Source: Devosia soli (GTDB lineage Bacteria; Pseudomonadota; Alphaproteobacteria; Rhizobiales; Devosiaceae). Taken from it: DNA of 64,000 nt. The first letter of the stretch is position 1; each line of letters starts with the position of its first letter. Positions 1-64,000 of this stretch are shown here, in pieces. The notes beneath the pieces were generated by a model. That model did not search any database and was not told the origin of the DNA. It saw nothing but the letters and a program-made list of their open reading frames with translations. A program made the position numbers and the translations under genes. The stretch spans positions 1-64,000 of the forward strand of contig NZ_LAJG01000001.1 of assembly GCF_000970455.1 (NCBI RefSeq). Direction: 5' to 3'.

Positions 1-92
1 GACCCGATCCCATCCCGAACTCGACCGTCAAATCCCTCCGCGCCAATGGTACTAAGTCTCAAGACTTGGGAGAGTAGGTCACTGCAAGGTCT
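1..92 (+). rRNA. rrf: 5S ribosomal RNA, 3' part (5' end outside window)
   Basis: The first about 92 bases carry the conserved 5S features GATCCCATCCCGAACTC and CGCCAATGGTACT, and end in GGAGAGTAGGTCACTGC. About the first 25 to 30 bases of the gene lie before the window. The sequence matches the alphaproteobacterial type, with a few differences from the usual form (for example CTCGACCGTCAAATCCCTCCGCG). An intrinsic terminator follows, so this is the end of an rRNA operon on the plus strand. The exact 3' end is uncertain by a few bases. Confidence 0.93.
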
Positions 93-129
93 GCCAAAAA
101 CACATCACCTCTTTACAAAACCAAACCTA

Positions 130-159
130 AAAGCCTCCGCACATAAGCGGAGGCTTTTT
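130..159 (+). terminator. Rho-independent terminator of the rRNA operon
   Basis: An 11-bp perfect stem (AAAGCCTCCGC pairing with GCGGAGGCTTT) with a 6-nt loop ACATAA runs into a T5 tract. It lies about 40 bases after the 5S RNA end, as expected for an rRNA operon terminator. Confidence 0.92.
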
Positions 160-210
160 GCGTTCCAACGGTCAAACGGGACAAGTCGACGGCTGGGGAC
201 GGGGAACAAG

Positions 211-714
211 ATGGAAACGGACTTCTTTGCCGACTGCAGCAAATGCTTTGCGCTCTGCTGCACCGCCCTTGCATTCGATCGCGGCAGCCAGTTTGCACAT
301 GACAAGGCCGCCGGGCAGCCATGCCACCACCTCGCCAGCGACTTCCGGTGCACCATTCACGCCAAACGCGAGGAACTGGGTTACGATGGCTGCGAAGAAT
401 TCGACTGTCTAGGCGCAGGGCAGCGGGCATCGGCGGCGTTTGCCGGGGAAAACTGGCGGCGCGACCCCAGTGTGGCGCGACGTCTTTATGCAAGTTTTTC
501 CATGCTGCTGCGGCTTCAGGAGATGCGCCGGGCGTTCGTCACGGCCGCCGATCTCGAAATCGATGCCGCGCTGCACAAGGAGCGCCTATCTCTCTTGGCG
601 TCGCTATCAGCCCAGGCCGATACCTATTCTGAGGAGAATGCCGCCGCGGTCGACCAGACTCTCAAGGACTGCCGTGCTTTCCTTCGCCGTCTCCGCACCG
701 CGCTTGCCGCCTAA
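211..714 (+). CDS. Cysteine-rich N-terminal domain protein of unknown function (167 aa)
   Basis: The N-terminal about 75 residues hold a spaced cysteine set: DCSKCFALCC, then GQPCHHL, FRCTIH and GCEEFDCLGAGQ. I know this arrangement from the N-terminal domain that precedes pentapeptide repeats in some bacterial proteins. It resembles a metal-binding or YkgJ-like cysteine domain. No pentapeptide repeats follow here. The C-terminal about 90 residues are helical and charged (RLQEMRRAF, then DQTLKDCRAFLRRL). I chose the ATG at 211 because the cysteine motif starts right after it and a GGGGA stretch precedes it. A longer in-frame reading from 46 would run through the terminator. The gene sits alone between the rRNA operon and the convergent purine operon. 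The biochemical role is unknown. Confidence 0.78.
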   Translation: METDFFADCSKCFALCCTALAFDRGSQFAHDKAAGQPCHHLASDFRCTIHAKREELGYDGCEEFDCLGAGQRASAAFAGENWRRDPSVARRLYASFSMLLRLQEMRRAFVTAADLEIDAALHKERLSLLASLSAQADTYSEENAAAVDQTLKDCRAFLRRLRTALAA

Positions 715-724
715 TTTCCTGTCT

Positions 725-2605
725 TCACCAGACGATCGGATGGGTCTGGCCGTTGGAAACATTGACAAATCCTTCCGGCGCCAAAGGCGACGGAGCGACA
801 AGCACCCATCGCCATGGCGAGCAGGTCAATGTTGCAAAGGCCAGTCTTTCTGGAAATCCGGGCCACCATCGGGGCGAAAATGTCGGCTCATACATCCACT
901 CTATCGTTTCGCCCTGACGATAGAGTTCGAGCATTTCCCGATCGAGTTCGGGCGCGGCACGATTGGTCATGAGGCCGCCGATCTCATAGCGAACCGTCGC
1001 TAACACTTTGCCGCCGCTGACCAAGGCCCACCCGCCCTGGATTTCGGTCAGTGTATTGACCGCCAAGGCCATGGCGTCGTCGGATGACCCGACAACCCAG
1101 ATATTGTGTTTGTCGTGCCCCATAGAGCAGGCGAGTGCCGTATCTGGCGTCTTTGGCCCGGTTCCTAGCCAAAACATCTTCGCGGTTCGGCCTTCGCCCG
1201 AAAATCGGTCGACGATGGCAAATTTCGTAATGTTCTGGTCGCTGTCGCGCTGCACCAGGCCATCCACCACTGAGAGTTTGCTGGTGATGAAATCGTCATG
1301 CCAATGGAAGGGGCGCAGGAGCGCGGCATTGACCTTTTCACGGCCAGCCGGCGCAGCAATCGCAAAATCGGACGGCGTCAGTTGGCGCTGAATATTGACC
1401 GATGACGTCGCCCATATCGGCCAGGCAATCTTCGGAACTTCGGCGATATAGGTCCGGCCGGCCGAAATCTGCTTCCCGTCCGCCCAGACTTCCGCGATCC
1501 CGAGCGTCTTTTCATCGTCAAGAAGAACGAGATCGGCAAAGCGCCCCGGCGCTATGGCGCCGACCCAAGGCGTCAGCCGCATATGGCGGGCTGGATTGAT
1601 CGTGACGAGTTGCACGGCGATTTCGAGCGGCAGTCCGGCTTCCATCGCGAGGCGGACATTGTGGTCCGTAGCACCAAGCTTCATGGTGTCGGAAGCGCTG
1701 CGATCATCTGTGCAAAGGGCAAAATTGGACCAATCGTCCTGCCCTTCGGCGATCAGACCGCTGATGATTTCCTTGAGCGAATGCGGGCGGAGTTCCATGA
1801 ACAGCCCACGGCGCAGCTTGTCTGCGACTTCCTGTGGCGTCCAGGCCTCATGGTCCGACGCCATGCCAGCTCCGGCAAAGGCGTTGATGTCGTCGATTGC
1901 CCGCATGCCGGCAGCATGTCCTTCAACGACGCCACGCTGTGCGAACGTCGCTTCGATCATGCCCCAGAGTCTGTCATGCGACGGGTTCTCGGGATTCCAG
2001 ACTGCCGGCCAGTCCATGACCTCATCGAGTCCCGCCACGGTGAGGTTGTCGCGCAGGAATTCGGTCTGTTCGGCATAGCCGAAATGCCCGCCACCCCATT
2101 CATAAGCCGTTGGCGGAACCGCGGAACCGGGGAGTGGGAAGATCTTTGCCGGCGAGCCGGCACGTCGCGCGGTCAGCCAGAATTCGAGGTTTCTCGAGCC
2201 GTTGACATTGGAGAATTCGTGGCTCGCTTCGCAGGTCCACGTGCAGCCATGCGGCAGGACCAGCGCTGCCTCCCATTCCGGGGTCAGATGGCTCGACTCG
2301 ATATGCTTATGCACTTCGCCGAATCCGGGAAGAGCGCTCAAATGCCGGCGGTCGACCCGCTCCCCGACTTCGCCGGGAAATTGACCGGTTGGCCCAACCC
2401 AGGCAATGCGGCGCCCCGAGATCACGACCTCCTGGTCCTCGTGCCATTTGCGGCCATAGCTGTCAAATAGCCTACCGACGCGGACCGCGCGGTCAGCGGG
2501 CCTTTTGCCCAAGGCGACGAGCGCGAGGTGCTTGCGGATCGCTACCTCGTCCTTGGCGTTGACGATCAGGTCTTCGGGCAAAAGGTCGTTCACGCGCGCG
2601 TCCAA
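725..2605 (-). CDS. Adenine deaminase-like amidohydrolase, non-canonical branch (626 aa)
   Basis: This belongs to the adenine deaminase family (COG1001 type) of cytoplasmic binuclear-metal amidohydrolases, which convert adenine to hypoxanthine. Visible family motifs are GFGEVHKHIESSHLTP (metal HxH), TCEASHEFSNVNG, VVEGHAAG, ASDHEAW, CTDDRSASD and, near the C-terminus, a GHDKHNIWVVGSSD block. The usual DPHIHIES is replaced by GEVHKHIES, as in the paralogue at 13446-15308, so the two form a sub-branch whose substrate may not be adenine itself. The start shown is a TTG. A GTG 12 bases downstream is an alternative that fits the paralogue's N-terminus. It is the last gene of the minus-strand operon led by the cytidine deaminase homologue at 6144, 75 bases after the GATase-like gene. 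Confidence 0.85.
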   Translation of the reverse strand: MDARVNDLLPEDLIVNAKDEVAIRKHLALVALGKRPADRAVRVGRLFDSYGRKWHEDQEVVISGRRIAWVGPTGQFPGEVGERVDRRHLSALPGFGEVHKHIESSHLTPEWEAALVLPHGCTWTCEASHEFSNVNGSRNLEFWLTARRAGSPAKIFPLPGSAVPPTAYEWGGGHFGYAEQTEFLRDNLTVAGLDEVMDWPAVWNPENPSHDRLWGMIEATFAQRGVVEGHAAGMRAIDDINAFAGAGMASDHEAWTPQEVADKLRRGLFMELRPHSLKEIISGLIAEGQDDWSNFALCTDDRSASDTMKLGATDHNVRLAMEAGLPLEIAVQLVTINPARHMRLTPWVGAIAPGRFADLVLLDDEKTLGIAEVWADGKQISAGRTYIAEVPKIAWPIWATSSVNIQRQLTPSDFAIAAPAGREKVNAALLRPFHWHDDFITSKLSVVDGLVQRDSDQNITKFAIVDRFSGEGRTAKMFWLGTGPKTPDTALACSMGHDKHNIWVVGSSDDAMALAVNTLTEIQGGWALVSGGKVLATVRYEIGGLMTNRAAPELDREMLELYRQGETIEWMYEPTFSPRWWPGFPERLAFATLTCSPWRWVLVAPSPLAPEGFVNVSNGQTHPIVW

Positions 2606-2680
2606 TATGATGGTGCAATGGGCTCGGCGCTGTCTTGCCGTGAAACTGCACGATTGTCACGGCCTGCAGCGGTCTAAGCG

Positions 2681-3430
2681 TTACTGGCCGGCCGCCCAAT
2701 CGCAAAGTTGGGTCCAGAGCCTGTCATAGCCCGGCCATTCGACGAATGGCGGCGGCGCCCAGTGCGGCCCGCAATCGGACGCGAAAGCAACACTTCGGCC
2801 TTGGCCGAAGCTGCCCGCAACGATGAGCGGATGATCGCCGACTCGGGCGACCAGAGTGGCGTCGGGCTTAGCCGCAATGCGATTGTAGCCGAGAAGGATC
2901 GGCCACTCGTCATCAAGTCCGGCGACGATTGGGTGGTTGCCATCGGCAATCGTTGGATGAATGCCTTGGGGAGCTTCGACACGATCGTCGCCCTGTTCGA
3001 TCGAAACCGGCAGCGCTTCTTCGATCGGGGAGCCGGCATACTGCGCCTTTGCGTCAATCCCCTGGAAAGTGAGATAGCCCCCCACCATGACGAGCCCGCC
3101 GCCCTTGGCGACATAGTCGCGAATCGAGGCGAGCCGATTGGGCAGGACGCGGGACTTGGTAAAGGTCTCGGGATGAAGGAGCAACGTATTGGCGCCGATA
3201 TCTGAAAGCAGCACGACGTCATAGGCGGCAAGATCTTCCGGCGTGAAGGGAAAATCGCGCGCTGCGACATGGGATGGCTGAAAGGTGACATCCCAACCGC
3301 CTTTTTCGAGCGCAGTCTTCAGCCAGCGCACGCCTTCGGCATATTCGGTGGTGGTGAAACTGTCGAACCCCTTCTGGTGGATCGAGTGAACGGTCCAGGA
3401 TTCGCCGGCAATCAGGATGCGTTTGGTCAT
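2681..3430 (-). CDS. GATase1-like (DUF1355-type) cytoplasmic protein (249 aa)
   Basis: The fold signature is that of class-I glutamine amidotransferase-like proteins. It opens with RILIAGESWT, has DVVLLSDIGANTLLL in the middle and GGGLVMVGGYLTFQG where a nucleophile elbow would be, and closes with GRSVAFASDCGPHWAP. The elbow reads MVGGYL rather than GxCxG, so amidotransferase chemistry is doubtful. Proteins of this type often stand next to sugar and nucleoside utilisation genes with no settled role. It starts 3 bases after the stop of the LacI regulator gene, so the two are translated from one transcript. Confidence 0.78.
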   Translation of the reverse strand: MTKRILIAGESWTVHSIHQKGFDSFTTTEYAEGVRWLKTALEKGGWDVTFQPSHVAARDFPFTPEDLAAYDVVLLSDIGANTLLLHPETFTKSRVLPNRLASIRDYVAKGGGLVMVGGYLTFQGIDAKAQYAGSPIEEALPVSIEQGDDRVEAPQGIHPTIADGNHPIVAGLDDEWPILLGYNRIAAKPDATLVARVGDHPLIVAGSFGQGRSVAFASDCGPHWAPPPFVEWPGYDRLWTQLCDWAAGQ

Positions 3431-3433
3431 GGT

Positions 3434-4441
3434 CTAGCCTTGCTTGAAAGGGGGGGCGACGGATTGGCGGATCATCAACTCCACCGGTAGCCGTGTTTCG
3501 GCCGGGGGAACGTGCCCGTCGAGAAGGGAAAGTAAGTGCCGCACGGCCAGTTCGCCCATGGCCGCGACAGGCTGGCGGATTGTGGTGAGCGGCGGGTCGA
3601 CGAGCGCTGCAAACGCCATGTCGTCGAAGCCGACGAGGCTAATATCCTTGGGAATGGACAAGCCATGCTCACGCACCCCCTGCATGACGCCGATGGCAAT
3701 GTAGTCCGAACACGCGAGGATCGCCGTTGGCGGTTCGGCTGCATCGAGCAGCACATGGGTGGCAGCAGCGCCATAGTCCCGCGTATACTCGCCAAGCAGA
3801 ACCCAACCGGGTCGAATGGTCAGGCTTGCCTCACCCATGGCGCGGCTGAACCCTGCCAGGCGCTCGCCGACGCTCAGCAATCGATGCGGCCCACCGATCA
3901 GGGCGATGCTGCGATGCCCCATTTCGATCAGGTGCCGCGTCGCGCGATAGCTGCCTTCAGCATTATCGACGAAGACACGCGGAACGGTGACGCCGGCAAT
4001 ATCCTCGTCGAGAAGCACGACGTTTTCGCGCCCCGCAAGAAGACCGGCAAGCGAGCCGTCGTCGACGCGGTTCGTCGTCATGATCAGGCCATCGACGTGG
4101 CTGTCGGCCATGCGCCGGATAGCGTTGATTTCGGCATCGGCATGTCCGCCGGTCGAGGTTATGTAGACCGAGTAGCCGCTGGCATGGGCCTGTCGTTCGA
4201 CGGCGGCAGCAAGCTCTGCGAAGAATGGGTTGGCGATATCCGGTGTCACAAGGGCAATGGCTTCGGATTTGCCCGTGGACAGTCGGCGCGCCAGCAGGTT
4301 CGGGCGATAGTCGAGCTTGGCGATCGCGGCGTCGATCCGGTCACGCGTTGCCTGAGGCAGCTCGATGCGGTGATTAAGATAACGCGAGACCGCTGTTGGC
4401 GAAACGCCGGCCTCGGCCGCGACCTCACTCAGGGTCGCCAT
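3434..4441 (-). CDS. LacI-family transcriptional regulator (335 aa)
   Basis: This is a typical LacI-type repressor. The N-terminal helix-turn-helix and hinge read TLSEVAAEAGVSPTAVSRYL with IAKLDYRPNLLARRL. A periplasmic-binding-protein-like effector domain follows (VTPDIANPFFAELA, then VDGLIMTTNRVDD, LVGFDDMAFAALVDPPLTTI, RLPVELMIRQSV). The length is normal for the family. It lies inside the minus-strand salvage operon, 9 bases after creatininase. The most likely operator is the palindrome GTAAAGCGCTTTAC in the divergent promoter region at 6253-6266, which would make it a self-regulating local repressor. The inducer is probably a nucleoside or its breakdown product, which is inference from context. 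Confidence 0.93.
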   Translation of the reverse strand: MATLSEVAAEAGVSPTAVSRYLNHRIELPQATRDRIDAAIAKLDYRPNLLARRLSTGKSEAIALVTPDIANPFFAELAAAVERQAHASGYSVYITSTGGHADAEINAIRRMADSHVDGLIMTTNRVDDGSLAGLLAGRENVVLLDEDIAGVTVPRVFVDNAEGSYRATRHLIEMGHRSIALIGGPHRLLSVGERLAGFSRAMGEASLTIRPGWVLLGEYTRDYGAAATHVLLDAAEPPTAILACSDYIAIGVMQGVREHGLSIPKDISLVGFDDMAFAALVDPPLTTIRQPVAAMGELAVRHLLSLLDGHVPPAETRLPVELMIRQSVAPPFKQG

Positions 4442-4450
4442 CTGAAGGCC

Positions 4451-5197
4451 CTAGATGCCATGGCGCGCCCTCCAAGCCGCTACCAGTTTGAGGCTTTCCC
4501 CGAGGATACCGGCAATGAGAGCTTCGCCTTTGTCCCGCGTTGCCGGCCGTGGGTCACCGAAAACGCCAGAGGGATTGAAATCGCGAAACTGCATGGGTTC
4601 GCTGCCGAATGTCGGCGGAAATTGTGGGTAGGAGGGTTCGGCACGCGCTATGTCGACGCTATCGGGAGCAATGGCGAGCATGATCGCCGTCTCGACTTCG
4701 TCGGCATGATAAAATCCGGGACCCGCTGGCGCGCTCTCGCAGATATCGCCGGCAAGACGCTCGAGGCCGGGATAGTCGAGATGGCAAACCGGCAGGCCGG
4801 CGGTTGTGAGACGGCGCGCGGCGAGCAGCATCGGCTCGCGATTGCCGAAATGGCCGTTGACGATGATCAGGCCTTGCACACCCATGCGCAAAAGCTCGTG
4901 GCCGATGTCTTCGATCATGGCCTGTAGCGTGCGCGGCGAGATGGAAATGGTGCCGGGATAAGCACTTGCCGTCCATGCGTCGCCATAGGTGATCGGCGGG
5001 AGGAGAAGCGCATCGAGATCATCTGCAAGCCGTCTGCCGACGCCATGCGCCATATCGGTGTCGGTCGTCAGCGGCAGATGCGCGCCATGCTGCTCGCAGG
5101 CGCCGATGGCAAGGACCGCAAGGGCGCCCCGTTCGATGCGCTCTGCGACATCTACCCAGGGTGTCCGGGAAAAATCCGCCGCGCTCACGGGGTCCAC
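4451..5197 (-). CDS. Creatininase-family amidohydrolase (248 aa)
   Basis: This is a creatinine amidohydrolase-family metalloenzyme. Metal-ligand motifs are visible: AIGACEQHGAHLPLTTDTD (Glu, His and Asp ligands), the family signature IIVNGHFGN, and FYHADEVETAIMLAI (His and Glu). These enzymes open cyclic amides. Members beside pyrimidine or purine genes are not necessarily creatininases, so I give only the family. The GTG start at 5197 overlaps the end of the cytidine deaminase-like gene by 13 bases, which implies translational coupling. It is followed by the LacI regulator. In a nucleobase locus a cyclic amide such as an oxidised pyrimidine or purine product is a reasonable substrate guess. 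Confidence 0.86.
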   Translation of the reverse strand: MDPVSAADFSRTPWVDVAERIERGALAVLAIGACEQHGAHLPLTTDTDMAHGVGRRLADDLDALLLPPITYGDAWTASAYPGTISISPRTLQAMIEDIGHELLRMGVQGLIIVNGHFGNREPMLLAARRLTTAGLPVCHLDYPGLERLAGDICESAPAGPGFYHADEVETAIMLAIAPDSVDIARAEPSYPQFPPTFGSEPMQFRDFNPSGVFGDPRPATRDKGEALIAGILGESLKLVAAWRARHGI

Positions 5198-6144
5198 CCC
5201 AGGACGATAAGCGGGGCACCGGGCACGATGCGCGTTAGCAATTCGCGTGTGCTGACCGTGTAATCGACAGCGCCACCCCGCACCGTGCCGAGCGTCGCGC
5301 CCGTGATGTCGGCATAGTCATAGCCATGGGCGAGCAGGTCCACCATGGCGGCCTGGATTGGGTGGATGGTCGGATTAAAGGCAACGCTTTCAATGGCATG
5401 GCCCGAAACCATATTGCCGTCTCGAAGGTGCAGGAGGACGCCACCAGGGCATTTGCTATAGGGCGAATGGCTGCGCCGGCCCGCGGCGAGCAGCGTTTCC
5501 GACCAGGCCGAACTGGCGTCTTCGTCGAATCTGAGAGGGGGCCAGAGTTCGCGGCCTGGGACGGCGCCGGTTTCGCCGAGATAGTCGGGGTCGAACGGCC
5601 AGGGATAGAGCTGGGCGAGGGTCAGCGTGTGGCCGAGGGGATCGATCAGTTCGAGTCTGTCGCTAGCCGCATATTCGGCAAGGCACTGGCGGCAATGGGC
5701 GCAGGGATGGGCTTCGCCGATGGCGATGACGGAAATATTGGTGCCGCGGCTCATGGCACGGGTGAAGACAAACCCTTCTCCGTGCAGGGTAAATCCGAGA
5801 TGGGTGCCCGGAAATTCGACATTGCCGCCGAGAATGAGGTTGCCTGTTTCGGCTTCGAGGCCGACGGCGCCGACGTGAAAATTTGAGATGCTCGGCCGGG
5901 CGATTTTCTTGGCAACATCGAGCAACAAGCACATGAGATCGCGTATTGAGACAAGGGCGAATTCGGCAACAAGATCGGCTGCCAATCGGGCCGGAATGAC
6001 GCTGCCTTCGTTAGCATTCCGATACCCCTGAGCGTCGCCTAGCGCGTTTTCGATACGCGCCGCGATTGTCCGGCGCGTTTCCTCCGAGATCGCGGCGAGA
6101 CGAGCTGGAACTGTCGGGTCGGCGATGAACGGATTAGTGCTCAC
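5185..6144 (-). CDS. Cytidine deaminase-family protein, two-domain type (319 aa)
   Basis: This is a homologue of the long (E. coli Cdd-like) dimeric cytidine deaminase, which deaminates (deoxy)cytidine. The zinc site is recognisable as HGE at residues 121-123 and PCAHCRQC with Cys148 and Cys151. The usual motif is HAE, so the second position is Gly rather than Ala. The zinc ligands and the catalytic Glu are kept. Substrate-side motifs include SNFHVGAVGLEAETGN, and a C-terminal pseudo-domain with HSPYSKCPGGVLLHLRDG follows. The start is GTG at 6144. It is the first gene of the minus-strand salvage operon and diverges from the amidohydrolase operon across a 136-bp regulatory region. Confidence 0.86.
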   Translation of the reverse strand: MSTNPFIADPTVPARLAAISEETRRTIAARIENALGDAQGYRNANEGSVIPARLAADLVAEFALVSIRDLMCLLLDVAKKIARPSISNFHVGAVGLEAETGNLILGGNVEFPGTHLGFTLHGEGFVFTRAMSRGTNISVIAIGEAHPCAHCRQCLAEYAASDRLELIDPLGHTLTLAQLYPWPFDPDYLGETGAVPGRELWPPLRFDEDASSAWSETLLAAGRRSHSPYSKCPGGVLLHLRDGNMVSGHAIESVAFNPTIHPIQAAMVDLLAHGYDYADITGATLGTVRGGAVDYTVSTRELLTRIVPGAPLIVLGWTP

Positions 6145-6215
6145 AGCGCGCCTGCCGAAGATTTATGCATAAAAGCGAAGAGCTTCGCTCTTGTGCACAT
6201 CCCTAGCGATTGCAT

Positions 6216-6246
6216 TTGACAACCTTCGTGAAACCATCGTTAGATT
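6216..6246 (+). promoter_or_regulatory. Predicted sigma-70 promoter of the plus-strand salvage operon
   Basis: A perfect -35 TTGACA (6216-6221) is followed after 19 bases by TAGATT (6241-6246, four of six matches to TATAAT). The spacing is one or two bases over the optimum. The expected start site falls on the LacI-type palindrome at 6253-6266. The gene start is at 6281. Confidence 0.55.
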
Positions 6247-6251
6247 GGCTA

Positions 6252-6267
6252 TGTAAAGCGCTTTACC
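6252..6267. promoter_or_regulatory. LacI-family operator palindrome
   Basis: GTAAAGCGCTTTAC is a perfect 14-bp palindrome (6253-6266) with the central CG typical of LacI/PurR/CcpA-type operators, set in TGTAAAGCGCTTTACC. It covers the predicted start site of the plus operon and lies 108 bases upstream of the first gene of the minus operon, which encodes a LacI regulator. A bound repressor here could control both operons. Confidence 0.72.
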
Positions 6268-6280
6268 AACGATAGGTCAA

Positions 6281-7624
6281 ATGGGTTCTACGCTTCTTTG
6301 CAACGCAACGGTCCTGACTGTGGATAGCGGCAACGCTGTTTATTCGGGTGGATGGGTCAGCTTCGTTGACGGAAGGATCACCGGCGTTGGTGCAGCGGAG
6401 ACGTGTCCAAGGGGTGCCGACTTCGACCAAGTCCACGATTTGGCCGGCCATATCGTCATGCCCGGCCTCGTCAATGCGCATACCCATTCGGCCATGATAT
6501 TGTTCCGCGGCCGCTCGGAAGGGCAGAGCCTTCTCACCATGGAGGGCTGGTACAATTCCATTCGCGAGCCGGAGCTGTCGCTTGTTTCGTCGGACATCGG
6601 GCCAGCCGTGGCGCTCTCCTGCGCGGAAATGGCGCTGAGCGGTACGACGACATTTTGCGACCAATACTTTTTTGCCGAAGAGATTGCGGCGGCCGTCAAG
6701 GATGCAGGTCTTCGTGCCGTCATCGCCTATGGCATCGTGCAATTGGGCGACAAAGAGCGCGGCGAGGAAGAACTTGCCAAGGCGACCGATTTTCTGCGCC
6801 AGCAGCGCTCGGCCGATGGGCGGGTGATCCCCTGGTTCGGCCCGCATGCACCCTATGTCGATAACACGGAAGATCTGCTTCTCGCCGAAGTCGCCGTCGC
6901 CAATGAGTTCGGCGTCGGGTTGCACCTGCACATGGCGTGCGGGCCTGAAGACAATGAAGAAACCGAGCGGCGCTATGGCACGACGGCGGCAGTGGCGCTC
7001 GAAAAGCTTGGCTTCTTCAATGGCCGCATCCACGCAGCGCATTGCCTTGATCTCAGCCCTGAGGATATCGCGGTTTTCGCCCGCGCGCCGCATGCTTCCA
7101 TTTCCCACAATGCGACGGCCGGCCTTCGCTCGGGCCGCGAGGGCATCTGCCCGGTGGTCGATCTCAAGGCTGCGGGCGTCACTGTTGCTTTGGGCACCGA
7201 CAATGTCGCGGCCAACAACGGCTATGACATGATCAACGAAATGCGGGTTGCCGGTCTTGTCGCCTCTCATCGCGAGCGGACAGCGCAGCCGATCTCCAGC
7301 GCCGAGCTCGTGCGCATGGCGACCATCGAAGGCGCCAAGGCGCTGGGGCTCGCTTCCGAGATCGGCTCGCTCGAAGTGGGCAAGGCGGCCGATATCATCG
7401 CGATCGATATTTCTGGTGCAGGCTATTCCGAGACCCCTGACATCGAGACGCTGCTGGTCTATTCCGGAAGCGGACGGGATGTGCGCCATGTTTTTGTCGC
7501 CGGCGAGCAGCTGGTACAAGATCGGCAGCTCCTGCGCCGGCCCTTGTCCGAGATCAGGGCCGAGTACTCAAACACCTATAGGGATTTCTGGGACCGCGTC
7601 GCAGCGGCTCGGAAAGTGGCATAA
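6281..7624 (+). CDS. Amidohydrolase of the MTA/SAH deaminase - chlorohydrolase group (447 aa)
   Basis: This is a subtype-III amidohydrolase with a cytoplasmic mononuclear metal site. The motifs in order are MPGLVNAHTHSAM (HxH), TTTFCDQYFF, GLHLHMACGPEDNEE (metal His), RIHAAHCLDLSPEDI (metal His), SISHNATAGLRSG and VALGTDNVAANN (catalytic Asp), followed by the composite-domain strand AADIIAIDI. This set matches enzymes that deaminate adenosine-type compounds (5'-methylthioadenosine, S-adenosylhomocysteine), guanine-type bases and triazines. Given the neighbours, a purine nucleoside or base deaminase is most likely, but the substrate cannot be read from the motifs. It is first in the plus operon, and its stop overlaps the next start (TAATG). 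Confidence 0.87.
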   Translation: MGSTLLCNATVLTVDSGNAVYSGGWVSFVDGRITGVGAAETCPRGADFDQVHDLAGHIVMPGLVNAHTHSAMILFRGRSEGQSLLTMEGWYNSIREPELSLVSSDIGPAVALSCAEMALSGTTTFCDQYFFAEEIAAAVKDAGLRAVIAYGIVQLGDKERGEEELAKATDFLRQQRSADGRVIPWFGPHAPYVDNTEDLLLAEVAVANEFGVGLHLHMACGPEDNEETERRYGTTAAVALEKLGFFNGRIHAAHCLDLSPEDIAVFARAPHASISHNATAGLRSGREGICPVVDLKAAGVTVALGTDNVAANNGYDMINEMRVAGLVASHRERTAQPISSAELVRMATIEGAKALGLASEIGSLEVGKAADIIAIDISGAGYSETPDIETLLVYSGSGRDVRHVFVAGEQLVQDRQLLRRPLSEIRAEYSNTYRDFWDRVAAARKVA

Positions 7625-8577
7625 TGGCAAGAAAACTCATTCTCGATACCGATGGTGGCGTCGACGACGCGCAGGCCCTGATGATGCTGATCGCCAATGG
7701 CAAGACGCCGGACGCGATCACGACCGTTTTCGGCAATGTCGGCCTCGATGCGGCAACGCGCAACATTCTCACTGTGCTCGAAGTCGCGGGCAAAGGCTCG
7801 GTGCCGGTTCATAAGGGCGCCGATCGTCCGCTGACCCAGCCGGTCATCGATGCCAAATATATCCACGGCGAAGACGGCCTTGGCGGCGCGCCGCGACCTG
7901 CCAGAATCCCTGATGTCGCCAGCACCGACGGCGTCGGCTTTCTCATCGAGACCTTCCGCGCCGCCGCCAAGGCTGGCGAAAAGGTCGATATCCTGATGAT
8001 CGGGCCACTGACCAACTTGGCGCTTGCCCTGCGGCTCGCCCCCGAAATCGTGCCGGGCATCGGCCAGCTCACCATCATGGGCGCAACTGTCTATGGCCGC
8101 GGCAACACGACGCCCGCCGCCGAATTCAATATCTATGCCGACCCCGAAGCTGCCGCGATCGTCTTCGGCGCCGACGTCGAAACGCTTGTCGCGCCGTGGG
8201 AGCCCTGCGTCACCCATTTCATGACCGGCGACGAAGTCGATGCGCTCCTCGCTGAAATTCCCGATAGCCCGGAAAAGACTTTTTCGGCCGCGCTTGTCGA
8301 CCACGCCCGCAAGACCACTGTCGGCTATGGCGGGCCCGATCATTTCCGCTTCGTCGATCCGCTGGCCATTGCCGCGGTCATCGAGCCGGAACTCGTCACC
8401 AAGACCATTCGTGCCTCCGTCGATGTGGCGCTTGCGCCGGGGATCGCGCGCGGCATGACCGTGGTCGATCCTTCAGGCCGCCTCGGCACGCCGATGGTGA
8501 CCTTGATCGAGGAAGCAAAGGTCGATCGCCTCGTGGCGCTCTACCGCGCGTCCGTTGCCTACCGCGTCACCGCCTGA
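7624..8577 (+). CDS. Nucleoside hydrolase, inosine-uridine preferring family (317 aa)
   Basis: This cytoplasmic N-ribohydrolase splits nucleosides into base and ribose. The N-terminal calcium-binding signature appears as ILDTDGGVDDAQALMM (usually DTDPGIDDAxA), with NVGLDAATRN and VHKGADRPL for the ribose pocket, GPLTNLALAL, and GNTTPAAEFNIYADPEAA. The GG in place of PG is a small variation. The length is typical. The ATG overlaps the stop codon of the amidohydrolase by one base, and the importer's binding-protein gene starts 25 bases after it. It would act on nucleosides brought in by the BMP-type importer encoded next. Confidence 0.93.
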   Translation: MARKLILDTDGGVDDAQALMMLIANGKTPDAITTVFGNVGLDAATRNILTVLEVAGKGSVPVHKGADRPLTQPVIDAKYIHGEDGLGGAPRPARIPDVASTDGVGFLIETFRAAAKAGEKVDILMIGPLTNLALALRLAPEIVPGIGQLTIMGATVYGRGNTTPAAEFNIYADPEAAAIVFGADVETLVAPWEPCVTHFMTGDEVDALLAEIPDSPEKTFSAALVDHARKTTVGYGGPDHFRFVDPLAIAAVIEPELVTKTIRASVDVALAPGIARGMTVVDPSGRLGTPMVTLIEEAKVDRLVALYRASVAYRVTA

Positions 8578-8602
8578 CCCAAGCCTTAAGGGAGCTTCGT
8601 CA

Positions 8603-9652
8603 ATGTCCAACCCCACCTTCACCCGCCGCGCCTTTGGCGGTCTTCTTGCCGCGGGTCTGATGACCTCGGTATCCGCTGGCGCCGTTTTCGCGCAGGAATA
8701 CACCAAGGAGAACCCGCTCAAGGTTGCCCTGGTCGTTCACGGCAATCTCGGCGACAAGAGCTTCTTTGACTCCGCCGCTGCGGGTCTGGACCGTGCCGAG
8801 GCGGATCTCCCGGTCGATGTTACCGTCATCGAAGCGGGCAATGATCGCGGCCGCTGGCAGCCGGCCCTCGCCGACGCCACCGACCAGGGCTATGACGTCG
8901 TCATCGCTGGCACTTGGGAAATGACTGGCTTCATGGCCGAACTCGCTCCGGACTATCCGGAAACCAAGTTCATCGTTTTTGACGATGCGCCTGATTTCAC
9001 CGCCGGAAACCTCGGCAATATGCTCGCCATCAACTATCGCGTCTCGACCGCCGCTTATCTGGCCGGCTATGCGGCCGCCAAGATCTCCGAGAGCGGCAAG
9101 CTTGGTGAGATCCTCGGCGTTGAAGGCACGACCGTCGTCGAATTCGCCCTTGGCTTCGAGCAGGGCGCCAAGGCCGCCAATCCCGATGTCCAGGTGACCC
9201 GCGCTGTCGCCGGCTCGTTCACCGATCCGGCCAAGGGCAAGGAACTGGCGCTGGCCCAGTTCGCCCAAGGCGTTGACGTGGTGTTCCCGATCGCCGGCGG
9301 CACCGGCATCGGTGCGCTCCAGGCTGCTCGCGACGAAGGTAAGCTTGCCGTTGGTGTCGACAGCGATCAGGCCGAAATTTTCGCGCCCACCGATCCGGCT
9401 CAGGCCGATGTGATCTTTACCTCGGTCGAAAAGAAGGTCGGGGATTCGCTCTATACCGCCCTGCAGCAGACCCTTGATGGCACCGCGCCCTATGGCACCA
9501 ACCTGATCCTCGGCCTTGCCGATGGCGCTGTGGGCATCGCCAAGAACAGCTATTATGAAAAGCTTGTTCCGGCCGATGTCCGCGCCGAAGTCGATGAGCA
9601 GGAAGCCAAGATCATCGCCGGTGAAATCACCGTCGATACCGGCATGAACTGA
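8603..9652 (+). CDS. BMP-family ABC transporter substrate-binding protein (349 aa)
   Basis: This is the periplasmic binding component of a nucleoside-type ABC importer (Bmp/PnrA/Med family). The signal peptide has a twin-arginine look (TFTRRAFGGLLAAGL) and ends at VFA before QEYTKENP. There is no lipobox. Family motifs include VALVVHGNLGDKSFFDSA, IEAGNDRGRWQPAL, TWEMTGFMAELAPDYPETKF, DVVFPIAGGTGIGALQAA and VDSDQAEI. I chose the ATG at 8603, which has GGGAG 8 bases upstream and begins the signal peptide. An earlier in-frame ATG at 8555 lies inside the preceding gene. Bound ligands in this family are nucleosides, which agrees with the hydrolase and deaminases around it. Confidence 0.93.
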   Translation: MSNPTFTRRAFGGLLAAGLMTSVSAGAVFAQEYTKENPLKVALVVHGNLGDKSFFDSAAAGLDRAEADLPVDVTVIEAGNDRGRWQPALADATDQGYDVVIAGTWEMTGFMAELAPDYPETKFIVFDDAPDFTAGNLGNMLAINYRVSTAAYLAGYAAAKISESGKLGEILGVEGTTVVEFALGFEQGAKAANPDVQVTRAVAGSFTDPAKGKELALAQFAQGVDVVFPIAGGTGIGALQAARDEGKLAVGVDSDQAEIFAPTDPAQADVIFTSVEKKVGDSLYTALQQTLDGTAPYGTNLILGLADGAVGIAKNSYYEKLVPADVRAEVDEQEAKIIAGEITVDTGMN

Positions 9653-9684
9653 TTTGGCTGATAGTTGGCGTGCCGTGGCTCTTT

Positions 9685-9800
9685 CCTTCTCCCCTGAGGG
9701 GGAGAAGGTGGCGCTTAGCTTCGGATGAGGGGTTCAGACTGTCGGACTAACCGACGGCCTTCACTCCTCAGCCCCTCCCTCTCCCCTCTAGGGGAGAGGG
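9685..9800. repeat. Intergenic double-hairpin repeat (REP-like)
   Basis: Two GC-rich hairpins stand about 70 bases apart between the binding-protein and ATPase genes. The first is CCTTCTCCCC with TGA loop and GGGGGAGAAGG (9685-9708). The second is CCCTCTCCCC, loop TCTA, GGGGAGAGGG (9777-9800). The intervening sequence contains CTTCGGATGAGGGGTT, a layout I associate with interspersed palindromic repeats in rhizobia-type genomes. It may also stabilise the upstream binding-protein mRNA. No second copy was noticed in the window. Confidence 0.6.
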
Positions 9801-9863
9801 GGCGAAGGATCCACGACACCGCCGACTGTTCCAAGTAAGACTTTCTTTTCGCGAGGAGACGCC

Positions 9864-11408
9864 ATGGCGCCGCTGCTCGAAGCCATTTCCATCGGCAAGA
9901 CCTATCCCGGCGGCACCGTCGCTAATGACGGCGTCAATCTCTCGATCGAAGCGGGCGAAGTTCATGCCGTCGTCGGCGAGAACGGGGCCGGCAAGTCGAC
10001 GCTGATGAAAATCCTTTTTGGCATCGAACAGCCCGATCGCGGCGAACTGCGCCTCGACGGCAAGCCTGTCTCCTTCGCCAATCCGCGCGAGGCCATCGAC
10101 AATGGCATCGGCATGGTGTTCCAGCACTTTTCGCTGGTGCCGTCCTTCTCGGTCTATGAAAACGTCGTGCTCGGCTCCGAGCCGCGCACTGGCATCAAAT
10201 TCGACCGCCAAAAGGCGATCGAAGAGGTGCGCGCGCTTTCCGAAAAATTCCGCCTCGCGGTCGACCCCCTGCCGCCGGTTGGCCAACTCCCTGTCGGCCA
10301 GCAGCAGCGGGTGGAAATCCTCAAGGCGCTTTATCGGAACGCGCGCATCCTCATTCTCGATGAGCCGACTGCCGTCCTTGCGCCGCAGGAAGTCGAAGAA
10401 CTCTTCGTCGCCGTCCGCGCCCTCGTCGCCCAGGGCCGCACCGTCATCTTCATCGCCCACAAGCTGCCCGAAGTTCTCGCCATTTCCGATCGCATCACCG
10501 TCATGCGCGCCGGCAAGACGGTCGGCTCGGTAAACGCCAAGGAAGTCACCGAACAAAGTCTTGCCACCATGATGGTCGGCCGCGAAATCGCGCTCCGCGT
10601 CGATCGCGCCAAGGGCCGCGGCGATCTTGCCTGCGAAGTCAAGGCGCTCAAACTCACGGCCGAAAGTGGCGCGCCGATTGCCGAAGACCTGAACCTCAAG
10701 GTGCATCAGGGTGAAATCCTCGGCCTTGTCGGCGTCGAGGGCAATGGTCAGGCCGAGCTCTTGGAAGCCATAGCCGGCCTTCGCGCAATCGCCGACGGCG
10801 TCGTCTATCTCAATGGCGAAAAACTCAACCCGCTCTCGACCCTCGAGCGCCGCGAATTGGGCCTTGCCAGCATCCCCGAGGACCGCATCGCGCGCGGGCT
10901 CGCGACCGGTGCCACCATCGCCGAAAACCTCGTCGCCACCCGCCTTGCCGACAAGCGCTATGTCCGCAATGGCCTGCTCGATTTGAAGGCCATCAAGGCC
11001 CAAGCCCTCAAACTCATCGAGCGCTATTCCATCCGCGCTGGCGGCCCCGGTTATCCGGTCGGCACGCTTTCGGGCGGCAATATGCAAAAGGTCGTCGTCG
11101 CGCGCGAACTCTCCGAGCAGCCGAAACTCTTGCTCGTCAATCAGCCGACCCGCGGCGTCGACCTCGGCGCCACCCAGTTCATCTGGAAGTCCCTCACCGA
11201 AGCCCGCGATGGCGGCGCCGCGGTGCTTTTGAGTTCCGCCGATCTCTCCGAACTGCTCGCGCTCTCCGATCGCCTCGTCGTTTTTTATCGCGGCAAGATC
11301 GTCGCGGCCTTCGTCAATTCCGATGACCTCACCGCCGAAACGCTGGGCACCTATATGCTCGGCCTCTCGCGCCAGGATCCCGAAACCATGCGGGCAGCCC
11401 TCCAATGA
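9864..11408 (+). CDS. Nucleoside-type ABC transporter ATP-binding protein, two ABC domains (514 aa)
   Basis: This is a fused double ATPase of the ribose/nucleoside importer class. The first domain has Walker A GENGAGKST (38-46), a signature variant PVGQQQRVEI and Walker B ILILDEPTAVL. The second domain has a degenerate Walker A (GVEGNGQAELL, lacking GKS/T), a good signature LSGGNMQKVVVAREL and LLLVNQPTRGVDLGA. That asymmetry is normal for this class. It pairs with the two permeases that follow, with ATGA overlaps at 11405 and 12499. It lies 211 bases after the binding-protein gene, a gap filled by the hairpin repeat. Confidence 0.93.
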   Translation: MAPLLEAISIGKTYPGGTVANDGVNLSIEAGEVHAVVGENGAGKSTLMKILFGIEQPDRGELRLDGKPVSFANPREAIDNGIGMVFQHFSLVPSFSVYENVVLGSEPRTGIKFDRQKAIEEVRALSEKFRLAVDPLPPVGQLPVGQQQRVEILKALYRNARILILDEPTAVLAPQEVEELFVAVRALVAQGRTVIFIAHKLPEVLAISDRITVMRAGKTVGSVNAKEVTEQSLATMMVGREIALRVDRAKGRGDLACEVKALKLTAESGAPIAEDLNLKVHQGEILGLVGVEGNGQAELLEAIAGLRAIADGVVYLNGEKLNPLSTLERRELGLASIPEDRIARGLATGATIAENLVATRLADKRYVRNGLLDLKAIKAQALKLIERYSIRAGGPGYPVGTLSGGNMQKVVVARELSEQPKLLLVNQPTRGVDLGATQFIWKSLTEARDGGAAVLLSSADLSELLALSDRLVVFYRGKIVAAFVNSDDLTAETLGTYMLGLSRQDPETMRAALQ

Positions 11409-12502
11409 GCCAGAACTCTCCTTCCCGCTGGGCCATGATCGGCCGCGAAACCGGCCGCGCCGTCACCGCTGTCGTCATCGCGCTGCTCGTCGCCCTCGTC
11501 GTGATCCTTCTGACGTCAGCCGATCCTGGCGCCGCTTTCCAGACGCTGCTCACCGCGCCGCTCTCGTCCAATCGCACCATGGGCCTCTGGATCGACGATG
11601 TCGCCAAACTGACGCTCACCGGTCTCGCCTTCAGCCTCGTTTTCCAGGCTCGGCAATTCTCCATGGGCGTGCAGGGCCAGGTCTATATGGGCGGGCTCTT
11701 TGCCGCGCTCATCGCCATGTCGCCGATTGGCGCGACGCCACTCGCCATTCCCGTCGCCATGGTTGCCGCCATGCTGGCCGGCGCCGTCTATGGCTTCATC
11801 CCCGGCTATGCCAAGGCGCGCTTCGGCGCGAGCGAGATCGTTTCCTCGCTCATGCTCAACTATATCGCCATTTTGATCGTCAATTACCTCATCCGCGCCC
11901 ACCTCGCCCCGCAAGGCACAGGCCAGTTGGCGACGGCCAAGTTCCCCGACACGGCGATCTATCCCGCCATCCTCCCCGGCACGCGCTTCGATCTCGGCAT
12001 TCTCGTCGCCCTCGTCGCGACCTTCGTCGTCTGGTTCCTGCTCTACCGCACCAATTGGGGCCTCAAACTGCGCTTGGTCGGACACAATCCAAAATTTGCC
12101 GAATATTCCGGCATCCGCTCGAGCTTCATAATGGTCTCGGCCATGACCGTCGCAGGCGCCTTCGGCGGCCTCTTGGGCTCCGTCTTCGTCCAGGGCCGCG
12201 CCTTCGGCAATCTCGCGCAGAATTTTGACGGCAATCTCGCTTTCGAAGGCATTCTCATTGCCATTGTCGCCCGCTCGCGGCCGCTCGCCGTGCCCTTCGT
12301 GGCGCTGGCCTATGGCTATCTCCGCCAGGGCGCCCAGCTCATGGGCATCCGCACCGACGTGCCCACCGAAATGATCTCGGTGGTTCAGGCCATCATCATC
12401 CTTCTCGTTGCCTCGTCCTTCTCGCTGCCGGGCAAGAAATTCTTTGCCAATCTCCTCGGCCGCAAGACGACACCAGCCGCCACGCCGGAGGCCGCGAAAT
12501 GA
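11405..12502 (+). CDS. Nucleoside-type ABC transporter permease (365 aa)
   Basis: This is an inner-membrane permease of the branched-chain/ribose-type family, about 9 to 10 hydrophobic segments. The first is at residues 16-37 (AVTAVVIALLVALVVILL). Motifs include GLAFSLVFQARQFSMGVQGQ, EIVSSLMLNYIAIL and the EAA-like stretch LVGHNPKFAEYSGI. Its ATG overlaps the stop of the ATPase gene, and its own stop overlaps the next permease. With that second permease it would form the membrane channel of the nucleoside importer. Confidence 0.92.
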   Translation: MSQNSPSRWAMIGRETGRAVTAVVIALLVALVVILLTSADPGAAFQTLLTAPLSSNRTMGLWIDDVAKLTLTGLAFSLVFQARQFSMGVQGQVYMGGLFAALIAMSPIGATPLAIPVAMVAAMLAGAVYGFIPGYAKARFGASEIVSSLMLNYIAILIVNYLIRAHLAPQGTGQLATAKFPDTAIYPAILPGTRFDLGILVALVATFVVWFLLYRTNWGLKLRLVGHNPKFAEYSGIRSSFIMVSAMTVAGAFGGLLGSVFVQGRAFGNLAQNFDGNLAFEGILIAIVARSRPLAVPFVALAYGYLRQGAQLMGIRTDVPTEMISVVQAIIILLVASSFSLPGKKFFANLLGRKTTPAATPEAAK

Positions 12503-13449
12503 TCGAACTCCTGATGACGGTCTTTTCCGCGACCTTCTTCGTCACGGTCATCCGCACCACGACACCACTGCTTTTCGCCACGCTCGGCGGCCTTATTTCC
12601 GATCTCTCCGGCGCGCTCAATGTCGCGCTTGAAGGTATGATGCTGATCTCGGCGCTCACCGCTGTCATCATCTCGGTCTATGCGCCCTGGTATGTCGCGG
12701 TGCTCTCCGGCATCTGCGCCGGCGCCATGCTCGGTGCGCTCATGGCCTTCTTCCATCTGCGCTTGAAAGCCGACATTATCCTCGTCGGCTTCGCCGTCAA
12801 TATTCTCGCGACCGGCGGCACCGTCTTCGCCCTCTCGCAAGCCACTGGGGGCGACAAGGGCACGTCGATCAATCTCCAATCCAAGGCTGTCCCGGCGGTC
12901 AATCTCTCCTTCCTCGATGCCATCCCCGTCGTCGGGCCGACCCTGCGCAGCCTCCTTTCAGACCACTCGATCCTCTCCTGGCTCGCACTCTTCATGGTCT
13001 TTGCGGTCTGGTATTTCCTTTACCGCACCCCCTATGGCCTCTGGCTCCGCGGCGTCGGCGAATATCCGGCGGCCCCGGAAGCGGCGGGCATCAACGTCAC
13101 CAAGGTGCGCGCCTGGAGCCTTGTCGCCTCGGGCGCTCTTGCCGGCATTGGCGGCGCGCAATTGGCCATGTTCAACTACATCGGCTTTACTCGTGACATG
13201 ACCGCGGGCCGCGGCTTTATTGCCCTCGGCGCCGTGCTGCTCGGCGCGCGCCATCCGGTCGGCGCCATGCTCGCCGCGCTCCTCTTCGGCATTTTCGAAG
13301 CCCTCGCGGTGGTCATGCCCAATCTCTTCAATTGGATTCCCGGCGAAATGATCCAGACCATTCCCTTCGTGGTCACGGTTCTTGCCCTGATCCTTTTCAG
13401 CTATCGCGCCCAGCGCGCCCGCCAAATGCGGACCCTGACCAAGATATGA
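12499..13449 (+). CDS. Nucleoside-type ABC transporter permease, second subunit (316 aa)
   Basis: This is the second inner-membrane permease, with about 8 hydrophobic segments. Family motifs are TTPLLFATLGGLISDLSGALNVALEGMM, KADIILVGFAVNILATGGT and LRGVGEYPAAPEAAGINV (cytoplasmic loop), then FIALGAVLLGARHPVGAM. ATGA junctions join it to the permease before it and the adenine deaminase-like gene after it, so the whole importer and the enzyme are one translationally coupled unit. Confidence 0.92.
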   Translation: MIELLMTVFSATFFVTVIRTTTPLLFATLGGLISDLSGALNVALEGMMLISALTAVIISVYAPWYVAVLSGICAGAMLGALMAFFHLRLKADIILVGFAVNILATGGTVFALSQATGGDKGTSINLQSKAVPAVNLSFLDAIPVVGPTLRSLLSDHSILSWLALFMVFAVWYFLYRTPYGLWLRGVGEYPAAPEAAGINVTKVRAWSLVASGALAGIGGAQLAMFNYIGFTRDMTAGRGFIALGAVLLGARHPVGAMLAALLFGIFEALAVVMPNLFNWIPGEMIQTIPFVVTVLALILFSYRAQRARQMRTLTKI

Positions 13450-15308
13450 CCCTCCCCGACGACCTCATCCTCTCCGCGACCGATGAGGTCGCCATCCGGA
13501 AGCATCTGTTGCTGGTGTCGCTGGGCAAAAGACCGGCCGATCTTGCCGTGGAAGTCGGCCGCCTCCTTGCCGTCCATGCCAATGAGTGGATGGACAACCA
13601 GGAGATCATCATCGCCGGCCGCCGCATTGCCTATGTCGGCCCGGTGGGCTCCTATCGTGGCGAGGTCAAATCCCGCGTTTCCTATCCCGACCTCTCCGCC
13701 GTCCCCGGCTTCGGCGAAGTCCACAAGCACATCGAATCCACCCACATCACGCCCGATTTCGAGGCCGAGCTCGTCCTCCCGCGCGGCAACACCTGGACCT
13801 GCGAAGCCAGCCACGAATTCGCCAACGTCAATGGCCCCAAAAACATCGAGTTCTGGGAAAAGGCCCGCCGCGCCGGCTCGCCTTTAAAGGTGTTCATCCA
13901 ACCGGGTTCCGCCGTGCCGCCCACGCCATGGGAGCAGTCCGGCGGCTATTTTGGATATGACGAGCAGAGAAAATTCCTCTCGGAAAATCTCTCGGTGACG
14001 AGCCTCGACGAGGTCATGGACTGGCCCTCGGTTTGGGACCCCACCAATCCGGGCTACGCGCGCATGTGGGGCATGATCCGCGCCACCTTTGAAATGCGCG
14101 GCGTCGTCGAAGGCCACGGCAATGGTCTCACCGATCTCCACGATATTTCCGCCTTCGCTGCTGCTGGCCTTTCCTCCGACCACGAAGTCTGGGCGCTCGA
14201 AGAAACCTGGGATCGGCTGCTGCGCGGGCTTTTTACCGAGCTTCGTCCCTTCTCTTATGACGCCATAATTCCCGGCCTCATCGAAAAGGGCCTCAAGGAT
14301 TGGTCCAATATCGCCTTCACGACGGACGATCGCAGCGCCAGCGATACGCTGCGCGATGGCGCCACCGACCACAATGTCCGCCACGCGATCCACTACGGCC
14401 TCTCGCCGGAAATCGCCATCCAATGCGCCACCATCAATCCGGCGCGCCATATGCGGATCGACCAATGGGTCGGCTCGATCACGCCGGGACGCTATGGCGA
14501 CATAGTGCTTTTGCGCGACGTCCCCTCGATCGACATCGCCCATGTTTATTCCGATGGCCAGCTGGTCTCCGAGGGCAGGACCTATACCGGTCCCAAGACC
14601 CGCATCGATTGGCCCGATTGGGCGTCTGGCTCCGTCAATATCGGCCGCACGCTGACCGCCGCCGATTTTGCCATCAAAGCCGAACCTGGCCGCACCACCA
14701 TGCAGGCGGCGATCTCTCGCCCCTTCGCCTGGAACGAGGATTTTGCCGTCGAGACCCTTCCGGTCGAAAACGGCGAAGTGCAGCGCGATCCCCAAAAACT
14801 CATCACCAAATGGTCGATGGTGGATCGCTATCGCGGCGATGGCGCGGTGGCGTCCATGTTCTGGACCGGCGTCGGCCCTGCCGATCCGGACACCGCCCTT
14901 TGCTGCTCTGTCGCCCACGATAGCCACAATATCTGGTGCATCGGCTCGTCCGACGCCGCCATGGCCAAGGCCGTCAATCGCCTCGCCGAAATCGATGGTG
15001 GCTATGTCCTCGTCCATCGCGGCGAGGTCGTTGCCGAACTGCGCCTCGAAATCGCCGGTCTCATGACCGCGCGCCCCGCCGAAGCGTTCGACGCGGATAT
15101 GAAGGCCTTCCTCGCCCGCGCCGAGGAGGTGGACTGGGTCTATGCCCCTGCCGCGATGAACCGCTGGAAACCTGGCTTTCCTGAATTTTTGATCTTTGCG
15201 ACGCTCACCTGTTCGCCCTGGCGCTGGGTCTTGGTCGCGCCTTCCGCGCTCTGTCCGGAAGGTTTCGTCAATGTCCAGACCGGCGAGACACACAAAATCG
15301 TCTGGTAG
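13446..15308 (+). CDS. Adenine deaminase-like amidohydrolase, non-canonical branch (620 aa)
   Basis: This is a close paralogue of the protein at 725-2605. Both share GFGEVHKHIES, TWTCEASHEF, EVMDWP, VVEGHG/A, SSDHEVW, TDDRSASD, and the same C-terminal ending around LTCSPWRWVLVAP. The DPHIHIES of standard adenine deaminase is replaced by GEVHKHIES. I placed the start at the ATG at 13446, which overlaps the permease stop (ATGA) and gives an N-terminus alignable to the paralogue. An upstream in-frame ATG at 13332 lies inside the permease. It is the last gene of the plus salvage operon, so each of the two divergent operons ends with one member of this branch. Deamination of adenine or a related 6-aminopurine is the likely reaction. 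Confidence 0.87.
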   Translation: MTLPDDLILSATDEVAIRKHLLLVSLGKRPADLAVEVGRLLAVHANEWMDNQEIIIAGRRIAYVGPVGSYRGEVKSRVSYPDLSAVPGFGEVHKHIESTHITPDFEAELVLPRGNTWTCEASHEFANVNGPKNIEFWEKARRAGSPLKVFIQPGSAVPPTPWEQSGGYFGYDEQRKFLSENLSVTSLDEVMDWPSVWDPTNPGYARMWGMIRATFEMRGVVEGHGNGLTDLHDISAFAAAGLSSDHEVWALEETWDRLLRGLFTELRPFSYDAIIPGLIEKGLKDWSNIAFTTDDRSASDTLRDGATDHNVRHAIHYGLSPEIAIQCATINPARHMRIDQWVGSITPGRYGDIVLLRDVPSIDIAHVYSDGQLVSEGRTYTGPKTRIDWPDWASGSVNIGRTLTAADFAIKAEPGRTTMQAAISRPFAWNEDFAVETLPVENGEVQRDPQKLITKWSMVDRYRGDGAVASMFWTGVGPADPDTALCCSVAHDSHNIWCIGSSDAAMAKAVNRLAEIDGGYVLVHRGEVVAELRLEIAGLMTARPAEAFDADMKAFLARAEEVDWVYAPAAMNRWKPGFPEFLIFATLTCSPWRWVLVAPSALCPEGFVNVQTGETHKIVW

Positions 15309-15393
15309 ACAGGCCTGACGCAATCTTGAAGTGCTTGCCAATCGCTTGCCGCAAACTCAAGATGAATAGGCTCTGGTCTATTCAGGCGAGGCG

Positions 15394-15615
15394 ATGGCGA
15401 CGATGGAATTCAAAGTGGTCACGGCAAGTTACGATGCGGCAGCGCATCTGCTTTCCTATACCGCGACGGGTCTTCGCAACGGTCTCCACTTTACCGTCTC
15501 CTCGCGCGTCAAATGCCTCAAGGATCCCGGATCGGCCGAGCGCCTTCACATGGTGGTGCTGCTGGCGCTGACCGATCATTTCAAGCGCCCGAGTCCCTCG
15601 GGCCTGCGCTGGTAG
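15394..15615 (+). CDS. Small hypothetical protein (73 aa)
   Basis: This is a short ORF alone between the salvage operon and the convergent phytochrome gene. The translation starts MATMEFKVVTASYDAAAHLL and ends in FKRPSPSGLRW. It looks like a small beta-rich cytoplasmic protein with no signal peptide or membrane segment. A second ATG lies 9 bases downstream. GGCGAGGCG precedes the first ATG but is a weak ribosome site. I do not recognise the family. Codon use is similar to the neighbours, which supports a real gene, but evidence is thin. I see nothing else in 15309-15733. Confidence 0.45.
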   Translation: MATMEFKVVTASYDAAAHLLSYTATGLRNGLHFTVSSRVKCLKDPGSAERLHMVVLLALTDHFKRPSPSGLRW

Positions 15616-15733
15616 TTACGGCGTCAGCCGCCGAGATTGAACAGCAAGATCAAAGTCCTGGCGTTGCGGCTCGCGCACCTTCGAGGCACGGGCCATCAAG
15701 AAAAAAGCGGCAAACAAGGCTGTGGTCGAGGAC

Positions 15734-17875
15734 CTAGTTGGCGCTTTCGCTCTGGGCCTTGATGGGGGCGGTCATGACCGCGCGTGTGCCCGGAAGGTTG
15801 TCCTCGTAATCGAGCGTACCTTGCAACTGGCGCACAAGGACGCTCAGCATCTTGCTGCCAAAGCCGGTGCCCGTCACCTCGGTGCCCATGCCGCGACCGG
15901 AATCGGCGATGATGAGCCGCAGCATGGTGCGATGTTGCTCGAGCTTGATAACCGCAGGGCCGGGCACGCCGCCATAGGCATATTTGGTGATATTGGTCAG
16001 CAACTCGTTGACGACGAGCCCGACGGAAACAGCGCGATCTGTGCTGATCAGGATGGGCGCGAGATCGAGATGAAGATTGTGCCGCCAGCCGGTATCCATG
16101 GCATCGAGCAGTTCGGTCGCGAGCTCTTCGAGATAACGCGAGAGATCGATGATCTCGACGCTGTCATCCTGGTAGAGCCGCCGGTGAGCGAGCGACACGG
16201 CCATGAGCCGGTGTTGCGCCTGTTCGAGCGCGTCCTTGGTATCCCCGCCGGCCGCACGGCCCTGCATGCGCAGAAACGCCGCAACGAGCGAAAGACTGTT
16301 CTGGACACGATGATTGACCTCGCGAAGGAGAAAATCCTTCTGGGCGATCAACTGCTCGTTTTCGCGCAGCGTGGTCGTCAGTTCCCGGTTGAGCTGGCGG
16401 ATGCGGCCATTGTTGCGTGCTTCAAGAAGAAGTTTCACGACGCGCGCGGCTGACTCGGTTTCAGCCAGGCTCCATTCGCGGGAACGGCCGCGTACGTTTT
16501 CCGACCATTCTTCGAACGAGGCGCGCGGGGTCAGCGTGGCGCCGGGCTCATGCGGCACGTCCTTGTGCGGGTTGCCGGCCCATTTGACCACCTGCAGCTG
16601 CTCGACGCGGAACCACATCAGGATGGTCGGCACTTCGGTCGACATGGTGACGGCGACAAGCCCGCTGGCGCTGTCCCGGAAGTCGGTCGCTATCGGAAAT
16701 TCTGCGGAAAGTTCACGTGTCGCGACGGGCTTGAGAAGCGCCGGAACCCGGACATAATCGGCAATGGCGCGAATATCGGCCGGATCCGGACAGTGGCCGT
16801 AGCGGAAAAGATCGCCGCCCTGGACGGCAGCAAAACCATCAGCATCGAGGAGCTTTGCAAGGTCTTCACCGGACCGGGCGAAGAAATCGGTGAGGCTATG
16901 ATCACCGCCGAGGTGGCTGAGAATGCTGTCTTCCTGCGCGCGCAGCTTGACGCGCTCGCGATAAAGCTCGTTCTCTTCGCGCGACTTGACCATGCGAGCC
17001 AGGCTCGCTGCCATGGATTGGCAGGCGATACGCGTGTTGAGCGAAAGCGGCCGCACTTCGTGATGATGGCAGGCAATGAGGCCCCAGAGCATGCCATCCT
17101 TGACGATGGACATCGAGGCGGAAGCGGCGACGCCCATATTCTTGAGATATTGAATATGGATGGGCGAGACGCTGCGCAGCGTTGAATCGCTGAGATCGAT
17201 GCTGGTCAGATCGGAACTGGCGCTGACGATCGGGGCCGGCTCGTAGCCGACATCGGCGATAACCCGCACCTTGTTGCGCACATAAAGCGCGCGCGCCTGC
17301 CGCGGAATATCCGAGGCCGGGAAATGGTGGTGCATGAAACTCGGTGACTGGTCCGAGATGCTTTCGCCAAGGACAACGCCGGCGTCGCCATCGAGGAAGC
17401 GATAGAGCATGACCCGGCTATAGCCGGTCAATTGCTGAAAGACGCGCGCCGCTTCCGTCGAAAGCGCCTCGATCGTCACGGTGCGCTCAAGCCGGGCTTC
17501 AAGCGTATCGAGAAGGGCAAGCGAGGCGATGCCGAGCTGCGTGCCATCCGCGCGGTCGGTCAGTTCGACCACGAGATGTTCCCCGCTCCGATAAGCAACG
17601 GCATCCTGAAGCTTTTCGCCAAAGCCGACTTCGCCGATGACGTGCAGGCCTGTGCGCGGCAGTAAGGGCACGATGCTTTCGGCGCTGTGGCCGATAAGAT
17701 CGGCGAGATTACGCCCCAACAGGGCATCGGACGTGTTCCCGGTGCCGGCATAGCCGACGATCTCGCCGCTGCGCGGATCGGCAACCAGCATCACGCCATA
17801 GGGCTGGATGGAGCCCGGGATATGGATGGGTTCGAGATCACAGCTCGTCAGGTCAAACGCCTTGGGATCGTTCAC
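15734..17875 (-). CDS. Bacteriophytochrome sensor histidine kinase, HisKA_2 type (713 aa)
   Basis: This is a red/far-red photoreceptor kinase. Residues 1-120 are the PAS-2 domain with CDLEPIHIPGSIQPYG. Cys12 is the expected biliverdin-attachment residue. The GAF domain carries FPASDIPRQARALY and SPIHIQYLKNMGV, and the PHY domain carries GMLWGLIACHHHEV. The kinase H-box is LLREVNHRVQNSLSLVAAFL, with phospho-acceptor His522 in the HisKA_2/HWE-like style. An HATPase domain follows with NELLTNITKYAY and DSGRGMG. I chose the GTG at 17875, preceded by GGAGA, over an ATG at 18004 that lies inside the heme oxygenase gene. The gene overlaps heme oxygenase by 23 bases. No response regulator is adjacent. 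Confidence 0.92.
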   Translation of the reverse strand: MNDPKAFDLTSCDLEPIHIPGSIQPYGVMLVADPRSGEIVGYAGTGNTSDALLGRNLADLIGHSAESIVPLLPRTGLHVIGEVGFGEKLQDAVAYRSGEHLVVELTDRADGTQLGIASLALLDTLEARLERTVTIEALSTEAARVFQQLTGYSRVMLYRFLDGDAGVVLGESISDQSPSFMHHHFPASDIPRQARALYVRNKVRVIADVGYEPAPIVSASSDLTSIDLSDSTLRSVSPIHIQYLKNMGVAASASMSIVKDGMLWGLIACHHHEVRPLSLNTRIACQSMAASLARMVKSREENELYRERVKLRAQEDSILSHLGGDHSLTDFFARSGEDLAKLLDADGFAAVQGGDLFRYGHCPDPADIRAIADYVRVPALLKPVATRELSAEFPIATDFRDSASGLVAVTMSTEVPTILMWFRVEQLQVVKWAGNPHKDVPHEPGATLTPRASFEEWSENVRGRSREWSLAETESAARVVKLLLEARNNGRIRQLNRELTTTLRENEQLIAQKDFLLREVNHRVQNSLSLVAAFLRMQGRAAGGDTKDALEQAQHRLMAVSLAHRRLYQDDSVEIIDLSRYLEELATELLDAMDTGWRHNLHLDLAPILISTDRAVSVGLVVNELLTNITKYAYGGVPGPAVIKLEQHRTMLRLIIADSGRGMGTEVTGTGFGSKMLSVLVRQLQGTLDYEDNLPGTRAVMTAPIKAQSESAN

Positions 17876-18395
17876 CGATCTTCTCCGTATAAATGGCAAG
17901 GGCGACCTCGAAGACCGCCAATGCACCGTCGATGGCGCGGGCCGGATCGAGATCTTCGGCGCGATCGAGAAGTGAAAGGAAATTTCGCCAGCGGCCTGCA
18001 TCACCCGCCTGCGCGGCGAGGTGGCGAGCGCCGAAAAGGCCGGTCAGCCCAATTGCCTCGGCGCGGCGTACGAGCAGCCGCGCGCCGAGACACGAGCCTT
18101 CGAGCACATAGAAGGCGCCGATCTGTCGGCTGGCATCGGTGATCGCGTTGACCGGGAGCTTGGCCGGAAGGACTGCAAGCTCGAGATCGTCGCGATCGGC
18201 GTGCAGATCATCGAGGAGCGATGGCGTCGACCAGATTGTGCTTTGCGCCAGGGCAGGCTCGATCCGTTCGCGAAAGGCGAGGGTGTTGTGAAGATACCGG
18301 CCATAGCTCGCCCGGTCGTTGAACTGGCCGACGGACGCGTCGAGCTCTTCATGAACAGCGGCAGTCGCCCGCCTGAGGTCGGCTCTGAGATCCAT
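17853..18395 (-). CDS. Heme oxygenase (biliverdin-producing), phytochrome partner (180 aa)
   Basis: This makes biliverdin, the chromophore for the adjoining bacteriophytochrome, from heme. It has the all-helical heme-oxygenase layout: LRRATAAVHEELDASVGQF with the likely proximal His, YGRYLHNTLAF, then IGAFYVLEGSCLGARLLVRR, where Gly-rich distal helix residues are expected. Size fits the short bacterial BphO type. Several starts are possible: ATG 18395 (used), GTG 18404, or TTG 18416, with a GGAG about 6 bases before the GTG. The gene overlaps the phytochrome gene by 23 bases, so the two are co-translated. A divergent promoter region of about 270 bases separates it from the ergothionase-like gene. 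Confidence 0.87.
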   Translation of the reverse strand: MDLRADLRRATAAVHEELDASVGQFNDRASYGRYLHNTLAFRERIEPALAQSTIWSTPSLLDDLHADRDDLELAVLPAKLPVNAITDASRQIGAFYVLEGSCLGARLLVRRAEAIGLTGLFGARHLAAQAGDAGRWRNFLSLLDRAEDLDPARAIDGALAVFEVALAIYTEKIGERSQGV

Positions 18396-18665
18396 GGTCA
18401 CCACGTCACGCTCCAAAGTCAGGCCGACTGCGAGCAGCGACTCGTCTCACGCCTAGCACAACGTGCCAGACGTGGGATTTAACATTTACATGTCCGAGCC
18501 AATTGGCTGGCCGGCTCGGTCTGCTCAACAGGAGCCGTGCGAAGCGGGGACACGGTCGTCTAAAGCAAATGCACCGGTTGGCAAGCGATTTCGTGACAGT
18601 CAAGGGCAAGGGCAGCGTCGCGCGGCTCTCGCCTTTGCTTGGTTTTTTTGGCAACGTGCGGCGCC

Positions 18666-20237
18666 ATGAGCCTCGACTATTTCCAGACGCCCGTTCCGCC
18701 CGCTCCCGCTCCCATCATGCTCTCGGGGGAGCCGCTCGATTTCTTGACGCTGACGCGGATCGCCCGACGGACCAACGTGGTGCGGGCCGCCGAGAGTGCC
18801 ATGGACGCCGTACGCCAATCGCGCGCCGTCCTGCTCGATACCATGGCATCGGGCCGGCCGGTCTATGGCACGACAACGGGTGTGGGCGCGATGAAGGACG
18901 CATCCTGGTCATCCGAGGAACTCGACGCCTTTAATATGGGTCTTGTCCGGGCACATCATTTCGGTACGGGCGAGGCCTTTCCCATCGAGGTGGTGCGCAA
19001 TGCCATCGCCATTCGCGCCAATATGGCGCTGACCGGCAAGGTCGGGTGTACGCCCAACCTCGTGCGGGCCTTTCTCGATCTCCTCGATCGGGACGTCATT
19101 CCCGTCGTGCGCCGGACGGGCTCGATCGGTTGCGCCGATATCGGACTGATGGGCCAGATCGGGGCGGTGCTCACGGGAGTAGGCGAGGCCATGCATCGTG
19201 GCCAGCGCCTGCCGGCGACCGAAGCGCTCGAAGCGGCCGGGTTGCGGCCCGTCACGCTGGCGCCGCGCGATAGTCTGGCTGCCGTATCGACCAATTCGGT
19301 GGCCTTTGCCGCTGCGGCCAATGCCGTGCGCGAAGCCGCGCATGCCAGCCGCGTGCTGCTCGCCACCGGGCTCACCACGGCCGGCGCCCTCGGCGCCTCG
19401 CGCGATCCCTGGCGCGCCGTCGCCCATGTCGGCACGGCGCGGGAGGCGACAGTCGGCGCCTGGCTTTATTTCAACGCACTCGGCTGGGAATGGCCGGGCG
19501 GCACCAATGTGCAGGACCCGCTCTCGCTGCGCATGATGAGCCAGGTGTTTGCGACGGCCTTCGAGGCCTTGACCACGGCTGCCACCACCATTCTTAACGC
19601 TACGGGGCGGCCTGATGACAATCCGGTGGTGGCCGGGGGCAAGGTGCTGACCTCGGGCGGTTCCCTGCCGCTCGATGTCACCATCTTCGTCCAGGCCGCC
19701 CAGCTTGCCATCGCCCATATCGCGCGCAATTCCTTCAATCGCTGCGTGCTGCTCGGCAATGGCGGACGGCGCAACCTGCCGGTCAATCTCGTGGCGCCCG
19801 GCGCCATCGCCACCGGCTTCGGGCCGCTGATCAAACTGGCCGGCGATCTTTTCGTGCGCGTCCAGACATTGATGGCGCCGATCTCGGCCCAGGCGCTCGT
19901 CGTTGCCGGTGGGCTCGAGGACGAGGCGGCCTTTTTGCCGCTTGTCATCGAACGGCTCGAGCGGCAGGTGCTGGCCCTGCGGCGCATGGCGGCGATCGAG
20001 GCAATCCTCGCCGCGCAGGCCATGGATATTTCCGGGGACCGGCCGGGCAATGTTCCCGGGCTCGTTTATCGCACGACGCGCGAGGTTTCCGCCTTCTATG
20101 TCGCCGACCGGCCGCTCTCGACCGATATCGAAAGCATCGAGGAAGCGCTCAATTCGCAGGCCTTCCTCGACGAGTTGCTGGGGCTGTCGGTGCTCGACGA
20201 TGTCGATAGTTTCTTTGCCTTGCGCATGCCCGAGTAA
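18666..20237 (+). CDS. Ergothionase-like aromatic amino acid lyase homologue lacking the MIO triad (523 aa)
   Basis: This is a member of the histidine/phenylalanine ammonia-lyase superfamily by the motifs YGTTTGVG, LVRAHHFGTGE, STNSVAFAAAANAVREA, NVQDPLSLRMMSQV and the late PISAQALVV. The Ala-Ser-Gly triad that cyclises to the MIO cofactor (usual GSVGASGDLAPL) is replaced by GSIGCADIGLMG, with Cys156-Ala157-Asp158 (19131-19139). The enzyme therefore cannot make MIO. Ergothionase, which eliminates trimethylamine from ergothioneine to give thiourocanate, is a superfamily member known to work without MIO, because a quaternary ammonium is already a good leaving group. The urocanase-like, DUF917 and betaine-importer genes downstream support this assignment. 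The ATG at 18666 is chosen over 18639 by alignment to the family start. Its ribosome site is weak. Confidence 0.8.
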   Translation: MSLDYFQTPVPPAPAPIMLSGEPLDFLTLTRIARRTNVVRAAESAMDAVRQSRAVLLDTMASGRPVYGTTTGVGAMKDASWSSEELDAFNMGLVRAHHFGTGEAFPIEVVRNAIAIRANMALTGKVGCTPNLVRAFLDLLDRDVIPVVRRTGSIGCADIGLMGQIGAVLTGVGEAMHRGQRLPATEALEAAGLRPVTLAPRDSLAAVSTNSVAFAAAANAVREAAHASRVLLATGLTTAGALGASRDPWRAVAHVGTAREATVGAWLYFNALGWEWPGGTNVQDPLSLRMMSQVFATAFEALTTAATTILNATGRPDDNPVVAGGKVLTSGGSLPLDVTIFVQAAQLAIAHIARNSFNRCVLLGNGGRRNLPVNLVAPGAIATGFGPLIKLAGDLFVRVQTLMAPISAQALVVAGGLEDEAAFLPLVIERLERQVLALRRMAAIEAILAAQAMDISGDRPGNVPGLVYRTTREVSAFYVADRPLSTDIESIEEALNSQAFLDELLGLSVLDDVDSFFALRMPE

Positions 20238-20428
20238 CCAGGCGCCAATTCTTTTTTGCGTTGTGCGCCAAATCTCGGGAACGTGAACGGCTTAGGTTTG
20301 TTTTGCCAGTGGGCCAGAATGCGCTAGCATGAATTTCCGCTGCCCGTGGCCGCATTCAGCACGCCACCTGAATTACCTTAATGCATCGCAAGGCGTCGGG
20401 GAGAACCGATGCAAATCAGGAGACCGTT

Positions 20429-21340
20429 ATGCGATTGATTACCCGGATCGTTGGTGCCGCTGCCGGCTTCGCGCTCATGGCGACTGCGGCCTCGGCGCAG
20501 GTCGTCGTTTCCTCCAAGATCGACACCGAAGGCGCACTGCTCGGCAACATCATTCTGCAGGTGCTGGAAGCCAATGACGTGCCGGTGACCGACAAGCTCT
20601 CGCTCGGCGCCACCCCGATCGTGCGCGGCGCCATCACCGCCGGCGAAATCGACATCTACCCCGAATATACCGGCAATGCCGGTTTCTTCTATAACGTTGC
20701 CGATGACCCGGCCTGGAAGGACGCGACCGCGGCCTATGAGAAGGCCAAGGAACTCGACTACGACAATGCCAAGATCGTCTGGCTCAAGCCTGCCCCGGCC
20801 AACAACACCTGGGCTGTCGCCATCAAACAGGATCTGGCGAGCGCCAACAGCATCGTCACCTTCTCCGATTTCGGCAAATATGTCGCCGATGGTGGGGAAG
20901 TTAAGCTTGCCGCCTCTGCCGAATTCGTTAATTCCGCGTCTGCCCTGCCGGCCTTCCAGACCGCCTATGGATTCACCCTTTCGTCCGATCAGCTGATCGT
21001 GCTTTCCGGTGGTGACACCGCCGCCACGATCGCTGCCGCGGCCCAGGGGACCGATGGCGCCAATGCCGCCATGGTCTATGGTACCGACGGCGCCATCGCC
21101 GCAGCCGGCCTCGTAGTGCTGACGGATGACAAGGGCGTGCAGCCGGTCTACGAGCCCGCGCCAATCATCCGCGAAGCGGTGCTCAAGGAATATCCGCAGA
21201 TCGAAACCCTGCTTGCGCCGGTGTTTGAAAAGCTCGATCTCGTGACGCTGCAGAACCTCAACGGCAAGATCCAGGTCGACGGTCAGGCTGCTGCCGATGT
21301 TGCCAAGACCTGGCTGACCGAAAACGGCTTTCTGAAATAA
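20429..21340 (+). CDS. Betaine-type ABC transporter substrate-binding protein (OsmF/OpuC family, 303 aa)
   Basis: This is a periplasmic binding protein for quaternary ammonium compounds. It has a clear Sec signal peptide (MRLITRIVGAAAGFALMATAASA, cleaved before QVVVSSK). The family pattern is VSSKIDTEGALLGNII, GATPIVRGAITAGEIDIYPEYTGN, NNTWAVAI and GTDGAIAAAGLVVLTDDKG. The ATG at 20429 has CAGGAGA 6 bases upstream. An in-frame ATG at 20381 would put 16 residues before the signal peptide. It is first of four genes ordered like E. coli yehZYXW (osmF and partners). In this context ergothioneine, itself a trimethyl betaine, is the likely ligand, in line with EgtUV ergothioneine importers being OpuC-like. 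Confidence 0.88.
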   Translation: MRLITRIVGAAAGFALMATAASAQVVVSSKIDTEGALLGNIILQVLEANDVPVTDKLSLGATPIVRGAITAGEIDIYPEYTGNAGFFYNVADDPAWKDATAAYEKAKELDYDNAKIVWLKPAPANNTWAVAIKQDLASANSIVTFSDFGKYVADGGEVKLAASAEFVNSASALPAFQTAYGFTLSSDQLIVLSGGDTAATIAAAAQGTDGANAAMVYGTDGAIAAAGLVVLTDDKGVQPVYEPAPIIREAVLKEYPQIETLLAPVFEKLDLVTLQNLNGKIQVDGQAAADVAKTWLTENGFLK

Positions 21341-21350
21341 GAAAAAGATG

Positions 21351-21376
21351 CGGGGCGGCTCAGGTCGCCCCGTTTT
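21351..21376 (+). terminator. Hairpin with T-run between binding-protein and permease genes (attenuator)
   Basis: A 7-bp stem CGGGGCG/CGCCCCG with an 8-nt loop is followed by TTTT. It stands 10 bases after the binding-protein stop and 3 bases before the permease start. Partial termination or 3'-end protection here would give more binding protein than membrane components. Confidence 0.68.
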
Positions 21377-21379
21377 CGT

Positions 21380-22582
21380 ATGGCCCAGCTTCTTTCTTCC
21401 CCGAGTGACCTGCAGGCAGCCCGCGTCCCGCGGCTCGACAAGCTTGGCATCATCATCGCCGTCCTCGTCCTCGCGGCTGTGTTTTTCCTGCCCTTCGTCA
21501 TCTCGCGCCCCAACCGGATCGTCGCCGGCATGGCGCTGCCGATTTCCGGCGCGCTTCCGGCTCTGCAAGCCATCGTCCTCTACGGTCTGATCGCGCTCGG
21601 CAGCGTGATCGGGCTGTTGCGCGTGCCGAGCCTTTGGCGGCTGGCGTCGAGTTTTGTCGTCGTGCTGTCGCTCTGTCTGTTCCTCGGGGGCGCCGCCAAT
21701 TTCCTGACGCCGGAGGGCAATACGGTGGCGCGTGTTTCTCCGGGAGCCGGCTTCTGGGTGCTGGTTTTCGCCTTTGCCTTGATAGCCGCTGACGCGCTGG
21801 TGCGCCTCAGGCTTGGCCCTCTGGCGCGCATCGGCGTGCTGCTGCTCGTAGCGGCGGCTATCGCCGCCATGCTTTGGGCGGGCGTTTGGCAGAACCTTTC
21901 CATTCTCAAGGAATATGCCAACCGCGGCGCCGCCTTCTGGGCGGAGGCGCGAACCCATGTGGCGCTGGCCTTCGGTTCACTGGCGGTGGCCACCGTGATC
22001 GGGGTACCTGTCGGAATTCTCTGCTATCGTCGGTCCAGCGTCCGCGCGGCACTATTGCCGGTGCTCAATATGGTGCAGACGATCCCGTCCATCGCGCTTT
22101 TCGGTCTCCTGATCGCCCCCTTGGCCTGGCTCGCGGCCAATGTGCCGGGGGCGTCGGCCGTTGGAATATCCGGCATCGGCACCGCTCCCGCGATGATCGC
22201 GCTATTTGCCTATTCCCTGTTGCCGATCGTCTCCAATACAGTCATTGGCCTTGATGGCGTCGACGCTTCGGTCAAAGACGCGGCGCGGGGCATGGGCATG
22301 ACGGACAACCAGGTGCTGTTCGGCGTCGAACTGCCGCTTGCCTTTCCGGTCATCCTGACCGGCATCCGCATCGTCCTCGTCCAGAATATCGGGCTTGCAA
22401 CCATTGCCGCGCTGATTGGGGGCGGCGGCTTTGGGGTTTTCGTCTTCCAGGGCATTGGGCAGACGGCGATGGACCTCGTACTCCTCGGTGCCGTGCCGAC
22501 CGTGGCGCTGGCCTTTGTCGCGGCCGTGGTACTCGATGCTCTCGTTGAACTTGTCTCCCCCAAAAGGGTACCATCCGCATGA
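21380..22582 (+). CDS. Betaine-type ABC transporter permease, long form (YehY-like, 400 aa)
   Basis: This is an inner-membrane permease with an N-terminal extension of about 170 residues holding several extra membrane segments (IIIAVLVLAAVFFLPFVI, then ALPALQAIVLYGLIALGSVIGLL). The ABC membrane domain follows, with the coupling motif DGVDASVKDAARGMGMTDNQVLFGVELPLAFPVILTG (EAA loop). The extended length matches YehY-type permeases rather than OpuC permeases. The next gene's ATG overlaps its stop. An alternative downstream start was not supported by a better ribosome site. Confidence 0.87.
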   Translation: MAQLLSSPSDLQAARVPRLDKLGIIIAVLVLAAVFFLPFVISRPNRIVAGMALPISGALPALQAIVLYGLIALGSVIGLLRVPSLWRLASSFVVVLSLCLFLGGAANFLTPEGNTVARVSPGAGFWVLVFAFALIAADALVRLRLGPLARIGVLLLVAAAIAAMLWAGVWQNLSILKEYANRGAAFWAEARTHVALAFGSLAVATVIGVPVGILCYRRSSVRAALLPVLNMVQTIPSIALFGLLIAPLAWLAANVPGASAVGISGIGTAPAMIALFAYSLLPIVSNTVIGLDGVDASVKDAARGMGMTDNQVLFGVELPLAFPVILTGIRIVLVQNIGLATIAALIGGGGFGVFVFQGIGQTAMDLVLLGAVPTVALAFVAAVVLDALVELVSPKRVPSA

Positions 22583-23514
22583 TCGAGATCGACGGCCTCA
22601 CCAAGACCTATGAGGCGACAACCGTCGTCGACCATGTTTCCTTGACGATCGAGAAGGGCGAAATCTGCGTCATCGTCGGCACGTCGGGCTCGGGCAAGAC
22701 GACGCTGATGCGGATGATCAATCGTCTCGTCGAGCCTACCGCCGGCACGGTCCGGATCGATGGCCGCGATACCCGCGATCGTCCTGCCCATCAGCTGCGC
22801 CGCCAGATCGGCTATGCCATTCAGGGGCATGGTCTCTTTCCCCATCGCACCGTGGGGCAGAATATCGGCACTGTGCCGCGTCTTCTGGGCTGGGAAAAGC
22901 CGCGCATCGCTGCGCGCGTCGATGAACTTCTCAGCCTCTTTCAGCTCGATCCAGCCCTTTATCGCGATCGCCTGCCCAGCGAACTCTCGGGCGGCCAGCA
23001 GCAGCGCGTCGGCGTTGCGCGTGCCCTTGCAGCAGAGCCTGATATTCTTCTCATGGACGAGCCTTTCGGCGCGCTCGACCCGATCATCCGGAGCAAGGCG
23101 CAGGATGACCTTCTCGCCATCCAGAAGCGGTTCGGCACGACGATCGTCCTCGTAACGCACGACATGGAAGAAGCCATTACCCTTGGTAGCAAGATCGCGG
23201 TGATGGATAAGGGCAAGCTGCTCCAATATGCGACGCCGGCCGAGATCATCGCCCGTCCCGCGACCGACTTCGTCAACCAGCTGATCGGCACCGGCGACCG
23301 GCCGTTCCGCCTCCTTTCGCTCGAAACCGTACTCGATCATGTCGAGCCCGGCGAAGCGGCAGGCGATGCGATCGATGCCAGCCTCTCCCTGCGCGACGCC
23401 TATGCCGAATGCCTGTGGTCGGGACGCGACGCCATTCCGGTGGAAGAGGCCGGCCAGCGGATTGGCAGGGTCACGCTCTCCCGCCTGACAGCGCTGGCTG
23501 CGAGGCCGCAATGA
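22579..23514 (+). CDS. Betaine-type ABC transporter ATP-binding protein (OpuC/YehX family, 311 aa)
   Basis: This is a cytoplasmic ATPase with Walker [11 protein letters not shown]-loop [16 protein letters not shown], signature [15 protein letters not shown], Walker [13 protein letters not shown] and H-loop THDMEEA. The C-terminal about 60 residues after [13 protein letters not shown] are in the place of the CBS domain of osmoregulated OpuA/OpuC ATPases, but look short and degenerate. This would suit an uptake system not controlled by ionic strength. ATGA overlaps join it to both permeases. Confidence 0.92.
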
Positions 23515-24263
23515 CGCCCGGAGCCATTGTCAGGCTGGCCATCCTGATCCTGCTGCTGGCTTTTCTTCTGGCGCCGCAGAGCTTTGCGCCGGTCTTTGCG
23601 CCGCTGACGCGCTTCGGTGCGCCCCCCATCTACAATCAGGGGAGCCTCCTCGACATCACGCTGAGCCACCTCTGGATCACCTTCCTCGCAACGCTTGCCT
23701 CGACCATCGTGGCGGTGGGGCTGTCTATCCTCGTGACGCGCCCGTTCGGCAAGGAGTTTTTGTCCCTAAGCCGGAGCCTTGCCAATGTCGGCCAGACTTT
23801 TCCGCCCGTTGCCGTCCTGGCGCTCGCCGTGCCGGTGCTGGGCTTTGGCACCGAGCCAACGCTGATCGCGCTTTTCCTTTATGGCCTCCTGCCGATTTTC
23901 GAGAACGCGCTGACCGGGCTCACCAATGTGCCCCGCGATGTCGACGAGGCGGCACGCGGCATGGGCATGACTGGCTGGCAGCGGCTCGTTGGCGTGGAAC
24001 TGCCGCTGGCGCTGCCGGTCATTCTTTCGGGCATCCGGGTCGCGGCCGTCATTTCGCTGGCAACGGCCACGATCGGATCGACCGTCGCTGCCCGGACGCT
24101 GGGCGAAGTCATCATTGCCGGATTGACGACCAGCAACACGGCCTTCGTGCTGCAGGGCGGGTTGATCGTAGGCATCCTGGCTGTGCTGTTGAGCGATGCG
24201 CTTTCGGCGCTCGAACGCCTGCTGGCGCGGCGGGCCGGCTTGACACGGCGCGCCGAAGCCTGA
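23511..24263 (+). CDS. Betaine-type ABC transporter permease, short form (YehW-like, 250 aa)
   Basis: This is the second permease, with a first hydrophobic helix in residues 7-22 (VRLAILILLLAFLLAP) and five more. The EAA loop reads VPRDVDEAARGMGMTGWQRLVGVELPLALPVI. I set the start at the ATG at 23511, which overlaps the ATPase stop, instead of the in-frame ATG at 23409 inside the ATPase gene. Together with the long permease it forms a heterodimeric channel. Seventy-one bases separate it from the DUF917 gene, and transcription probably continues. Confidence 0.9.
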   Translation: MTPGAIVRLAILILLLAFLLAPQSFAPVFAPLTRFGAPPIYNQGSLLDITLSHLWITFLATLASTIVAVGLSILVTRPFGKEFLSLSRSLANVGQTFPPVAVLALAVPVLGFGTEPTLIALFLYGLLPIFENALTGLTNVPRDVDEAARGMGMTGWQRLVGVELPLALPVILSGIRVAAVISLATATIGSTVAARTLGEVIIAGLTTSNTAFVLQGGLIVGILAVLLSDALSALERLLARRAGLTRRAEA

Positions 24264-24334
24264 ACCTATGCCATTGGCTGCGCTGCACAATCGCTGACAT
24301 TAGCGCTGCCGCCAACGCGAACGGAGCATGCCTG

Positions 24335-25432
24335 ATGGGACGGATTCTCACCGACAAGGACGTCGAGCCGGCGGTCAAGGGCGGGTCTGTTTATGCAGCG
24401 GGCGGCGGCGGCTGGGCCGACCATGGCCGCATGCTGGGCTATGCGGCGGTGAGCGTCGGCAAGCCGGAGTTGATTTCGATCGAGGAACTCGACGACAATG
24501 ACTGGGTCGCGACGGCCGCGGCCATCGGCGCGCCGGCTTCGACGACGCCTTGGGAAATGCAGGGTGTCGACTACATCAAGGCGGTGGCGCTGCTGCAGGA
24601 GACCCTGGGCGAAAAGCTTGCGGCGCTGATGGTCGGGCAAAACGGCAAATCCTCGACGCTCAACGGCTGGCTGCCATCGGCGGTGCTCGGCACCAAAGTG
24701 CTTGATGCCGTTGGGGATATTCGCGCGCATCCGACCGGCGACATGGGCTCGATCGGCATGGCCGGTTCGCCCGAGCAGATGATCCAGACGGCGGTCGGCG
24801 GCAATCGTTCGGAGAACCGATATATCGAATTGGTGGTCAAGGGCGCGACGGCGAAAGTCTCGCCGGTGCTGCGCACGGCGGCGGATCAATCGGGCGGGTT
24901 CATCGCATCCTGCCGCAATCCGCTGCGCGCCGCTTATGTGCGCAAGAACGCTGCTTTGGGTGGCATTTCGTTAGCGTTGACGCTCGGCGAAGCGATTATT
25001 GCTGCGGAAAAGCGAAACGGCAGCGCCGTCATCGACGCCATCGTCAAGACGACCGGTGGCAACATCGCCGTTTCCGGGACAGTGACCGCCAAGAACGTCG
25101 TCTATACCAAGGACGCATTCGACATCGGCACCATCACCGTCGGCACGGGCGACGCGGCGCACACGCTTCATGTGATGAACGAGTATATGGCGATCGACAC
25201 GGCCGAGGGCACCCGGATCGCGACTTTCCCCGATGTCATCACGACGCTTGATGCCGAGGGAAAGCCGCTGAGTGTCGGCGAAGTCGAGGTCGGGATGGAA
25301 ATTTTCGTGCTGCATGTGCCCAAGACGATCATTCCGCTCGCCTCGAGCGTCCTTGACCCCAGCGTTTATCCCTATGTCGAAAAGGCGATGGGGATCGAAC
25401 TTGCCAGATATGCTCTCGATATTAAGCGCTAG
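24335..25432 (+). CDS. DUF917 (S-methyl-thiohydantoin desulfurase family) protein (365 aa)
   Basis: This is a full-length DUF917 protein. The N-terminal half has VKGGSVYAAGGGGWADHGRML, NGKSSTLNGWLPSAVLG and a conserved DIRAHPTGDMGSIGM stretch. The C-terminal half has NAALGGISLALTLGEAI and MNEYMAIDTAEGTRIATFPDVITTLD. Pfam now names this family after S-methyl-thiohydantoin desulfurase. In the five-step ergothioneine breakdown route reconstituted in vitro, an unusual thiohydantoin desulfurase links thiourocanate hydratase to the later hydrolases. I recall that enzyme as a member of this family but cannot check it here. The gene ends 11 bases before the urocanase homologue, which fits that sequence of steps. 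Removing sulfur from the thiohydantoin propionate would release H2S. Confidence 0.78.
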   Translation: MGRILTDKDVEPAVKGGSVYAAGGGGWADHGRMLGYAAVSVGKPELISIEELDDNDWVATAAAIGAPASTTPWEMQGVDYIKAVALLQETLGEKLAALMVGQNGKSSTLNGWLPSAVLGTKVLDAVGDIRAHPTGDMGSIGMAGSPEQMIQTAVGGNRSENRYIELVVKGATAKVSPVLRTAADQSGGFIASCRNPLRAAYVRKNAALGGISLALTLGEAIIAAEKRNGSAVIDAIVKTTGGNIAVSGTVTAKNVVYTKDAFDIGTITVGTGDAAHTLHVMNEYMAIDTAEGTRIATFPDVITTLDAEGKPLSVGEVEVGMEIFVLHVPKTIIPLASSVLDPSVYPYVEKAMGIELARYALDIKR

Positions 25433-25443
25433 GAACCGCAGCC

Positions 25444-27105
25444 ATGCCCAGCTCCAATCCGCGCCACCCCAATTTTCCCATTCCCGGCGGGCATGAACTG
25501 CGCGCCAAGGGCTGGCGGCAAGAGGGACTGCTGCGGCTGCTCGAAAACGTTTTGGCGGTGGGCGAAAATCCGGACCAGCTGATCGTTTACGCCGCGCTCG
25601 GCAAGGCTGCGCGCAACTGGGCGGCGCATGAAAAGATCGTTGAGACGCTGAAAGCCATGGACGAGGACCAGACCCTTCTCATGCAGTCAGGCAAGCCGAT
25701 CGGGCTGATGAAGACCCATGCCAAGGCGCCGCTGGTGATCATGGCCAATTGCAACATCGTCGGGCAATGGGCCAAGGCCGAGGTGTTCTATGAGCTTGAG
25801 AAGAAGGGGCTGATCGCCTGGGGCGGACTGACGGCGGGGGCCTGGCAATATATCGGCAGCCAGGGTGTCATCCAGGGCACCTATGAAATCTTCATGCGCA
25901 TTGCCGAACAGCGCTTTGGCGGCTCGCTGGCCGGACGCTTTATCCTGACGGCCGGCTTGGGCGGCATGGGTGGAGCGCAGCCGCTCGCCGGGCGCATGGC
26001 GGGCGCGGCGATCCTTTGCATCGACATCGACGCCGAACGCGCCAAAAAGCGCAAGGAGATCGGCTATCTCGAAGAGATCGCGCCCGACCTCGATACGGCG
26101 CTCCAAATGATCGAGCGCGCGGTTGCTCAAAAGCGCGCGACCTCGATCGGCCTCGTCGGCAACGCGGCTGAGCTTTATCCCGAAATTTACGCCCGCGGCG
26201 TCGTGCCGGACATCGTCACCGACCAGACCTCGGCGCATGATCTCGTTCACGGTTATATTCCCAAGGGCATGAGCCTTGCGGAGGTGAAGCGCCTCCGCAG
26301 CGAGGGGCAGGGGCAGTTGATGGCGGCAAGCCGCGCCTCAATCGTCGATCATGTCCGCGCCATGCTGGCATTCCAGGCGTCTGGCTCGGAAGTGTTCGAC
26401 AATGGCAATCTGATCCGCACCCAGGCGCGCGAAGGCGGCGTCGACAATGCCTTCGACATCAAGATTTTCACCGAAGCCTATCTGCGCCCGCTCTTTGCCC
26501 GCGCCATCGGGCCCTTCCGCTGGATGGCGCTTTCGGGCGACCCGGCCGATATCGGTAAAATTGACGATGCTGTCTTGGAAATGTTTCCCGACAATAAGAT
26601 CGTCACCAACTGGATTGCCCTGGCACGCCAGCACGTGCCTTTCGAGGGCCTGCCCGCCCGCATTGCCTGGCTCGGGCACGGCGAGCGCACGGCGCTGGCG
26701 CTCAGGGTCAACGACATGGTGCGGAAGGGCGAACTCGCCGGGCCTATCGCTTTTTCCCGCGATCATCTCGATGCCGGGGCCATGGCGCATCCCAATATCA
26801 TGACCGAGCGGATGAAGGACGGCTCGGACGCCATTGCCGACTGGCCATTGCTCGACGCCATGCTGCTCTGTTCCTCCCAAGCCGATCTCGTGGTCGTCCA
26901 TTCGGGCGGTGGCGGCTATGCCGGCTACATGACGTCGGCAGGCGTGACGCTGGTGGCCGACGGCACGGATGCCGCCGACGAGCGGCTGACATTGTCGCTC
27001 ACAAACGACACCGGCCTCGGAGTCATGCGCTATGCCGATGCCGGCTACGTGGAATCGCTCGACGAAATCGCGCGCAAGAACATCCCGCACCTGCCGCTTG
27101 GCTAG
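25444..27105 (+). CDS. Thiourocanate hydratase-like urocanase homologue without the active-site Cys (553 aa)
   Basis: This is an NAD-dependent urocanase-family enzyme with normal length and strong motifs: QSGKPIGLMKTHAKAP, LTAGAWQYIGSQG, LTAGLGGMGGAQPLAGRM (NAD site), RDHLDAGAMAHPN, MKDGSDAIADWPLL and TGLGVMRYADAG. Two signature cysteines are missing. The PROSITE-type motif FQGLPxRICW is FEGLPARIAW, with Ala408 (26665-26667) for the catalytic Cys. RPLFCRGIGPFRW is RPLFARAIGPFRW. HHGGG is also HSGGG. The substitutions argue against urocanate and for a modified substrate. With the MIO-less lyase and DUF917 gene upstream, thiourocanate is the best fit. No hutH, hutI or hutG companion is present. 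Confidence 0.8.
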   Translation: MPSSNPRHPNFPIPGGHELRAKGWRQEGLLRLLENVLAVGENPDQLIVYAALGKAARNWAAHEKIVETLKAMDEDQTLLMQSGKPIGLMKTHAKAPLVIMANCNIVGQWAKAEVFYELEKKGLIAWGGLTAGAWQYIGSQGVIQGTYEIFMRIAEQRFGGSLAGRFILTAGLGGMGGAQPLAGRMAGAAILCIDIDAERAKKRKEIGYLEEIAPDLDTALQMIERAVAQKRATSIGLVGNAAELYPEIYARGVVPDIVTDQTSAHDLVHGYIPKGMSLAEVKRLRSEGQGQLMAASRASIVDHVRAMLAFQASGSEVFDNGNLIRTQAREGGVDNAFDIKIFTEAYLRPLFARAIGPFRWMALSGDPADIGKIDDAVLEMFPDNKIVTNWIALARQHVPFEGLPARIAWLGHGERTALALRVNDMVRKGELAGPIAFSRDHLDAGAMAHPNIMTERMKDGSDAIADWPLLDAMLLCSSQADLVVVHSGGGGYAGYMTSAGVTLVADGTDAADERLTLSLTNDTGLGVMRYADAGYVESLDEIARKNIPHLPLG

Positions 27106-27188
27106 GGCCTCTGCTCTGGCAGCGCCGAGGATTTCCGTGCTAGCCAAGACTGGCGCCGCAGCAGACGGCGCCCGGTGAAGGCCAGCGC

Positions 27189-27860
27189 ATGCGCATCATG
27201 CTCGTCGAGGACAACGAAGACCTGGGGGACGCCGTCGCCCAGCGGCTGCGCAATGCCGGGCATTCGGTCGAATGGGTGCGCGACGGCAACGACGTCGTCT
27301 CGGTGGCGATGAGCGAAAAGTTCGACGCGGTGGCGCTCGACCTGATGCTGCCCAATCGGGACGGCATCAAGCTGATCGCCGACCTGCGGCGCGAGCGCTT
27401 CAGCGCGCCGATCCTCGTCATCACCGCCCGTTCGGAAATCGACGACAAGGTCAGCCTGCTCGATCTCGGAGCCGACGATTATCTCGTCAAACCCTTCGAC
27501 CTGCGCGAACTCGAAGCCCGGCTGCGCGCGCTGATCCGGCGCACCGGCGGACAGACCACCAGCACGCTCAAAGTCGGCAATCTCGAACTCGACGTGGCCG
27601 GGCTCAACGCAATGGTGGCAGGCGTGCCGCTCGATCTCGGGCGCCGCGAATTCCGGCTGCTCGAAATTCTCGTCACCAGCGCTGAAAAGGTCGTTCCCAA
27701 GGAGCGGCTGATGAACCAGCTCTTCAATTTCGACGAGGCAGTGTCGATCAATGCGCTCGAATTGCACATTTCCCGCCTGCGCAAGAAGATCGAGGCGGCA
27801 GATGTCGAAATCGGCACGGTGCGCGGCGTCGGCTACGTCATGCGCGCGGCGCGGTCGTGA
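27189..27860 (+). CDS. tctD: OmpR-family response regulator, TctD type (223 aa)
   Basis: A two-domain DNA-binding response regulator. The receiver domain has acidic pair EDNEDLGD, phospho-acceptor Asp51 in VALDLMLPNRDG, Thr in VITARSE and Lys101 in DYLVKPFDL. The winged-helix domain ends in NALELHISRLRKKIEAADVEIGTVRGVGYVM. Its stop overlaps the GTG of the kinase gene by two bases. The convergent tctABC cluster suggests control of tricarboxylate-type uptake, as for TctD elsewhere. Only 83 bases separate it from the urocanase homologue, so it may also be read from the ergothioneine operon. Confidence 0.88.
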   Translation: MRIMLVEDNEDLGDAVAQRLRNAGHSVEWVRDGNDVVSVAMSEKFDAVALDLMLPNRDGIKLIADLRRERFSAPILVITARSEIDDKVSLLDLGADDYLVKPFDLRELEARLRALIRRTGGQTTSTLKVGNLELDVAGLNAMVAGVPLDLGRREFRLLEILVTSAEKVVPKERLMNQLFNFDEAVSINALELHISRLRKKIEAADVEIGTVRGVGYVMRAARS

Positions 27861-30403
27861 CCACGGTGCAGTCAGCTTTGGGTGAGGGCAATGCGCCGCT
27901 TGCGGCTGATCGGGATCGCCGCTCGTTTTCCATTCGCCGGCGGATCGTTGCCCTGGCGCTGGCGCTGCTGCTGGCGGCCGCGGTGGTGCTGATCGTCTTT
28001 ATTCGCGACTATGCCGAGCGCTCTGCAGACCGGGCCTATGATCGTTTGCTTGCAGCCTCTGCGCTGACCATAGCCGGGGCGGTGCAGGTCGATGGCGATC
28101 TCGTGACGGTCGAATTGCCCTATGCCTCTTTCGGCATGTTTTCGGGCAGGGACCGCTTGTTTTACGCCGTTGAAAGCCAAGGCGGGCGCTCGGTGACCGG
28201 CTACGAGGACCTTTCGGCGCTGCTGCCGGAAATGCGCTCGGCCGGGCCCAGTTTTATCGACCTGCACTATCGGGGCGACGTGGTGCGGGTTGCCAGCGTC
28301 GGGCGCCTGACCTCGTCCGGGGCCGATGCCAGCTGGGTCACCATTCACGTGGCCGAAACCCAGAGCGAACGCGAGGCGCTGGCCTCCGAGATTCTGTCCA
28401 ATGCCATCGTACCGGTGATTGCCCTGACCCTCTTGGCGATCGGGCTTGTCTGGTTCGGCATCGGACGCATGTTCGTGCCGCTCTATCAGCTCGAGCGCGA
28501 ACTGCAGATGCGGGCGCCGCATGATCTATCGCCGCTCGATGTGCCGGTGCCGGTTGAGGTCAGCCAGTTGGTCAAGGCGCTCAATGCCTTCATGGGGCGC
28601 TTGAGCAGCGCCGTCGACCGCGTAACCGGGCTTGTGGCCGAAGCCGCGCACGAAGTGCGTACGCCGCTTGCTTCGCTGCGGGCCCAGGCCGAGGTGGCGA
28701 TGGAGGAAAAGGACCCGGAGGCACTGCGCCGCCGCGTCGAGCGCATTCACCTCGGCGCCGTGCAGGCAAGCCAACTGGTGTCGCAGCTGCTGATGGAAGC
28801 CACGATTTCCCACCGGCTCGAAAACCAGGAAGTGGAAGTGACCGAGTTCGGCAGCATCATCGACGAGGTGCGCCAGAGGCTCGATCCGGAAAGCGCCGAA
28901 CGGGTGGTGGTCGCCATCGCGCCAGCGGTGGCTGCAGCGGCTATCCGCGGGGATCGGGTTGGCTTGCGCGAAATGGTGCGCAATGTTCTCGACAATGCCC
29001 TCATCTATTCGGCAGGCCTGGTCGAGATCGGCGGGGCGGTTTCGGACGGGTTGTTGACGGTGACCATTGCCGATCGCGGGCCGGGGATTGCCGAAAGCGA
29101 AATGACGACGGTGCTCGACCGGTTCAAGCGCGGGTCTTCGAGCGGCTCGAAACCCGGATCGGGCCTTGGCCTGTCGATCGTCAAGCGCGTGGCCGAAGGC
29201 CATCGGGGAACACTTACGCTGATGAACCGGACGGGTGGCGGATTGGTGGTCGAAATCGTGCTGCCGCTTGTCGGGCGCACGCCGAAACTCGAACAGATGC
29301 GCAAGGCATTGGGGAGCCTTTCGGCGCTCCTCTTCTGTCTCTTCCTTTTGCCCGGAGACGTTCGCGCCGAGCCGCTGCGCTATGAGGCGCCGAGCGGGGA
29401 TGGCGCGCGCGTCCTTCACATCGTCGGGGTGACCGACACGCCGCTCTTTGCCCATTTCGTCGACGGGTTTCAGCGCCAATATCCCGATGTGACGGTGGTT
29501 TACGAGGAAACCGATTCCCGGCCGCTCTTCGAGCGCTTCGTGGCGGGAGAATTGGTGCCGGCGCCGGACCTGCTGATCAGTTCGGCTTCGGACCTGCAGA
29601 TCAAGCTCGCCAATGACGGCTATGCGCTCGCCTATGACAGCCCCTATCTCAGCGTCCTGCCGGACTGGGCGCATTGGCGTAACGAGGTTTTTGGATTCAC
29701 CTTCGAACCTGCGGTGATCATCTACAATCCCGACAGGATTGCGGCGAGCGATGTGCCGCGCACCCACCTAAAACTTGCCGAAATGCTCGAGACCGAGACG
29801 GAGCGGTTTCGGGGAATGATCGCGACGTATGACATCACCGCTTCGGGGGTCGGCTATCTTCTCGCCTCGCAGGATCAGGTGATTTCATCCAATTTCTGGC
29901 GCCTGGCTGCCGCATTCGGACGCGCAGGCGCGCAATTCAGCGGGTCGAGCCCCGCCATTCTCAATGGCGTTGCCGATGGCAGCCTGGCGCTGGGCTATAA
30001 TGTGCTCGGCTCCTATGCCTTTGCGCGCAAGGCCGCGGGCGCCAATATCGAGATCGTCGTTCCGGACGATTACGTTTTGGTCTTGACCCGCTCCCTGCTC
30101 ATCCCGCGCGAGGCCGAACATCCCGATCTGGCGCGGCTATTCGTCGACTTTGCGCTTTCCCCAAGCGGCCAGGCGATCGCTGCGGGAGAAACGGCTCTGG
30201 GATCGGTGTCGGAAGGCATCGTCGGCCCCTGGACGAGCCAGGCGATCGCCGACATGGGGCGCGGCGTCATCCAGCCCATTCCGCTGGGGCCGGCGCTGCT
30301 CGTCTCGCTCGATCAGCAGCGGCGCAAGCGCTTTCTCGATAGCTGGGGAGAGATCGTGGCGCCCAAATCCGGCTTGCCGGCGGCGAATGCATCCGGGACC
30401 TGA
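27857..30403 (+). CDS. Sensor histidine kinase fused to a C-terminal periplasmic binding protein (848 aa)
   Basis: Residues 1-480 are a TctE-type kinase: membrane helix 1 at 30-49, periplasmic region 50-183, helix 2 at 184-203, linker, H-box AAHEVRTPLASL with His265, N-box VRNVLDNALIYS and G-boxes DRGPGIAESE and KPGSGLGLSIVKR. Residue 481 is a Met (29297) followed by a basic and hydrophobic stretch to about 504 that looks like a signal peptide or third membrane helix. Residues 505-848 form an iron/spermidine-type solute-binding domain (YPDVTVVYEETDSRPLFERF and PAVIIYNPDRI). There is no stop between the halves. If made as one chain, the third helix puts the binding domain in the periplasm. An internal start at 29297 could also yield a separate binding protein. 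The start codon is GTG. Confidence 0.82.
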   Translation: MTTVQSALGEGNAPLAADRDRRSFSIRRRIVALALALLLAAAVVLIVFIRDYAERSADRAYDRLLAASALTIAGAVQVDGDLVTVELPYASFGMFSGRDRLFYAVESQGGRSVTGYEDLSALLPEMRSAGPSFIDLHYRGDVVRVASVGRLTSSGADASWVTIHVAETQSEREALASEILSNAIVPVIALTLLAIGLVWFGIGRMFVPLYQLERELQMRAPHDLSPLDVPVPVEVSQLVKALNAFMGRLSSAVDRVTGLVAEAAHEVRTPLASLRAQAEVAMEEKDPEALRRRVERIHLGAVQASQLVSQLLMEATISHRLENQEVEVTEFGSIIDEVRQRLDPESAERVVVAIAPAVAAAAIRGDRVGLREMVRNVLDNALIYSAGLVEIGGAVSDGLLTVTIADRGPGIAESEMTTVLDRFKRGSSSGSKPGSGLGLSIVKRVAEGHRGTLTLMNRTGGGLVVEIVLPLVGRTPKLEQMRKALGSLSALLFCLFLLPGDVRAEPLRYEAPSGDGARVLHIVGVTDTPLFAHFVDGFQRQYPDVTVVYEETDSRPLFERFVAGELVPAPDLLISSASDLQIKLANDGYALAYDSPYLSVLPDWAHWRNEVFGFTFEPAVIIYNPDRIAASDVPRTHLKLAEMLETETERFRGMIATYDITASGVGYLLASQDQVISSNFWRLAAAFGRAGAQFSGSSPAILNGVADGSLALGYNVLGSYAFARKAAGANIEIVVPDDYVLVLTRSLLIPREAEHPDLARLFVDFALSPSGQAIAAGETALGSVSEGIVGPWTSQAIADMGRGVIQPIPLGPALLVSLDQQRRKRFLDSWGEIVAPKSGLPAANASGT

Positions 30404-30415
30404 AATCCCGGATGC
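30389..30415. terminator. Bidirectional hairpin between convergent kinase and tctA genes
   Basis: A perfect 10-bp stem GCATCCGGGA/TCCCGGATGC with a 7-nt loop overlaps the stop codon of the kinase-fusion gene and lies 7 bases before the tctA stop. Only short A/T flanks follow, so termination strength is uncertain, but the convergent position fits a shared terminator. Confidence 0.6.
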
Positions 30416-30421
30416 AAAGGA

Positions 30422-31969
30422 TCAGTCTTCGTCGCTCGCCAATTGGCCGAGCACGTCGCCCCTGCCTCTCAGCCGCAGATAAAGCGGCAAGAGCACGGCA
30501 GCCGCTGCCACGACATAAAGCGTGATGGCGATGGGCGAATGAACGAGGATCATCGGATCGCCCTGGCTGATCGCCAGCGCCCGGCGCAATTGCTGTTCGG
30601 CCATGGGCCCCAGGATCAGGCCCACCACCACCGGCGCGATCGGATAGCCGAAGCGGCGGAGGAGATAGCCGAGGATGCCGAAGGCGAGAAGCAGCAGCAG
30701 CTCGAACGAGAACGAGATCGGCCCGAGCCGGCCCGACATGGCGCCATTGGCCCCAAGCGTGCCGAGCGTTGCAAAGACCAGGATGCCGCCATAAAGCCAG
30801 GGCCGCGGAATGGTCAGCAGCTTCACCCAGAGCCCGATCAGGGGCAGGTTGAGCACGATGAGCATGAAATTGGCGACGAGCAGGCTCGCGATCAGCGCCC
30901 AGACGAGGGAGGCGTTGTTGGTAAAGAGCAGCGGGCCGGGCTGGAGGCCGAACTGCTGGAAGCCGGCGAGCATGATCGCAGCGGTCGCGGTGGTCGGCAG
31001 GCCCAGCGTCAGGAGCGGCACGAGCGTACCGGCGGCCGAAGCGTTGTTGGCAGCTTCCGGACCCGCCACGCCCTCGATGGCGCCATGGCCGAACTCTTCG
31101 GGGCGCTTGGCAAAGGTGCGTTCGGCGCTGTAGCTCAAAAAGCTCGCGACATCGGCGCCCCCGGCCGGCATGGCGCCGATCGGGAAGCCGATGGCGCTGC
31201 CGCGCAGCCATGGGATCCAGCTGCGCTTCCAATCGTCCTTGGTCATCCAGATCGAGCCCTTGACCGCCAGCACCTCTTCCTTGGCGAGGGCCCGGTCGGC
31301 CGCGATCTTGAGGGTTTCGCCGATGGCAAAGAGTGCGACGGCAAGGGTCGTCACTTCGATGCCGTCGAGAAGATCGGGGATGCCGAAGGAAAGGCGCGCC
31401 TGGCCGGTCTGGAGATCGATGCCGATGATGCCAAGGCCAAGCCCGATGAAGAGGGCGGTGAGGCCGCGCAGGGCACTGTCGCCGAAGGCGGCCGAGACAG
31501 TGATGAAGGCAAGCACCATCAGCGCGAAATATTCGGCGGGGCCGAAGGCGAGTGCGAACTTGACGACCCAGGGGGCGACGAAGGCGAGGGCCAGCGTGGC
31601 GATAAGGCCGGCGATGAACGAGCCGATGGCAGCCGTTGCGAGCGCCGGGCCGCCGCGGCCCTTGCGCGCCATCTTGTTGCCTTCGAGCGCGGTGACGATT
31701 GAAGCGGATTCCCCGGGCGTGTTGAGGAGGATCGACGTGGTCGAGCCGCCATACATGCCGCCATAATAGATGCCGGCGAACATGATTAGCGAGCCGGCCG
31801 GATCGAGGCGATAGGTGACCGGCAGGAGCAGCGCCACGGTGAGCGCGGGGCCGATGCCGGGCAGGACGCCGACGGCGGTGCCGAGCGTGACGCCGATCAG
31901 CGCATAGATGAGATTTTGCAGTTGAAGGGCAGCAAGCAGGCCCTCGGCAAGCAGTCCGAACGTGTCCAT
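30422..31969 (-). CDS. tctA: Tripartite tricarboxylate transporter large permease TctA (515 aa)
   Basis: This is the large membrane subunit of a TTT-family secondary importer for di- and tricarboxylates, with about 12 hydrophobic segments. Signature motifs are [68 protein letters not shown], and the repeat-like [23 protein letters not shown] with [19 protein letters not shown]. It is last of the minus-strand tctCBA operon, 15 bases after tctB, and converges on the kinase-fusion gene. Confidence 0.95.
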
Positions 31970-31984
31970 GTCAAAGGCGTCCGA

Positions 31985-32470
31985 TCAGGGAACGAGCCGC
32001 TCGAGCGGACCCATCGGCAGCGAGAGCTGCAGGCCCTTCGCGAAGATGAACCAAACGGCAAATGCGAAAACCACGCCAAGGGGAATGGTCTGCCAGAGCG
32101 GACCGCGACCGAAGGCCTTGGCAGTGAAGGCGAAGAGAATTCCCGTGCCGATGGAGAAGCCGGCCCAGCCAAGGGTCAGGAGTTGGGCAACGAGCCCGCC
32201 GATGATCCAGGCGATGGGAATGAAATTGTCATCCTCGCGCGGCGGGAAACCGCGGCGGAAAGCGGACACCACGGTGCCGATGGAAAGAAGGCCCAGGCCC
32301 GCGGCGATGATATAGGGGAAAACGGTGGGGCCGATCCGCGCCTGGATCGGCGGCACGCGCATCTGGCTCGTCTGCCAGACGATGACGGCGGCGATCCCGG
32401 CAAGGATCGCCGCTATGACCAGCGCCGCCCCATCGGGGCGGCGCGCAAGGCGGACGGGCTCGGCGCTCAT
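31985..32470 (-). CDS. tctB: Tripartite tricarboxylate transporter small permease TctB (161 aa)
   Basis: This is the small four-helix membrane subunit (DUF1468/TctB). Hydrophobic segments are ALVIAAILAGIAAVIVW, YIIAAGLGLLSIGTVV, WIIGGLVAQLLTLGWAGFSI and TIPLGVVFAFAVWFIFAKGLQL. The ending LPMGPLERLVP is typical of the family. ATGA overlap couples it to tctC. Confidence 0.92.
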   Translation of the reverse strand: MSAEPVRLARRPDGAALVIAAILAGIAAVIVWQTSQMRVPPIQARIGPTVFPYIIAAGLGLLSIGTVVSAFRRGFPPREDDNFIPIAWIIGGLVAQLLTLGWAGFSIGTGILFAFTAKAFGRGPLWQTIPLGVVFAFAVWFIFAKGLQLSLPMGPLERLVP

Positions 32471-33411
32471 TGGACGAGGCCGATTTCGCGCAGGATGGAT
32501 TCGGTGGCCGCGATATCCTCGGTCAGCTGGGCCTTGAAGGCGTCGCCGGCGAGATAGGTGTTGACCCAGCCGCGGGATTCGAGCGCGGCCTTCCAGCTCG
32601 CCGAATTGACCATCTTCTCGATATCGGCCGAAATGGCGGCCTTCTGCTCATCGGTGATGCCGGGCGCAGCGGCAACCATGCGCCAGTTTTGCACGGCAAC
32701 GTCGACGCCGGATTCCTTGAGGGTCGGCGCATCGACATTGGGAACGCGCTCGGCGGTCGAGACGGCGAGGAGGCGCAGTTCGCCCGCTTCGATCTGGCTG
32801 GCGAATTCGCTATAACCGGAAATGCCGACCGTGACCTGGCCGCCGAGAACGGCTGCGAGCGCTTCGCCGCCACCCGAATAGGCGATGTAGTTGACCTGGG
32901 TCGGATCGGCGCCGACGGCCTTGGTGATGAGACCCGCCGTGATGTGGTCGGCGCCGCCGGCCGAACCGCCAGCCCAGGACACCGCACCGGTATTTTCCTT
33001 GAGCGCTGCTGCAAGGTCATCCACCGACTGCAGGGCCGAGGACGCAGGCACGACGATGGCAATGGCTTCGCCGGTGAGGCGGGCGATCGGGGTGACCTGA
33101 TCGAGCGTGACCGGGGACGCGTTGGTGAGGATGGCGCCCACCATCACATAGCCGCCGACGATCAGGGCATTGCGATCGCCATTGGACTGGTTGACGAACT
33201 GGGCAAGGCCGATCGTGCCGCCGGCGCCGGGCACGTTGGTCACCTGGACATTGCCGGAAATGCCTTCGGCCTGCAGCGATTCCTGCATGGTACGGGCGGT
33301 CTGGTCCCAGCCGCCACCGGGGGCCGCGGGGGCCATGATGGTATAGTCAGCAGCAAAGGATGGCAGGGCGAGCGCGCCGGAAACCAGCGCGGCGAGAATG
33401 AACTTGTTCAT
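32467..33411 (-). CDS. tctC: Tripartite tricarboxylate transporter binding protein TctC (314 aa)
   Basis: This is a periplasmic Bug-family solute receptor. The signal peptide [20 protein letters not shown] is followed by [20 protein letters not shown], the family's ligand-loop signature, then [19 protein letters not shown] and [18 protein letters not shown] chose the ATG at 33411, which has GGGAGGA just upstream. An ATG 45 bases earlier would put 15 residues before the signal peptide. It is first in the tctCBA operon. The ligand is probably a carboxylate, as for related receptors. Confidence 0.93.
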
Positions 33412-33544
33412 GGATCCTCCCAAGTGAACGGGGAACGTCGTTGCGTCCTGCCCCAACCCTAGAGCGGCTTCCTGTCATCGTCCTGTCGTCAAGGGATTGC
33501 CCGAGCGTTCCGTGCCAGCTGCCGGGTGCTGCGAGAGGTGGGAG

Positions 33545-33588
33545 CCATCCGGGAGGAGCGTCGTGGTCCGATCCCGGATGGTGTTTTT
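33545..33588. repeat. Hairpin sharing its core with the 30389 hairpin, at the other end of tct
   Basis: CCATCCGGGA (33545-33554) and TCCCGGATGG (33572-33581) form a 10-bp stem with a 17-nt loop, followed on the plus strand by TGTTTTT. Genes on both sides run on the minus strand, so the T-run is in the wrong direction for their terminator. The core CATCCGGGA/TCCCGGATG is the same as in the 30389-30415 hairpin, so the two copies bracket tctCBA. Confidence 0.5.
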
Positions 33589-33591
33589 AGG

Positions 33592-34497
33592 TCAGCCGAA
33601 GTTGGCCAGACCCTGTACGCCGCGGTGGAAACGGGCGAGCTTGGCGTAGAAATCCTCGAGGATGTAGCGGATGTCGATGGTGTCGTAGACTTTTATCGGA
33701 CGGTGCTGGCCATTGTGGATGTAGTGCATCTGCGGCGAGAACTCGGGGGCGGGGCGCCAGTCGAAGGTGCCGCCGAGGGGATTGAGGATCACCGAGAGGG
33801 CGGGGGTGTCGCCGAGAGAGCGATGCTCGATCGGGCCCTGGTGCACGCGAAGATTCCAGTCGATGAGCTGGTCGACGAGATATTTGCCGATCGCGCCCTT
33901 GTCCTCGCAACGCTCCTGCAGTTCGGCATAGCTCACCGACATCATGCGATAGACGGTGGAAGGGATCTGCCACACCTGGACCTTCGAGCGCATGACGACG
34001 TTGGCAGCGGCAATATCGTTCATGAGGTTGAATTCGCGGCCGCCTGAGGGCCAGACACCGCCGCCAATCCAGACGCAGATGACGTTGCTCTCGTTGAGGC
34101 GCGGCTCCATGAGGATGGCCGAGGCCATGTCGGTCAGGGGGCCGAGAAAGGCGACATAGAGCGGGCGGTCATCGTCGCTCATCGCCTGATCGATGATCAT
34201 CTGGGCGCCCGGAGAGGGAACCGGCGTGGTCTCGTCGGGAAGGGCCGCGGCGGCGCCATTGGCGACTGGAATGCGCCCTTCGAGGTCCATGAGCTTGAGG
34301 AGATGATCGATCTCCTGGCGGCTGTCCTCCATCGAGGTCTTGGAGCGGTGCGCGCCGAAATGGGCGGCGATGATGCCGTGGAAATCGAAGGTCGGCGTCA
34401 GGAGCGCGTGGACGATGGTGAACTGGTCGTCGGCCTCGTTCTTGGCGTCGGTGTTCAGAATCAGGCGAGCGCGCTTTTCGCGGGGGAGATTGGTCAT
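33592..34497 (-). CDS. Nucleoside hydrolase-like protein (301 aa)
   Basis: This is a member of the nucleoside hydrolase fold family. The N-terminal motif is LILNTDAKNEADDQFTIVHALL (aligned with DTDPGIDDAxA, keeping Asp and Asp-Asp). Later come VAFLGPLTDMASAIL and CVWIGGGVWPSGGREFNLMNDIAAANVVM. The changed first motif (NTDAKNEADD) suggests an atypical substrate, perhaps an N- or O-glycoside of a sugar handled by this locus. The ATG at 34497 overlaps the stop of the isomerase gene by one base (TAATG). An upstream ATG at 34710 lies inside that gene. It is last in the minus-strand apiose-type operon. Confidence 0.84.
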   Translation of the reverse strand: MTNLPREKRARLILNTDAKNEADDQFTIVHALLTPTFDFHGIIAAHFGAHRSKTSMEDSRQEIDHLLKLMDLEGRIPVANGAAAALPDETTPVPSPGAQMIIDQAMSDDDRPLYVAFLGPLTDMASAILMEPRLNESNVICVWIGGGVWPSGGREFNLMNDIAAANVVMRSKVQVWQIPSTVYRMMSVSYAELQERCEDKGAIGKYLVDQLIDWNLRVHQGPIEHRSLGDTPALSVILNPLGGTFDWRPAPEFSPQMHYIHNGQHRPIKVYDTIDIRYILEDFYAKLARFHRGVQGLANFG

Positions 34498-35489
34498 TAG
34501 TCCTGTTCCCCCAGCGCGCTGAAGAGAGCCTTTTGGGCGATCTTCATGGCGCCGATGGCGTCGTGGCGGCTTTGGGCTTCCTGCAGCGCATCGATATCGA
34601 GACGGTCGAGGCCCTTGGCTGCCGCCTTGAGGAAATCGATGGCGTGGGTGGCCGTGGCGACGGAATCTTCGCGGAACGGGAACTGGTCGAGCTGCCAGAC
34701 GCCTTCCCACTTGTTCTTCTTGAGGACGTAGAAGAATTCGAAAAGTTCGAGCGGGTGGAGCGAGCCGGCGACGAGATCGTCGTCCCAGGAGCGGTAATTG
34801 TCGTTGACGTCCATGCCGAAGAGGCGGCCATGATCGATGGCGAGCTGGGCCGAGTCAGCGGCGGATTCGCCGCCCATGATGGCGTGGCCGAAATCGAGGA
34901 GGATGCCGACATTTGGGAGGCCGATCTTCTCGATTCCGAGAATGGTGCGGGCGACGGACCCAAAACTTATGCGGACGCGGGGTTCGCGCGGCTTATATTC
35001 GATGACGAATTTGAGGTCCGGGTTTTCGCTAGCAAGCTGGCCGACGCCGTCGAGCGAGCGTTGCCACTGGGTCGAATAATCGACCTGGAAGGGATAGTCC
35101 CAGCCGTCCTGACCGGGCCAGAGCTTTACATAGTCCGCCTTATGGAAGCGGACGATGTCGCAGGCGGCGGTGACGAGCTCGTGGGCCTTACGGCGAATGC
35201 CGGCGTCGGGATTGGTGAAGGCGCCTTTGACGAAATCGCGGGTGTAGATTTCCGGCGTGATGCCGATGACCTTGAGATCGTTGCGGTCAAGCGCGGTCTT
35301 GATCTCGGTGTCGGAGAATTCGCCACCGAAATAGGGCCAGTTGAGGTCGACGACCGAGAGGTCTTTCACCTGCCCAGCGAGATCGATGGCTTCGATGATG
35401 TTGCGCGGGATGCCGTAGCCGTCGGTGGCGTAGCGGTCGAGATAGGTCGCAAAGTGCCAGATGCCGGCACCGAAACGTTGCGTGGTCAT
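34497..35489 (-). CDS. Sugar isomerase/epimerase, TIM barrel; candidate D-apiose isomerase (330 aa)
   Basis: This is a xylose isomerase-like TIM-barrel protein (AP_endonuc_2 fold). Metal-site residues are suggested by FVIEYKPREPR (Glu), ILLDFGHAIMGGES (Asp and His), FGMDVNDNYRSWDDDL (Asp, His region) and WQLDQFPFRED. The neighbours are an FGGY kinase and a split transketolase, a set that matches the D-apiose isomerase / apulose kinase / apulose-4-phosphate transketolase pathway described from functional genomics. L-rhamnose or erythrulose-type isomerisation cannot be excluded from sequence alone. It starts 13 bases after the kinase stop. Confidence 0.8.
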   Translation of the reverse strand: MTTQRFGAGIWHFATYLDRYATDGYGIPRNIIEAIDLAGQVKDLSVVDLNWPYFGGEFSDTEIKTALDRNDLKVIGITPEIYTRDFVKGAFTNPDAGIRRKAHELVTAACDIVRFHKADYVKLWPGQDGWDYPFQVDYSTQWQRSLDGVGQLASENPDLKFVIEYKPREPRVRISFGSVARTILGIEKIGLPNVGILLDFGHAIMGGESAADSAQLAIDHGRLFGMDVNDNYRSWDDDLVAGSLHPLELFEFFYVLKKNKWEGVWQLDQFPFREDSVATATHAIDFLKAAAKGLDRLDIDALQEAQSRHDAIGAMKIAQKALFSALGEQD

Positions 35490-35502
35490 GGGTTCCTCCT
35501 GT

Positions 35503-36966
35503 TTAGGTAGCCAGGGTCTGGGTCACGGCGAACTGCCAGCGCTGGCGATGTTTTTGGGCGGTTTCGGCGTCCATGGCGGGCGCAAAACGGCCGGCGGCGG
35601 GGACGCCCGGCATGGAAATGCCAAGGGCTGAGAAAGCGAGGGCGGCAGCGCCGAGGGCGCTGACTTCGGGCGCGGCGGCGGCGGCGACTGGGCGGCCGAG
35701 GATGTCGGACTGGAACTGCATCACTGTCGCGTTGCGTGAGGCGCCGCCATCGGCGCGGAGTTCGCCCAAGGGAGAACCCGTGTCGGCTTCCATGGCAGAA
35801 TAGACATCAGCGACCTGGAAGGCGATGGCTTCAAGAGCGGCACGGGCGAGGTGCGCGGGTTTCGTGCCAAGGGAAAGGCCGGTGATGGTGCCGCGGGCGT
35901 CGGCACGCCAATAAGGGGCGCCGAGGCCGACCATGGCGGGCACGAAAGCGGTGCCATTGCTGTCGGGGACAGTTTCGGCGAGAGCCGAGAGGGCGGCGGC
36001 GTCGGCGAGCCCCAAAAGTTCGGCGGCGAAGGCGGCGGTCTGGCCGGAGACGGAGATATTGCCTTCGAGCGCGTGTTGGACGTGGCCGTTCTGGCTCCAG
36101 GCGATAGTGCTGGAGATGCCATGGGTGGAGCGGACGCGGTTGGGCGTCAGGGCCATCAACGAGGTGCCGGTGCCGTAGGTGGCCTTCACTGTTCCGGGAG
36201 AGCGGACGCCGTGGCCGAAGAGGGCGGCGTGCGAATCGCCGATCATGGCAAGGATGGGTGTGCCGGCGGGGAGGGCGGTGGCGCCTTCAGCGGTGACACC
36301 GAAATTGGTGTCGGAGGATTTGACCTCGGCCAGCATGTTTTGCGGCACGCCGAAGAGGGCGCAAAGGTCGGCGTCCCAGTTCAGAGACTCTGTGTTGAAG
36401 AGCTGGGTGCGAGAGGCGTTTGAATGGTCGGTGGCGTGAACCGCGCCGCCGGTGAGATTCCAGAGGAGCCAGGAATCAACGGTGCCGGTGCGGAGTTCAC
36501 CTGCTTCGGCACGGGCACGGGCACCGGGCGTGTTGTCGAGCAGCCAGGCGATCTTGGCGGCCGGAAAGAGCGGATCGAGCGCAAGGCCGGTTTTGGCCTC
36601 GATGGTCTCGGCGTGGCCAGCGGCGCGGAGGGCGTCGCATTTGGGGGCGGAGCGGCGGCACTGCCAGATGACGACGGGGCCGGTGGGCTTTCCTGTCGCA
36701 GCGTCCCAGACGAGGATGGATTCGCGCTGGTTGGAGATGGCGATGCCGGCGATGTCGGCACTGCCGGCCTTGGCAACAACTTCGGCGATGACCGTCTTTA
36801 CCCCATCCACCAGTGCGGTGGCTGACTGCTCGGCCCAGCCGGGCTGGGGATAGGTGACGATGTTCGGAACCGAGGCTTGGTGCAGGACGCGGCCGGTGGC
36901 GTCGACCAACAAGGCCTTGGTGTTGGTGGTGCCCTGGTCGATGGCGAGGATCAGCTCGCTGGTCAT
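35503..36966 (-). CDS. FGGY-family carbohydrate kinase; candidate D-apulose kinase (487 aa)
   Basis: This is an actin-fold sugar kinase with phosphate-1 motif LILAIDQGTTNTKALLVD, substrate loop AIWQ-like VIWQCRRSAPKCDAL, and FGGY signatures MIGDSHAALFGHGVRSPGT and LRADGGASRNATVMQFQSDILGRPV. Family members phosphorylate glycerol, xylulose, ribulose and branched ketoses. The start overlaps the stop of the transketolase C-half (ATGA at 36963). In this operon it would phosphorylate the isomerase product, likely D-apulose, for cleavage by the transketolase. High local GC at the third position fits the neighbours. Confidence 0.88.
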   Translation of the reverse strand: MTSELILAIDQGTTNTKALLVDATGRVLHQASVPNIVTYPQPGWAEQSATALVDGVKTVIAEVVAKAGSADIAGIAISNQRESILVWDAATGKPTGPVVIWQCRRSAPKCDALRAAGHAETIEAKTGLALDPLFPAAKIAWLLDNTPGARARAEAGELRTGTVDSWLLWNLTGGAVHATDHSNASRTQLFNTESLNWDADLCALFGVPQNMLAEVKSSDTNFGVTAEGATALPAGTPILAMIGDSHAALFGHGVRSPGTVKATYGTGTSLMALTPNRVRSTHGISSTIAWSQNGHVQHALEGNISVSGQTAAFAAELLGLADAAALSALAETVPDSNGTAFVPAMVGLGAPYWRADARGTITGLSLGTKPAHLARAALEAIAFQVADVYSAMEADTGSPLGELRADGGASRNATVMQFQSDILGRPVAAAAAPEVSALGAAALAFSALGISMPGVPAAGRFAPAMDAETAQKHRQRWQFAVTQTLAT

Positions 36967-37922
36967 TTCTTGCGCGCGATGGTCTGGCGCACGGCGTCGG
37001 CAATGCCGGTTTCGTTGAGGCCAAAGTGATCAAAGAGGAAATCGGCCGAGCCGGTGGGCACGAAACCAGGGAAGCCGAGGATGCGCATGGGCACAGGATT
37101 GGTCGAGATGACAACCTCGGCAATGGCGCCGCCGAGGCCGCCACGGACGGAGTGTTCTTCGACGGTGACGATGGCGCCGGTTTCAGCCGCGGCAGCGATG
37201 ACGGCGTCATCGAGCGGATTGACGGTGGCCATATTGACGACGCGGGCGGAGATGCCTTCGGCGGCGAGGGTTTTGGCTGCAGCGACGGCGCGGTGGACCA
37301 TGGTGCCATTGGCGATGATCGTTGCGTCAGAGCCGTCGACGAGGGTTTCGGCCTTGCCGATTTCAAAGGTGGCATTCGCCGGACGATCGAGGGCGGGGAC
37401 GGCCATGCGGCTGACGCGAACGAAGACCGGGCCATCATAGGCCGCGGCGGCCTTGATGGCTTCGGCGGTCTGCCAAGGGTCGGCGGGCACAATCAGCTTG
37501 AGATTGTTGAAGAGGCGGAGCCAGGCGAGGTCTTCGATGGAGTGATGGGTCGGGCCCAGTTCGCCATAGGCAACGCCGGAGGACTGGCCGATCAGTTTTA
37601 CGTTGACGTTGGAATAGGCGATGTCGGCTTTCACCTGTTCGAGCGCGCGGCCCGTGATAAAGCACGAGGCAGCCGAGACGAAGGGCACTTTGCCGCCATT
37701 GGCAAGGCCGGCACCGACGGCGACGAGGGTCTGTTCGGCAATGCCGACATTGACCATGCGCTCGGGGAATTTTGTCTTGAAGCCGCCGAGCTTGGACGAG
37801 CCGACGCTATCGCTGACCACAGTGACGATGCGGGGGTCGGCTTCGGCCAAAGCTTCGATTGTTTTGGCGAAGCTGTCGCGGCAATCGTAGAGGCCGGCTT
37901 TGGAGGGGGCAGCAACGCTCAT
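36963..37922 (-). CDS. Transketolase C-terminal subunit (319 aa); candidate apulose-4-phosphate transketolase B
   Basis: This is the pyrimidine-binding and C-terminal half of a split transketolase. Motifs are PERMVNVGIAEQTLVAVGAGLA (the catalytic Glu of the TPP pyrimidine site), YGELGPTHHSIEDLAWLR and VSRMAVPAL, then VTVEEHSVRGGLGGAIAEV in the C-terminal domain. It is encoded as a separate chain, as in archaeal and pathway-specific transketolases. Its ATG overlaps or abuts the stop of the N-half gene at 37922, so the subunits should be made in equal amounts. Its role would be to split the kinase product with TPP. Confidence 0.87.
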   Translation of the reverse strand: MSVAAPSKAGLYDCRDSFAKTIEALAEADPRIVTVVSDSVGSSKLGGFKTKFPERMVNVGIAEQTLVAVGAGLANGGKVPFVSAASCFITGRALEQVKADIAYSNVNVKLIGQSSGVAYGELGPTHHSIEDLAWLRLFNNLKLIVPADPWQTAEAIKAAAAYDGPVFVRVSRMAVPALDRPANATFEIGKAETLVDGSDATIIANGTMVHRAVAAAKTLAAEGISARVVNMATVNPLDDAVIAAAAETGAIVTVEEHSVRGGLGGAIAEVVISTNPVPMRILGFPGFVPTGSADFLFDHFGLNETGIADAVRQTIARKK

Positions 37923-38761
37923 CAGACGAGTTCCCGCATGGCTTGTTCGTATTGTTCTTTGGTCGGCACGCCATGGTGCCAGGCGACGTTGTCATGCATG
38001 AAGCTGACGCCCTTGCCCTTAAAGGTGTTGGCAATGACGCAGAGCGGCTTTTCGCGACCTTTGGGGGACTTTGAGAGGACTTCGAGAAGCTGGGCATGGT
38101 CGTGGCCGTCGACGTTCTCGACATGCCAGCCGAAGGCGCGCCACTTCTCGTCCAGCGGATCGAGCGAGGCGGTTTCCTCGGTACGGGCGCCCTGTTGCAG
38201 GCGGTTGCGGTCGATGATCAGAGTCAGGTTCTCGAGCTTGCGGTGGCCGGCGTTGAGGGCGGCTTCCCAATTGCTGCCTTCCTGGAGTTCACCGTCGCCG
38301 GTGAGCACGAAGGTGCGGAACTCGGCATTGTCGATCTGGCCGGCAATGGCGATGCCGAGGGCGACGGGCAGGCCATGGCCGAGGGGGCCGGTATTGGTTT
38401 CGACGCCGGGCAGGTAATTGCGGTTGGGGTGGCCGTTCAGCTTGGACAGCGGCTCCATATAGGAGGAAAGGTCCGCTTCCGGAAAATAGCCGGCGCGGGC
38501 AAGGACCGAATAAAAGGCGCCGGTGCAATGGCCCTTGCTCATGACGAAGCGGTCGCGCTTGGGGTCGCGCGGGTTCTTCGGATCGTAGCGCATGACGCCG
38601 AAGTAGAGCGTCGCGAGCACGTCGGTGGCGCTGAAGTCGCCGCCGGGGTGCCCCTGCTGGGCTTCATAGACCATCTGAAAGCTGCGACGGCGGATCCACA
38701 GCGCCTGGGCTGCTATCTCGCCGACGAGATCGGTAGTGAGCGGTGTGGCGGGCGATGGCAA
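37922..38761 (-). CDS. Transketolase N-terminal subunit (279 aa); candidate apulose-4-phosphate transketolase A
   Basis: This is the TPP-diphosphate-binding half of a split transketolase. GHPGGDFSATDVLATLYF, RFVMSKGHCTGAFYSVLA and PGVETNTGPLGHGLPVALG are followed by the thiamine motif GDGELQEGSNWEAAL ending in LIIDRNRLQQ. It is the first gene of the minus-strand sugar operon and diverges from the DeoR regulator gene over 310 bases of A/T-rich regulatory sequence. With the following gene it makes a complete enzyme. Confidence 0.88.
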   Translation of the reverse strand: MPSPATPLTTDLVGEIAAQALWIRRRSFQMVYEAQQGHPGGDFSATDVLATLYFGVMRYDPKNPRDPKRDRFVMSKGHCTGAFYSVLARAGYFPEADLSSYMEPLSKLNGHPNRNYLPGVETNTGPLGHGLPVALGIAIAGQIDNAEFRTFVLTGDGELQEGSNWEAALNAGHRKLENLTLIIDRNRLQQGARTEETASLDPLDEKWRAFGWHVENVDGHDHAQLLEVLSKSPKGREKPLCVIANTFKGKGVSFMHDNVAWHHGVPTKEQYEQAMRELV

Positions 38762-38920
38762 GGCGGCCTCCTGGATAGCCGGCCGGCGCGAAAGAAGTGT
38801 CGAGGCGCTTTCGGCAATAGACTACCCTTCGGCTTCGAGCCGAACCGGGCTGCCATTACTGAACTCCTCTGACCAGCTTGCGCCGTTCTTCGTTTTTTGA
38901 ATAGCTACAGCCGCACCCGC

Positions 38921-38990
38921 TTTCGCGCAATAAGGAAAATTCGCGAATTTTTGCGTTTTGTTTTTGCTTTATGCGAAATGAGCGAAAAAA
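38921..38990. promoter_or_regulatory. Probable DeoR-type operator region with iterated GCGAAA
   Basis: The 310-base divergent gap (38762-39071) between the transketolase and deoR genes has an A/T-rich centre. It contains TTTCGCGCAA (38921), the palindrome TTCGCGAA (38940-38947), TTTTTGCG, and two direct GCGAAA repeats exactly 9 bases apart (38973-38978 and 38982-38987). Similar words recur before the importer operon at 39946-39952 and 39989-40007. Repeated TTTCG/CGAAA half-sites are the usual binding pattern of DeoR/GlpR repressors. No clear consensus promoter could be set. I see no small gene in the gap. Confidence 0.5.
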
Positions 38991-39071
38991 TCTAAATCGT
39001 GGAAAAGCAGGTTGAGGATGCCGTATGGCGCGGGTACGCGGTAAAATCATCGGCAGTCGGGGGATTTTGGA

Positions 39072-39902
39072 ATGGCGCAAAAGCCGAGAACGGCCAGGAA
39101 AAACACCGCAGCGGCAGGACCGACGGGGCAGCCGCAACTTCTGGCCGAGCCGCGGCGTATGCGTATTCTCGAATGGCTCCAGGAAGAGGGCAGTGCGCGG
39201 GTTCGCGATCTGTCGGCGGCCTTCGGTGTTTCGGAAGCGACGATCCGGCAGGATCTCGAGCGGCTTGACAATGAGGGCTATATCACCCGCGAGCATGGTG
39301 GCGCCTACCTCAAGTCCATTCCGCAGCAGGTGCAATCGATGTCGCTGCAGCATGTGCAGAACATGGACCGCAAGCGGGCGATCGGGCAGGCGGCGGCAGC
39401 GCTGGTGTCGGACCACGACACGCTGATCATCGATTCCGGTACGACGACCACGCAGTTCGCGGAAAATCTGAAGGTTCGTCAGGATCTTAACATCATCACC
39501 AATGCGTTGAACATCGCGCTGATCCTGGGTGCCATCCCGACCAACACCGTCCACATGCCAGCGGGACAGTTCAAGGCGCCGACGCTGTCGCTGAGCGGCG
39601 AGAAGTCGGTGGAGTTCTTCGTCGGCATCTACGCGCAAAAGCTGTTCCTGGCGACGGCGGGCGTGTCCTTCGATGTGGGCCTGACCTATCCCGCCATCGG
39701 GGATATCTACGTCAAGCGCGCCATGGTGAAAGCGGCCTCGCACGTCTATCTCCTCGCCGACTCGACCAAGATCGGCCGGGTGTCGTTCTCGGCGCTCGGC
39801 GGGGTCGAGATGGTGCATACGCTCATCACCGATAGCGGCATATCCGATGCCGATCGCGCCGAATTCGAGCGGCGCGGCGTCGAGGTCATCGTCGCGCCTT
39901 GA
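39072..39902 (+). CDS. DeoR/GlpR-family transcriptional regulator (276 aa)
   Basis: This sugar-phosphate-responsive regulator has an N-terminal winged helix-turn-helix (RILEWLQEEGSARVRDLSAAF, then VSEATIRQDLERLDNEGYITREHGGAYL). The effector domain has IIDSGTTTTQFAENL (phosphate loop), ITNALNIALILG, MPAGQFKAPTLSLSG and the closing VKRAMVKAASHVYLLADSTKIGR. The first 25 residues form a basic, low-complexity extension. It stands between the divergent catabolic operon and the co-directional importer operon, so it likely controls both through the GCGAAA-rich sites. Confidence 0.92.
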   Translation: MAQKPRTARKNTAAAGPTGQPQLLAEPRRMRILEWLQEEGSARVRDLSAAFGVSEATIRQDLERLDNEGYITREHGGAYLKSIPQQVQSMSLQHVQNMDRKRAIGQAAAALVSDHDTLIIDSGTTTTQFAENLKVRQDLNIITNALNIALILGAIPTNTVHMPAGQFKAPTLSLSGEKSVEFFVGIYAQKLFLATAGVSFDVGLTYPAIGDIYVKRAMVKAASHVYLLADSTKIGRVSFSALGGVEMVHTLITDSGISDADRAEFERRGVEVIVAP

Positions 39903-39939
39903 TGATTGCGAACGTTTCGATTTGGCTGCAGGAGGGCCA

Positions 39940-40010
39940 TTGACAAGCGAAAGGCTCGATCCTATTCGTTAGAAATCGCAAGTAATCGAAAACAAAAAAC
40001 ACGAAACTTG
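39940..40010 (+). promoter_or_regulatory. Predicted promoter and regulator sites of the importer operon
   Basis: TTGACA (39940-39945) is followed after 17 bases by TATTCG (39963-39968). The spacer contains GCGAAA, and downstream lie TCGAAAAC and CACGAAAC about 10 bases apart. The -10 is weak, as expected for a regulated promoter. The first gene begins at 40175 after a 200-base leader. Confidence 0.45.
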
Positions 40011-40174
40011 CGACCGCGTCGGGAACGCGCGGGAGGAAGCATACGGCATTTCACGGTTTTGACGCGCCCGGTTTTAACCCCGGAGCGCGAACGGAAGCGC
40101 CTGTCTGCCAACCCCGGAAACAGACCCACAAGTTCTGTGGCCAGCTCAAGGAGCGGCCAGCAAAGGAGGAGACT

Positions 40175-42085
40175 ATGGCACGGCTTGGCCGTTCTTTGAT
40201 GGCATCCCTGCTTCTGGGAGGCTTGTTGACCACGACGGCGTTCGCGCAAGGGGCGATGACCGATGTCGGCACGCCACGCAGCGAAACGCTGATCGTGCAG
40301 ACGTTCGACGGCCGCTCGGCCAACCCGACGGCGCAGAACCCGCTCAATTCCTACGCCATCTGGCGCGGTTTCCGCGAATTGGGCTGGGGGTATCTGTGGG
40401 AAATGGACACCGCCACCGGTGAGTCCTACCCCGAAATGGCCGACGGCATGCCGGAAGTGCTCAATGACGAGCACACCCAGTTCCGCATCAAGATCCGCAA
40501 GGGGATCACCTGGAGCGACGGCGTCGAGTTCACCACCGACGACATTATCTATTCGCTCGACACGGCTTTCAAATATCGCGAGCAGCTAACCAACGTCGCG
40601 AGCGTCACGGTCTATCTCAAGAGCTACAAGAAGATCGACGACTACACCTTCGAGGTCGAGACGGTGAACCCGTCCTACGACCTGACGACGCGCCTCGGTG
40701 TCTATACCTGGGGTACGCCGTTCAACTGGGTGCCCAAGCATGTGTTCGAGCCGCTTGGCGACGAGGTCGTGACCTTCCAGAACGCGCCGCCGGTGACACT
40801 CGGGCCCTATAAGGTCAAGGAATTCGACCCCAACGGTTTCTGGCAGCTTTGGGAATTGCGCGAGGATTGGCAGAAATCGAGCTGGGGCAATCTCGGCACG
40901 CCAAAGCCGAAATACATACTCTACAAGGACTTTGGCGCCGAAGAGACGCGTGCACTGGCCTTCGTCCAGAACCAGTATGACGTCGACACCTTCATGAGCC
41001 CGGACAGCATCGACGCTGCCAAGGCCCGCAACCCAAAGGTCGAGACGTTCTCGCCGACTTTCCCCTATCACGACATGAACGACGCCTGTTCCTATGGCGT
41101 CTATATCAATCAGCAGCGCGCGCCCTATGACATGCCGGAAGTGCGCTGGGCCCTGGCCCTGTCGCTCGACCTGTCGCAGGTCGGCATTTCGGCGATGAGC
41201 GGGCAGTTCAAGGCTGCGGCTCTGCCGCTGCCCGATACGCCAATCACCGGCCCGATTTTCTACGAGGCTAACCTCCAGAAGCTGCAGGACCTGACGATCG
41301 GCGATGGCTACAAGCCTTTCGATCCAGGGTTCAGCACGACGCTCGTCGAAACGCTGAAAGCGCAGGGGATCGATCCTTCGCTCCTGCCGACCGGCGATGC
41401 CGTCAATGCCGGGTTCGGCGCGGGCTGGTGGAAGCACGATCCGGCGGAAGCTGAAAAGCTGCTTGGTTCGGTGGGCATCAAGAAGGGCGCCGATGGCTTC
41501 TATGCCATGCCCGACGGGTCGCCCTGGGTGATCGAATTCGTCATCCCCGGCGATTGGAATAAGGTGCTCCAGCGTCTTGGCTTCTCGATTGCCGATAGCT
41601 GGCGCCAGGCCGGGTTCAACGTCAATGCGCGCCAGGTGGACAATGGTGAATATACCACCGTCCAGAACACCAATGCGCGCAACGAGCTACAGATCAACTG
41701 GTCCAATACCTGCGTCTACAACTCCAATTGGCTGGGCAACTGGAACCAGTTCCGCACTGAAAACATCAAGCCGGCCGACTCCAACGATCCGCTGAGCGGC
41801 AACTATGCCCGCATCACCGATCAGGAAGTGCTCGACCTCGTTTCAGAAGGCGCCAAGCTGCCGCTCGATGATCCAAAATTCGTGCAGAACGGCCAGGATA
41901 TCGCCATGCGGATCGCGAGCGAGATGCAGATCATCAACCTGATGAACATCCCGACGACGATCCCGACCAACTCGACCTATTGGACCAATTTCCCCAAGCA
42001 GGACAACTTCTACGCAGCGCCCTATACCTGGTGGAGCTCGTTCAAGAAGACCGTGGTCTCGATCGAACCGACCGGCCAGCAATAA
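40175..42085 (+). CDS. Opp-type ABC transporter substrate-binding protein (family 5, 636 aa)
   Basis: This is a large periplasmic receptor of the peptide/nickel/oligosaccharide class. The signal peptide is MARLGRSLMASLLLGGLLTTTAFA. SBP_bac_5 motifs are RIKIRKGITWSDGVEFTTDDIIYSLD, GPYKVKEFDPNGFWQLWE and PYDMPEVRWALALSLDLSQV. A strong ribosome site (AAGGAGGAG) precedes the ATG. Several plant-sugar oligosaccharides are taken up by this class, and the apiosidase-like hydrolases downstream suggest apiose-containing oligosaccharides or glycosides as ligand. It is followed by a hairpin with T-run, then both permeases. Confidence 0.9.
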   Translation: MARLGRSLMASLLLGGLLTTTAFAQGAMTDVGTPRSETLIVQTFDGRSANPTAQNPLNSYAIWRGFRELGWGYLWEMDTATGESYPEMADGMPEVLNDEHTQFRIKIRKGITWSDGVEFTTDDIIYSLDTAFKYREQLTNVASVTVYLKSYKKIDDYTFEVETVNPSYDLTTRLGVYTWGTPFNWVPKHVFEPLGDEVVTFQNAPPVTLGPYKVKEFDPNGFWQLWELREDWQKSSWGNLGTPKPKYILYKDFGAEETRALAFVQNQYDVDTFMSPDSIDAAKARNPKVETFSPTFPYHDMNDACSYGVYINQQRAPYDMPEVRWALALSLDLSQVGISAMSGQFKAAALPLPDTPITGPIFYEANLQKLQDLTIGDGYKPFDPGFSTTLVETLKAQGIDPSLLPTGDAVNAGFGAGWWKHDPAEAEKLLGSVGIKKGADGFYAMPDGSPWVIEFVIPGDWNKVLQRLGFSIADSWRQAGFNVNARQVDNGEYTTVQNTNARNELQINWSNTCVYNSNWLGNWNQFRTENIKPADSNDPLSGNYARITDQEVLDLVSEGAKLPLDDPKFVQNGQDIAMRIASEMQIINLMNIPTTIPTNSTYWTNFPKQDNFYAAPYTWWSSFKKTVVSIEPTGQQ

Positions 42086-42098
42086 TCTGACCGGTTCG

Positions 42099-42136
42099 GG
42101 CAGGGCGGCATGTCCTCCGCCGCCCTGCCTTTTCTT
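42099..42136 (+). terminator. Attenuator hairpin after the binding-protein gene
   Basis: An 11-bp perfect stem GGCAGGGCGGC/GCCGCCCTGCC with a 9-nt loop is followed by TTTTCTT. It is 13 bases after the receptor stop and 20 bases before the permease start. Partial termination would raise receptor levels over permeases, as at 21351. Confidence 0.75.
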
Positions 42137-42156
42137 CTCCGTCAAAGGATCCGCCC

Positions 42157-43158
42157 ATGGGTGTGCTGCGCTATGTCGCCAAGCGCCTCGGCCTCTATCT
42201 GGCCGTTCTGTTCATTGGCTTGACGATAACCTTCATGTTGCCGCGGCTGATGCCGATCAATCCAGTGGATGGCTATATCGGCCAGCTGCAGAGCCGCGCC
42301 AACGGCACGCTGACCTCGGAAGCCATTGCCGAGATGCGCACCAACCTCGAACAACTCTACGGTCTCAACGGCGATATTTTCACCCAGTATGTTTCGTATT
42401 TGAAGCGCGTTGTGCTGCAGTTCGATTTCGGGCCGTCCTTTACCTATTACCCGCAGCCGGTTTCGGCGATGATCCTCAATGCGCTGCCCTGGACGCTGGG
42501 GCTGCTGCTGACGGCGACATTCATCGCCTGGGTGCTCGGAAATATGGTCGGGCTCGTAGCCGGCTACTTCCACAAAAAGCGGGCCGCTTCGGTCCTCGAA
42601 TTCCTGGGAATCCTGCTTTACCCGATCCCCTATTACATTCTCGCCGTCACGGTGTTGCTGCTGCTCGCCTATATCTTCCCGATCTTTCCGCTCTCGCCCA
42701 CTTTCCCAGTGGGGCAGATGACGCCGGAAAAGATCGGCATGATCTTTTACAATTCGCTTCTGCCCGGGATCACGCTGGTGCTTGCCGGCTTCGGCTGGAA
42801 CATCCTCTCGATGAAGGCACTGGCCGTCGCGACGACCGAAGAGCCCTATGTCACCTATGCGCGGCTCAAGGGCGCGTCGAACTGGACGCGGATGACGCGC
42901 TATGTCTTCCGCAATGCGCTGCTGCCGCAGGTGACCGCCTTGGCGCTGTCGCTCGGCATGGTGTTCAACGGCGCGCTGCTGACGGAGATGATTTTCTCCT
43001 ATCCCGGCATCGGGCTGATCATGCGCACGGCGGCGACGGGCGGGGACTATAACGTGCTCTATGGCGCGATCACGCTCTCGATCATCGCAGTGGCCACGGC
43101 CGGGCTCGTGATCGATCTCATCTATCCTCTCCTCGACCCGCGGATCCGTCACAAATGA
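42157..43158 (+). CDS. Opp-type ABC transporter permease, DppB/OppB-like (333 aa)
   Basis: This is an inner-membrane permease with six core helices. The N-terminus is typical (RYVAKRLGLYLAVLFIGLTITFMLPRLMP). The coupling loop reads YARLKGASNWTRMTRYVFRNALLPQVTALAL, and LTEMIFSYPGIGLIM follows. Its stop overlaps the start of the second permease. Confidence 0.93.
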   Translation: MGVLRYVAKRLGLYLAVLFIGLTITFMLPRLMPINPVDGYIGQLQSRANGTLTSEAIAEMRTNLEQLYGLNGDIFTQYVSYLKRVVLQFDFGPSFTYYPQPVSAMILNALPWTLGLLLTATFIAWVLGNMVGLVAGYFHKKRAASVLEFLGILLYPIPYYILAVTVLLLLAYIFPIFPLSPTFPVGQMTPEKIGMIFYNSLLPGITLVLAGFGWNILSMKALAVATTEEPYVTYARLKGASNWTRMTRYVFRNALLPQVTALALSLGMVFNGALLTEMIFSYPGIGLIMRTAATGGDYNVLYGAITLSIIAVATAGLVIDLIYPLLDPRIRHK

Positions 43159-44066
43159 GCATGAGCAAGGACGTCGATCCCATCGTCTTGGCCGTCCCGG
43201 CGGGGCCCATCGCCAAGTCGCGGCGGCGGGGTAGCCTTGTCTGGCTCTTCAATCCGCGCCTTTCGATCGGCCTCGTCATTCTGGTCGTCATGGGGCTAGG
43301 GAGCATGATCCTCCCCTGGTTCGCGCCGGTCGATCCCTCGATCCAGGCGAGCTATATGCGCAACCTGCCAGTTTCGGGCGTTCATTGGCTCGGCACCAAT
43401 TCCCTAGGCCAGGACATTTTCTGGTTCCTCGTCTTCGCCATCCGCAATTCGCTGGCGCTCGGCGTCCTGGTAGCGGTGGGGGTGACGCTGATCGCGACGA
43501 TCGTCGGGCTGAGCGCCGGCTATATCGGCGGGCGCTTCGAGCGGGTCGTGATGCTGATCGTCGATACGTTCATCACCATTCCGCTCTTGCCGATCCTGAT
43601 CATTCTCGGCGCCTTGATCCGGGGCAATACCTCGTTCTTCACGGTCGGGCTGATCATCATCATCTTCGGCTGGGCCTGGGATGCGCGTACTGTGAGATCC
43701 ATGGCGCTGTCGCTGCGCGAGCGCGAATTCATCAACATGGCGCGGTTTTCCGGCGCCAATACGCTGCAGATCATCACGCGGGAAATCTTTCCCTATGTGT
43801 CTGCCTATATGGTGGTCGGCTTCATCAATGTCGTGCTCTTTGCCATCAACACCGAGGCGACGTTGGCGGTGATCGGGCTTTCAAAGGTCGAAGTGCCGAC
43901 GCTTGGCTCGATCATCTTCTGGGCGCTCAACTACAATGCGCTCTTTACCGGCCAATATGTGTGGCTCGTCGCGCCGATCGTCGCCACGGTGACGCTGTTC
44001 CTCGGGCTTTTCCTCACCTCGACAGGCTTCAACCAGGCCTTTGCCAGCAAGCGGGGTGTCTCATGA
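43155..44066 (+). CDS. Opp-type ABC transporter permease, DppC/OppC-like (303 aa)
   Basis: This is the second permease. A cytoplasmic N-terminus is followed by LSIGLVILVVMGLGSMILPW, HWLGTNSLGQDIFWFLVFAIRNSLALG and the loop SLREREFINMARFSGANTLQIITREIFPYV, then VIGLSKVEVPTLGSII. The DPxxxxFAP region is loosely kept. It is joined by ATGA overlaps to both neighbours. Confidence 0.93.
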   Translation: MSMSKDVDPIVLAVPAGPIAKSRRRGSLVWLFNPRLSIGLVILVVMGLGSMILPWFAPVDPSIQASYMRNLPVSGVHWLGTNSLGQDIFWFLVFAIRNSLALGVLVAVGVTLIATIVGLSAGYIGGRFERVVMLIVDTFITIPLLPILIILGALIRGNTSFFTVGLIIIIFGWAWDARTVRSMALSLREREFINMARFSGANTLQIITREIFPYVSAYMVVGFINVVLFAINTEATLAVIGLSKVEVPTLGSIIFWALNYNALFTGQYVWLVAPIVATVTLFLGLFLTSTGFNQAFASKRGVS

Positions 44067-44974
44067 TCCGCCTCAACGACCTCAAGATCAGCTACCGCAT
44101 CGGCAGCCGCGTCATCGATGCGGTGGATGGGGTCAGCCTCACCATTCCCGAGGGTTGCATCGTCGGCATTGCCGGGGAATCGGGCTCGGGCAAGTCAACG
44201 CTGATGAAGGCGATCTACGGCGATATCCAGGCGCCTATGTATATCTCGCGCGGCTCGATCGACTACGGCTTCAACGGTTCGGACGGCAGGCCGGTGACGA
44301 CGGCCAATATCCGCGACGAGTGGTTCAAGACCATCTCCTATGTGCCGCAAAGTTCGATGAACTCGCTCAATCCGGTTGTTCGCATCGGCAAGCAGTTCAC
44401 CGATTTTCCCGGCACCGATCGGGACAAAAAGCGCGTGCTCGATCGGGCAACGGCATTTCTCGGCAAACTCGGTCTGCCGCCCGAGGTCATGACGTCCTAT
44501 CCGCACCAGCTTTCGGGCGGCATGCGGCAGCGCGTGATGATCGGGCTTGCGACCTTCTTTCAGCCCGGCCTCATCATCGCCGACGAGCCTACGACGGCGC
44601 TCGATGTGGTGGTGCAAAAGGAAATCCTGATGCTGCTGATGGAGCTGCAGGAGGAGATGAACAACACGATCCTCGTCGTTTCGCACGACATGGGCGTGCA
44701 CTTTCAGGTCACCCACAAGATGCTGATCATGTATGCCGGCAAGGTCGTCGAATATGGCGACACCGACAGCGTCTTCGCCGACCCCCAGCACGCCTATACC
44801 AAAATGCTGATCGACAGCCTGCCGACCATCGGTGACGACAGCATGCGCGGGGTGATCGCCAGTACGGCAGGGGCAGGGGGCGATCGGGCCTTCGGTGTCG
44901 GGACGGGCCTTGTCGAGGTCAAGCCCAACCACTTCGTCTCTCTGGCGAAAGAGACGGCGGGAGTGCCGGCATGA
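44063..44974 (+). CDS. Opp-type ABC transporter ATP-binding protein, OppD-like (303 aa)
   Basis: This ATPase has Walker A GESGSGKST, an insertion after it (YGFNGSDGRPVTTANIRDEW), signature LSGGMRQRVMIGLA, Walker B LIIADEPTTALDVVVQ, and the C-terminal ADPQHAYTKMLIDSLP extension of the oligopeptide class. The ATG at 44063 overlaps the permease stop. An ATG in the same frame at 43385 lies inside the permease gene and was rejected. The Fe-S cysteine motif found in some OppD proteins is absent. Confidence 0.92.
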   Translation: MIRLNDLKISYRIGSRVIDAVDGVSLTIPEGCIVGIAGESGSGKSTLMKAIYGDIQAPMYISRGSIDYGFNGSDGRPVTTANIRDEWFKTISYVPQSSMNSLNPVVRIGKQFTDFPGTDRDKKRVLDRATAFLGKLGLPPEVMTSYPHQLSGGMRQRVMIGLATFFQPGLIIADEPTTALDVVVQKEILMLLMELQEEMNNTILVVSHDMGVHFQVTHKMLIMYAGKVVEYGDTDSVFADPQHAYTKMLIDSLPTIGDDSMRGVIASTAGAGGDRAFGVGTGLVEVKPNHFVSLAKETAGVPA

Positions 44975-45795
44975 CCCTCATCCTCAAGACCGAAAACCTC
45001 AACAAGGTCTATCGCCGCGGCGGGCTTATGGGCGGCAAGTCCATCAGCGCGCTCAACGAGGTCAACATCACCGTCGAGAGCGACAAGCCGGTGGTGATCG
45101 CCGTCGTCGGTGAATCGGGCAGCGGCAAGACGACGCTTGCGAAAACCTTATTGCGGCTCGAAACGCCGACCTCGGGCCGCGCGATCGTTTACGATACGAC
45201 GGTGGCCGGGCCTGGCGCGACGCCGTCAAAGCGCGATTTTCTCGGGCTCGTGCAGCCCATCTTCCAGAATCCGTTCGAAGCCTTCAGCCGCTATCGGCCT
45301 GTCGACACGTACCTCCATGAAACGGCGCGGCGCGTGGCGGGGCTCGATGAGGCGCAGGCCGATCGGGCGGTGGAGGAAGCCCTCAGAAACGTCGGGCTCA
45401 ACTATGACGAGATCCGCGGCAAATATACCGGCCAGTTCTCGGGCGGTGAATTGCAGCGCATTTCGGTGGCGCGGGCGCTGATCCCGCAGCCAAAGCTGAT
45501 CATTGCCGACGAGCCGGTCAGCATGATCGATGCTTCGCGGCGAATGATCATCATCAATCTCTTCAAGCGGCTGCGCGACGAAGCGGGGCGGAGCTTTGTC
45601 TATATCACCCATGATCTCGCGACGGCCTATTACATCTCCGACTACGTGGCGGTGATGAACAAGGGGCAAGTGGTTGAGTTCGGGCCGGCCCGCGCGGTGA
45701 TGAGCAATCCGAGCCACGCTTACACAAAGCTCCTGCTCGATTCCATTCCGACCACCAAGAGCCGCTGGCGGCCGCGGGTCAGTCGCGCCGGCTGA
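44971..45795 (+). CDS. Opp-type ABC transporter ATP-binding protein, OppF-like (274 aa)
   Basis: This is the second ATPase, with Walker A GESGSGKTT, Q-loop VQPIFQNPFEAFSRYRPV, signature FSGGELQRISVARAL, Walker B LIIADEPVSMIDAS, and MSNPSHAYTKLLLDSIPTT at the end. A 7-bp hairpin GGGTCAG/CTGACCC overlaps the stop codon (45776-45798) without a T-run. The glycoside hydrolase gene starts 37 bases later, so the operon likely continues. Confidence 0.92.
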   Translation: MTLILKTENLNKVYRRGGLMGGKSISALNEVNITVESDKPVVIAVVGESGSGKTTLAKTLLRLETPTSGRAIVYDTTVAGPGATPSKRDFLGLVQPIFQNPFEAFSRYRPVDTYLHETARRVAGLDEAQADRAVEEALRNVGLNYDEIRGKYTGQFSGGELQRISVARALIPQPKLIIADEPVSMIDASRRMIIINLFKRLRDEAGRSFVYITHDLATAYYISDYVAVMNKGQVVEFGPARAVMSNPSHAYTKLLLDSIPTTKSRWRPRVSRAG

Positions 45796-45832
45796 CCCCA
45801 TTTCTGCACAACAAGACTATTGGATTTGACCT

Positions 45833-47410
45833 ATGAGTGATCCTCATTCCGCAACGCTTTGGGGCCTCTTCGAGATCGCGCTCGATGGTCCTTCGGCGGG
45901 TAACCCGTTTCTGGAGGTCACATTCGAGGCGACCTTCAGCCAGGGCGGCACAACGCTAAAGGTGCCCGGTTTTTATGACGGCGAGGGCGTCTATCGCCTG
46001 CGGTTCATGCCGCAGGCCGAGGGAACTTGGCACTATCGGACATCGAGCAATGTCGCGGCGCTCGATGGGGTCGAGGGCTCGCTTTCCGTCGGGCCGGCCA
46101 AGGCAGGCGATCATGGACCGGTGCGCGCAATGGGCGAGCACTTCCGCTATGCCGATGGCAGCCGCTACATCAATATCGGCACGACGGCCTATGTCTGGAA
46201 CCTCCAGGGCGATGCCATGGAAGAGGAAACGCTGGCAACGCTGGCTGGCGCGCCCTTCACCAAGATCCGGATGTGCGTCTTTCCCAAGCATTATCGCTAT
46301 AACCAGAACGAGCCGCCACTCTATCCTTTCGCGCTGATCAAGCGCGGCACGAGCGAGTGGGGCGGTTCGATGAAGAACGGCGGCTGGGAGTTCGATTGCG
46401 ACCGGTTCGAGCCCGCCTATTTCCGGCATCTCGAAAAGCGCATTGCCGATCTCAATACGCTCGGGATCGAGTCGGACCTGATCCTGCTCCATCCCTATGA
46501 TCGCTGGGGCTTTGCCCATATGTCGGCGGATCAGGACGATCGGTATTTGCGCTATGTCGTGGCGCGGCTAGCAGCCTATCCCAATGTCTGGTGGTCGATG
46601 GCCAATGAATATGACTTCATGTTCAACAAGACGCTGGCCGATTGGGATCGCATGATCGGCGTCGTTGCCGAGGCCGACCCGTTCGGGCATCTGCTATCGG
46701 TGCACAATGGTTTTGCGCCATACGACTATTCGGACAAGCGCATCACCCATGTCAGTATCCAGCGACCTTATACCGAGCGGATCGCGCTCTGGCGCAAGCA
46801 GTTCGGCAAGCCGGTTTCGGACGATGAGTGCTGTTATGAAGGCGATATCGCCGAGCATTGGGGCAATATTTCAGGCCGCGAGCTGGTGCACCGGTTCTGG
46901 GACGGCACGGTGGCTGGCGGCTCGGTCACTCATGGCGAGACCTTTTACAACGAAGCCGAAAACCTCTGGTGGGCCAAAGGCGGCAAGCTGGTCGGCGAGA
47001 GTGTCGCGCGTATCGCGTTCTTGAAACGCATTCTCGAAGCGGGGCCCGACGAAGGGCTCGATCCGGTGCCAACCACGGGTTCATACAAGACGATGATGGC
47101 GGGCGGACTCGATCACGCGAACCTGCGAGAGCTGATCAATCCCAATCCCGGCGAGGAAGGCTGGGTTCGCGTCGGAACGCATTTTGCCACGGCTGGGCAG
47201 CCGCACCGCTATTACCTCACCTATTTCGGACAAAACCAGCCGGGCGAGTTTGCCGTGCCCGTGCCACCAAATGAGCATTATCGGGCAACGTTGATCGACA
47301 CTTGGGACATGACCGAGGCGGTTATTGCCGAAAGCGTGCAGCGCGGAGATGTGCTCCGCTTCAAGGCCAAGCCCTATCAGGCACTGCGCCTCAATCGTAT
47401 CGAGGCCTGA
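45833..47410 (+). CDS. Apiosidase-like glycoside hydrolase (DUF5060 + DUF4038/GH140-type, 525 aa)
   Basis: Residues 5-85 are a DUF5060 beta domain (LWGLFEIALDGPSAGNPFLEV, then VPGFYDGEGVYRLRFMP). Residues about 100-420 are an apiosidase-type (DUF4038) TIM barrel. The clan GH-A acid/base is probable at Glu259 in WWSMANEYDF, and the nucleophile region is SDDECCYEGD (Glu332 or Glu336). HPYDRWG at 220-226 lines the site. The C-terminal about 90 residues are a DUF5605-like beta domain. There is no signal peptide, so it acts on material already imported. It is encoded after an Opp-type importer and opposite an apiose-type catabolic operon, which points to cleavage of apiose-containing glycosides in the cytoplasm. 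Confidence 0.85.
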   Translation: MSDPHSATLWGLFEIALDGPSAGNPFLEVTFEATFSQGGTTLKVPGFYDGEGVYRLRFMPQAEGTWHYRTSSNVAALDGVEGSLSVGPAKAGDHGPVRAMGEHFRYADGSRYINIGTTAYVWNLQGDAMEEETLATLAGAPFTKIRMCVFPKHYRYNQNEPPLYPFALIKRGTSEWGGSMKNGGWEFDCDRFEPAYFRHLEKRIADLNTLGIESDLILLHPYDRWGFAHMSADQDDRYLRYVVARLAAYPNVWWSMANEYDFMFNKTLADWDRMIGVVAEADPFGHLLSVHNGFAPYDYSDKRITHVSIQRPYTERIALWRKQFGKPVSDDECCYEGDIAEHWGNISGRELVHRFWDGTVAGGSVTHGETFYNEAENLWWAKGGKLVGESVARIAFLKRILEAGPDEGLDPVPTTGSYKTMMAGGLDHANLRELINPNPGEEGWVRVGTHFATAGQPHRYYLTYFGQNQPGEFAVPVPPNEHYRATLIDTWDMTEAVIAESVQRGDVLRFKAKPYQALRLNRIEA

Positions 47411-47421
47411 GGGGAATGACG

Positions 47422-48936
47422 ATGACTAGTAGTGCGACAGCCGTCTGGGACATTTTCGAACTGGCACTGGATGGCCCGAGCGAGGGCAATCCCTTTCTCG
47501 AGGTCGAGCTTGCGGCGGTGTTTTCGCAAGGCAGCCGCACCGTGCGCGTGCCCGGCTTTTACGATGGGGAGGGCCGCTATATCGTTCGCTTCATGCCTGA
47601 TGCGGAAGGAGAATGGCGCTACGAGACGAGCTCCTCCGCTCAGGCGCTTTCTGGCAAGACCGGCAGCGTTTCGGCAACAGCACCACGGGCTGGGGTGCAC
47701 GGACCGGTGCGCGTCGCCAACCAATTCCACTTTGCCCATGCCGACGGCACGCCGTTTCTGTCCTTCGGCACGACCTGCTACGCCTGGACGCACCAGCCGC
47801 TGAGCGAGCAGGAGAAGACACTGTCCACCCTCGCCAAGGCGCGGTTCAACAAGCTGCGCATGGGCGTCTTCCCCAAGGACTATCCCTACAACGTCAACGA
47901 GCCGCTGCATGATGTCTATCAGCGCAAGGCCGATGGCAGCTTCGATTTCGACCGGCCCAATCCCGAGAGTTTCCGGCACTTCGAAAATCAGGTGAAGGCG
48001 CTCGGCGATATGGGCATTCAGGCCGATATCATCATGCTGCACCCCTATGATCGCTGGGGCTATTCCGGCATGAGCGAAGCGCAGGACTACCGCTATTTCG
48101 CCTATCTCGTCGCGAGGCTCGGCGCCTATCACAATGTCTGGTGGTCGCTCGCCAACGAATACGATTTCCTGCTCAACACCAAGCCGATGGAGCAGTGGGA
48201 CCGGTTCTTCTCCATCATCCAGGAGAACGATCCCTATGATCATCTCCGCTCGATCCACAATGGCGACCCCGAAGCCAATTACGATCACACCAAGCCTTGG
48301 GTAACCCATTCCTGCATCCAGAATTGGGATGTGAAGCGGACCGGCGAGTGGCGCGCGGCCTATGGCAAGCCGGTGGTCAATGACGAGCCGGAATATGAAG
48401 GCAATATCATCCAGGTCTGGGGCAATATTTCGGCCCAGGAACTCGTCCATCGGTTCTGGATTACCACGATGCGCGGGGGCTATGCGGGGCATGGCGAAAC
48501 CTTCAGCCATCCCGAAGACCTGATCTGGTGGGCCAAGGGAGGCGAACTCCGTGGCGAGGCCTGGAAGCGGATCGGCTTTCTGCGGCAGGTTATGGAAGAG
48601 GATGCGAAGAACGGCTTCGAGCCGATCGATCCCAAGACGCGCTATCCGTGGAACCGGGTTTCGGGTGCGCGGGACGGGGACACGACGATCATCTATTTCG
48701 GCGAGCACCAGCCGGTGATCTGGGCCTCGGGCCTGCCCAAGGAGGACGGCGATTATCAGGTCGACCTGATCGACACCTGGAACATGACGATCGAGCCGGC
48801 AAAGGTCGTTCCGGCACCGGCAAATCATCCGACGCGGCATGGCGCGGTGGTGGCGCCGACGCGGCCAGATTCTGCGTTTGCTGTGGAACTGCCGGGCCGG
48901 CCCTATCTCGCGATCCGCGTACGGGGCGCGAGATAG
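47422..48936 (+). CDS. Apiosidase-like glycoside hydrolase, second paralogue (504 aa)
   Basis: This is a paralogue of the preceding protein with the same three domains: DUF5060 at the start (VWDIFELALDGPSEGNPFLEVEL), barrel with HPYDRWGYSGMSEAQDYRYF, VWWSLANEYDFLL (acid/base Glu) and NDEPEYEGNII (nucleophile region), then a beta domain. The nucleophile motif differs (DEPEYEG against DECCYEG), and the insert around ALIKRGTSEWGG of the first copy is shorter here, so the two may cut different linkages. I prefer the ATG at 47422 (GGGG 7 bases upstream) over the one at 47416. The stop is 14 bases before the convergent adenine deaminase gene. Confidence 0.85.
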   Translation: MTSSATAVWDIFELALDGPSEGNPFLEVELAAVFSQGSRTVRVPGFYDGEGRYIVRFMPDAEGEWRYETSSSAQALSGKTGSVSATAPRAGVHGPVRVANQFHFAHADGTPFLSFGTTCYAWTHQPLSEQEKTLSTLAKARFNKLRMGVFPKDYPYNVNEPLHDVYQRKADGSFDFDRPNPESFRHFENQVKALGDMGIQADIIMLHPYDRWGYSGMSEAQDYRYFAYLVARLGAYHNVWWSLANEYDFLLNTKPMEQWDRFFSIIQENDPYDHLRSIHNGDPEANYDHTKPWVTHSCIQNWDVKRTGEWRAAYGKPVVNDEPEYEGNIIQVWGNISAQELVHRFWITTMRGGYAGHGETFSHPEDLIWWAKGGELRGEAWKRIGFLRQVMEEDAKNGFEPIDPKTRYPWNRVSGARDGDTTIIYFGEHQPVIWASGLPKEDGDYQVDLIDTWNMTIEPAKVVPAPANHPTRHGAVVAPTRPDSAFAVELPGRPYLAIRVRGAR

Positions 48937-48950
48937 GGCGATACGGTGGC

Positions 48951-50750
48951 TCAGTCGAAAAGCGGCTGCAGCACCATTTCCGGGACCTTTACCAGCCCCT
49001 TGTCGGTGATGCGGATTTCCGGGATCACCGAGAGCGGGATGAGGTTGAAGCCCATATAGGGGATGGTGCAGCCGACCTGTTGCCAGGCCGATTTGAGAAG
49101 GCGGTTTTCGGCCGCGACCTCGTGCACGCGCTTGTCCGAGATGAGACCGGCGATCGGCAGGGCGACGAAGGCGAGGACCTTGCCCTCCTGCACAACGGCC
49201 ACGCCGCCGTTCGAGGCTTCGATCGTGTCGAGAGCAAGCTGCATGTCGGCTTCATTTGTGCCGGCGAGGATGATGTTGTGGCTATCGTGGCCGACGCTCG
49301 AGCCGACCGCGCCGTTCTTGATGCCGAAATCGTGGAGCAGGCCATGGGCAATGCCGCCATCGGACTTGCCATGACGCTCGATGACGGTGACGAAGCTCAG
49401 ATTATCGCGCTCAAGAACCGTTGCCCAATCATTGGCGGGGGCGATCTCGACCTTGCGGTGCGGTAGGACGATGCCCGGCATTTCAATGCCGATGGCATTG
49501 GCGGTGACGCCGGCCGAAGGCAGCTCGGGAATGAGCTTGAGGCTTTTGGGAAGGTGGACGGTATTGTAAGCCGCTTCGGGATAGCGGTAGCGCTGATTGA
49601 GTGTTTCTTCGAGCAAAGGCGTGACCTTGCGGTCCTCGACCATGAGCTCGCCGCCATACCAGGTGTTGACGGGTTTCAGGTCATCGTCGAGCAAAACGAG
49701 ATCGGCGCGGCGGCCGCCGCCGAGGCCGCCGATGTCGTCGCCCATGCCGAAGCGGGTGGCGCCGTGGAGCGAGCCCATGGACCAGGCCTTTTCGGGGCTG
49801 ACACCGCAACGGATGGCTTCGCGCACGACCCAATCGAGGCCGAAGCTCAGGAGATCGTCAGCGTCGCGATCATCGGTGCAGACGCAAAAGCGCTTATGGC
49901 TGGCGCCGAGCTCGGTGATCGGCCTGATGGCTTCGACGATGGAATTCCATGGCGTTGCGGGATTGCCGCCGCGAAGGAAGACCCAGATGCCGGCTTCAAC
50001 AAAATCTTCGGCAATGTCGCGATCGATGGCTTCGTGTGTGTCGGTGACGCCGGAGGCGGCATAGGGGGCGACGAAGTCGCGGCCATAGATGTGGCCGGAA
50101 ACCGGGCGGCCGCGCTTGAGCGCTTCGGCGATGATGGCGTGGCTGCGCGGATCGCCCATGGCGACGGGCACAAAGTCCATCTTCTCGCCGAGCGCGACGG
50201 CTTCGGGCCATTTGTCGAAAAGCGCGCCGATCTTTTCCGGCGTCAGGTCGCCGCCGGCGGTTTCGAGGTCCGGCGAGGTGGCGGGCACGGTCGAGGGGAC
50301 GGTGAGAAAGATCGACAGCGGGGCGAGGCGCGCGTCCTCCAACATGGCTTCGACACCGGCAACGTCCATCACATTGCCGATTTCGTGGCTGTCGCAGAAG
50401 ATGGTCGTCGTGCCGTTGAGCAGCGCCGCCTCGGCATAGGCGCAGGCGGTGACCATCGAGCTTTCGATATGGATGTGCGGATCGACGAGGCCGGGGGCGA
50501 TGATGCCGCCCTTGGCGTCATAGAGTTTTTTGGGCGCGGGGCCGGCCTTGTACGAGCCTGCCGGTTTGACGGCGGCGATGCGGCCGCCCGAGAGCCAGAT
50601 TTCCTTGTCGGCCAGGATACGCTCGGAATAGGTCGAAAGCACGCGTGCGCCGGTGATGACGAGATCGGCCGGCGCACGGCCACCAGCGACGGCCGCGAGC
50701 GTCGTGATCTGGCTATGGAGCGGGCTTACGGAAAAACGGGTGATCGCCAT
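48951..50750 (-). CDS. ade: Adenine deaminase, canonical form (599 aa)
   Basis: This is a canonical adenine deaminase, turning adenine into hypoxanthine plus ammonia. Motifs are [52 protein letters not shown] and [11 protein letters not shown], then the C-terminal domain with [18 protein letters not shown] and [24 protein letters not shown]. It is full length. The two family members at 725 and 13446 differ in the first metal motif. The start overlaps no other gene. The M20 peptidase gene ends 4 bases upstream, so the pair are co-transcribed on the minus strand. Confidence 0.94.
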
Positions 50751-50753
50751 GGG

Positions 50754-52139
50754 TCAGGCCTCGGTGAAAGCGTGAAGAATGCGCACCCAGGAGCGGATGC
50801 CTTTGTGAAAGCTCGATAGGTCGTATTTTTCGTTGGGACTATGGATGCGATTGTCGAAGCGGGCAAAGCCGATGAGGAGGCTGTCCATGCCCAGGCGCTC
50901 CTTGAATTCGCCGAGAATCGGGATGGAGCCGCCGGTGCCGGCGAGTGCAGTTTCGCGCTGCCACTCGGTGGTGAGGGCTTCTTTGGCCTTGGTGAGCAAT
51001 TTGCCATCGAGCGGCATGGATTGGGCAGCAGCGGTGCCATAGGCCTTGAAGGTGACGCTGCAGTCAGCCGGGATCATGGCGCGGACGAAGTCGCGAAAGA
51101 GGTCGCGGATGCGGTGCGGGTCCTGCCCGGCGACGAGACGGAAGGAGATTTTGGCGCCGGCCTTGGCGGGGATGACGGTCTTGAAGCCGTCGCCGGAATA
51201 GCCACCCCAGACGCCGTGGACTTCGGCGGTCGGGCGGGCCCAGACCTGTTCGAGAACCGAGCGACCGGCTTCGCCGGCTGGAATGGAGAGGCCGATATCG
51301 CCAAGGAATTTTTCGGCGTCGAACGGTAAACGTTCCCACTCGGCTTTGTTGGCGGCGGGCAATTCGATGGCGCCATCATAAAAGCCTGGGATGGCGACGC
51401 TGCCGTCTTCATTGCGGAGGGCGCCGATGATGCTGCCGAGGAGCTGGACGGCGTTGCGCGCGGCACTTCCGAACATGCCGGAATGAAGGTCGCGATCGGC
51501 AGTCGTCACCTCGAACTCTTCGGAGACGAAGCCGCGCCACATGGTGGTGATCGCGGGGGTTTCGCGGTCCCACATGTCGGTGTCGCAGACAAGGATCGTG
51601 TCGGCCCTGAGGTCGTCTGCATTGGCTTCGAGGAACGGCCCGAGCGAGGGAGAACCGGCCTCTTCCTCGCCTTCAAAGAGCATCGAGACCTGAATGGGCA
51701 GGCTGCCGGTCACCGTCTTCCAGGCGCGGCAGGCTTCGATGAAGGTCAGCAATTGCCCCTTGTCATCGGAGGCGCCGCGGCCGGTGATGAAGGTTTCGCC
51801 ATCGGGCTGCGGCACCAGGGAAGGCTCGAAGGGCGGCGTCGTCCAGAGCGCCAGAGGATCAACCGGCTGGACGTCGTAGTGACCATAAAAAAGCACGTGC
51901 GGGCCGGCGACCTTGGGGCCGTGGCCGACAACCATGGGGTGGCCTGCCGTGTCCCGGACACTGGCGTCGAAATCGAGGCTGGCGAGCTCGTCGCGGAGCC
52001 ATTCGGCAGCGCGGCGGCAAGCGGCCGCGTAATGCGGCTCGGTCGAGACCGAGGGAATGCGGATGAGTTCGAAAAGCCTTTCAAGGCTCTGGTCGAGCTG
52101 GCGGTCGGCTTCGGCAAGGACGGTATCGAGCGTGGTCAT
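50754..52139 (-). CDS. M20-family metallopeptidase / dipeptidase (461 aa)
   Basis: This is a cytoplasmic di-zinc peptidase of the M20 family. Metal and catalytic motifs are VLFYGHYDVQPVDP (His and Asp), TGRGASDDKGQLL (bridging Asp), LFEGEEEAGSPSL (general base Glu and ligand Glu), ILVCDTDMWD (ligand Asp) and NEKYDLSSFHKGI (His near the C-terminus). The dimerisation lid runs around residues 200-330 (HSGMFGSAARNAVQL). It resembles the CNDP/carnosinase-like dipeptidase group. The exact substrate is not clear. It lies just upstream of the canonical adenine deaminase. Confidence 0.9.
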   Translation of the reverse strand: MTTLDTVLAEADRQLDQSLERLFELIRIPSVSTEPHYAAACRRAAEWLRDELASLDFDASVRDTAGHPMVVGHGPKVAGPHVLFYGHYDVQPVDPLALWTTPPFEPSLVPQPDGETFITGRGASDDKGQLLTFIEACRAWKTVTGSLPIQVSMLFEGEEEAGSPSLGPFLEANADDLRADTILVCDTDMWDRETPAITTMWRGFVSEEFEVTTADRDLHSGMFGSAARNAVQLLGSIIGALRNEDGSVAIPGFYDGAIELPAANKAEWERLPFDAEKFLGDIGLSIPAGEAGRSVLEQVWARPTAEVHGVWGGYSGDGFKTVIPAKAGAKISFRLVAGQDPHRIRDLFRDFVRAMIPADCSVTFKAYGTAAAQSMPLDGKLLTKAKEALTTEWQRETALAGTGGSIPILGEFKERLGMDSLLIGFARFDNRIHSPNEKYDLSSFHKGIRSWVRILHAFTEA

Positions 52140-52278
52140 GGAACAAGGGAATCAATCTGGGCACTGCGCCGACACTGGGCCATCGCGGCACAAAAGGTAA
52201 GATTGATGAGTTTTTCTCTTGCCGCGATTTGGCAGCAAATTCCCGTGCTGCGCTGCCCAAAAGAGTAGCGCGCGCGAT

Positions 52279-52761
52279 TTAGCCGCAGTGGCCTAAAACT
52301 TTGGCGATCGCCGCAGAGGATCCCTTGGCACCAAATTTCTGAGTGTCGAGAAAGGTCGGTTTGCCCGCCGCATGGGTCGAAACAAAGGCCAGTTCGATCG
52401 TCTCGCCCGCCTGTTGCGCAGCGCGGGCCCATTGCTGGGCCACGGGGCCGCGAATGAGAAGGGAACTACCGTCATTGTGGATGGTCGGAAAATCCTGGGC
52501 GAAGCGAGTGTCGGCCCCGGCCGAAACACTGCCGCCGCCCGAATTCATCGCGAGGCTCAACGAGGACGAGCCGGCAACGCTGGCGCTCGGCTTTTTGACC
52601 CAATAGGCCATGGCGAGAACGCTGCCACGGCAAGCAAACTGGAACTGCGCGGCGCCATTGTCAGCATAGGCAATCGGGGTCGCCCCGCCCTCATATTTCC
52701 AATCGGCCGCAAAGGCTGGAAGAGACAGAAGGCTGAGAACGAAGAGAAACGGTGTACGCAT
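52279..52761 (-). CDS. Secreted hypothetical protein (160 aa)
   Basis: This has a clear signal peptide (MRTPFLFVLSLLSLPAFA, cut before ADWKYEGG). The mature protein of about 140 residues carries two Cys (FACRGSV and the penultimate region VLGHCG) that could form a disulfide. The body is beta-rich with SASVAGSSSLSLAMNSGGG and PTIHNDGSSLLIRGPVAQQWA. I do not recognise the family with confidence. It resembles small periplasmic proteins that measure or bind ligands. It lies alone between the peptidase and a stretch of gene remnants. Confidence 0.72.
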   Translation of the reverse strand: MRTPFLFVLSLLSLPAFAADWKYEGGATPIAYADNGAAQFQFACRGSVLAMAYWVKKPSASVAGSSSLSLAMNSGGGSVSAGADTRFAQDFPTIHNDGSSLLIRGPVAQQWARAAQQAGETIELAFVSTHAAGKPTFLDTQKFGAKGSSAAIAKVLGHCG

Positions 52762-53164
52762 GGACCATCCGACCGAATAGGCTCGCGCGTCCCGGAGATC
52801 GGATCGCGCGCCCCATCCTGGTCGAGCCTGGTAAACGGGATGCTAAGACCGGCCATTGCGGACGCTCGATCGATCCCGCGAACGGCAAGTAATTTCTCTT
52901 GGATGGCATCTCGTTTCCTCTAACCTTTGGTCTCCGTGACAGCTTCAAGCAGCATTCATTCTGGCAGAGCCGATACGTGCCGAGTTGATGCTGAGTGGCA
53001 CTCAAATGGGGTTGCTCACCGGTCTTGCCGTTGGTGTCTGTTGTCGCTGCCATTGGCGCGGGCTGCCGACCGCAGGTCTCCGGGGCTGGTGCCCAGAGGC
53101 CTGACGGTCAAAATTCCCCAAGTTCGTCGTGCAGGTCCGAAATCTGTTGCATCCGGGCGCGCCC
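52762..53164. other. No recognisable gene
   Basis: About 400 bases upstream of the secreted protein gene have no ORF that looks coding in any frame. They hold the promoter region of that gene. The right part adjoins the truncated permease fragment at 53165, so it is probably the scar of the deletion that removed most of that gene. Confidence 0.5.
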
Positions 53165-53292
53165 ACTTTGCCCAGAAGCGCGCCAAGAATGCCCGCAGCA
53201 ACAGCGATGCAGCTTCCGATCCGCACGGTAAAAAGGAACCCGCTCCACAGAAGCGGAAGCGCATAGGAAAGGAGTTCGAGATCGAGATTCAT
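53165..53292 (-). pseudogene. 5' fragment of an amino-acid ABC permease
   Basis: The first about 41 codons read as the start of a HisM/HisQ-type permease: MNLDLELLSYALPLLWSGFL, followed by TVRIGSCIAVAAGILGALLG. After LLGKVGAPG the reading becomes non-membrane and unlike any permease. The usual length is about 220 residues, so most of the gene has been lost. Its ATG overlaps the stop of the next (also damaged) permease, so these were adjacent genes of one operon. Confidence 0.72.
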
Positions 53293-53950
53293 CGTCTGCC
53301 GCCAGCCGGCTGGAGACGCCGCTCGAGAAGGCCAGACCCAACGACGATGGCCTGGTTGAGAAGGAAATAGGCCAGGGCCACGGCAAGCAGCACTTCGGTA
53401 GGTTCAAAGGTGCGCGCCACGACGATCTGGCCGGCAAAGGTCAATTCGGTGACGGCAACGACGGAGGCAAGTGGTGTCGTCTTGACCAAAAGCGTCAACT
53501 CGTTGGTCAGGGATGGGAGGCTGACACGAACGGCCTGGGGCAGGAGAATCCGGGTCCAGACCTGGCGGCGCGACATGCCGATCGCCTCCGCAGCCTCGGC
53601 CTGGCCGGGCGGCAGAGAGACGAGGCCTGCGCGCAGGATTTCTGCGACATAGGCGCCCGAATTCATTCCCAGGGTGATCGCTGCGGCAAAGAAAGGCGGC
53701 ACCTTTATCCCCAGCATGGGCAGCGCAAAAAAGATCAGGAAAAGCTGCACCAGCCCGGGCGTGCCGCGATGAAGCTGACATAGACCCCCGCCACCCGCCG
53801 CTAGAGGGCGACGGGCGCGAGGAGACCGACAACAACGATGGCGCCCACGACCCAGCTCAACAGCATCGCGGCCGCTGCAAGGCCGACGGTGTTGCCCGCT
53901 CCTGCGAGCAGTTCCGGCAGAGCCGCTGTGAGGTTGGATGGATCGAACAT
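53289..53950 (-). pseudogene. Amino-acid ABC permease broken by a stop codon and a frameshift
   Basis: The start at 53950 gives MFDPSNLTAALPELLAGAGN and a first membrane helix, then hits TAG at 53801-53803 after LLAPVAL. Reading through gives RRVAGVYVSFI. A one-base deletion near 53765-53770 then shifts the frame just before the conserved RGTPGLVQLFLIFF. The remaining part (53289-53750) is intact permease with the EAA loop PPGQAEAAEAIGMSRRQVWTRILLPQAVRVSLPSL. Two separate lesions mean this is a pseudogene and not a sequencing slip alone. A short in-frame remnant ending RIANQL lies upstream at 53955-54060 and may be the tail of another lost gene. Confidence 0.8.
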
Positions 53951-54227
53951 GGCGCTAGAGCTGATTGGCAATACGCACGGCGACCGGCCCGCTGTTCTGG
54001 GCAATCGGCAAATCTGAGGCGCAGGCACCGACGAACAGGGTGCAATCGATCAGCGCCCGGCAGACTGAGAAGTCGTGCCCTCTGATTGGGCATGTGTCGA
54101 CATGTTCCCGAACCTTTCCCTGCCAAAGTGTGACCGGCTGCAGAAAGCTCCTTTTAACCGCGTTCGTCGATGCTCCAAGACTTCGAGAAGCAAAAACCTG
54201 CGGGCGAGCGAGGAGGAAACAAAAAAG

Positions 54228-55723
54228 GTGGGATTTGCCACAAGCCCCTTGCCTAGGTACTCAATATTCGGCGTCGCCAGCCTTTGCTGGCTGGGCGCTA
54301 TTATTTGCCCAAGCATGGCCGCGGGTGAATGCGGGCCTGCTGTCGCGGGTGTGGTCACCTGCAACGACACTTCGAATAATCCGTTCGCTGACGGGATAAC
54401 ATATGCCTCGCCAGGTATCGTCGCAATCAATCTTGGAAGTGGGATCATCCTCGATCGAACGGCCGGCACAGCCAATGTCGGCGTTCAATTGCAAACCTTC
54501 ACGGGCGCCCCTGCCGCGATAACGCTATCGAACGGCGTTGTCGTCAACACATCGGGTCTCTACGCGAGTGGTGTCGTCGTTCAGAGTTCTGGCGACATGT
54601 TCATAACTTCGGCGGCAGACATTGCCGTCGCTGTGCCTACCAGCATTGTTGCCCCAACCGGCGTCGGGACATACGGGCTGCAAGCATGGGCGAGCGACTC
54701 TTCCGGGGCGGCCAATATAGGCATCGTCCAACAAGCAAATAGCTCGATAAACGTCTCCGGTATGGAAGGCATCGGGATCTACAGCCTGAATAATGGCGCG
54801 GGTTCCGCAACGATCAGCGCGTCAGGCAGCATCGGAACCGCTGGTTTCCGGGGATACGGGATCAATGCCTGGAACACTTTGACAACAGGCGGCACAACCC
54901 CGATCAGCCTGACCGAACAAGGGACGGTCGTCACGGATGGCGAAGAGGCGGTCGGTCTTTACAGCCTCAACGATGGATCTGGCGATGCATCCATCTCCCT
55001 GGCCGGCCAGATTGAGACCCTCAATTACAGTTCGGACGCCGCAATCGCATATATCACCAATGCGTCGAGCGCCGGAAATGCACGCATTTCAGCTTCCGAA
55101 AGCGCTTCTGTCACGACGAAAGGCGATATTTCCAATGGACTCTGGGCGCTGAATTTTGGCTTGGGTGAAGTAAGCGTAGCGTCCGGCGGGACTATTACTA
55201 CAGATGGCGCGTCTTCAAACGGGATCCGGGCAAACATCTATAATTCAGCGAGCGCGGGGCAAGCTGCCGTCAGCATGCTGGCCGGCGCGCGCATCGATTC
55301 CAAAGGCACTGAAGCGAACGGCATTCTCGTCAACAACCGCGGTGTCGGGGCAAGCTCGGTGTCGCTGCAAGCAAGAACGTTTGTGATGACCTCTGGTGCC
55401 CGCGCCTACGGCATTTCCATCACTGGCACGGGAACTGCCTCACTAAGGCAGGAGGAAGCGTCCGTAATAAGCGCTTCGGGCGAACAGTCTTTTGCCGCCA
55501 ATCTGACCGCAGCCGGCTACGTCGATGTCAACATCGCTGGGGTGCAGAGGCCAGTGGTCTTTTCGGTGTTGGCATCTCGTCCTTCTCGTCTGCCTCCGAT
55601 ACCGATGTGCTTATCGGATCGAGCAGGACGATTTCAGGCGGGTGGCAGGTCGACGTCATAGGACGCGGCGCCGTATCCAGGTTACCGTGCGCTAAGCTCA
55701 GCAGGTGCGACAGGCGGCTTTGA
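54228..55723 (+). pseudogene. Autotransporter-type passenger domain, frameshifted and without a barrel
   Basis: The GTG at 54228 follows a strong AGGAGG (54211-54216) and begins VGFATSPLPRYSIFGVASLC, a signal peptide ending at SMAA before GECGPAV. About 440 residues of Gly/Ser/Ala-rich repeats follow, typical of beta-helix passenger domains (for example GIGIYSLNNGAGSATISASG and VGLYSLNDGSGDASISLAG). Near 55545-55555 the frame breaks: the original frame ends at 55661 in unrelated residues. The next frame continues the repeat style as GAEASGLFGVGISSFSSASD to a TGA at 55721. No outer-membrane barrel follows. Either a truncated remnant or a frameshifted gene cut at the boundary with the tRNA-Gly fragment. 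Confidence 0.7.
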
Positions 55724-55826
55724 TCAGTGAGCCAAGTTTTTGGGCGATGCGACGCTGCAGCGCGGCTGACACTCAGTTTTTTACCGGTTTATCAGGGAGT
55801 TACCTTAACCGCGACGCGGTGGCGCT

Positions 55827-55856
55827 GGAGCGGGTGAAGGGAATTGAACCCTCGTA
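55827..55856 (-). other. 3' end of a tRNA-Gly gene (30 nt), probable att site
   Basis: Read on the minus strand, these 30 bases are the last part of an alphaproteobacterial tRNA-Gly: the T arm with GGGTTCAATTCCC and the acceptor CACCCGCTCCA. The 5' half, with the matching GCGGGTG about 45 bases further right, is absent. Integrative elements that insert at tRNA 3' ends leave exactly such a duplicate. Given the minus orientation, the intact tRNA should lie to the right, with the element between. This puts the AAA+/CoiA module inside the element near its left border. Confidence 0.72.
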
Positions 55857-55991
55857 GATATTTCAGCATTCACAATGGTTTAGGCGAAGACAATCTTGCC
55901 TCGTAGCTCCGTCCGTAGCGCATTTTGTGGCACAACTGCTCCGTACCACATTAACCATTTTGATCAATGGTCGATGACAACTGAGAATAGG
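55857..55991. other. Non-coding stretch after the tRNA fragment
   Basis: There is no gene or integrase ORF here. One hairpin is visible: AGGCGAAGA with a CAA loop and TCTTGCCT near 55891-55911, with one unpaired base. The whole gap 55724-56111 between the autotransporter remnant and the 37-codon ORF holds the tRNA fragment, this hairpin, a promoter and a structured leader. Confidence 0.5.
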
Positions 55992-56019
55992 TTGACATGA
56001 TAGGCGAGGGATTTATGTC
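55992..56019 (+). promoter_or_regulatory. Predicted sigma-70 promoter of the accessory module
   Basis: A perfect TTGACA (55992-55997) is followed after 16 bases by TATGTC (56014-56019). The expected start site falls at about 56025, so the transcript would begin with the hairpin leader at 56021-56079. Confidence 0.5.
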
Positions 56020-56020
56020 C

Positions 56021-56079
56021 CGGCTGCCATTGGAGCAGCCGTCGAAGTTGGTGGAACAACTTCGACGGCCTGACCAGGC
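56021..56079 (+). promoter_or_regulatory. Structured leader with competing hairpins
   Basis: Three stems share bases. Stem A is CGGCTGC/GCAGCCG (56021-56041, 7-nt loop). Stem B is a perfect 13-bp GCCGTCGAAGTTG/CAACTTCGACGGC (56038-56069, loop GTGGAA). Stem C is GCCTG/CAGGC (56068-56079). A and B overlap by four bases and B and C by two, so they cannot all form. This looks like a switchable RNA leader or a protein-binding site upstream of the 37-codon ORF. No T-run follows B. Confidence 0.55.
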
Positions 56080-56111
56080 GGCCATCACCCTGCTAGAACA
56101 GGAGAAGCCAC

Positions 56112-56225
56112 ATGGCTAAACGTATCTACGGCTGCGATCAGATTCGCGGCAACACTTTCCCTAAAGATTTGGTCTCTGTCTGGCTCGTTGAAGCCTTTGG
56201 CGCACCGGACCGTCTGACCGCTTAA
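56112..56225 (+). CDS. Small ORF, 37 aa, leader peptide or small protein
   Basis: The ATG follows ACAGGAGA at 5 to 8 bases, a good ribosome site. The peptide begins MAKRIYGCDQIRGN and ends FGAPDRLTA. A 6-bp hairpin GACCGC/GCGGTC (56216-56233) overlaps its last codons and stop. The AAA+ gene starts 153 bases later. It could be a leader peptide that controls the downstream genes or a small partner protein. No family is recognised. The strong ribosome site and the position after the structured leader are the only support. Confidence 0.5.
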   Translation: MAKRIYGCDQIRGNTFPKDLVSVWLVEAFGAPDRLTA

Positions 56226-56378
56226 GGGCGGTCTGCGCCTAGCGCCAGCTTCATAGCGGGTTCTTTCCCTCGGCTTTTCGCTGAGCGGATCGACTACGCC
56301 CGTCCAGATCACAGCGAGCCTTTCCCGCTTTGCGCCTTGCTGCGCCACGGGTTCGCTCGCCCACGAGTCCAAATCACC

Positions 56379-57593
56379 ATGACCAATGACAACACCAAGC
56401 CTAAGTCAAAAGCTTCGCCCCCTCGTCCTGAGGACGATGCCAACAAGCAGCCTCGCAGTCTCTTCAAGCCCGCTAAACCGGAAGACCTTGATCCGCTCGA
56501 TCTGAGCTATCGCCCACCAGATGGCGATGAGGGCGATGACACGTCGGAACAGCCTGAGCCGGAACTAGATGACTTCGCTCGGGCCCTTTACGGGGAGTAC
56601 CGCGACTATGGGATCACGACCTATCGCGAGCTTGATCGGCTCAATAGTGCTGCAAGCGAAGTGAGGTTTGGCAAGCCCAGGGTGGCGCTATTTAAGCTCA
56701 AGCCTTTTGCGGTGATGCGCCTGACCGATGCTGACCTCGTTGTAAGCATGGGCGCGATTTCTGCCGAAGAGAGAAAGGATCATCCAACCAAGGCGAACCT
56801 GCTCCTTAACTCTGGCGATGCTGCCGAGCTCAAAGGGCCGCACTCTGTCGATCTGATAGATAGTGCGATTGCCGATCTTTATGCCCACTTTCCGCATTTT
56901 GGCCCCGCTCTGCAGGCGATCCGGGAATGCGCCAATCTCAGCATTACTCGCGGGGCGCAATGGCTCGAGTTTCGCCCGATCCTTATTTCGTCCGGCCCGG
57001 GGATGGGAAAGTCGACCCTGGCTCGTGCCCTGGCCGATCGGATGGCACTGCCGGTGATCTGGCTTGATGGCTCGACCATGACGACGTCCGTGCCACTGAT
57101 CGGTGGCGATGCCGTCTTCCGCAGTTCTCGCGCCAGCACCATCGTCGAAGGCATGATCAACAACCGCATCGGCAATCCGATCGTCGTGTTGGATGAAGCT
57201 GACAAGATCGCGGACATGTCTCGCGGCGCAAGGCAGGATCCAACCCAAGCCCTCCTCGCCTTCCTTGAGCGCGGCAGCGCGCGGCGGGTCCATGACCACT
57301 TTCTCGGGATTGATCTCGACTTCAGCCACCTCAACTGGGTGCTGTTGGCCAATGATCTCAACCGCATTTCGCCAGCGGTGCGCGATCGCTGCAAGGTTAT
57401 CCAGCTGCCGCCTTTGACCCCAGATCACCTTGCGGCCATTGCCGCGAGCGAAGTCGAGCGGCGGCATCTCGAGCCCGAATTGGTCTCCGCTCTCATCAAG
57501 GCCTGCCGGGTTGGTCAGATCAAAAGCCTACGCAAGCTGCACAAGGCGCTTGATGCGGCGCAGGCGGTGCGCACCCGACCGCTGCTGCACTGA
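56379..57593 (+). CDS. AAA+ ATPase (404 aa) of the accessory module
   Basis: The N-terminal about 65 residues are polar and low-complexity (KPKSKASPPRPEDD). Residues 66-195 are a helical region unlike known families. The AAA+ core starts at 196: Walker A SSGPGMGKST (about 205-213), Walker B IVVLDEAD (268-275), sensor-1 WVLLANDLNRI and the arginine-finger helix SPAVRDRCKVIQL, then a small lid domain. It resembles the Lon/AAA-type P-loop of chaperone proteases. No protease active site follows, so substrate handling would fall to the downstream nuclease. The ATG at 56379 is used. An ATG 42 bases upstream in frame is less likely, and the ribosome site is weak. It ends 65 bases before the CoiA-like gene. 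Confidence 0.85.
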   Translation: MTNDNTKPKSKASPPRPEDDANKQPRSLFKPAKPEDLDPLDLSYRPPDGDEGDDTSEQPEPELDDFARALYGEYRDYGITTYRELDRLNSAASEVRFGKPRVALFKLKPFAVMRLTDADLVVSMGAISAEERKDHPTKANLLLNSGDAAELKGPHSVDLIDSAIADLYAHFPHFGPALQAIRECANLSITRGAQWLEFRPILISSGPGMGKSTLARALADRMALPVIWLDGSTMTTSVPLIGGDAVFRSSRASTIVEGMINNRIGNPIVVLDEADKIADMSRGARQDPTQALLAFLERGSARRVHDHFLGIDLDFSHLNWVLLANDLNRISPAVRDRCKVIQLPPLTPDHLAAIAASEVERRHLEPELVSALIKACRVGQIKSLRKLHKALDAAQAVRTRPLLH

Positions 57594-57658
57594 CCCCTTC
57601 TTCTCCGAAAATTCCGCTTTTTCCACTTTTTCAGAAAAACCAGAAGGAATGCCCTTCA

Positions 57659-59116
57659 ATGACCAAGACCACCAAGCCCAAGGCCATCGCCACATCGCAG
57701 ATCATTTCGAGCCGCAACACTGCCGTGTCGACACAGCGCCAGCCAATGCAGCGCGCCATCCGAGCGGTCTATGACTCGAGGAACGCAAGCGACAAACCCG
57801 TCGACGTCAGCAAGCTCCTTGATGGCCTCAATCAGCCGGCCTTCGCGCAACTGCGGCGGCAGGTTGCCACGGCACACATCAAAGGCATTGCGCTGTTCAA
57901 GTGCGGACAATGCTGTGAGCCAGTGTTCCTGACAGCCGGTGAAGGGGCCCGGGGCGATGGCAGTACGGGCTTCTTCCGGCATCACGTCGGTGACAAAGCC
58001 TGCTCGTGGCGCACTGGCGAGACGCTGCGCTCCGAGGGCAGCGTACAGTTCGGCGGCAATCAGGAAGGCGAGCGGCATCGCCAGCTCAAGCAATTGCTGG
58101 AAAACAGCCTCCGCAGCGATCCAGGCTTTTCCGACATCGTCGTTGAACAACGTGTGCCCACAGAGAGCGGCGAGACTTACCGTCAGCCAGACCTAATGGC
58201 TCGACACGGGAACCAGTTGGTTGCCTTTGAGGTGCAACTGGCACGCCCCAGCCTCCGGACCGTTGTGGAGCGAGAAGCGTTTTATGCCAGCCGGGGCATC
58301 CATCTGATCTGGGTCACTTCCTCAAACGATGTTTTCAACCTTGGCGCCCAGGCGTTTCGCGATCTTTATTTTGCCGAGGGAGGACGCATCTTTGCCGTCG
58401 ATGAGGCATCGGCTCAGCGATCTATGGAAATGGGAAAACTCCATCTCCAGGAGTTGACCATCGAGCCCCAGGTGCAGCCGCCTTACGCTACCTTCAATGT
58501 CTGGAAAGCGGAGACGGTGGGACGAAACATCATCTTTATGCCCAAGACCGAGCGGCATTGGGCCGGCCGGGCCAAATACGGGCAGCGCCTGCAGGAGCAG
58601 ATCAGTTCGTTTGACCCGGCTCTGGTCCATCGCCTGCGCCACGCTGCCGCAAAAGGGTTTGCGGACAGTGCTTCGTCCAAAGACTGGAACAAGCTGAGCG
58701 AGATGCTGGGCGGGGTGGATTTCACCACAGCGATGGCCGACGGCGTCGATGCCATCCTTCTCCTTCTCTTGAGGATTGAGATCCTGGCACACTGCCAGCC
58801 GGATCAGGTTCGCGACCTGAAGGAAAAGGCGCATCGCCAGATCATGGCGATCCTCCGCACCTCGAGCGGCCGACATTGGCTGGCGTTGATCGAGCTTGTG
58901 GCCGGCATTGTCCCGAGGCTAGCTCTTTTTGGATCAGCAGAAGTCAGCACTGCAATCACAGCGCTCAAGCAGGATGATCGGCAGCTCGTGAACCTCCATC
59001 TCAGACACCGGCGCATGCTGTCGGCGCTCTGCCCTTGGCTCGCTTTCGATCTTCTTGCCGCTGCACCCAAGCGCAAGACGGTCCAGCGTCTGGCTCTGCG
59101 CTCAAACGACAGCTGA
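57659..59116 (+). CDS. CoiA-like nuclease domain protein (485 aa)
   Basis: Residues 78-120 are a CoiA-type zinc-finger: FKCGQCCEPVFLT, FFRHHVGD, then ACSW. Residues 136-225 are a PD-(D/E)xK nuclease core: EGERHRQLKQLL, VEQRVPTESGETYRQPDLM (Asp178) and LVAFEVQLARPSLRTVVER (Glu191, Gln193), then REAFYASRGIHLIWV. The C-terminal 260 residues are helical with no recognised domain. CoiA-like proteins occur in DNA competence and in several anti-phage loci. With the AAA+ ATPase upstream, the pair resembles a two-gene nuclease/ATPase system. I cannot name a described system with this pairing. Its stop at 59116 is followed by a hairpin block. Confidence 0.8.
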   Translation: MTKTTKPKAIATSQIISSRNTAVSTQRQPMQRAIRAVYDSRNASDKPVDVSKLLDGLNQPAFAQLRRQVATAHIKGIALFKCGQCCEPVFLTAGEGARGDGSTGFFRHHVGDKACSWRTGETLRSEGSVQFGGNQEGERHRQLKQLLENSLRSDPGFSDIVVEQRVPTESGETYRQPDLMARHGNQLVAFEVQLARPSLRTVVEREAFYASRGIHLIWVTSSNDVFNLGAQAFRDLYFAEGGRIFAVDEASAQRSMEMGKLHLQELTIEPQVQPPYATFNVWKAETVGRNIIFMPKTERHWAGRAKYGQRLQEQISSFDPALVHRLRHAAAKGFADSASSKDWNKLSEMLGGVDFTTAMADGVDAILLLLLRIEILAHCQPDQVRDLKEKAHRQIMAILRTSSGRHWLALIELVAGIVPRLALFGSAEVSTAITALKQDDRQLVNLHLRHRRMLSALCPWLAFDLLAAAPKRKTVQRLALRSNDS

Positions 59117-59126
59117 CGGTCAACCT

Positions 59127-59384
59127 CTTCCCGCTGGCCATTCCAGGCCAGCGGGAAGACCATGTTTCTTACTCCGCTCGACCAATGGGTCTCGGGGTAA
59201 GAAACACGGAAGGGACGGCAAGCCGTCCTTCTCGAGGACTGGAACGGACCAGGGTCCGTTCAAGACAAAGAGCCTTCGGCCAATCTTGAAGAGGAAATGA
59301 TCGAGCCAGAGGTTGACGCCGGCGTGCCCGCCTAGAATTTCCCACCTCCAGCTTCATCGAAGCTGGGGCAAGCGCCGCAGGCGC
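59127..59384. repeat. Block of six consecutive hairpins after the nuclease gene
   Basis: Six perfect or near-perfect stems follow one another. (1) A 13-bp stem CTTCCCGCTGGCC/GGCCAGCGGGAAG (59127-59158). (2) TGTTTCTTAC/GTAAGAAACA extended inward to 14 bp (59163-59206). (3) GGACGGC/GCCGTCC (59213-59228). (4) GAACGGACC/GGTCCGTTC (59242-59261). (5) CCAGCTTC/GAAGCTGG (59348-59366). (6) GCGCC/GGCGC (59372-59384). The first may end the AAA+/CoiA transcript, but it has no proper T-run. The rest suggest a structured RNA or a repetitive element. No ORF in this interval looks coding. Confidence 0.65.
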
Positions 59385-59748
59385 GGAGCGGGCAAAGCCG
59401 GGGTCAAGTTCTCCTCAAGGTCCCGTTGTCTAAATGTGCGCGACAGCGCAAGCGGAAGCATCATTCCACCCAGGCCCAGCCGTAGCGGGCCTGGACGAAG
59501 TCAGCGGCATTTCGACAATGGGAGAGGAGAACGACCTCTTGCGGCTTGCCTTCGGGCACGTGGACCGCGATTCCGTTAATGATTTGCTACACGGCAGGCA
59601 TCGTGCGGTACCGATGCCGTACCTTTTCGCCACGTTAATGGTGACATTTATGACCTTAGGAATGAGGATTTCGTTGAAGCGCTCTGGCAGCTTCCGACCC
59701 CATTCCGGTTGTGCGTGAAAGCCTATGATCACCCCGGAAAGCAGTCGC
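59385..59748. other. Gap without a supported gene
   Basis: ORFs of 94 and 100 codons cross this gap on opposite strands (59434-59718 and 59430-59732). They have no recognisable domain or convincing ribosome site. I also see CCAGGCCC/GGGCCTGG (59469-59493) and the competing pair GGCATCG/CGATGCC (59597-59618) and GGTAC/GTACC followed by TTTT (59607-59627). The latter could end plus-strand transcription. Confidence 0.5.
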
Positions 59749-60255
59749 TCAATTGGAGGTCACTGCAGACAGCCTCCTCGCCATCATCAAAGAGCCAGCA
59801 GCACTGATGGCGAGGCATAGCGGGAGCACCAGATACCCAACCAAAATGAGCATAACCATGGCTGGGCTGCTACCCCCGTACCAAGCGAAATCCTCGCCAC
59901 AGGGTGTTCCGTGCTGCAGAGTATTGACCCAAGCACCCTGTGTCAGGACCAGCAGTATCAACGGCACCGCCAGTGTCACCCAACTCGCGCTCGGATCAAC
60001 TTTCCTTCGGTTTAGAGCCCACCAGGTCACACCAACTGCGATGAGCAGCAATGGTCCTGAAAAGATGGCACCGGTGCCGAAAGTGCCATCAGCGCCTTGG
60101 GTGCAGGTGCTCGTGAGACCCATCAACTGGTGCGGGATCGCGAAGACAGTTACCAAGGCAGCCGCCCACATCAAGTGCCCGCGGAAAGCCAGTGCCACAG
60201 CCAGTCCCAACGGCAATGCCCAGCTGACCGCCAAAACGAGGATCGCCACTGTCAC
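59749..60255 (-). CDS. Small integral membrane protein of unknown function (168 aa)
   Basis: Five hydrophobic segments are visible: at the start (ILVLAVSWALPLGLAVALAF), AAALVTVFAIPHQLMGL, GPLLLIAVGVTWWAL, WVTLAVPLILLVLTQGAW and MLILVGYLVLPLCLAISAAG. The two long loops hold two Cys pairs or singles (STCTQGADG and HGTPCGEDF). Charge bias places the N-terminus outside. The family is not recognised. It diverges from the AraC gene over 159 bases, where their promoters must lie. Confidence 0.7.
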   Translation of the reverse strand: MTVAILVLAVSWALPLGLAVALAFRGHLMWAAALVTVFAIPHQLMGLTSTCTQGADGTFGTGAIFSGPLLLIAVGVTWWALNRRKVDPSASWVTLAVPLILLVLTQGAWVNTLQHGTPCGEDFAWYGGSSPAMVMLILVGYLVLPLCLAISAAGSLMMARRLSAVTSN

Positions 60256-60414
60256 CTGTTCTGTCTCCGTGGTTGCTGAGGCCGATGTCTGCTTAGTCTA
60301 CAGTTGGCTCCGAAAGCTGCCAGTCTGAAAACCACCCCTTTCCCGACCTTGCCGCACGGATCCCGCGGCGCCAATAGCGGACTTTGGTCGCGCTATATGG
60401 TTAGACTCGCGTTC

Positions 60415-61227
60415 ATGCTGAAGCGCCCGCAAACTGAGATTCGCCCCCTACCATGTTCAATGCCGGGTATCGAACCAATGTTTGCCCGATCAGCGCGGAC
60501 GTTCGCCCGGCATTTCCACGACCAATTTGGGATCGGCGTTATCTTATCTGGCGCTCAGCGCTCCGCTAGCGGGCGAGGACCGGTGGAAGCGGTTCAGGGG
60601 GATGTCATCACGGTCAATCCTGGCGAAGTCCATGACGGAGCGCCGATCGGTGGCCAAGTCCGCACTTGGGCAATGCTGTACATTGACCCGGATCAGCTTG
60701 CTGAGATCGCCCTTGATCTTAGCGAAGGACGCAGCGCCGAACTCGAACTCGCGCATCCCGTCCGAACTGATCCAGCAGCCGCTTCGCTGTTCCGTGGGTT
60801 GTTTCGGTCGCTGTTGCGCGGCCAGGATTTGGCAGCGACCGCCGAGAGGTTGATCCTCCTTGCGAACCTGTTGGCGGTTCGCGGGGCCAAGCCCTCTATG
60901 GAAAACGATATGCCGTTTGGGCTTCGCCGAGCCAAACAAGCAATCGATGACGATCCGACCGCTCGGCACAGCCTCGAAGACTTAGCATCCGTCGCCAGCA
61001 TTGGGCGGTTCCGCCTGATCCGGGCATTTGCGGCACATACGGGAATGACGCCTCACGCCTACATCGTTCAGCGTCGCCTTCAAGTCGTCCGCCAGCTGCT
61101 TCGACGCGGGCTGCCGCTCGCGCTCGTTTCGGCCGAAGCGGGGTTTGCCGACCAAAGCCACATGACGCGTTTGTTCTCGCGGAGCTACGACACGACGCCG
61201 GGGGCTTACGCCCAGACGCGAAACTGA
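60415..61227 (+). CDS. AraC-family transcriptional regulator with cupin-type sensor domain (270 aa)
   Basis: The N-terminal 150 residues are an AraC-binding cupin domain (FARHFHDQFGIGVILSGAQRS, then VITVNPGEVHDGAP). The C-terminus has two HTH motifs: HSLEDLASVASIGRFRLIRAFAAHTGMTPHAYIVQRRL, and LPLALVSAEAGFADQSHMTRLFSRSYDTTPGAYA. I chose the ATG at 60415, because the cupin begins a few residues later. An in-frame ATG at 60304 adds 37 residues unlike the family. AraC, LysE and B3/4-domain genes often stand together, so this regulator likely controls the next two genes in response to an amino acid. Confidence 0.9.
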   Translation: MLKRPQTEIRPLPCSMPGIEPMFARSARTFARHFHDQFGIGVILSGAQRSASGRGPVEAVQGDVITVNPGEVHDGAPIGGQVRTWAMLYIDPDQLAEIALDLSEGRSAELELAHPVRTDPAAASLFRGLFRSLLRGQDLAATAERLILLANLLAVRGAKPSMENDMPFGLRRAKQAIDDDPTARHSLEDLASVASIGRFRLIRAFAAHTGMTPHAYIVQRRLQVVRQLLRRGLPLALVSAEAGFADQSHMTRLFSRSYDTTPGAYAQTRN

Positions 61228-61324
61228 CACAGGCAACTCTCGGCAGCAGGCGCAATTTCGTTCAAGACCGCGCCGGCTAACCGGCTCAATTTTGGCAGAT
61301 CGATCACAACCCGGACCTGCCAAA

Positions 61325-62002
61325 ATGATATCCCACTCAACACGTGCCGAAGTGGTCCGTTCCGCCTTTCCAACGCTAGCGTGCGGTGTCGTCCAGGTCG
61401 GCGGTATCTCGGCCGCGCCGGACGCTTCTGTCGCCATACGCCCTCACGTCGATCGTGCCCGCGAGCGCCTGGCGCATCAAAGCGAAGGCGACTTGCCTGA
61501 AATCCAAGCTTGGCGACGTGTTGTTTCCGTCATGGGGCTCAAACCGACGCAGTACCGTTGTGCGTCCGAAGCCCTTCTGCGCCGCCTTCGGAAGGAAGGC
61601 ACCCTGCCGTCGCTCCATCCGCTGATTGATGTCTGCAACGCCGTTTCTGTGGGCTTCGCCATCCCGATTGCCGTGTTCGACATTGAAAAGGTCGATGGCG
61701 GTTTGTCCGTCCGTCCGGCTCAAGGCAACGAGCGCTACGTATCCTTCTCTGGGACGATCAAGGCACCGGAGGCGGGCGAGATCATTTTCGCCGACGATGC
61801 CGGGCGAGCTCATGCAAGGCGGTGGACCAATCGCCATGGCCAGATCTCGGCCGTTGGTACCCATACCATGGATGCCCTGATCGTCGCGGAGGCTCTGCAT
61901 CCCCATTCTCCATCTGACATGGAGCATCTGGGTTTCAGCCTCTGCGAAGCTGTTCGTGCCGTTTGGCCGAAAGCGATGGTCAAGGACTGGAGCACTCCAT
62001 GA
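61325..62002 (+). CDS. B3/4 domain protein (PheT B3/B4-like, 225 aa)
   Basis: This is a stand-alone B3/B4 domain, the part of phenylalanyl-tRNA synthetase beta chain that edits mischarged tRNA. Motifs include SVMGLKPTQYRCASEALLRRLRKEGTLP, SLHPLIDVCNAVSVGFAIPIAVFDIEKVDG and AEAGEIIFADD-like EAGEIIFADDAGRAHARRW. The family's free-standing members may edit misacylated tRNA or bind amino acids. The ATG at 61325 is preferred over 61292. Its stop overlaps the LysE gene start (ATGA at 61999). Confidence 0.87.
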   Translation: MISHSTRAEVVRSAFPTLACGVVQVGGISAAPDASVAIRPHVDRARERLAHQSEGDLPEIQAWRRVVSVMGLKPTQYRCASEALLRRLRKEGTLPSLHPLIDVCNAVSVGFAIPIAVFDIEKVDGGLSVRPAQGNERYVSFSGTIKAPEAGEIIFADDAGRAHARRWTNRHGQISAVGTHTMDALIVAEALHPHSPSDMEHLGFSLCEAVRAVWPKAMVKDWSTP

Positions 62003-62610
62003 GCTGGGAGTTCCTTCTGACGACGCTCGTTGTGGTGGCGTCTCCCGGCACCGGTGCAATCTACACGCTCGCGGCAGGCCTGTCCGGCGGAACAAAGGCA
62101 AGCATCGTGGCGGCCTTCGGCTGCACGCTCGGGATCGTCCCTCATATGATCGCCGCGATCAGCGGCGTGGCGGCCCTGTTTCATGCGAGCGAACTTGCCT
62201 TTCAGGCCCTCAAGTTCGCCGGCGTCGCCTACCTTCTTTTCATGGCATGGTCGATGCTGCGAGCCCAAGGCGCGTTAAGCTTAGAGCAAAATGGAGCCGC
62301 GCCGAGTTCGAGGGGAGTGATTGGGAAGGCCATCTTCATCAACCTCTTGAACCCCAAGCTCTCAATCTTTTTCCTCGCCTTCCTGCCTCAGTTCGTCGGG
62401 TCCGGCGATGCGGCACCGATTGCCCGGATGCTGCTTCTCAGTCTGGTGTTCATGACGGCGACTTTCGTGGTGTTCGCCGCCTACGGCACCTTCGCATCAG
62501 CGTTGCGCCGATACATTCTCTCGAGTTTGAAGGTCCAGCGCTGGATGCAACGCGGCTTCTCAGTGGCTTTCGGTCTCCTGGCACTTCAGCTCGCCCTGAC
62601 CAGTCGGTAA
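61999..62610 (+). CDS. LysE-family amino-acid exporter (203 aa)
   Basis: This is a six-helix RhtB/LysE exporter of amino acids. It has LLTTLVVVASPGTGAIYTLAAGLSGG (the family start region), AAFGCTLGIVPHMIAAISGVAAL, FAGVAYLLFMAWSML, IFINLLNPKLSIFFLAFLPQFV and SVAFGLLALQLAL. The ATG at 61999 overlaps the B3/4 gene's stop. An in-frame ATG at 61963 would precede the overlap. Together with the AraC and B3/4 genes it makes an amino-acid sensing, editing and export unit. Confidence 0.9.
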   Translation: MSWEFLLTTLVVVASPGTGAIYTLAAGLSGGTKASIVAAFGCTLGIVPHMIAAISGVAALFHASELAFQALKFAGVAYLLFMAWSMLRAQGALSLEQNGAAPSSRGVIGKAIFINLLNPKLSIFFLAFLPQFVGSGDAAPIARMLLLSLVFMTATFVVFAAYGTFASALRRYILSSLKVQRWMQRGFSVAFGLLALQLALTSR

Positions 62611-62666
62611 CGACCACCTTTCCTAATCTTCGACCAGAAAGCTGCCAGTCGCCTTTAGAAAGTGCC

Positions 62667-62690
62667 ATGGGCAGCTTGGAGGCTGCCCAT
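62667..62690. terminator. Hairpin between convergent LysE and YciI genes
   Basis: A perfect 9-bp stem ATGGGCAGC/GCTGCCCAT with loop TTGGAG lies 56 bases after the LysE stop and 72 bases before the YciI stop. It has no T-run, so termination would depend on other factors. Confidence 0.4.
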
Positions 62691-62762
62691 CCGATACTGA
62701 GCTATCTCGCTGGCCAGCCACGACTGCAAAGAAGGTGGCCGGGGAGCTAGTTCGGCCCCTGC

Positions 62763-63059
62763 TCAAGGGGTGACCTGCCCGACGCAAAGCGGATGCAACG
62801 TCGCCGTGAAAAGGCCGGTGACGATTGCAGGATCCGAGGCCACTAGTGCCTCGGCTTCAGCGCGCTCCGTCACTTTGAAAATCGCCACGCCGCCGAAACC
62901 GTCTAGCGCCGGACCTGTGAGCACCAGCTTCCCGCGACTACGGACATCATCCATGAAGGCGAAGTGTCGATTGAGGATCTCGTATTCGGCAGGCGTGGCG
63001 TCGAAGACGAAAGTGCTCCGGGGAGGCTTCGCCAAATACAGGAAATGGGTCGTTTCCAT
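62763..63059 (-). CDS. YciI-family protein (98 aa)
   Basis: This is a small ferredoxin-like fold protein of the YciI/DGPF group: THFLYLAKPPRSTFV, RGKLVLTGPALDGFGGVAIFKVTERAEAEALVASDP. The GPALDGFGG stretch holds the family's conserved region. The ATG at 63059 is 1 base after the stop of the VOC gene (63061). A longer reading from 63215 would run through the VOC gene. No enzymatic activity can be assigned. Confidence 0.85.
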   Translation of the reverse strand: METTHFLYLAKPPRSTFVFDATPAEYEILNRHFAFMDDVRSRGKLVLTGPALDGFGGVAIFKVTERAEAEALVASDPAIVTGLFTATLHPLCVGQVTP

Positions 63060-63060
63060 C

Positions 63061-63429
63061 TTAGGCTCTCGGCAGCTGCCAGAGGCCAATTCGGTTGCCC
63101 TCGGGATCCGTGAATACCGCGAAGCGACCCATCCCCTCAATGTCGTACGGCGCCTGGATAATGGACACGCCGGGGATGCGTTGGAGCTTGGCGACATATG
63201 CGTCGACGTCGTCAACCGACACGTAGGTCGTCGGGCCCGCCTTCAGTCCGGGCATGGCCGCGCCGATAGCGAGGTCGATGCCTGCGCCATCGCCGTGACG
63301 AAGGATGGTATATTGCGCCTCGGGGTAGTCTTCCTCATCCCAACCGAAAAGGTCGACGTAGAACCTCCGCAGAGCTGCCGGGTTTTGGGCGATAAGCTCG
63401 GAATGCATGACGGCGTTGTTCACTCGCAA
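63061..63429 (-). CDS. VOC-superfamily (glyoxalase-like) protein (122 aa)
   Basis: This is a single glyoxalase/bleomycin-resistance fold chain. It starts MRVNNAVMHSELIAQNPAAL, then FYVDLFGWDEEDYPEAQYTI, VDDVDAYVAKLQRIPGVSII and AVFTDPEGNRIGLWQLPRA, the last being the typical VOC end. The metal-ligand residues are plausible at His9, and Glu in the late FTDPEGN. Substrate unknown. Its ATG lies 102 bases from the divergent ArsR gene start, with an operator-like repeat between, so the two are probably co-regulated. Confidence 0.88.
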   Translation of the reverse strand: MRVNNAVMHSELIAQNPAALRRFYVDLFGWDEEDYPEAQYTILRHGDGAGIDLAIGAAMPGLKAGPTTYVSVDDVDAYVAKLQRIPGVSIIQAPYDIEGMGRFAVFTDPEGNRIGLWQLPRA

Positions 63430-63436
63430 TCTCCAT

Positions 63437-63456
63437 TGGTAAGTGAGGACTTACCA
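63437..63456. promoter_or_regulatory. Inverted repeat, likely ArsR-type operator
   Basis: TGGTAAGT/ACTTACCA, a perfect 8-bp inverted repeat with a 4-base centre GAGG, lies 8 bases upstream of the VOC gene start and 76 bases before the ArsR gene start. The position and the symmetrical form suit an operator for the divergent ArsR regulator. Confidence 0.6.
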
Positions 63457-63531
63457 TTTAATAGATTTTGGGAGATGTCAATGGTGCTGCTTCGCTTGCT
63501 TTCTGGGGCGCGTATTCGTATTCAATTTTAG

Positions 63532-63858
63532 ATGGGTGAGATCGATCGAGTCATGTCTGCGCTTACCGACCCTACGCGGCGGCGGGTTCTCGAGTCTCTT
63601 CGGTCGGGACCCCGGACCGTTGGGGACATCGCTGAGAGCCAGCCAGTTAGCCGCCCCGCCATCTCGCAGCATCTGCGGGTGCTAAACGAAGCTGGCCTCG
63701 TCAAATTCGACCGGGTGGGGCGTCAGAATTTCTATTCATTGGACCACAGCGGCCTCGCTGAGCTGCGGTCCTATGTCGACTCTTTCTGGGTTGACGTGCT
63801 CGAAGCCTTCCAGCAGGCAGCGATCATCGAGAAGGCGAAAGGGAGGAAGACGAGTTGA
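63532..63858 (+). CDS. ArsR-family regulator (108 aa)
   Basis: This is a small winged-helix repressor: VMSALTDPTRRRVLESLRSGPRTVGDIAE, with the recognition helix VSRPAISQHLRVLNEAGLVKFDRVGRQNFYSLDHSGL. It lacks the ELCVCDL metal-site cysteines of the ArsR arsenic type, so it is not an arsenic regulator. This type commonly stands with SRPBCC/AHSA1 genes, and one starts inside its stop codon here. Confidence 0.92.
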   Translation: MGEIDRVMSALTDPTRRRVLESLRSGPRTVGDIAESQPVSRPAISQHLRVLNEAGLVKFDRVGRQNFYSLDHSGLAELRSYVDSFWVDVLEAFQQAAIIEKAKGRKTS

Positions 63859-64000
63859 TACCGCCCGTCACCCAGTCCCTACATGTGCCTTTGGAGCCGG
63901 CACTGGCCTTCGACCTGTTCGTGCGGCGGTTGCCCGAATGGTGGCCACTGGCAACGCGGTCGGTATGGCTGGACAAGGCGCTAGGTTGCCGAGTGGATGC
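63855..64000 (+). CDS. SRPBCC/AHSA1-like protein, start only (cut by window end)
   Basis: Forty-eight codons are visible from a TTG at 63855 that overlaps the ArsR stop (TTGA). The reading has LEPALAFDLFVRRLPEWWP, like the start of AHSA1-type SRPBCC lipid-binding domains. No other frame is as plausible. It forms an operon with the ArsR gene. Confidence 0.65.
   Translation, partial: MIPPVTQSLHVPLEPALAFDLFVRRLPEWWPLATRSVWLDKALGCRVD

Follow-up and report, generated by a model that had tools for sequence, protein, structure and literature searches.

A linked AAA+ ATPase-nuclease gene pair between two conserved structured RNA elements, with a predicted antisense RNA over its leader

In the copA-tap-repA system of plasmid R1/IncFII, a leader-peptide ORF is controlled by a countertranscript that covers a leader hairpin (PMC12779154), and the control logic that we propose by analogy for the cassette described here resembles it. 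The cassette differs from the R1 system in that it is not a replicon and has an AAA+ ATPase and a nuclease-like protein downstream instead of a replication initiator. Its small ORF, unlike that of R1, does not overlap the downstream gene; overlap coupling of the classical kind is absent, since the ORF ends 153 nt upstream of the start codon of the ATPase gene. The AAA domain is like that of Lon protease, but the cassette ATPase, of ~400 aa, has neither the Lon N-terminal domain nor its protease domain. IetAS combines the ATPase IetA with the S8 protease IetS, whereas the partner in the cassette is a CoiA-like nuclease-like protein and no protease is encoded; the PADLOC models for IetAS and for the candidate system PDC-S14 do not include RNA elements. 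The CoiA nuclease-like/DUF6035 (PF06054, PF19500) and DUF7830 families agree with the cassette nuclease in domain order, zinc ligands and PD-(D/E)xK-type residues. However, the distant relatives examined on plasmids and in other genera do not lie beside a cassette-type ATPase, whereas the cassette protein invariably comes with one particular AAA+ ATPase and has a conserved C-terminal domain. Dual-enzyme defence systems (for example PMC11291478) share the two-gene logic of ATPase plus nuclease; in comparison, the cassette pair has no profile match to PADLOC systems and adds the leader/antisense unit and the 3' RNA element. In the open-access literature DUF6035 has one passing mention, DUF6634 has no paper, and the pairing of this ATPase with this nuclease does not appear.

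The analysed window is a stretch of 64,000 nucleotides, and the following features were placed in it.

55823-55856, minus strand: 3' fragment of a tRNA-Gly(CCC) gene, a probable genomic-island integration scar (match to intact tRNA)
55951-55958, plus strand: TTAACCAT box, a reported CtrA-type motif, at the left edge of the cassette (aligned leaders)
55974-56002, plus strand: predicted forward promoter with TGAC and -10-like CA...T elements (invariant columns and promoter spacing, 16 loci)
56008-56083, plus strand: structured leader with helices P1 (56008-56011/56018-56021), P2 (56022-56028/56077-56083) and P3 (56038-56050/56057-56069) (covariation, RNA model)
56030-56117, ends approximate, minus strand: predicted antisense RNA over the ribosome site and P3 (strand stability of P3, G-U and A-C counts)
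56089-56102, plus strand: P4 hairpin CCTG/CAGG over the small-ORF ribosome site (all four pairs present in 18/18 loci)
56112-56225, plus strand: 37-codon ORF, probable leader peptide (found in 18/18 readable loci)
56123-56152, minus strand: predicted antisense promoter inside the small ORF, with -35 TTGCCG (56152-56147), -10 TAGATA (56128-56123) and a palindrome in the spacer
56379-57593, plus strand: AAA+ ATPase, Lon-AAA-like, no protease domain (profile and PDB matches, orthologue alignment)
57659-59116, plus strand: nuclease-like protein with zinc finger and PD-(D/E)xK domain (DUF7830, DUF6035/CoiA_nuc) and a conserved C-terminal domain (profiles, alignment)
59127-59158, plus strand: terminator-like hairpin after the nuclease gene (sequence inspection; same place in most relatives)
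59312-59543, strand undecided (listed as plus): second structured RNA element with two branched domains, at the right edge of the cassette (covariation, RNA model)

The ATPase-nuclease region is a real two-gene cassette, roughly 3.6 kb long, between two undescribed structured RNA elements. Of 75 genomes from the genus, the same 19 contain both genes, which are neighbours in an unchanged order every time, and the other 56 have neither. This linkage is kept even though protein identity between cassette copies is 27-51%; outside the genus, matches to the ATPase or nuclease alone were distant, and the genes unlinked. Broken copies occur in genomes G456, G438, G443 and G400, and the copy in G438 retains the leader and both genes, with the nuclease gene split, but not the 3' structured element. 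The linkage in 19/19 genomes and the covariation described below place these signals beyond chance. An initial annotation, made from the window alone, had listed the tRNA-Gly fragment, a promoter, hairpins, the 37-codon ORF, the ATPase and the zinc-finger/PD-(D/E)xK protein, all of which were found. It had proposed an undescribed two-gene defence or element-maintenance system, to be checked by co-occurrence of the genes and to be given up if a profile search matched them to a known system. The pair proved to be always adjacent, and PADLOC 2.0 gave no named defence system for either gene, so that there is good support for an undescribed system of two genes, while the defence or maintenance role continues to be a suggestion.

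The open frame of the ATPase gene begins at a TTG at 56337, which we set aside as the start in favour of the likelier ATG at 56379. The protein matched PF00004 (E 3e-13), the Lon AAA domain being nearest in profile and PDB matches, and Walker A, Walker B (DE.DK) and the Arg finger are kept in the alignment of 16 orthologues. It ends after the AAA lid, the Lon profile aligns to the AAA part alone, and the Ser-Lys protease domain of Lon is absent. In PADLOC 2.0 the ATPase gave only weak P-loop matches (IetA, 6e-4, 17.7 bits). Matches in SAR116 bacteria from a contig profile scan, mainly to Lon-like AAA proteins, were set aside as paralogues.

The nuclease-like protein scored above the curated cut-offs (in brackets) for PF19500 with 47.8 bits (22.6), PF06054 with 34.6 bits (20.3) and PF25169 with 32.1 bits (27.5), and had no match in PADLOC 2.0. 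The zinc ligands C82, C85, H108 and C115 are invariant in an alignment of 17 sequences, as are D178 and Q193, and position 191 is E or D; Asp178 and Glu191, singled out in the initial annotation, are thus the right catalytic candidates. By type the protein is a putative DNA-cutting enzyme.

The leader, together with its promoter and covarying helices, is conserved in 18/18 readable loci. The TTAAC core of the box is present in 16/16 aligned leaders and the full TTAACCAT in 13, exactly 16 nt upstream of the TGAC element in 15 of the 16; the motif, a type taken as CtrA-binding in PMC11527210, occurs once in the 64-kb window. As judged from the promoter-like spacing of invariant columns, the region that includes the TGAC element probably functions as the forward promoter. 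Folding of 181 nt gave -79 kcal/mol (z = -6.5 relative to dinucleotide-shuffled sequences), the helix set P2-P6 had a covariation score of 0.254 compared to 0.136 (sd 0.009) in shuffles, and the leader RNA model matched at 56009-56152. An AGGAG lies 7 nt before the ATG of the small ORF, whose peptide is conserved over about the first 14 codons only, with a variable C-terminus. No Rfam 15 family matched the leader above its gathering score, and a leader search at E 0.001 in a class-wide sample of 385 genomes returned the window's own genome alone. The string CTGACCAGNCNNCC was rejected as a specific leader motif, with 108 matches in its own genome against 86 for a control.

Because the main hairpin folds better on the minus strand, we propose that an antisense RNA controls the leader. 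P3 is more stable on that strand in 17/18 loci, beyond the effect of composition, and its cells comprise 159 G-U and 35 A-C on the minus strand against 41 G-U and 65 A-C on the plus strand. The best minus-strand promoter match falls at one place in 54/55 leaders, with a -35/-10-like pair at 16-18 nt spacing and a moderate mean score of 3.78 versus -0.02 in shuffles, the 55 leaders being related and not independent sequences. The predicted RNA has no clear intrinsic terminator. It probably holds the cassette in check and, if real, would show how costly effectors stay silent until needed. Alternatively, the leader could be a cis-regulatory mRNA structure of the plus strand only, a translational switch or attenuator, in which the conserved codons reflect P4-P6 or an operator palindrome. 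Such a switch would suit the retention, in almost every leader, of the small ORF with its start codon and ribosome site, and also the compensatory changes in P6 and the P4 pairs, although P4 is nearly invariant across the 18 loci and offers no covariation evidence. We nevertheless regard this explanation as doubtful, given the excess of A-C over G-U cells on the plus strand, the fixed minus-strand promoter-like pair in these divergent leaders, and the variable first positions of NGC codons, which suit neither coding nor a simple helix.

Downstream of the nuclease gene, 34 of the 57 predicted pairs of the ~230-nt 3' element showed compensatory changes across 17 loci. RNA model R2 scored 211.7 bits at the window's copy, no Rfam 15 match exceeded its gathering score, and the element was also found as solo copies. 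A TTGACGC in it was dropped as a -35 box, its partner in a covarying stem being GTCAA. The hairpins of the initial annotation are real and belong to this conserved element, whose end lies near 59543, beyond the end coordinate 59116 given there. The leader and these hairpins, which had been treated there as incidental, rank with the best conserved parts of the cassette and are common to other operons.

Homology between cassette copies begins at the TTAACCAT box and stops sharply at the cassette edges. The tRNA-Gly fragment agrees in 25 of 27 bases with an intact tRNA-Gly(CCC) that the genome carries on a different contig, and the same end recurs in tRNA genes across the genus; ARAGORN found no intact tRNA in the window. 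Searching the joined window flanks against the 75 genomes yielded only the tRNA-Gly end and fragments, and since no empty site was found, movement of the cassette rests on the edge comparison. These sharp edges in unrelated flanks would also fit a self-mobile or self-maintaining element whose two proteins act on its own DNA ends, with the leader and 3' element as recognition sites, as in transposition or plasmid-maintenance machinery. Structured non-coding DNA at both ends, the solo 3' elements, the tRNA-Gly scar and the fact that the sister elements described below have several copies in a genome point the same way. We consider such an element unlikely: no transposase, recombinase or TnpB gene (IS110 and IS200/IS605 guide/bridge-RNA types) lies between the cassette edges, nor does a relaxase or replication initiator, the compared edges show no evident terminal repeats or target duplications, and the nearby integrases belong to varied larger islands.

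Elsewhere in the order, the same leader heads a different operon, encoding a GIY-YIG protein and an FtsH/M41-type AAA+ ATPase. In some of these sister operons the small leader ORF is in frame with the GIY-YIG-type gene, and in some the third gene is a tyrosine recombinase. The M41-AAA protein matched IetA (PADLOC, 5e-18), and the GIY-YIG-type protein matched PADLOC candidate PDC-S14 (9e-17). One leader/antisense control unit thus appears to be reused before unrelated ATPase-nuclease pairs, and the leader may serve as bait in searches for further effectors.

In other genomes the cassette adjoins AIPR/AbiU-like, GmrSD-SLFN (GmrSD/HEC-05-like) and type I methyltransferase (R-M) genes, and phage integrases or serine recombinases lie beside it; as far as the window's own flanks were read, they contain no defence genes. 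These neighbours point to a possible function in countering phages or foreign DNA of other kinds, and the PDC-S14 match of the sister operon, which has the same leader, adds to this contextual support. The linkage, the leader and 3' structures, the cassette edges and the island context are computed results, and taken together we infer that the cassette is best read as a mobile, antisense-RNA-controlled ATPase-nuclease defence module. Whether it is horizontally moving, of a defence or element-conflict kind and repressed by antisense RNA seems to us about evenly balanced. In such a defence module, the forward promoter behind the TTAACCAT box would produce an mRNA with the structured leader and small ORF, and the opposite-strand promoter would produce a short antisense RNA over the ribosome site and main hairpin, keeping translation of the leader low and, through it, the output of the ATPase and nuclease. 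Infection, incoming DNA or loss of a short-lived antisense RNA might shift this balance and raise output, after which the Lon-like AAA+ ring would sense or remodel a target and license nucleic-acid cleavage by the zinc-finger PD-(D/E)xK protein. The 3' element might be a separate small RNA, or a DNA or RNA site for the pair. A linked, unnamed ATPase-nuclease pair is here tied to two structured RNA elements, neither of which is in Rfam. In a bolder, rather improbable extension, both RNAs would be functional components of an immune module that contains RNA, one promoter/antisense cassette preceding different pairs (CoiA/Lon-like, GIY-YIG/FtsH-M41-like) and the 3' RNA acting in trans as a nuclease sensor or scaffold; if true, ATPase-nuclease systems associated with RNA would form a class of their own, and a new one.

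The antisense promoter over the small ORF, the nuclease-like effector and the island context would also suit a type I toxin-antitoxin-like island addiction module with the ATPase-nuclease pair or the small peptide as toxin. We think this distinctly unlikely, as the peptide loses its conservation after about codon 14 and lacks the hydrophobic character of known type I toxins, and the nuclease is a large multi-domain protein. A CoiA-like housekeeping role in competence or recombination without conflict function, to which the CoiA_nuc family match and a CtrA-type box that could link expression to the cell cycle would be congenial, is very improbable in view of the patchy presence (19/75), broken copies, and island and defence neighbours.

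All the components named in the initial annotation (tRNA-Gly fragment, leader, small ORF of 37 codons, AAA+ ATPase and CoiA-like protein) were found in the window, the tRNA remnant being a 3' fragment of tRNA-Gly(CCC). That annotation had also suggested looking for the two protein genes together in other genomes, and their linkage was borne out in 19/19 carriers among 75 genomes of the genus. The nuclease-like gene occurred in 19 genomes and the ATPase gene in the same 19, always adjacent and in constant order; the other 56 had neither. Identity among orthologues was only 27-51%, and in a wider sample of the order (397 genomes) linked pairs were confined to this genus. The proposed undescribed two-gene system is a real, unnamed ATPase-nuclease pair with predicted nuclease activity; it is probably a module that acts in defence or element conflict.

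The nuclease-like protein is of the CoiA/DUF6035 type with an N-terminal DUF7830 zinc finger, and its zinc ligands, Asp178 and (E/D)xQ motif are kept across orthologues, as are the Walker A/B and Arg-finger residues of the ATPase. Among profiles and solved structures the AAA domain of Lon was closest to the ATPase, which lacks a protease domain. The first ~150 residues of the ATPase are acidic and variable, with a conserved stretch immediately ahead of Walker A.

Four genomes (G456, G438, G443 and G400) held broken copies, as expected of a dispensable cassette; in G456 the ATPase is frameshifted (L106, contig C1), and contig C13 of this assembly (L260) carries ORFs that look like foreign contamination. 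Gene remnants of ATPase and nuclease outside complete cassettes (L120, L119, L121, L122, L255) show repeated gain and decay.

Pairwise comparison revealed that cassette-to-cassette homology starts at TTAACCAT, the leader's first conserved block, and stops at a 3' structured element, with unrelated flanks. Since no terminal repeats were evident at the cassette edges and a search for an empty site found none, the cassettes may travel within islands. Neighbours in other genomes included phage integrases, a serine recombinase, AIPR (MzaE/AbiU-like), GmrSD-SLFN (HEC-05-like) and a type I methyltransferase. Distant plasmid-borne DUF6035 homologues can adjoin other conflict genes, such as one for an AbiJ-NTD4 protein. 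Just ahead of the window's tRNA-Gly fragment ends a long ORF (54075-55661) resembling a repetitive autotransporter-type surface protein, which the island edge may have cut short.

The 3' element was delimited as follows.
59312-59543 (~230 nt), strand undecided: 3' structured element, conserved in 17 loci

It lies beyond the nuclease stop and then a terminator-like hairpin, and forms two branched domains with 57 predicted pairs, 34 of them with compensatory changes. The G438 cassette lacks it. Its RNA model matched at cassettes and also at solo copies, which had tRNA-like sequence, an integrase, a metallophosphoesterase gene or a nuclease remnant nearby. Directly upstream of two cassettes the element comes after a metallophosphoesterase gene (L035:7060-8613, L037:1722-2884), hinting that it serves other effectors too. 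At L258 and L262 a solo element lies ~1 kb or more from ORFs that look like tRNA genes in translation, as at an island edge. Neither this element nor the leader matched anything in Rfam 15, and both predicted RNAs are new to that library.

The leader folds strongly (z = -6.5) and was present in 18/18 loci with readable upstream DNA. TTAAC within TTAACCAT was found in 16/16 sequences of the first alignment, and in 15/16 exactly 16 nt separate TTAACCAT from a TGAC element, after which a -10-like element comes. TTAACCAT is taken as a CtrA-binding motif in a study on Agrobacterium (PMC11527210), and CtrA may control the cassette leader. In helices P2-P6, 89.6% of cells were paired, with covariation of 0.254 versus 0.136 (sd 0.009) in shuffles and <=0.08 when slid.

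A covariance model search with the leader recovered more copies, both within the genus and from other families of this order, and none further in a class-wide sample. These sister leaders precede genes for GIY-YIG-type proteins and for AAA+ ATPases that carry an M41 peptidase domain; in some operons DUF6634 or a tyrosine recombinase comes next. Homology between sister operons stops at or beside the last gene's stop codon, with unrelated flanks. The GIY-YIG-type protein has PGIYVL...AYVG (by eye), a DUF4357 match and a match to PADLOC candidate PDC-S14; its partner ATPase matches IetA, and on a Bosea plasmid a related protein annotated GIY-YIG adjoins a related ATPase. The window's genome holds a second, divergent leader (L205, G000:C7:44000-54000, leader 2973-3105), which precedes genes for an M41-type AAA+ ATPase and a DUF6634 protein, the GIY-YIG gene being absent.

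In some sister operons the small ORF is the beginning of the GIY-YIG frame. Its conserved first ~14 codons are unlike ordinary coding sequence: the first positions of NGC codons vary, and in G437 a 1-nt deletion retains a palindrome. On the opposite strand these codons read TTGNNN-N16-18-TANNNN, and a promoter scan placed its best match there in 54/55 leaders (mean score 3.78 vs -0.02 for shuffles). In 17/18 leaders the main hairpin, P3, has greater stability as RNA of the minus strand, beyond composition (6.4 vs 1.6 kcal/mol). In a set of 37 diverse leaders, G-U and A-C cells numbered 159 and 35 on the minus strand, against 41 and 65 on the plus strand. Because promoter match, P3 stability and G-U/A-C asymmetry favour the minus strand, we propose that the leader region may yield a predicted antisense RNA. 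By analogy, its model would be copA-tap-repA of plasmid R1, in which CopA represses translation of the tap leader, itself coupled to repA (PMC12779154).

Unrelated to the cassette, positions 1-90 of the window hold the 3' part of a 5S rRNA (Rfam RF00001), and 45833-48936 two tandem paralogous ORFs of 525 and 544 aa that are 46% identical.
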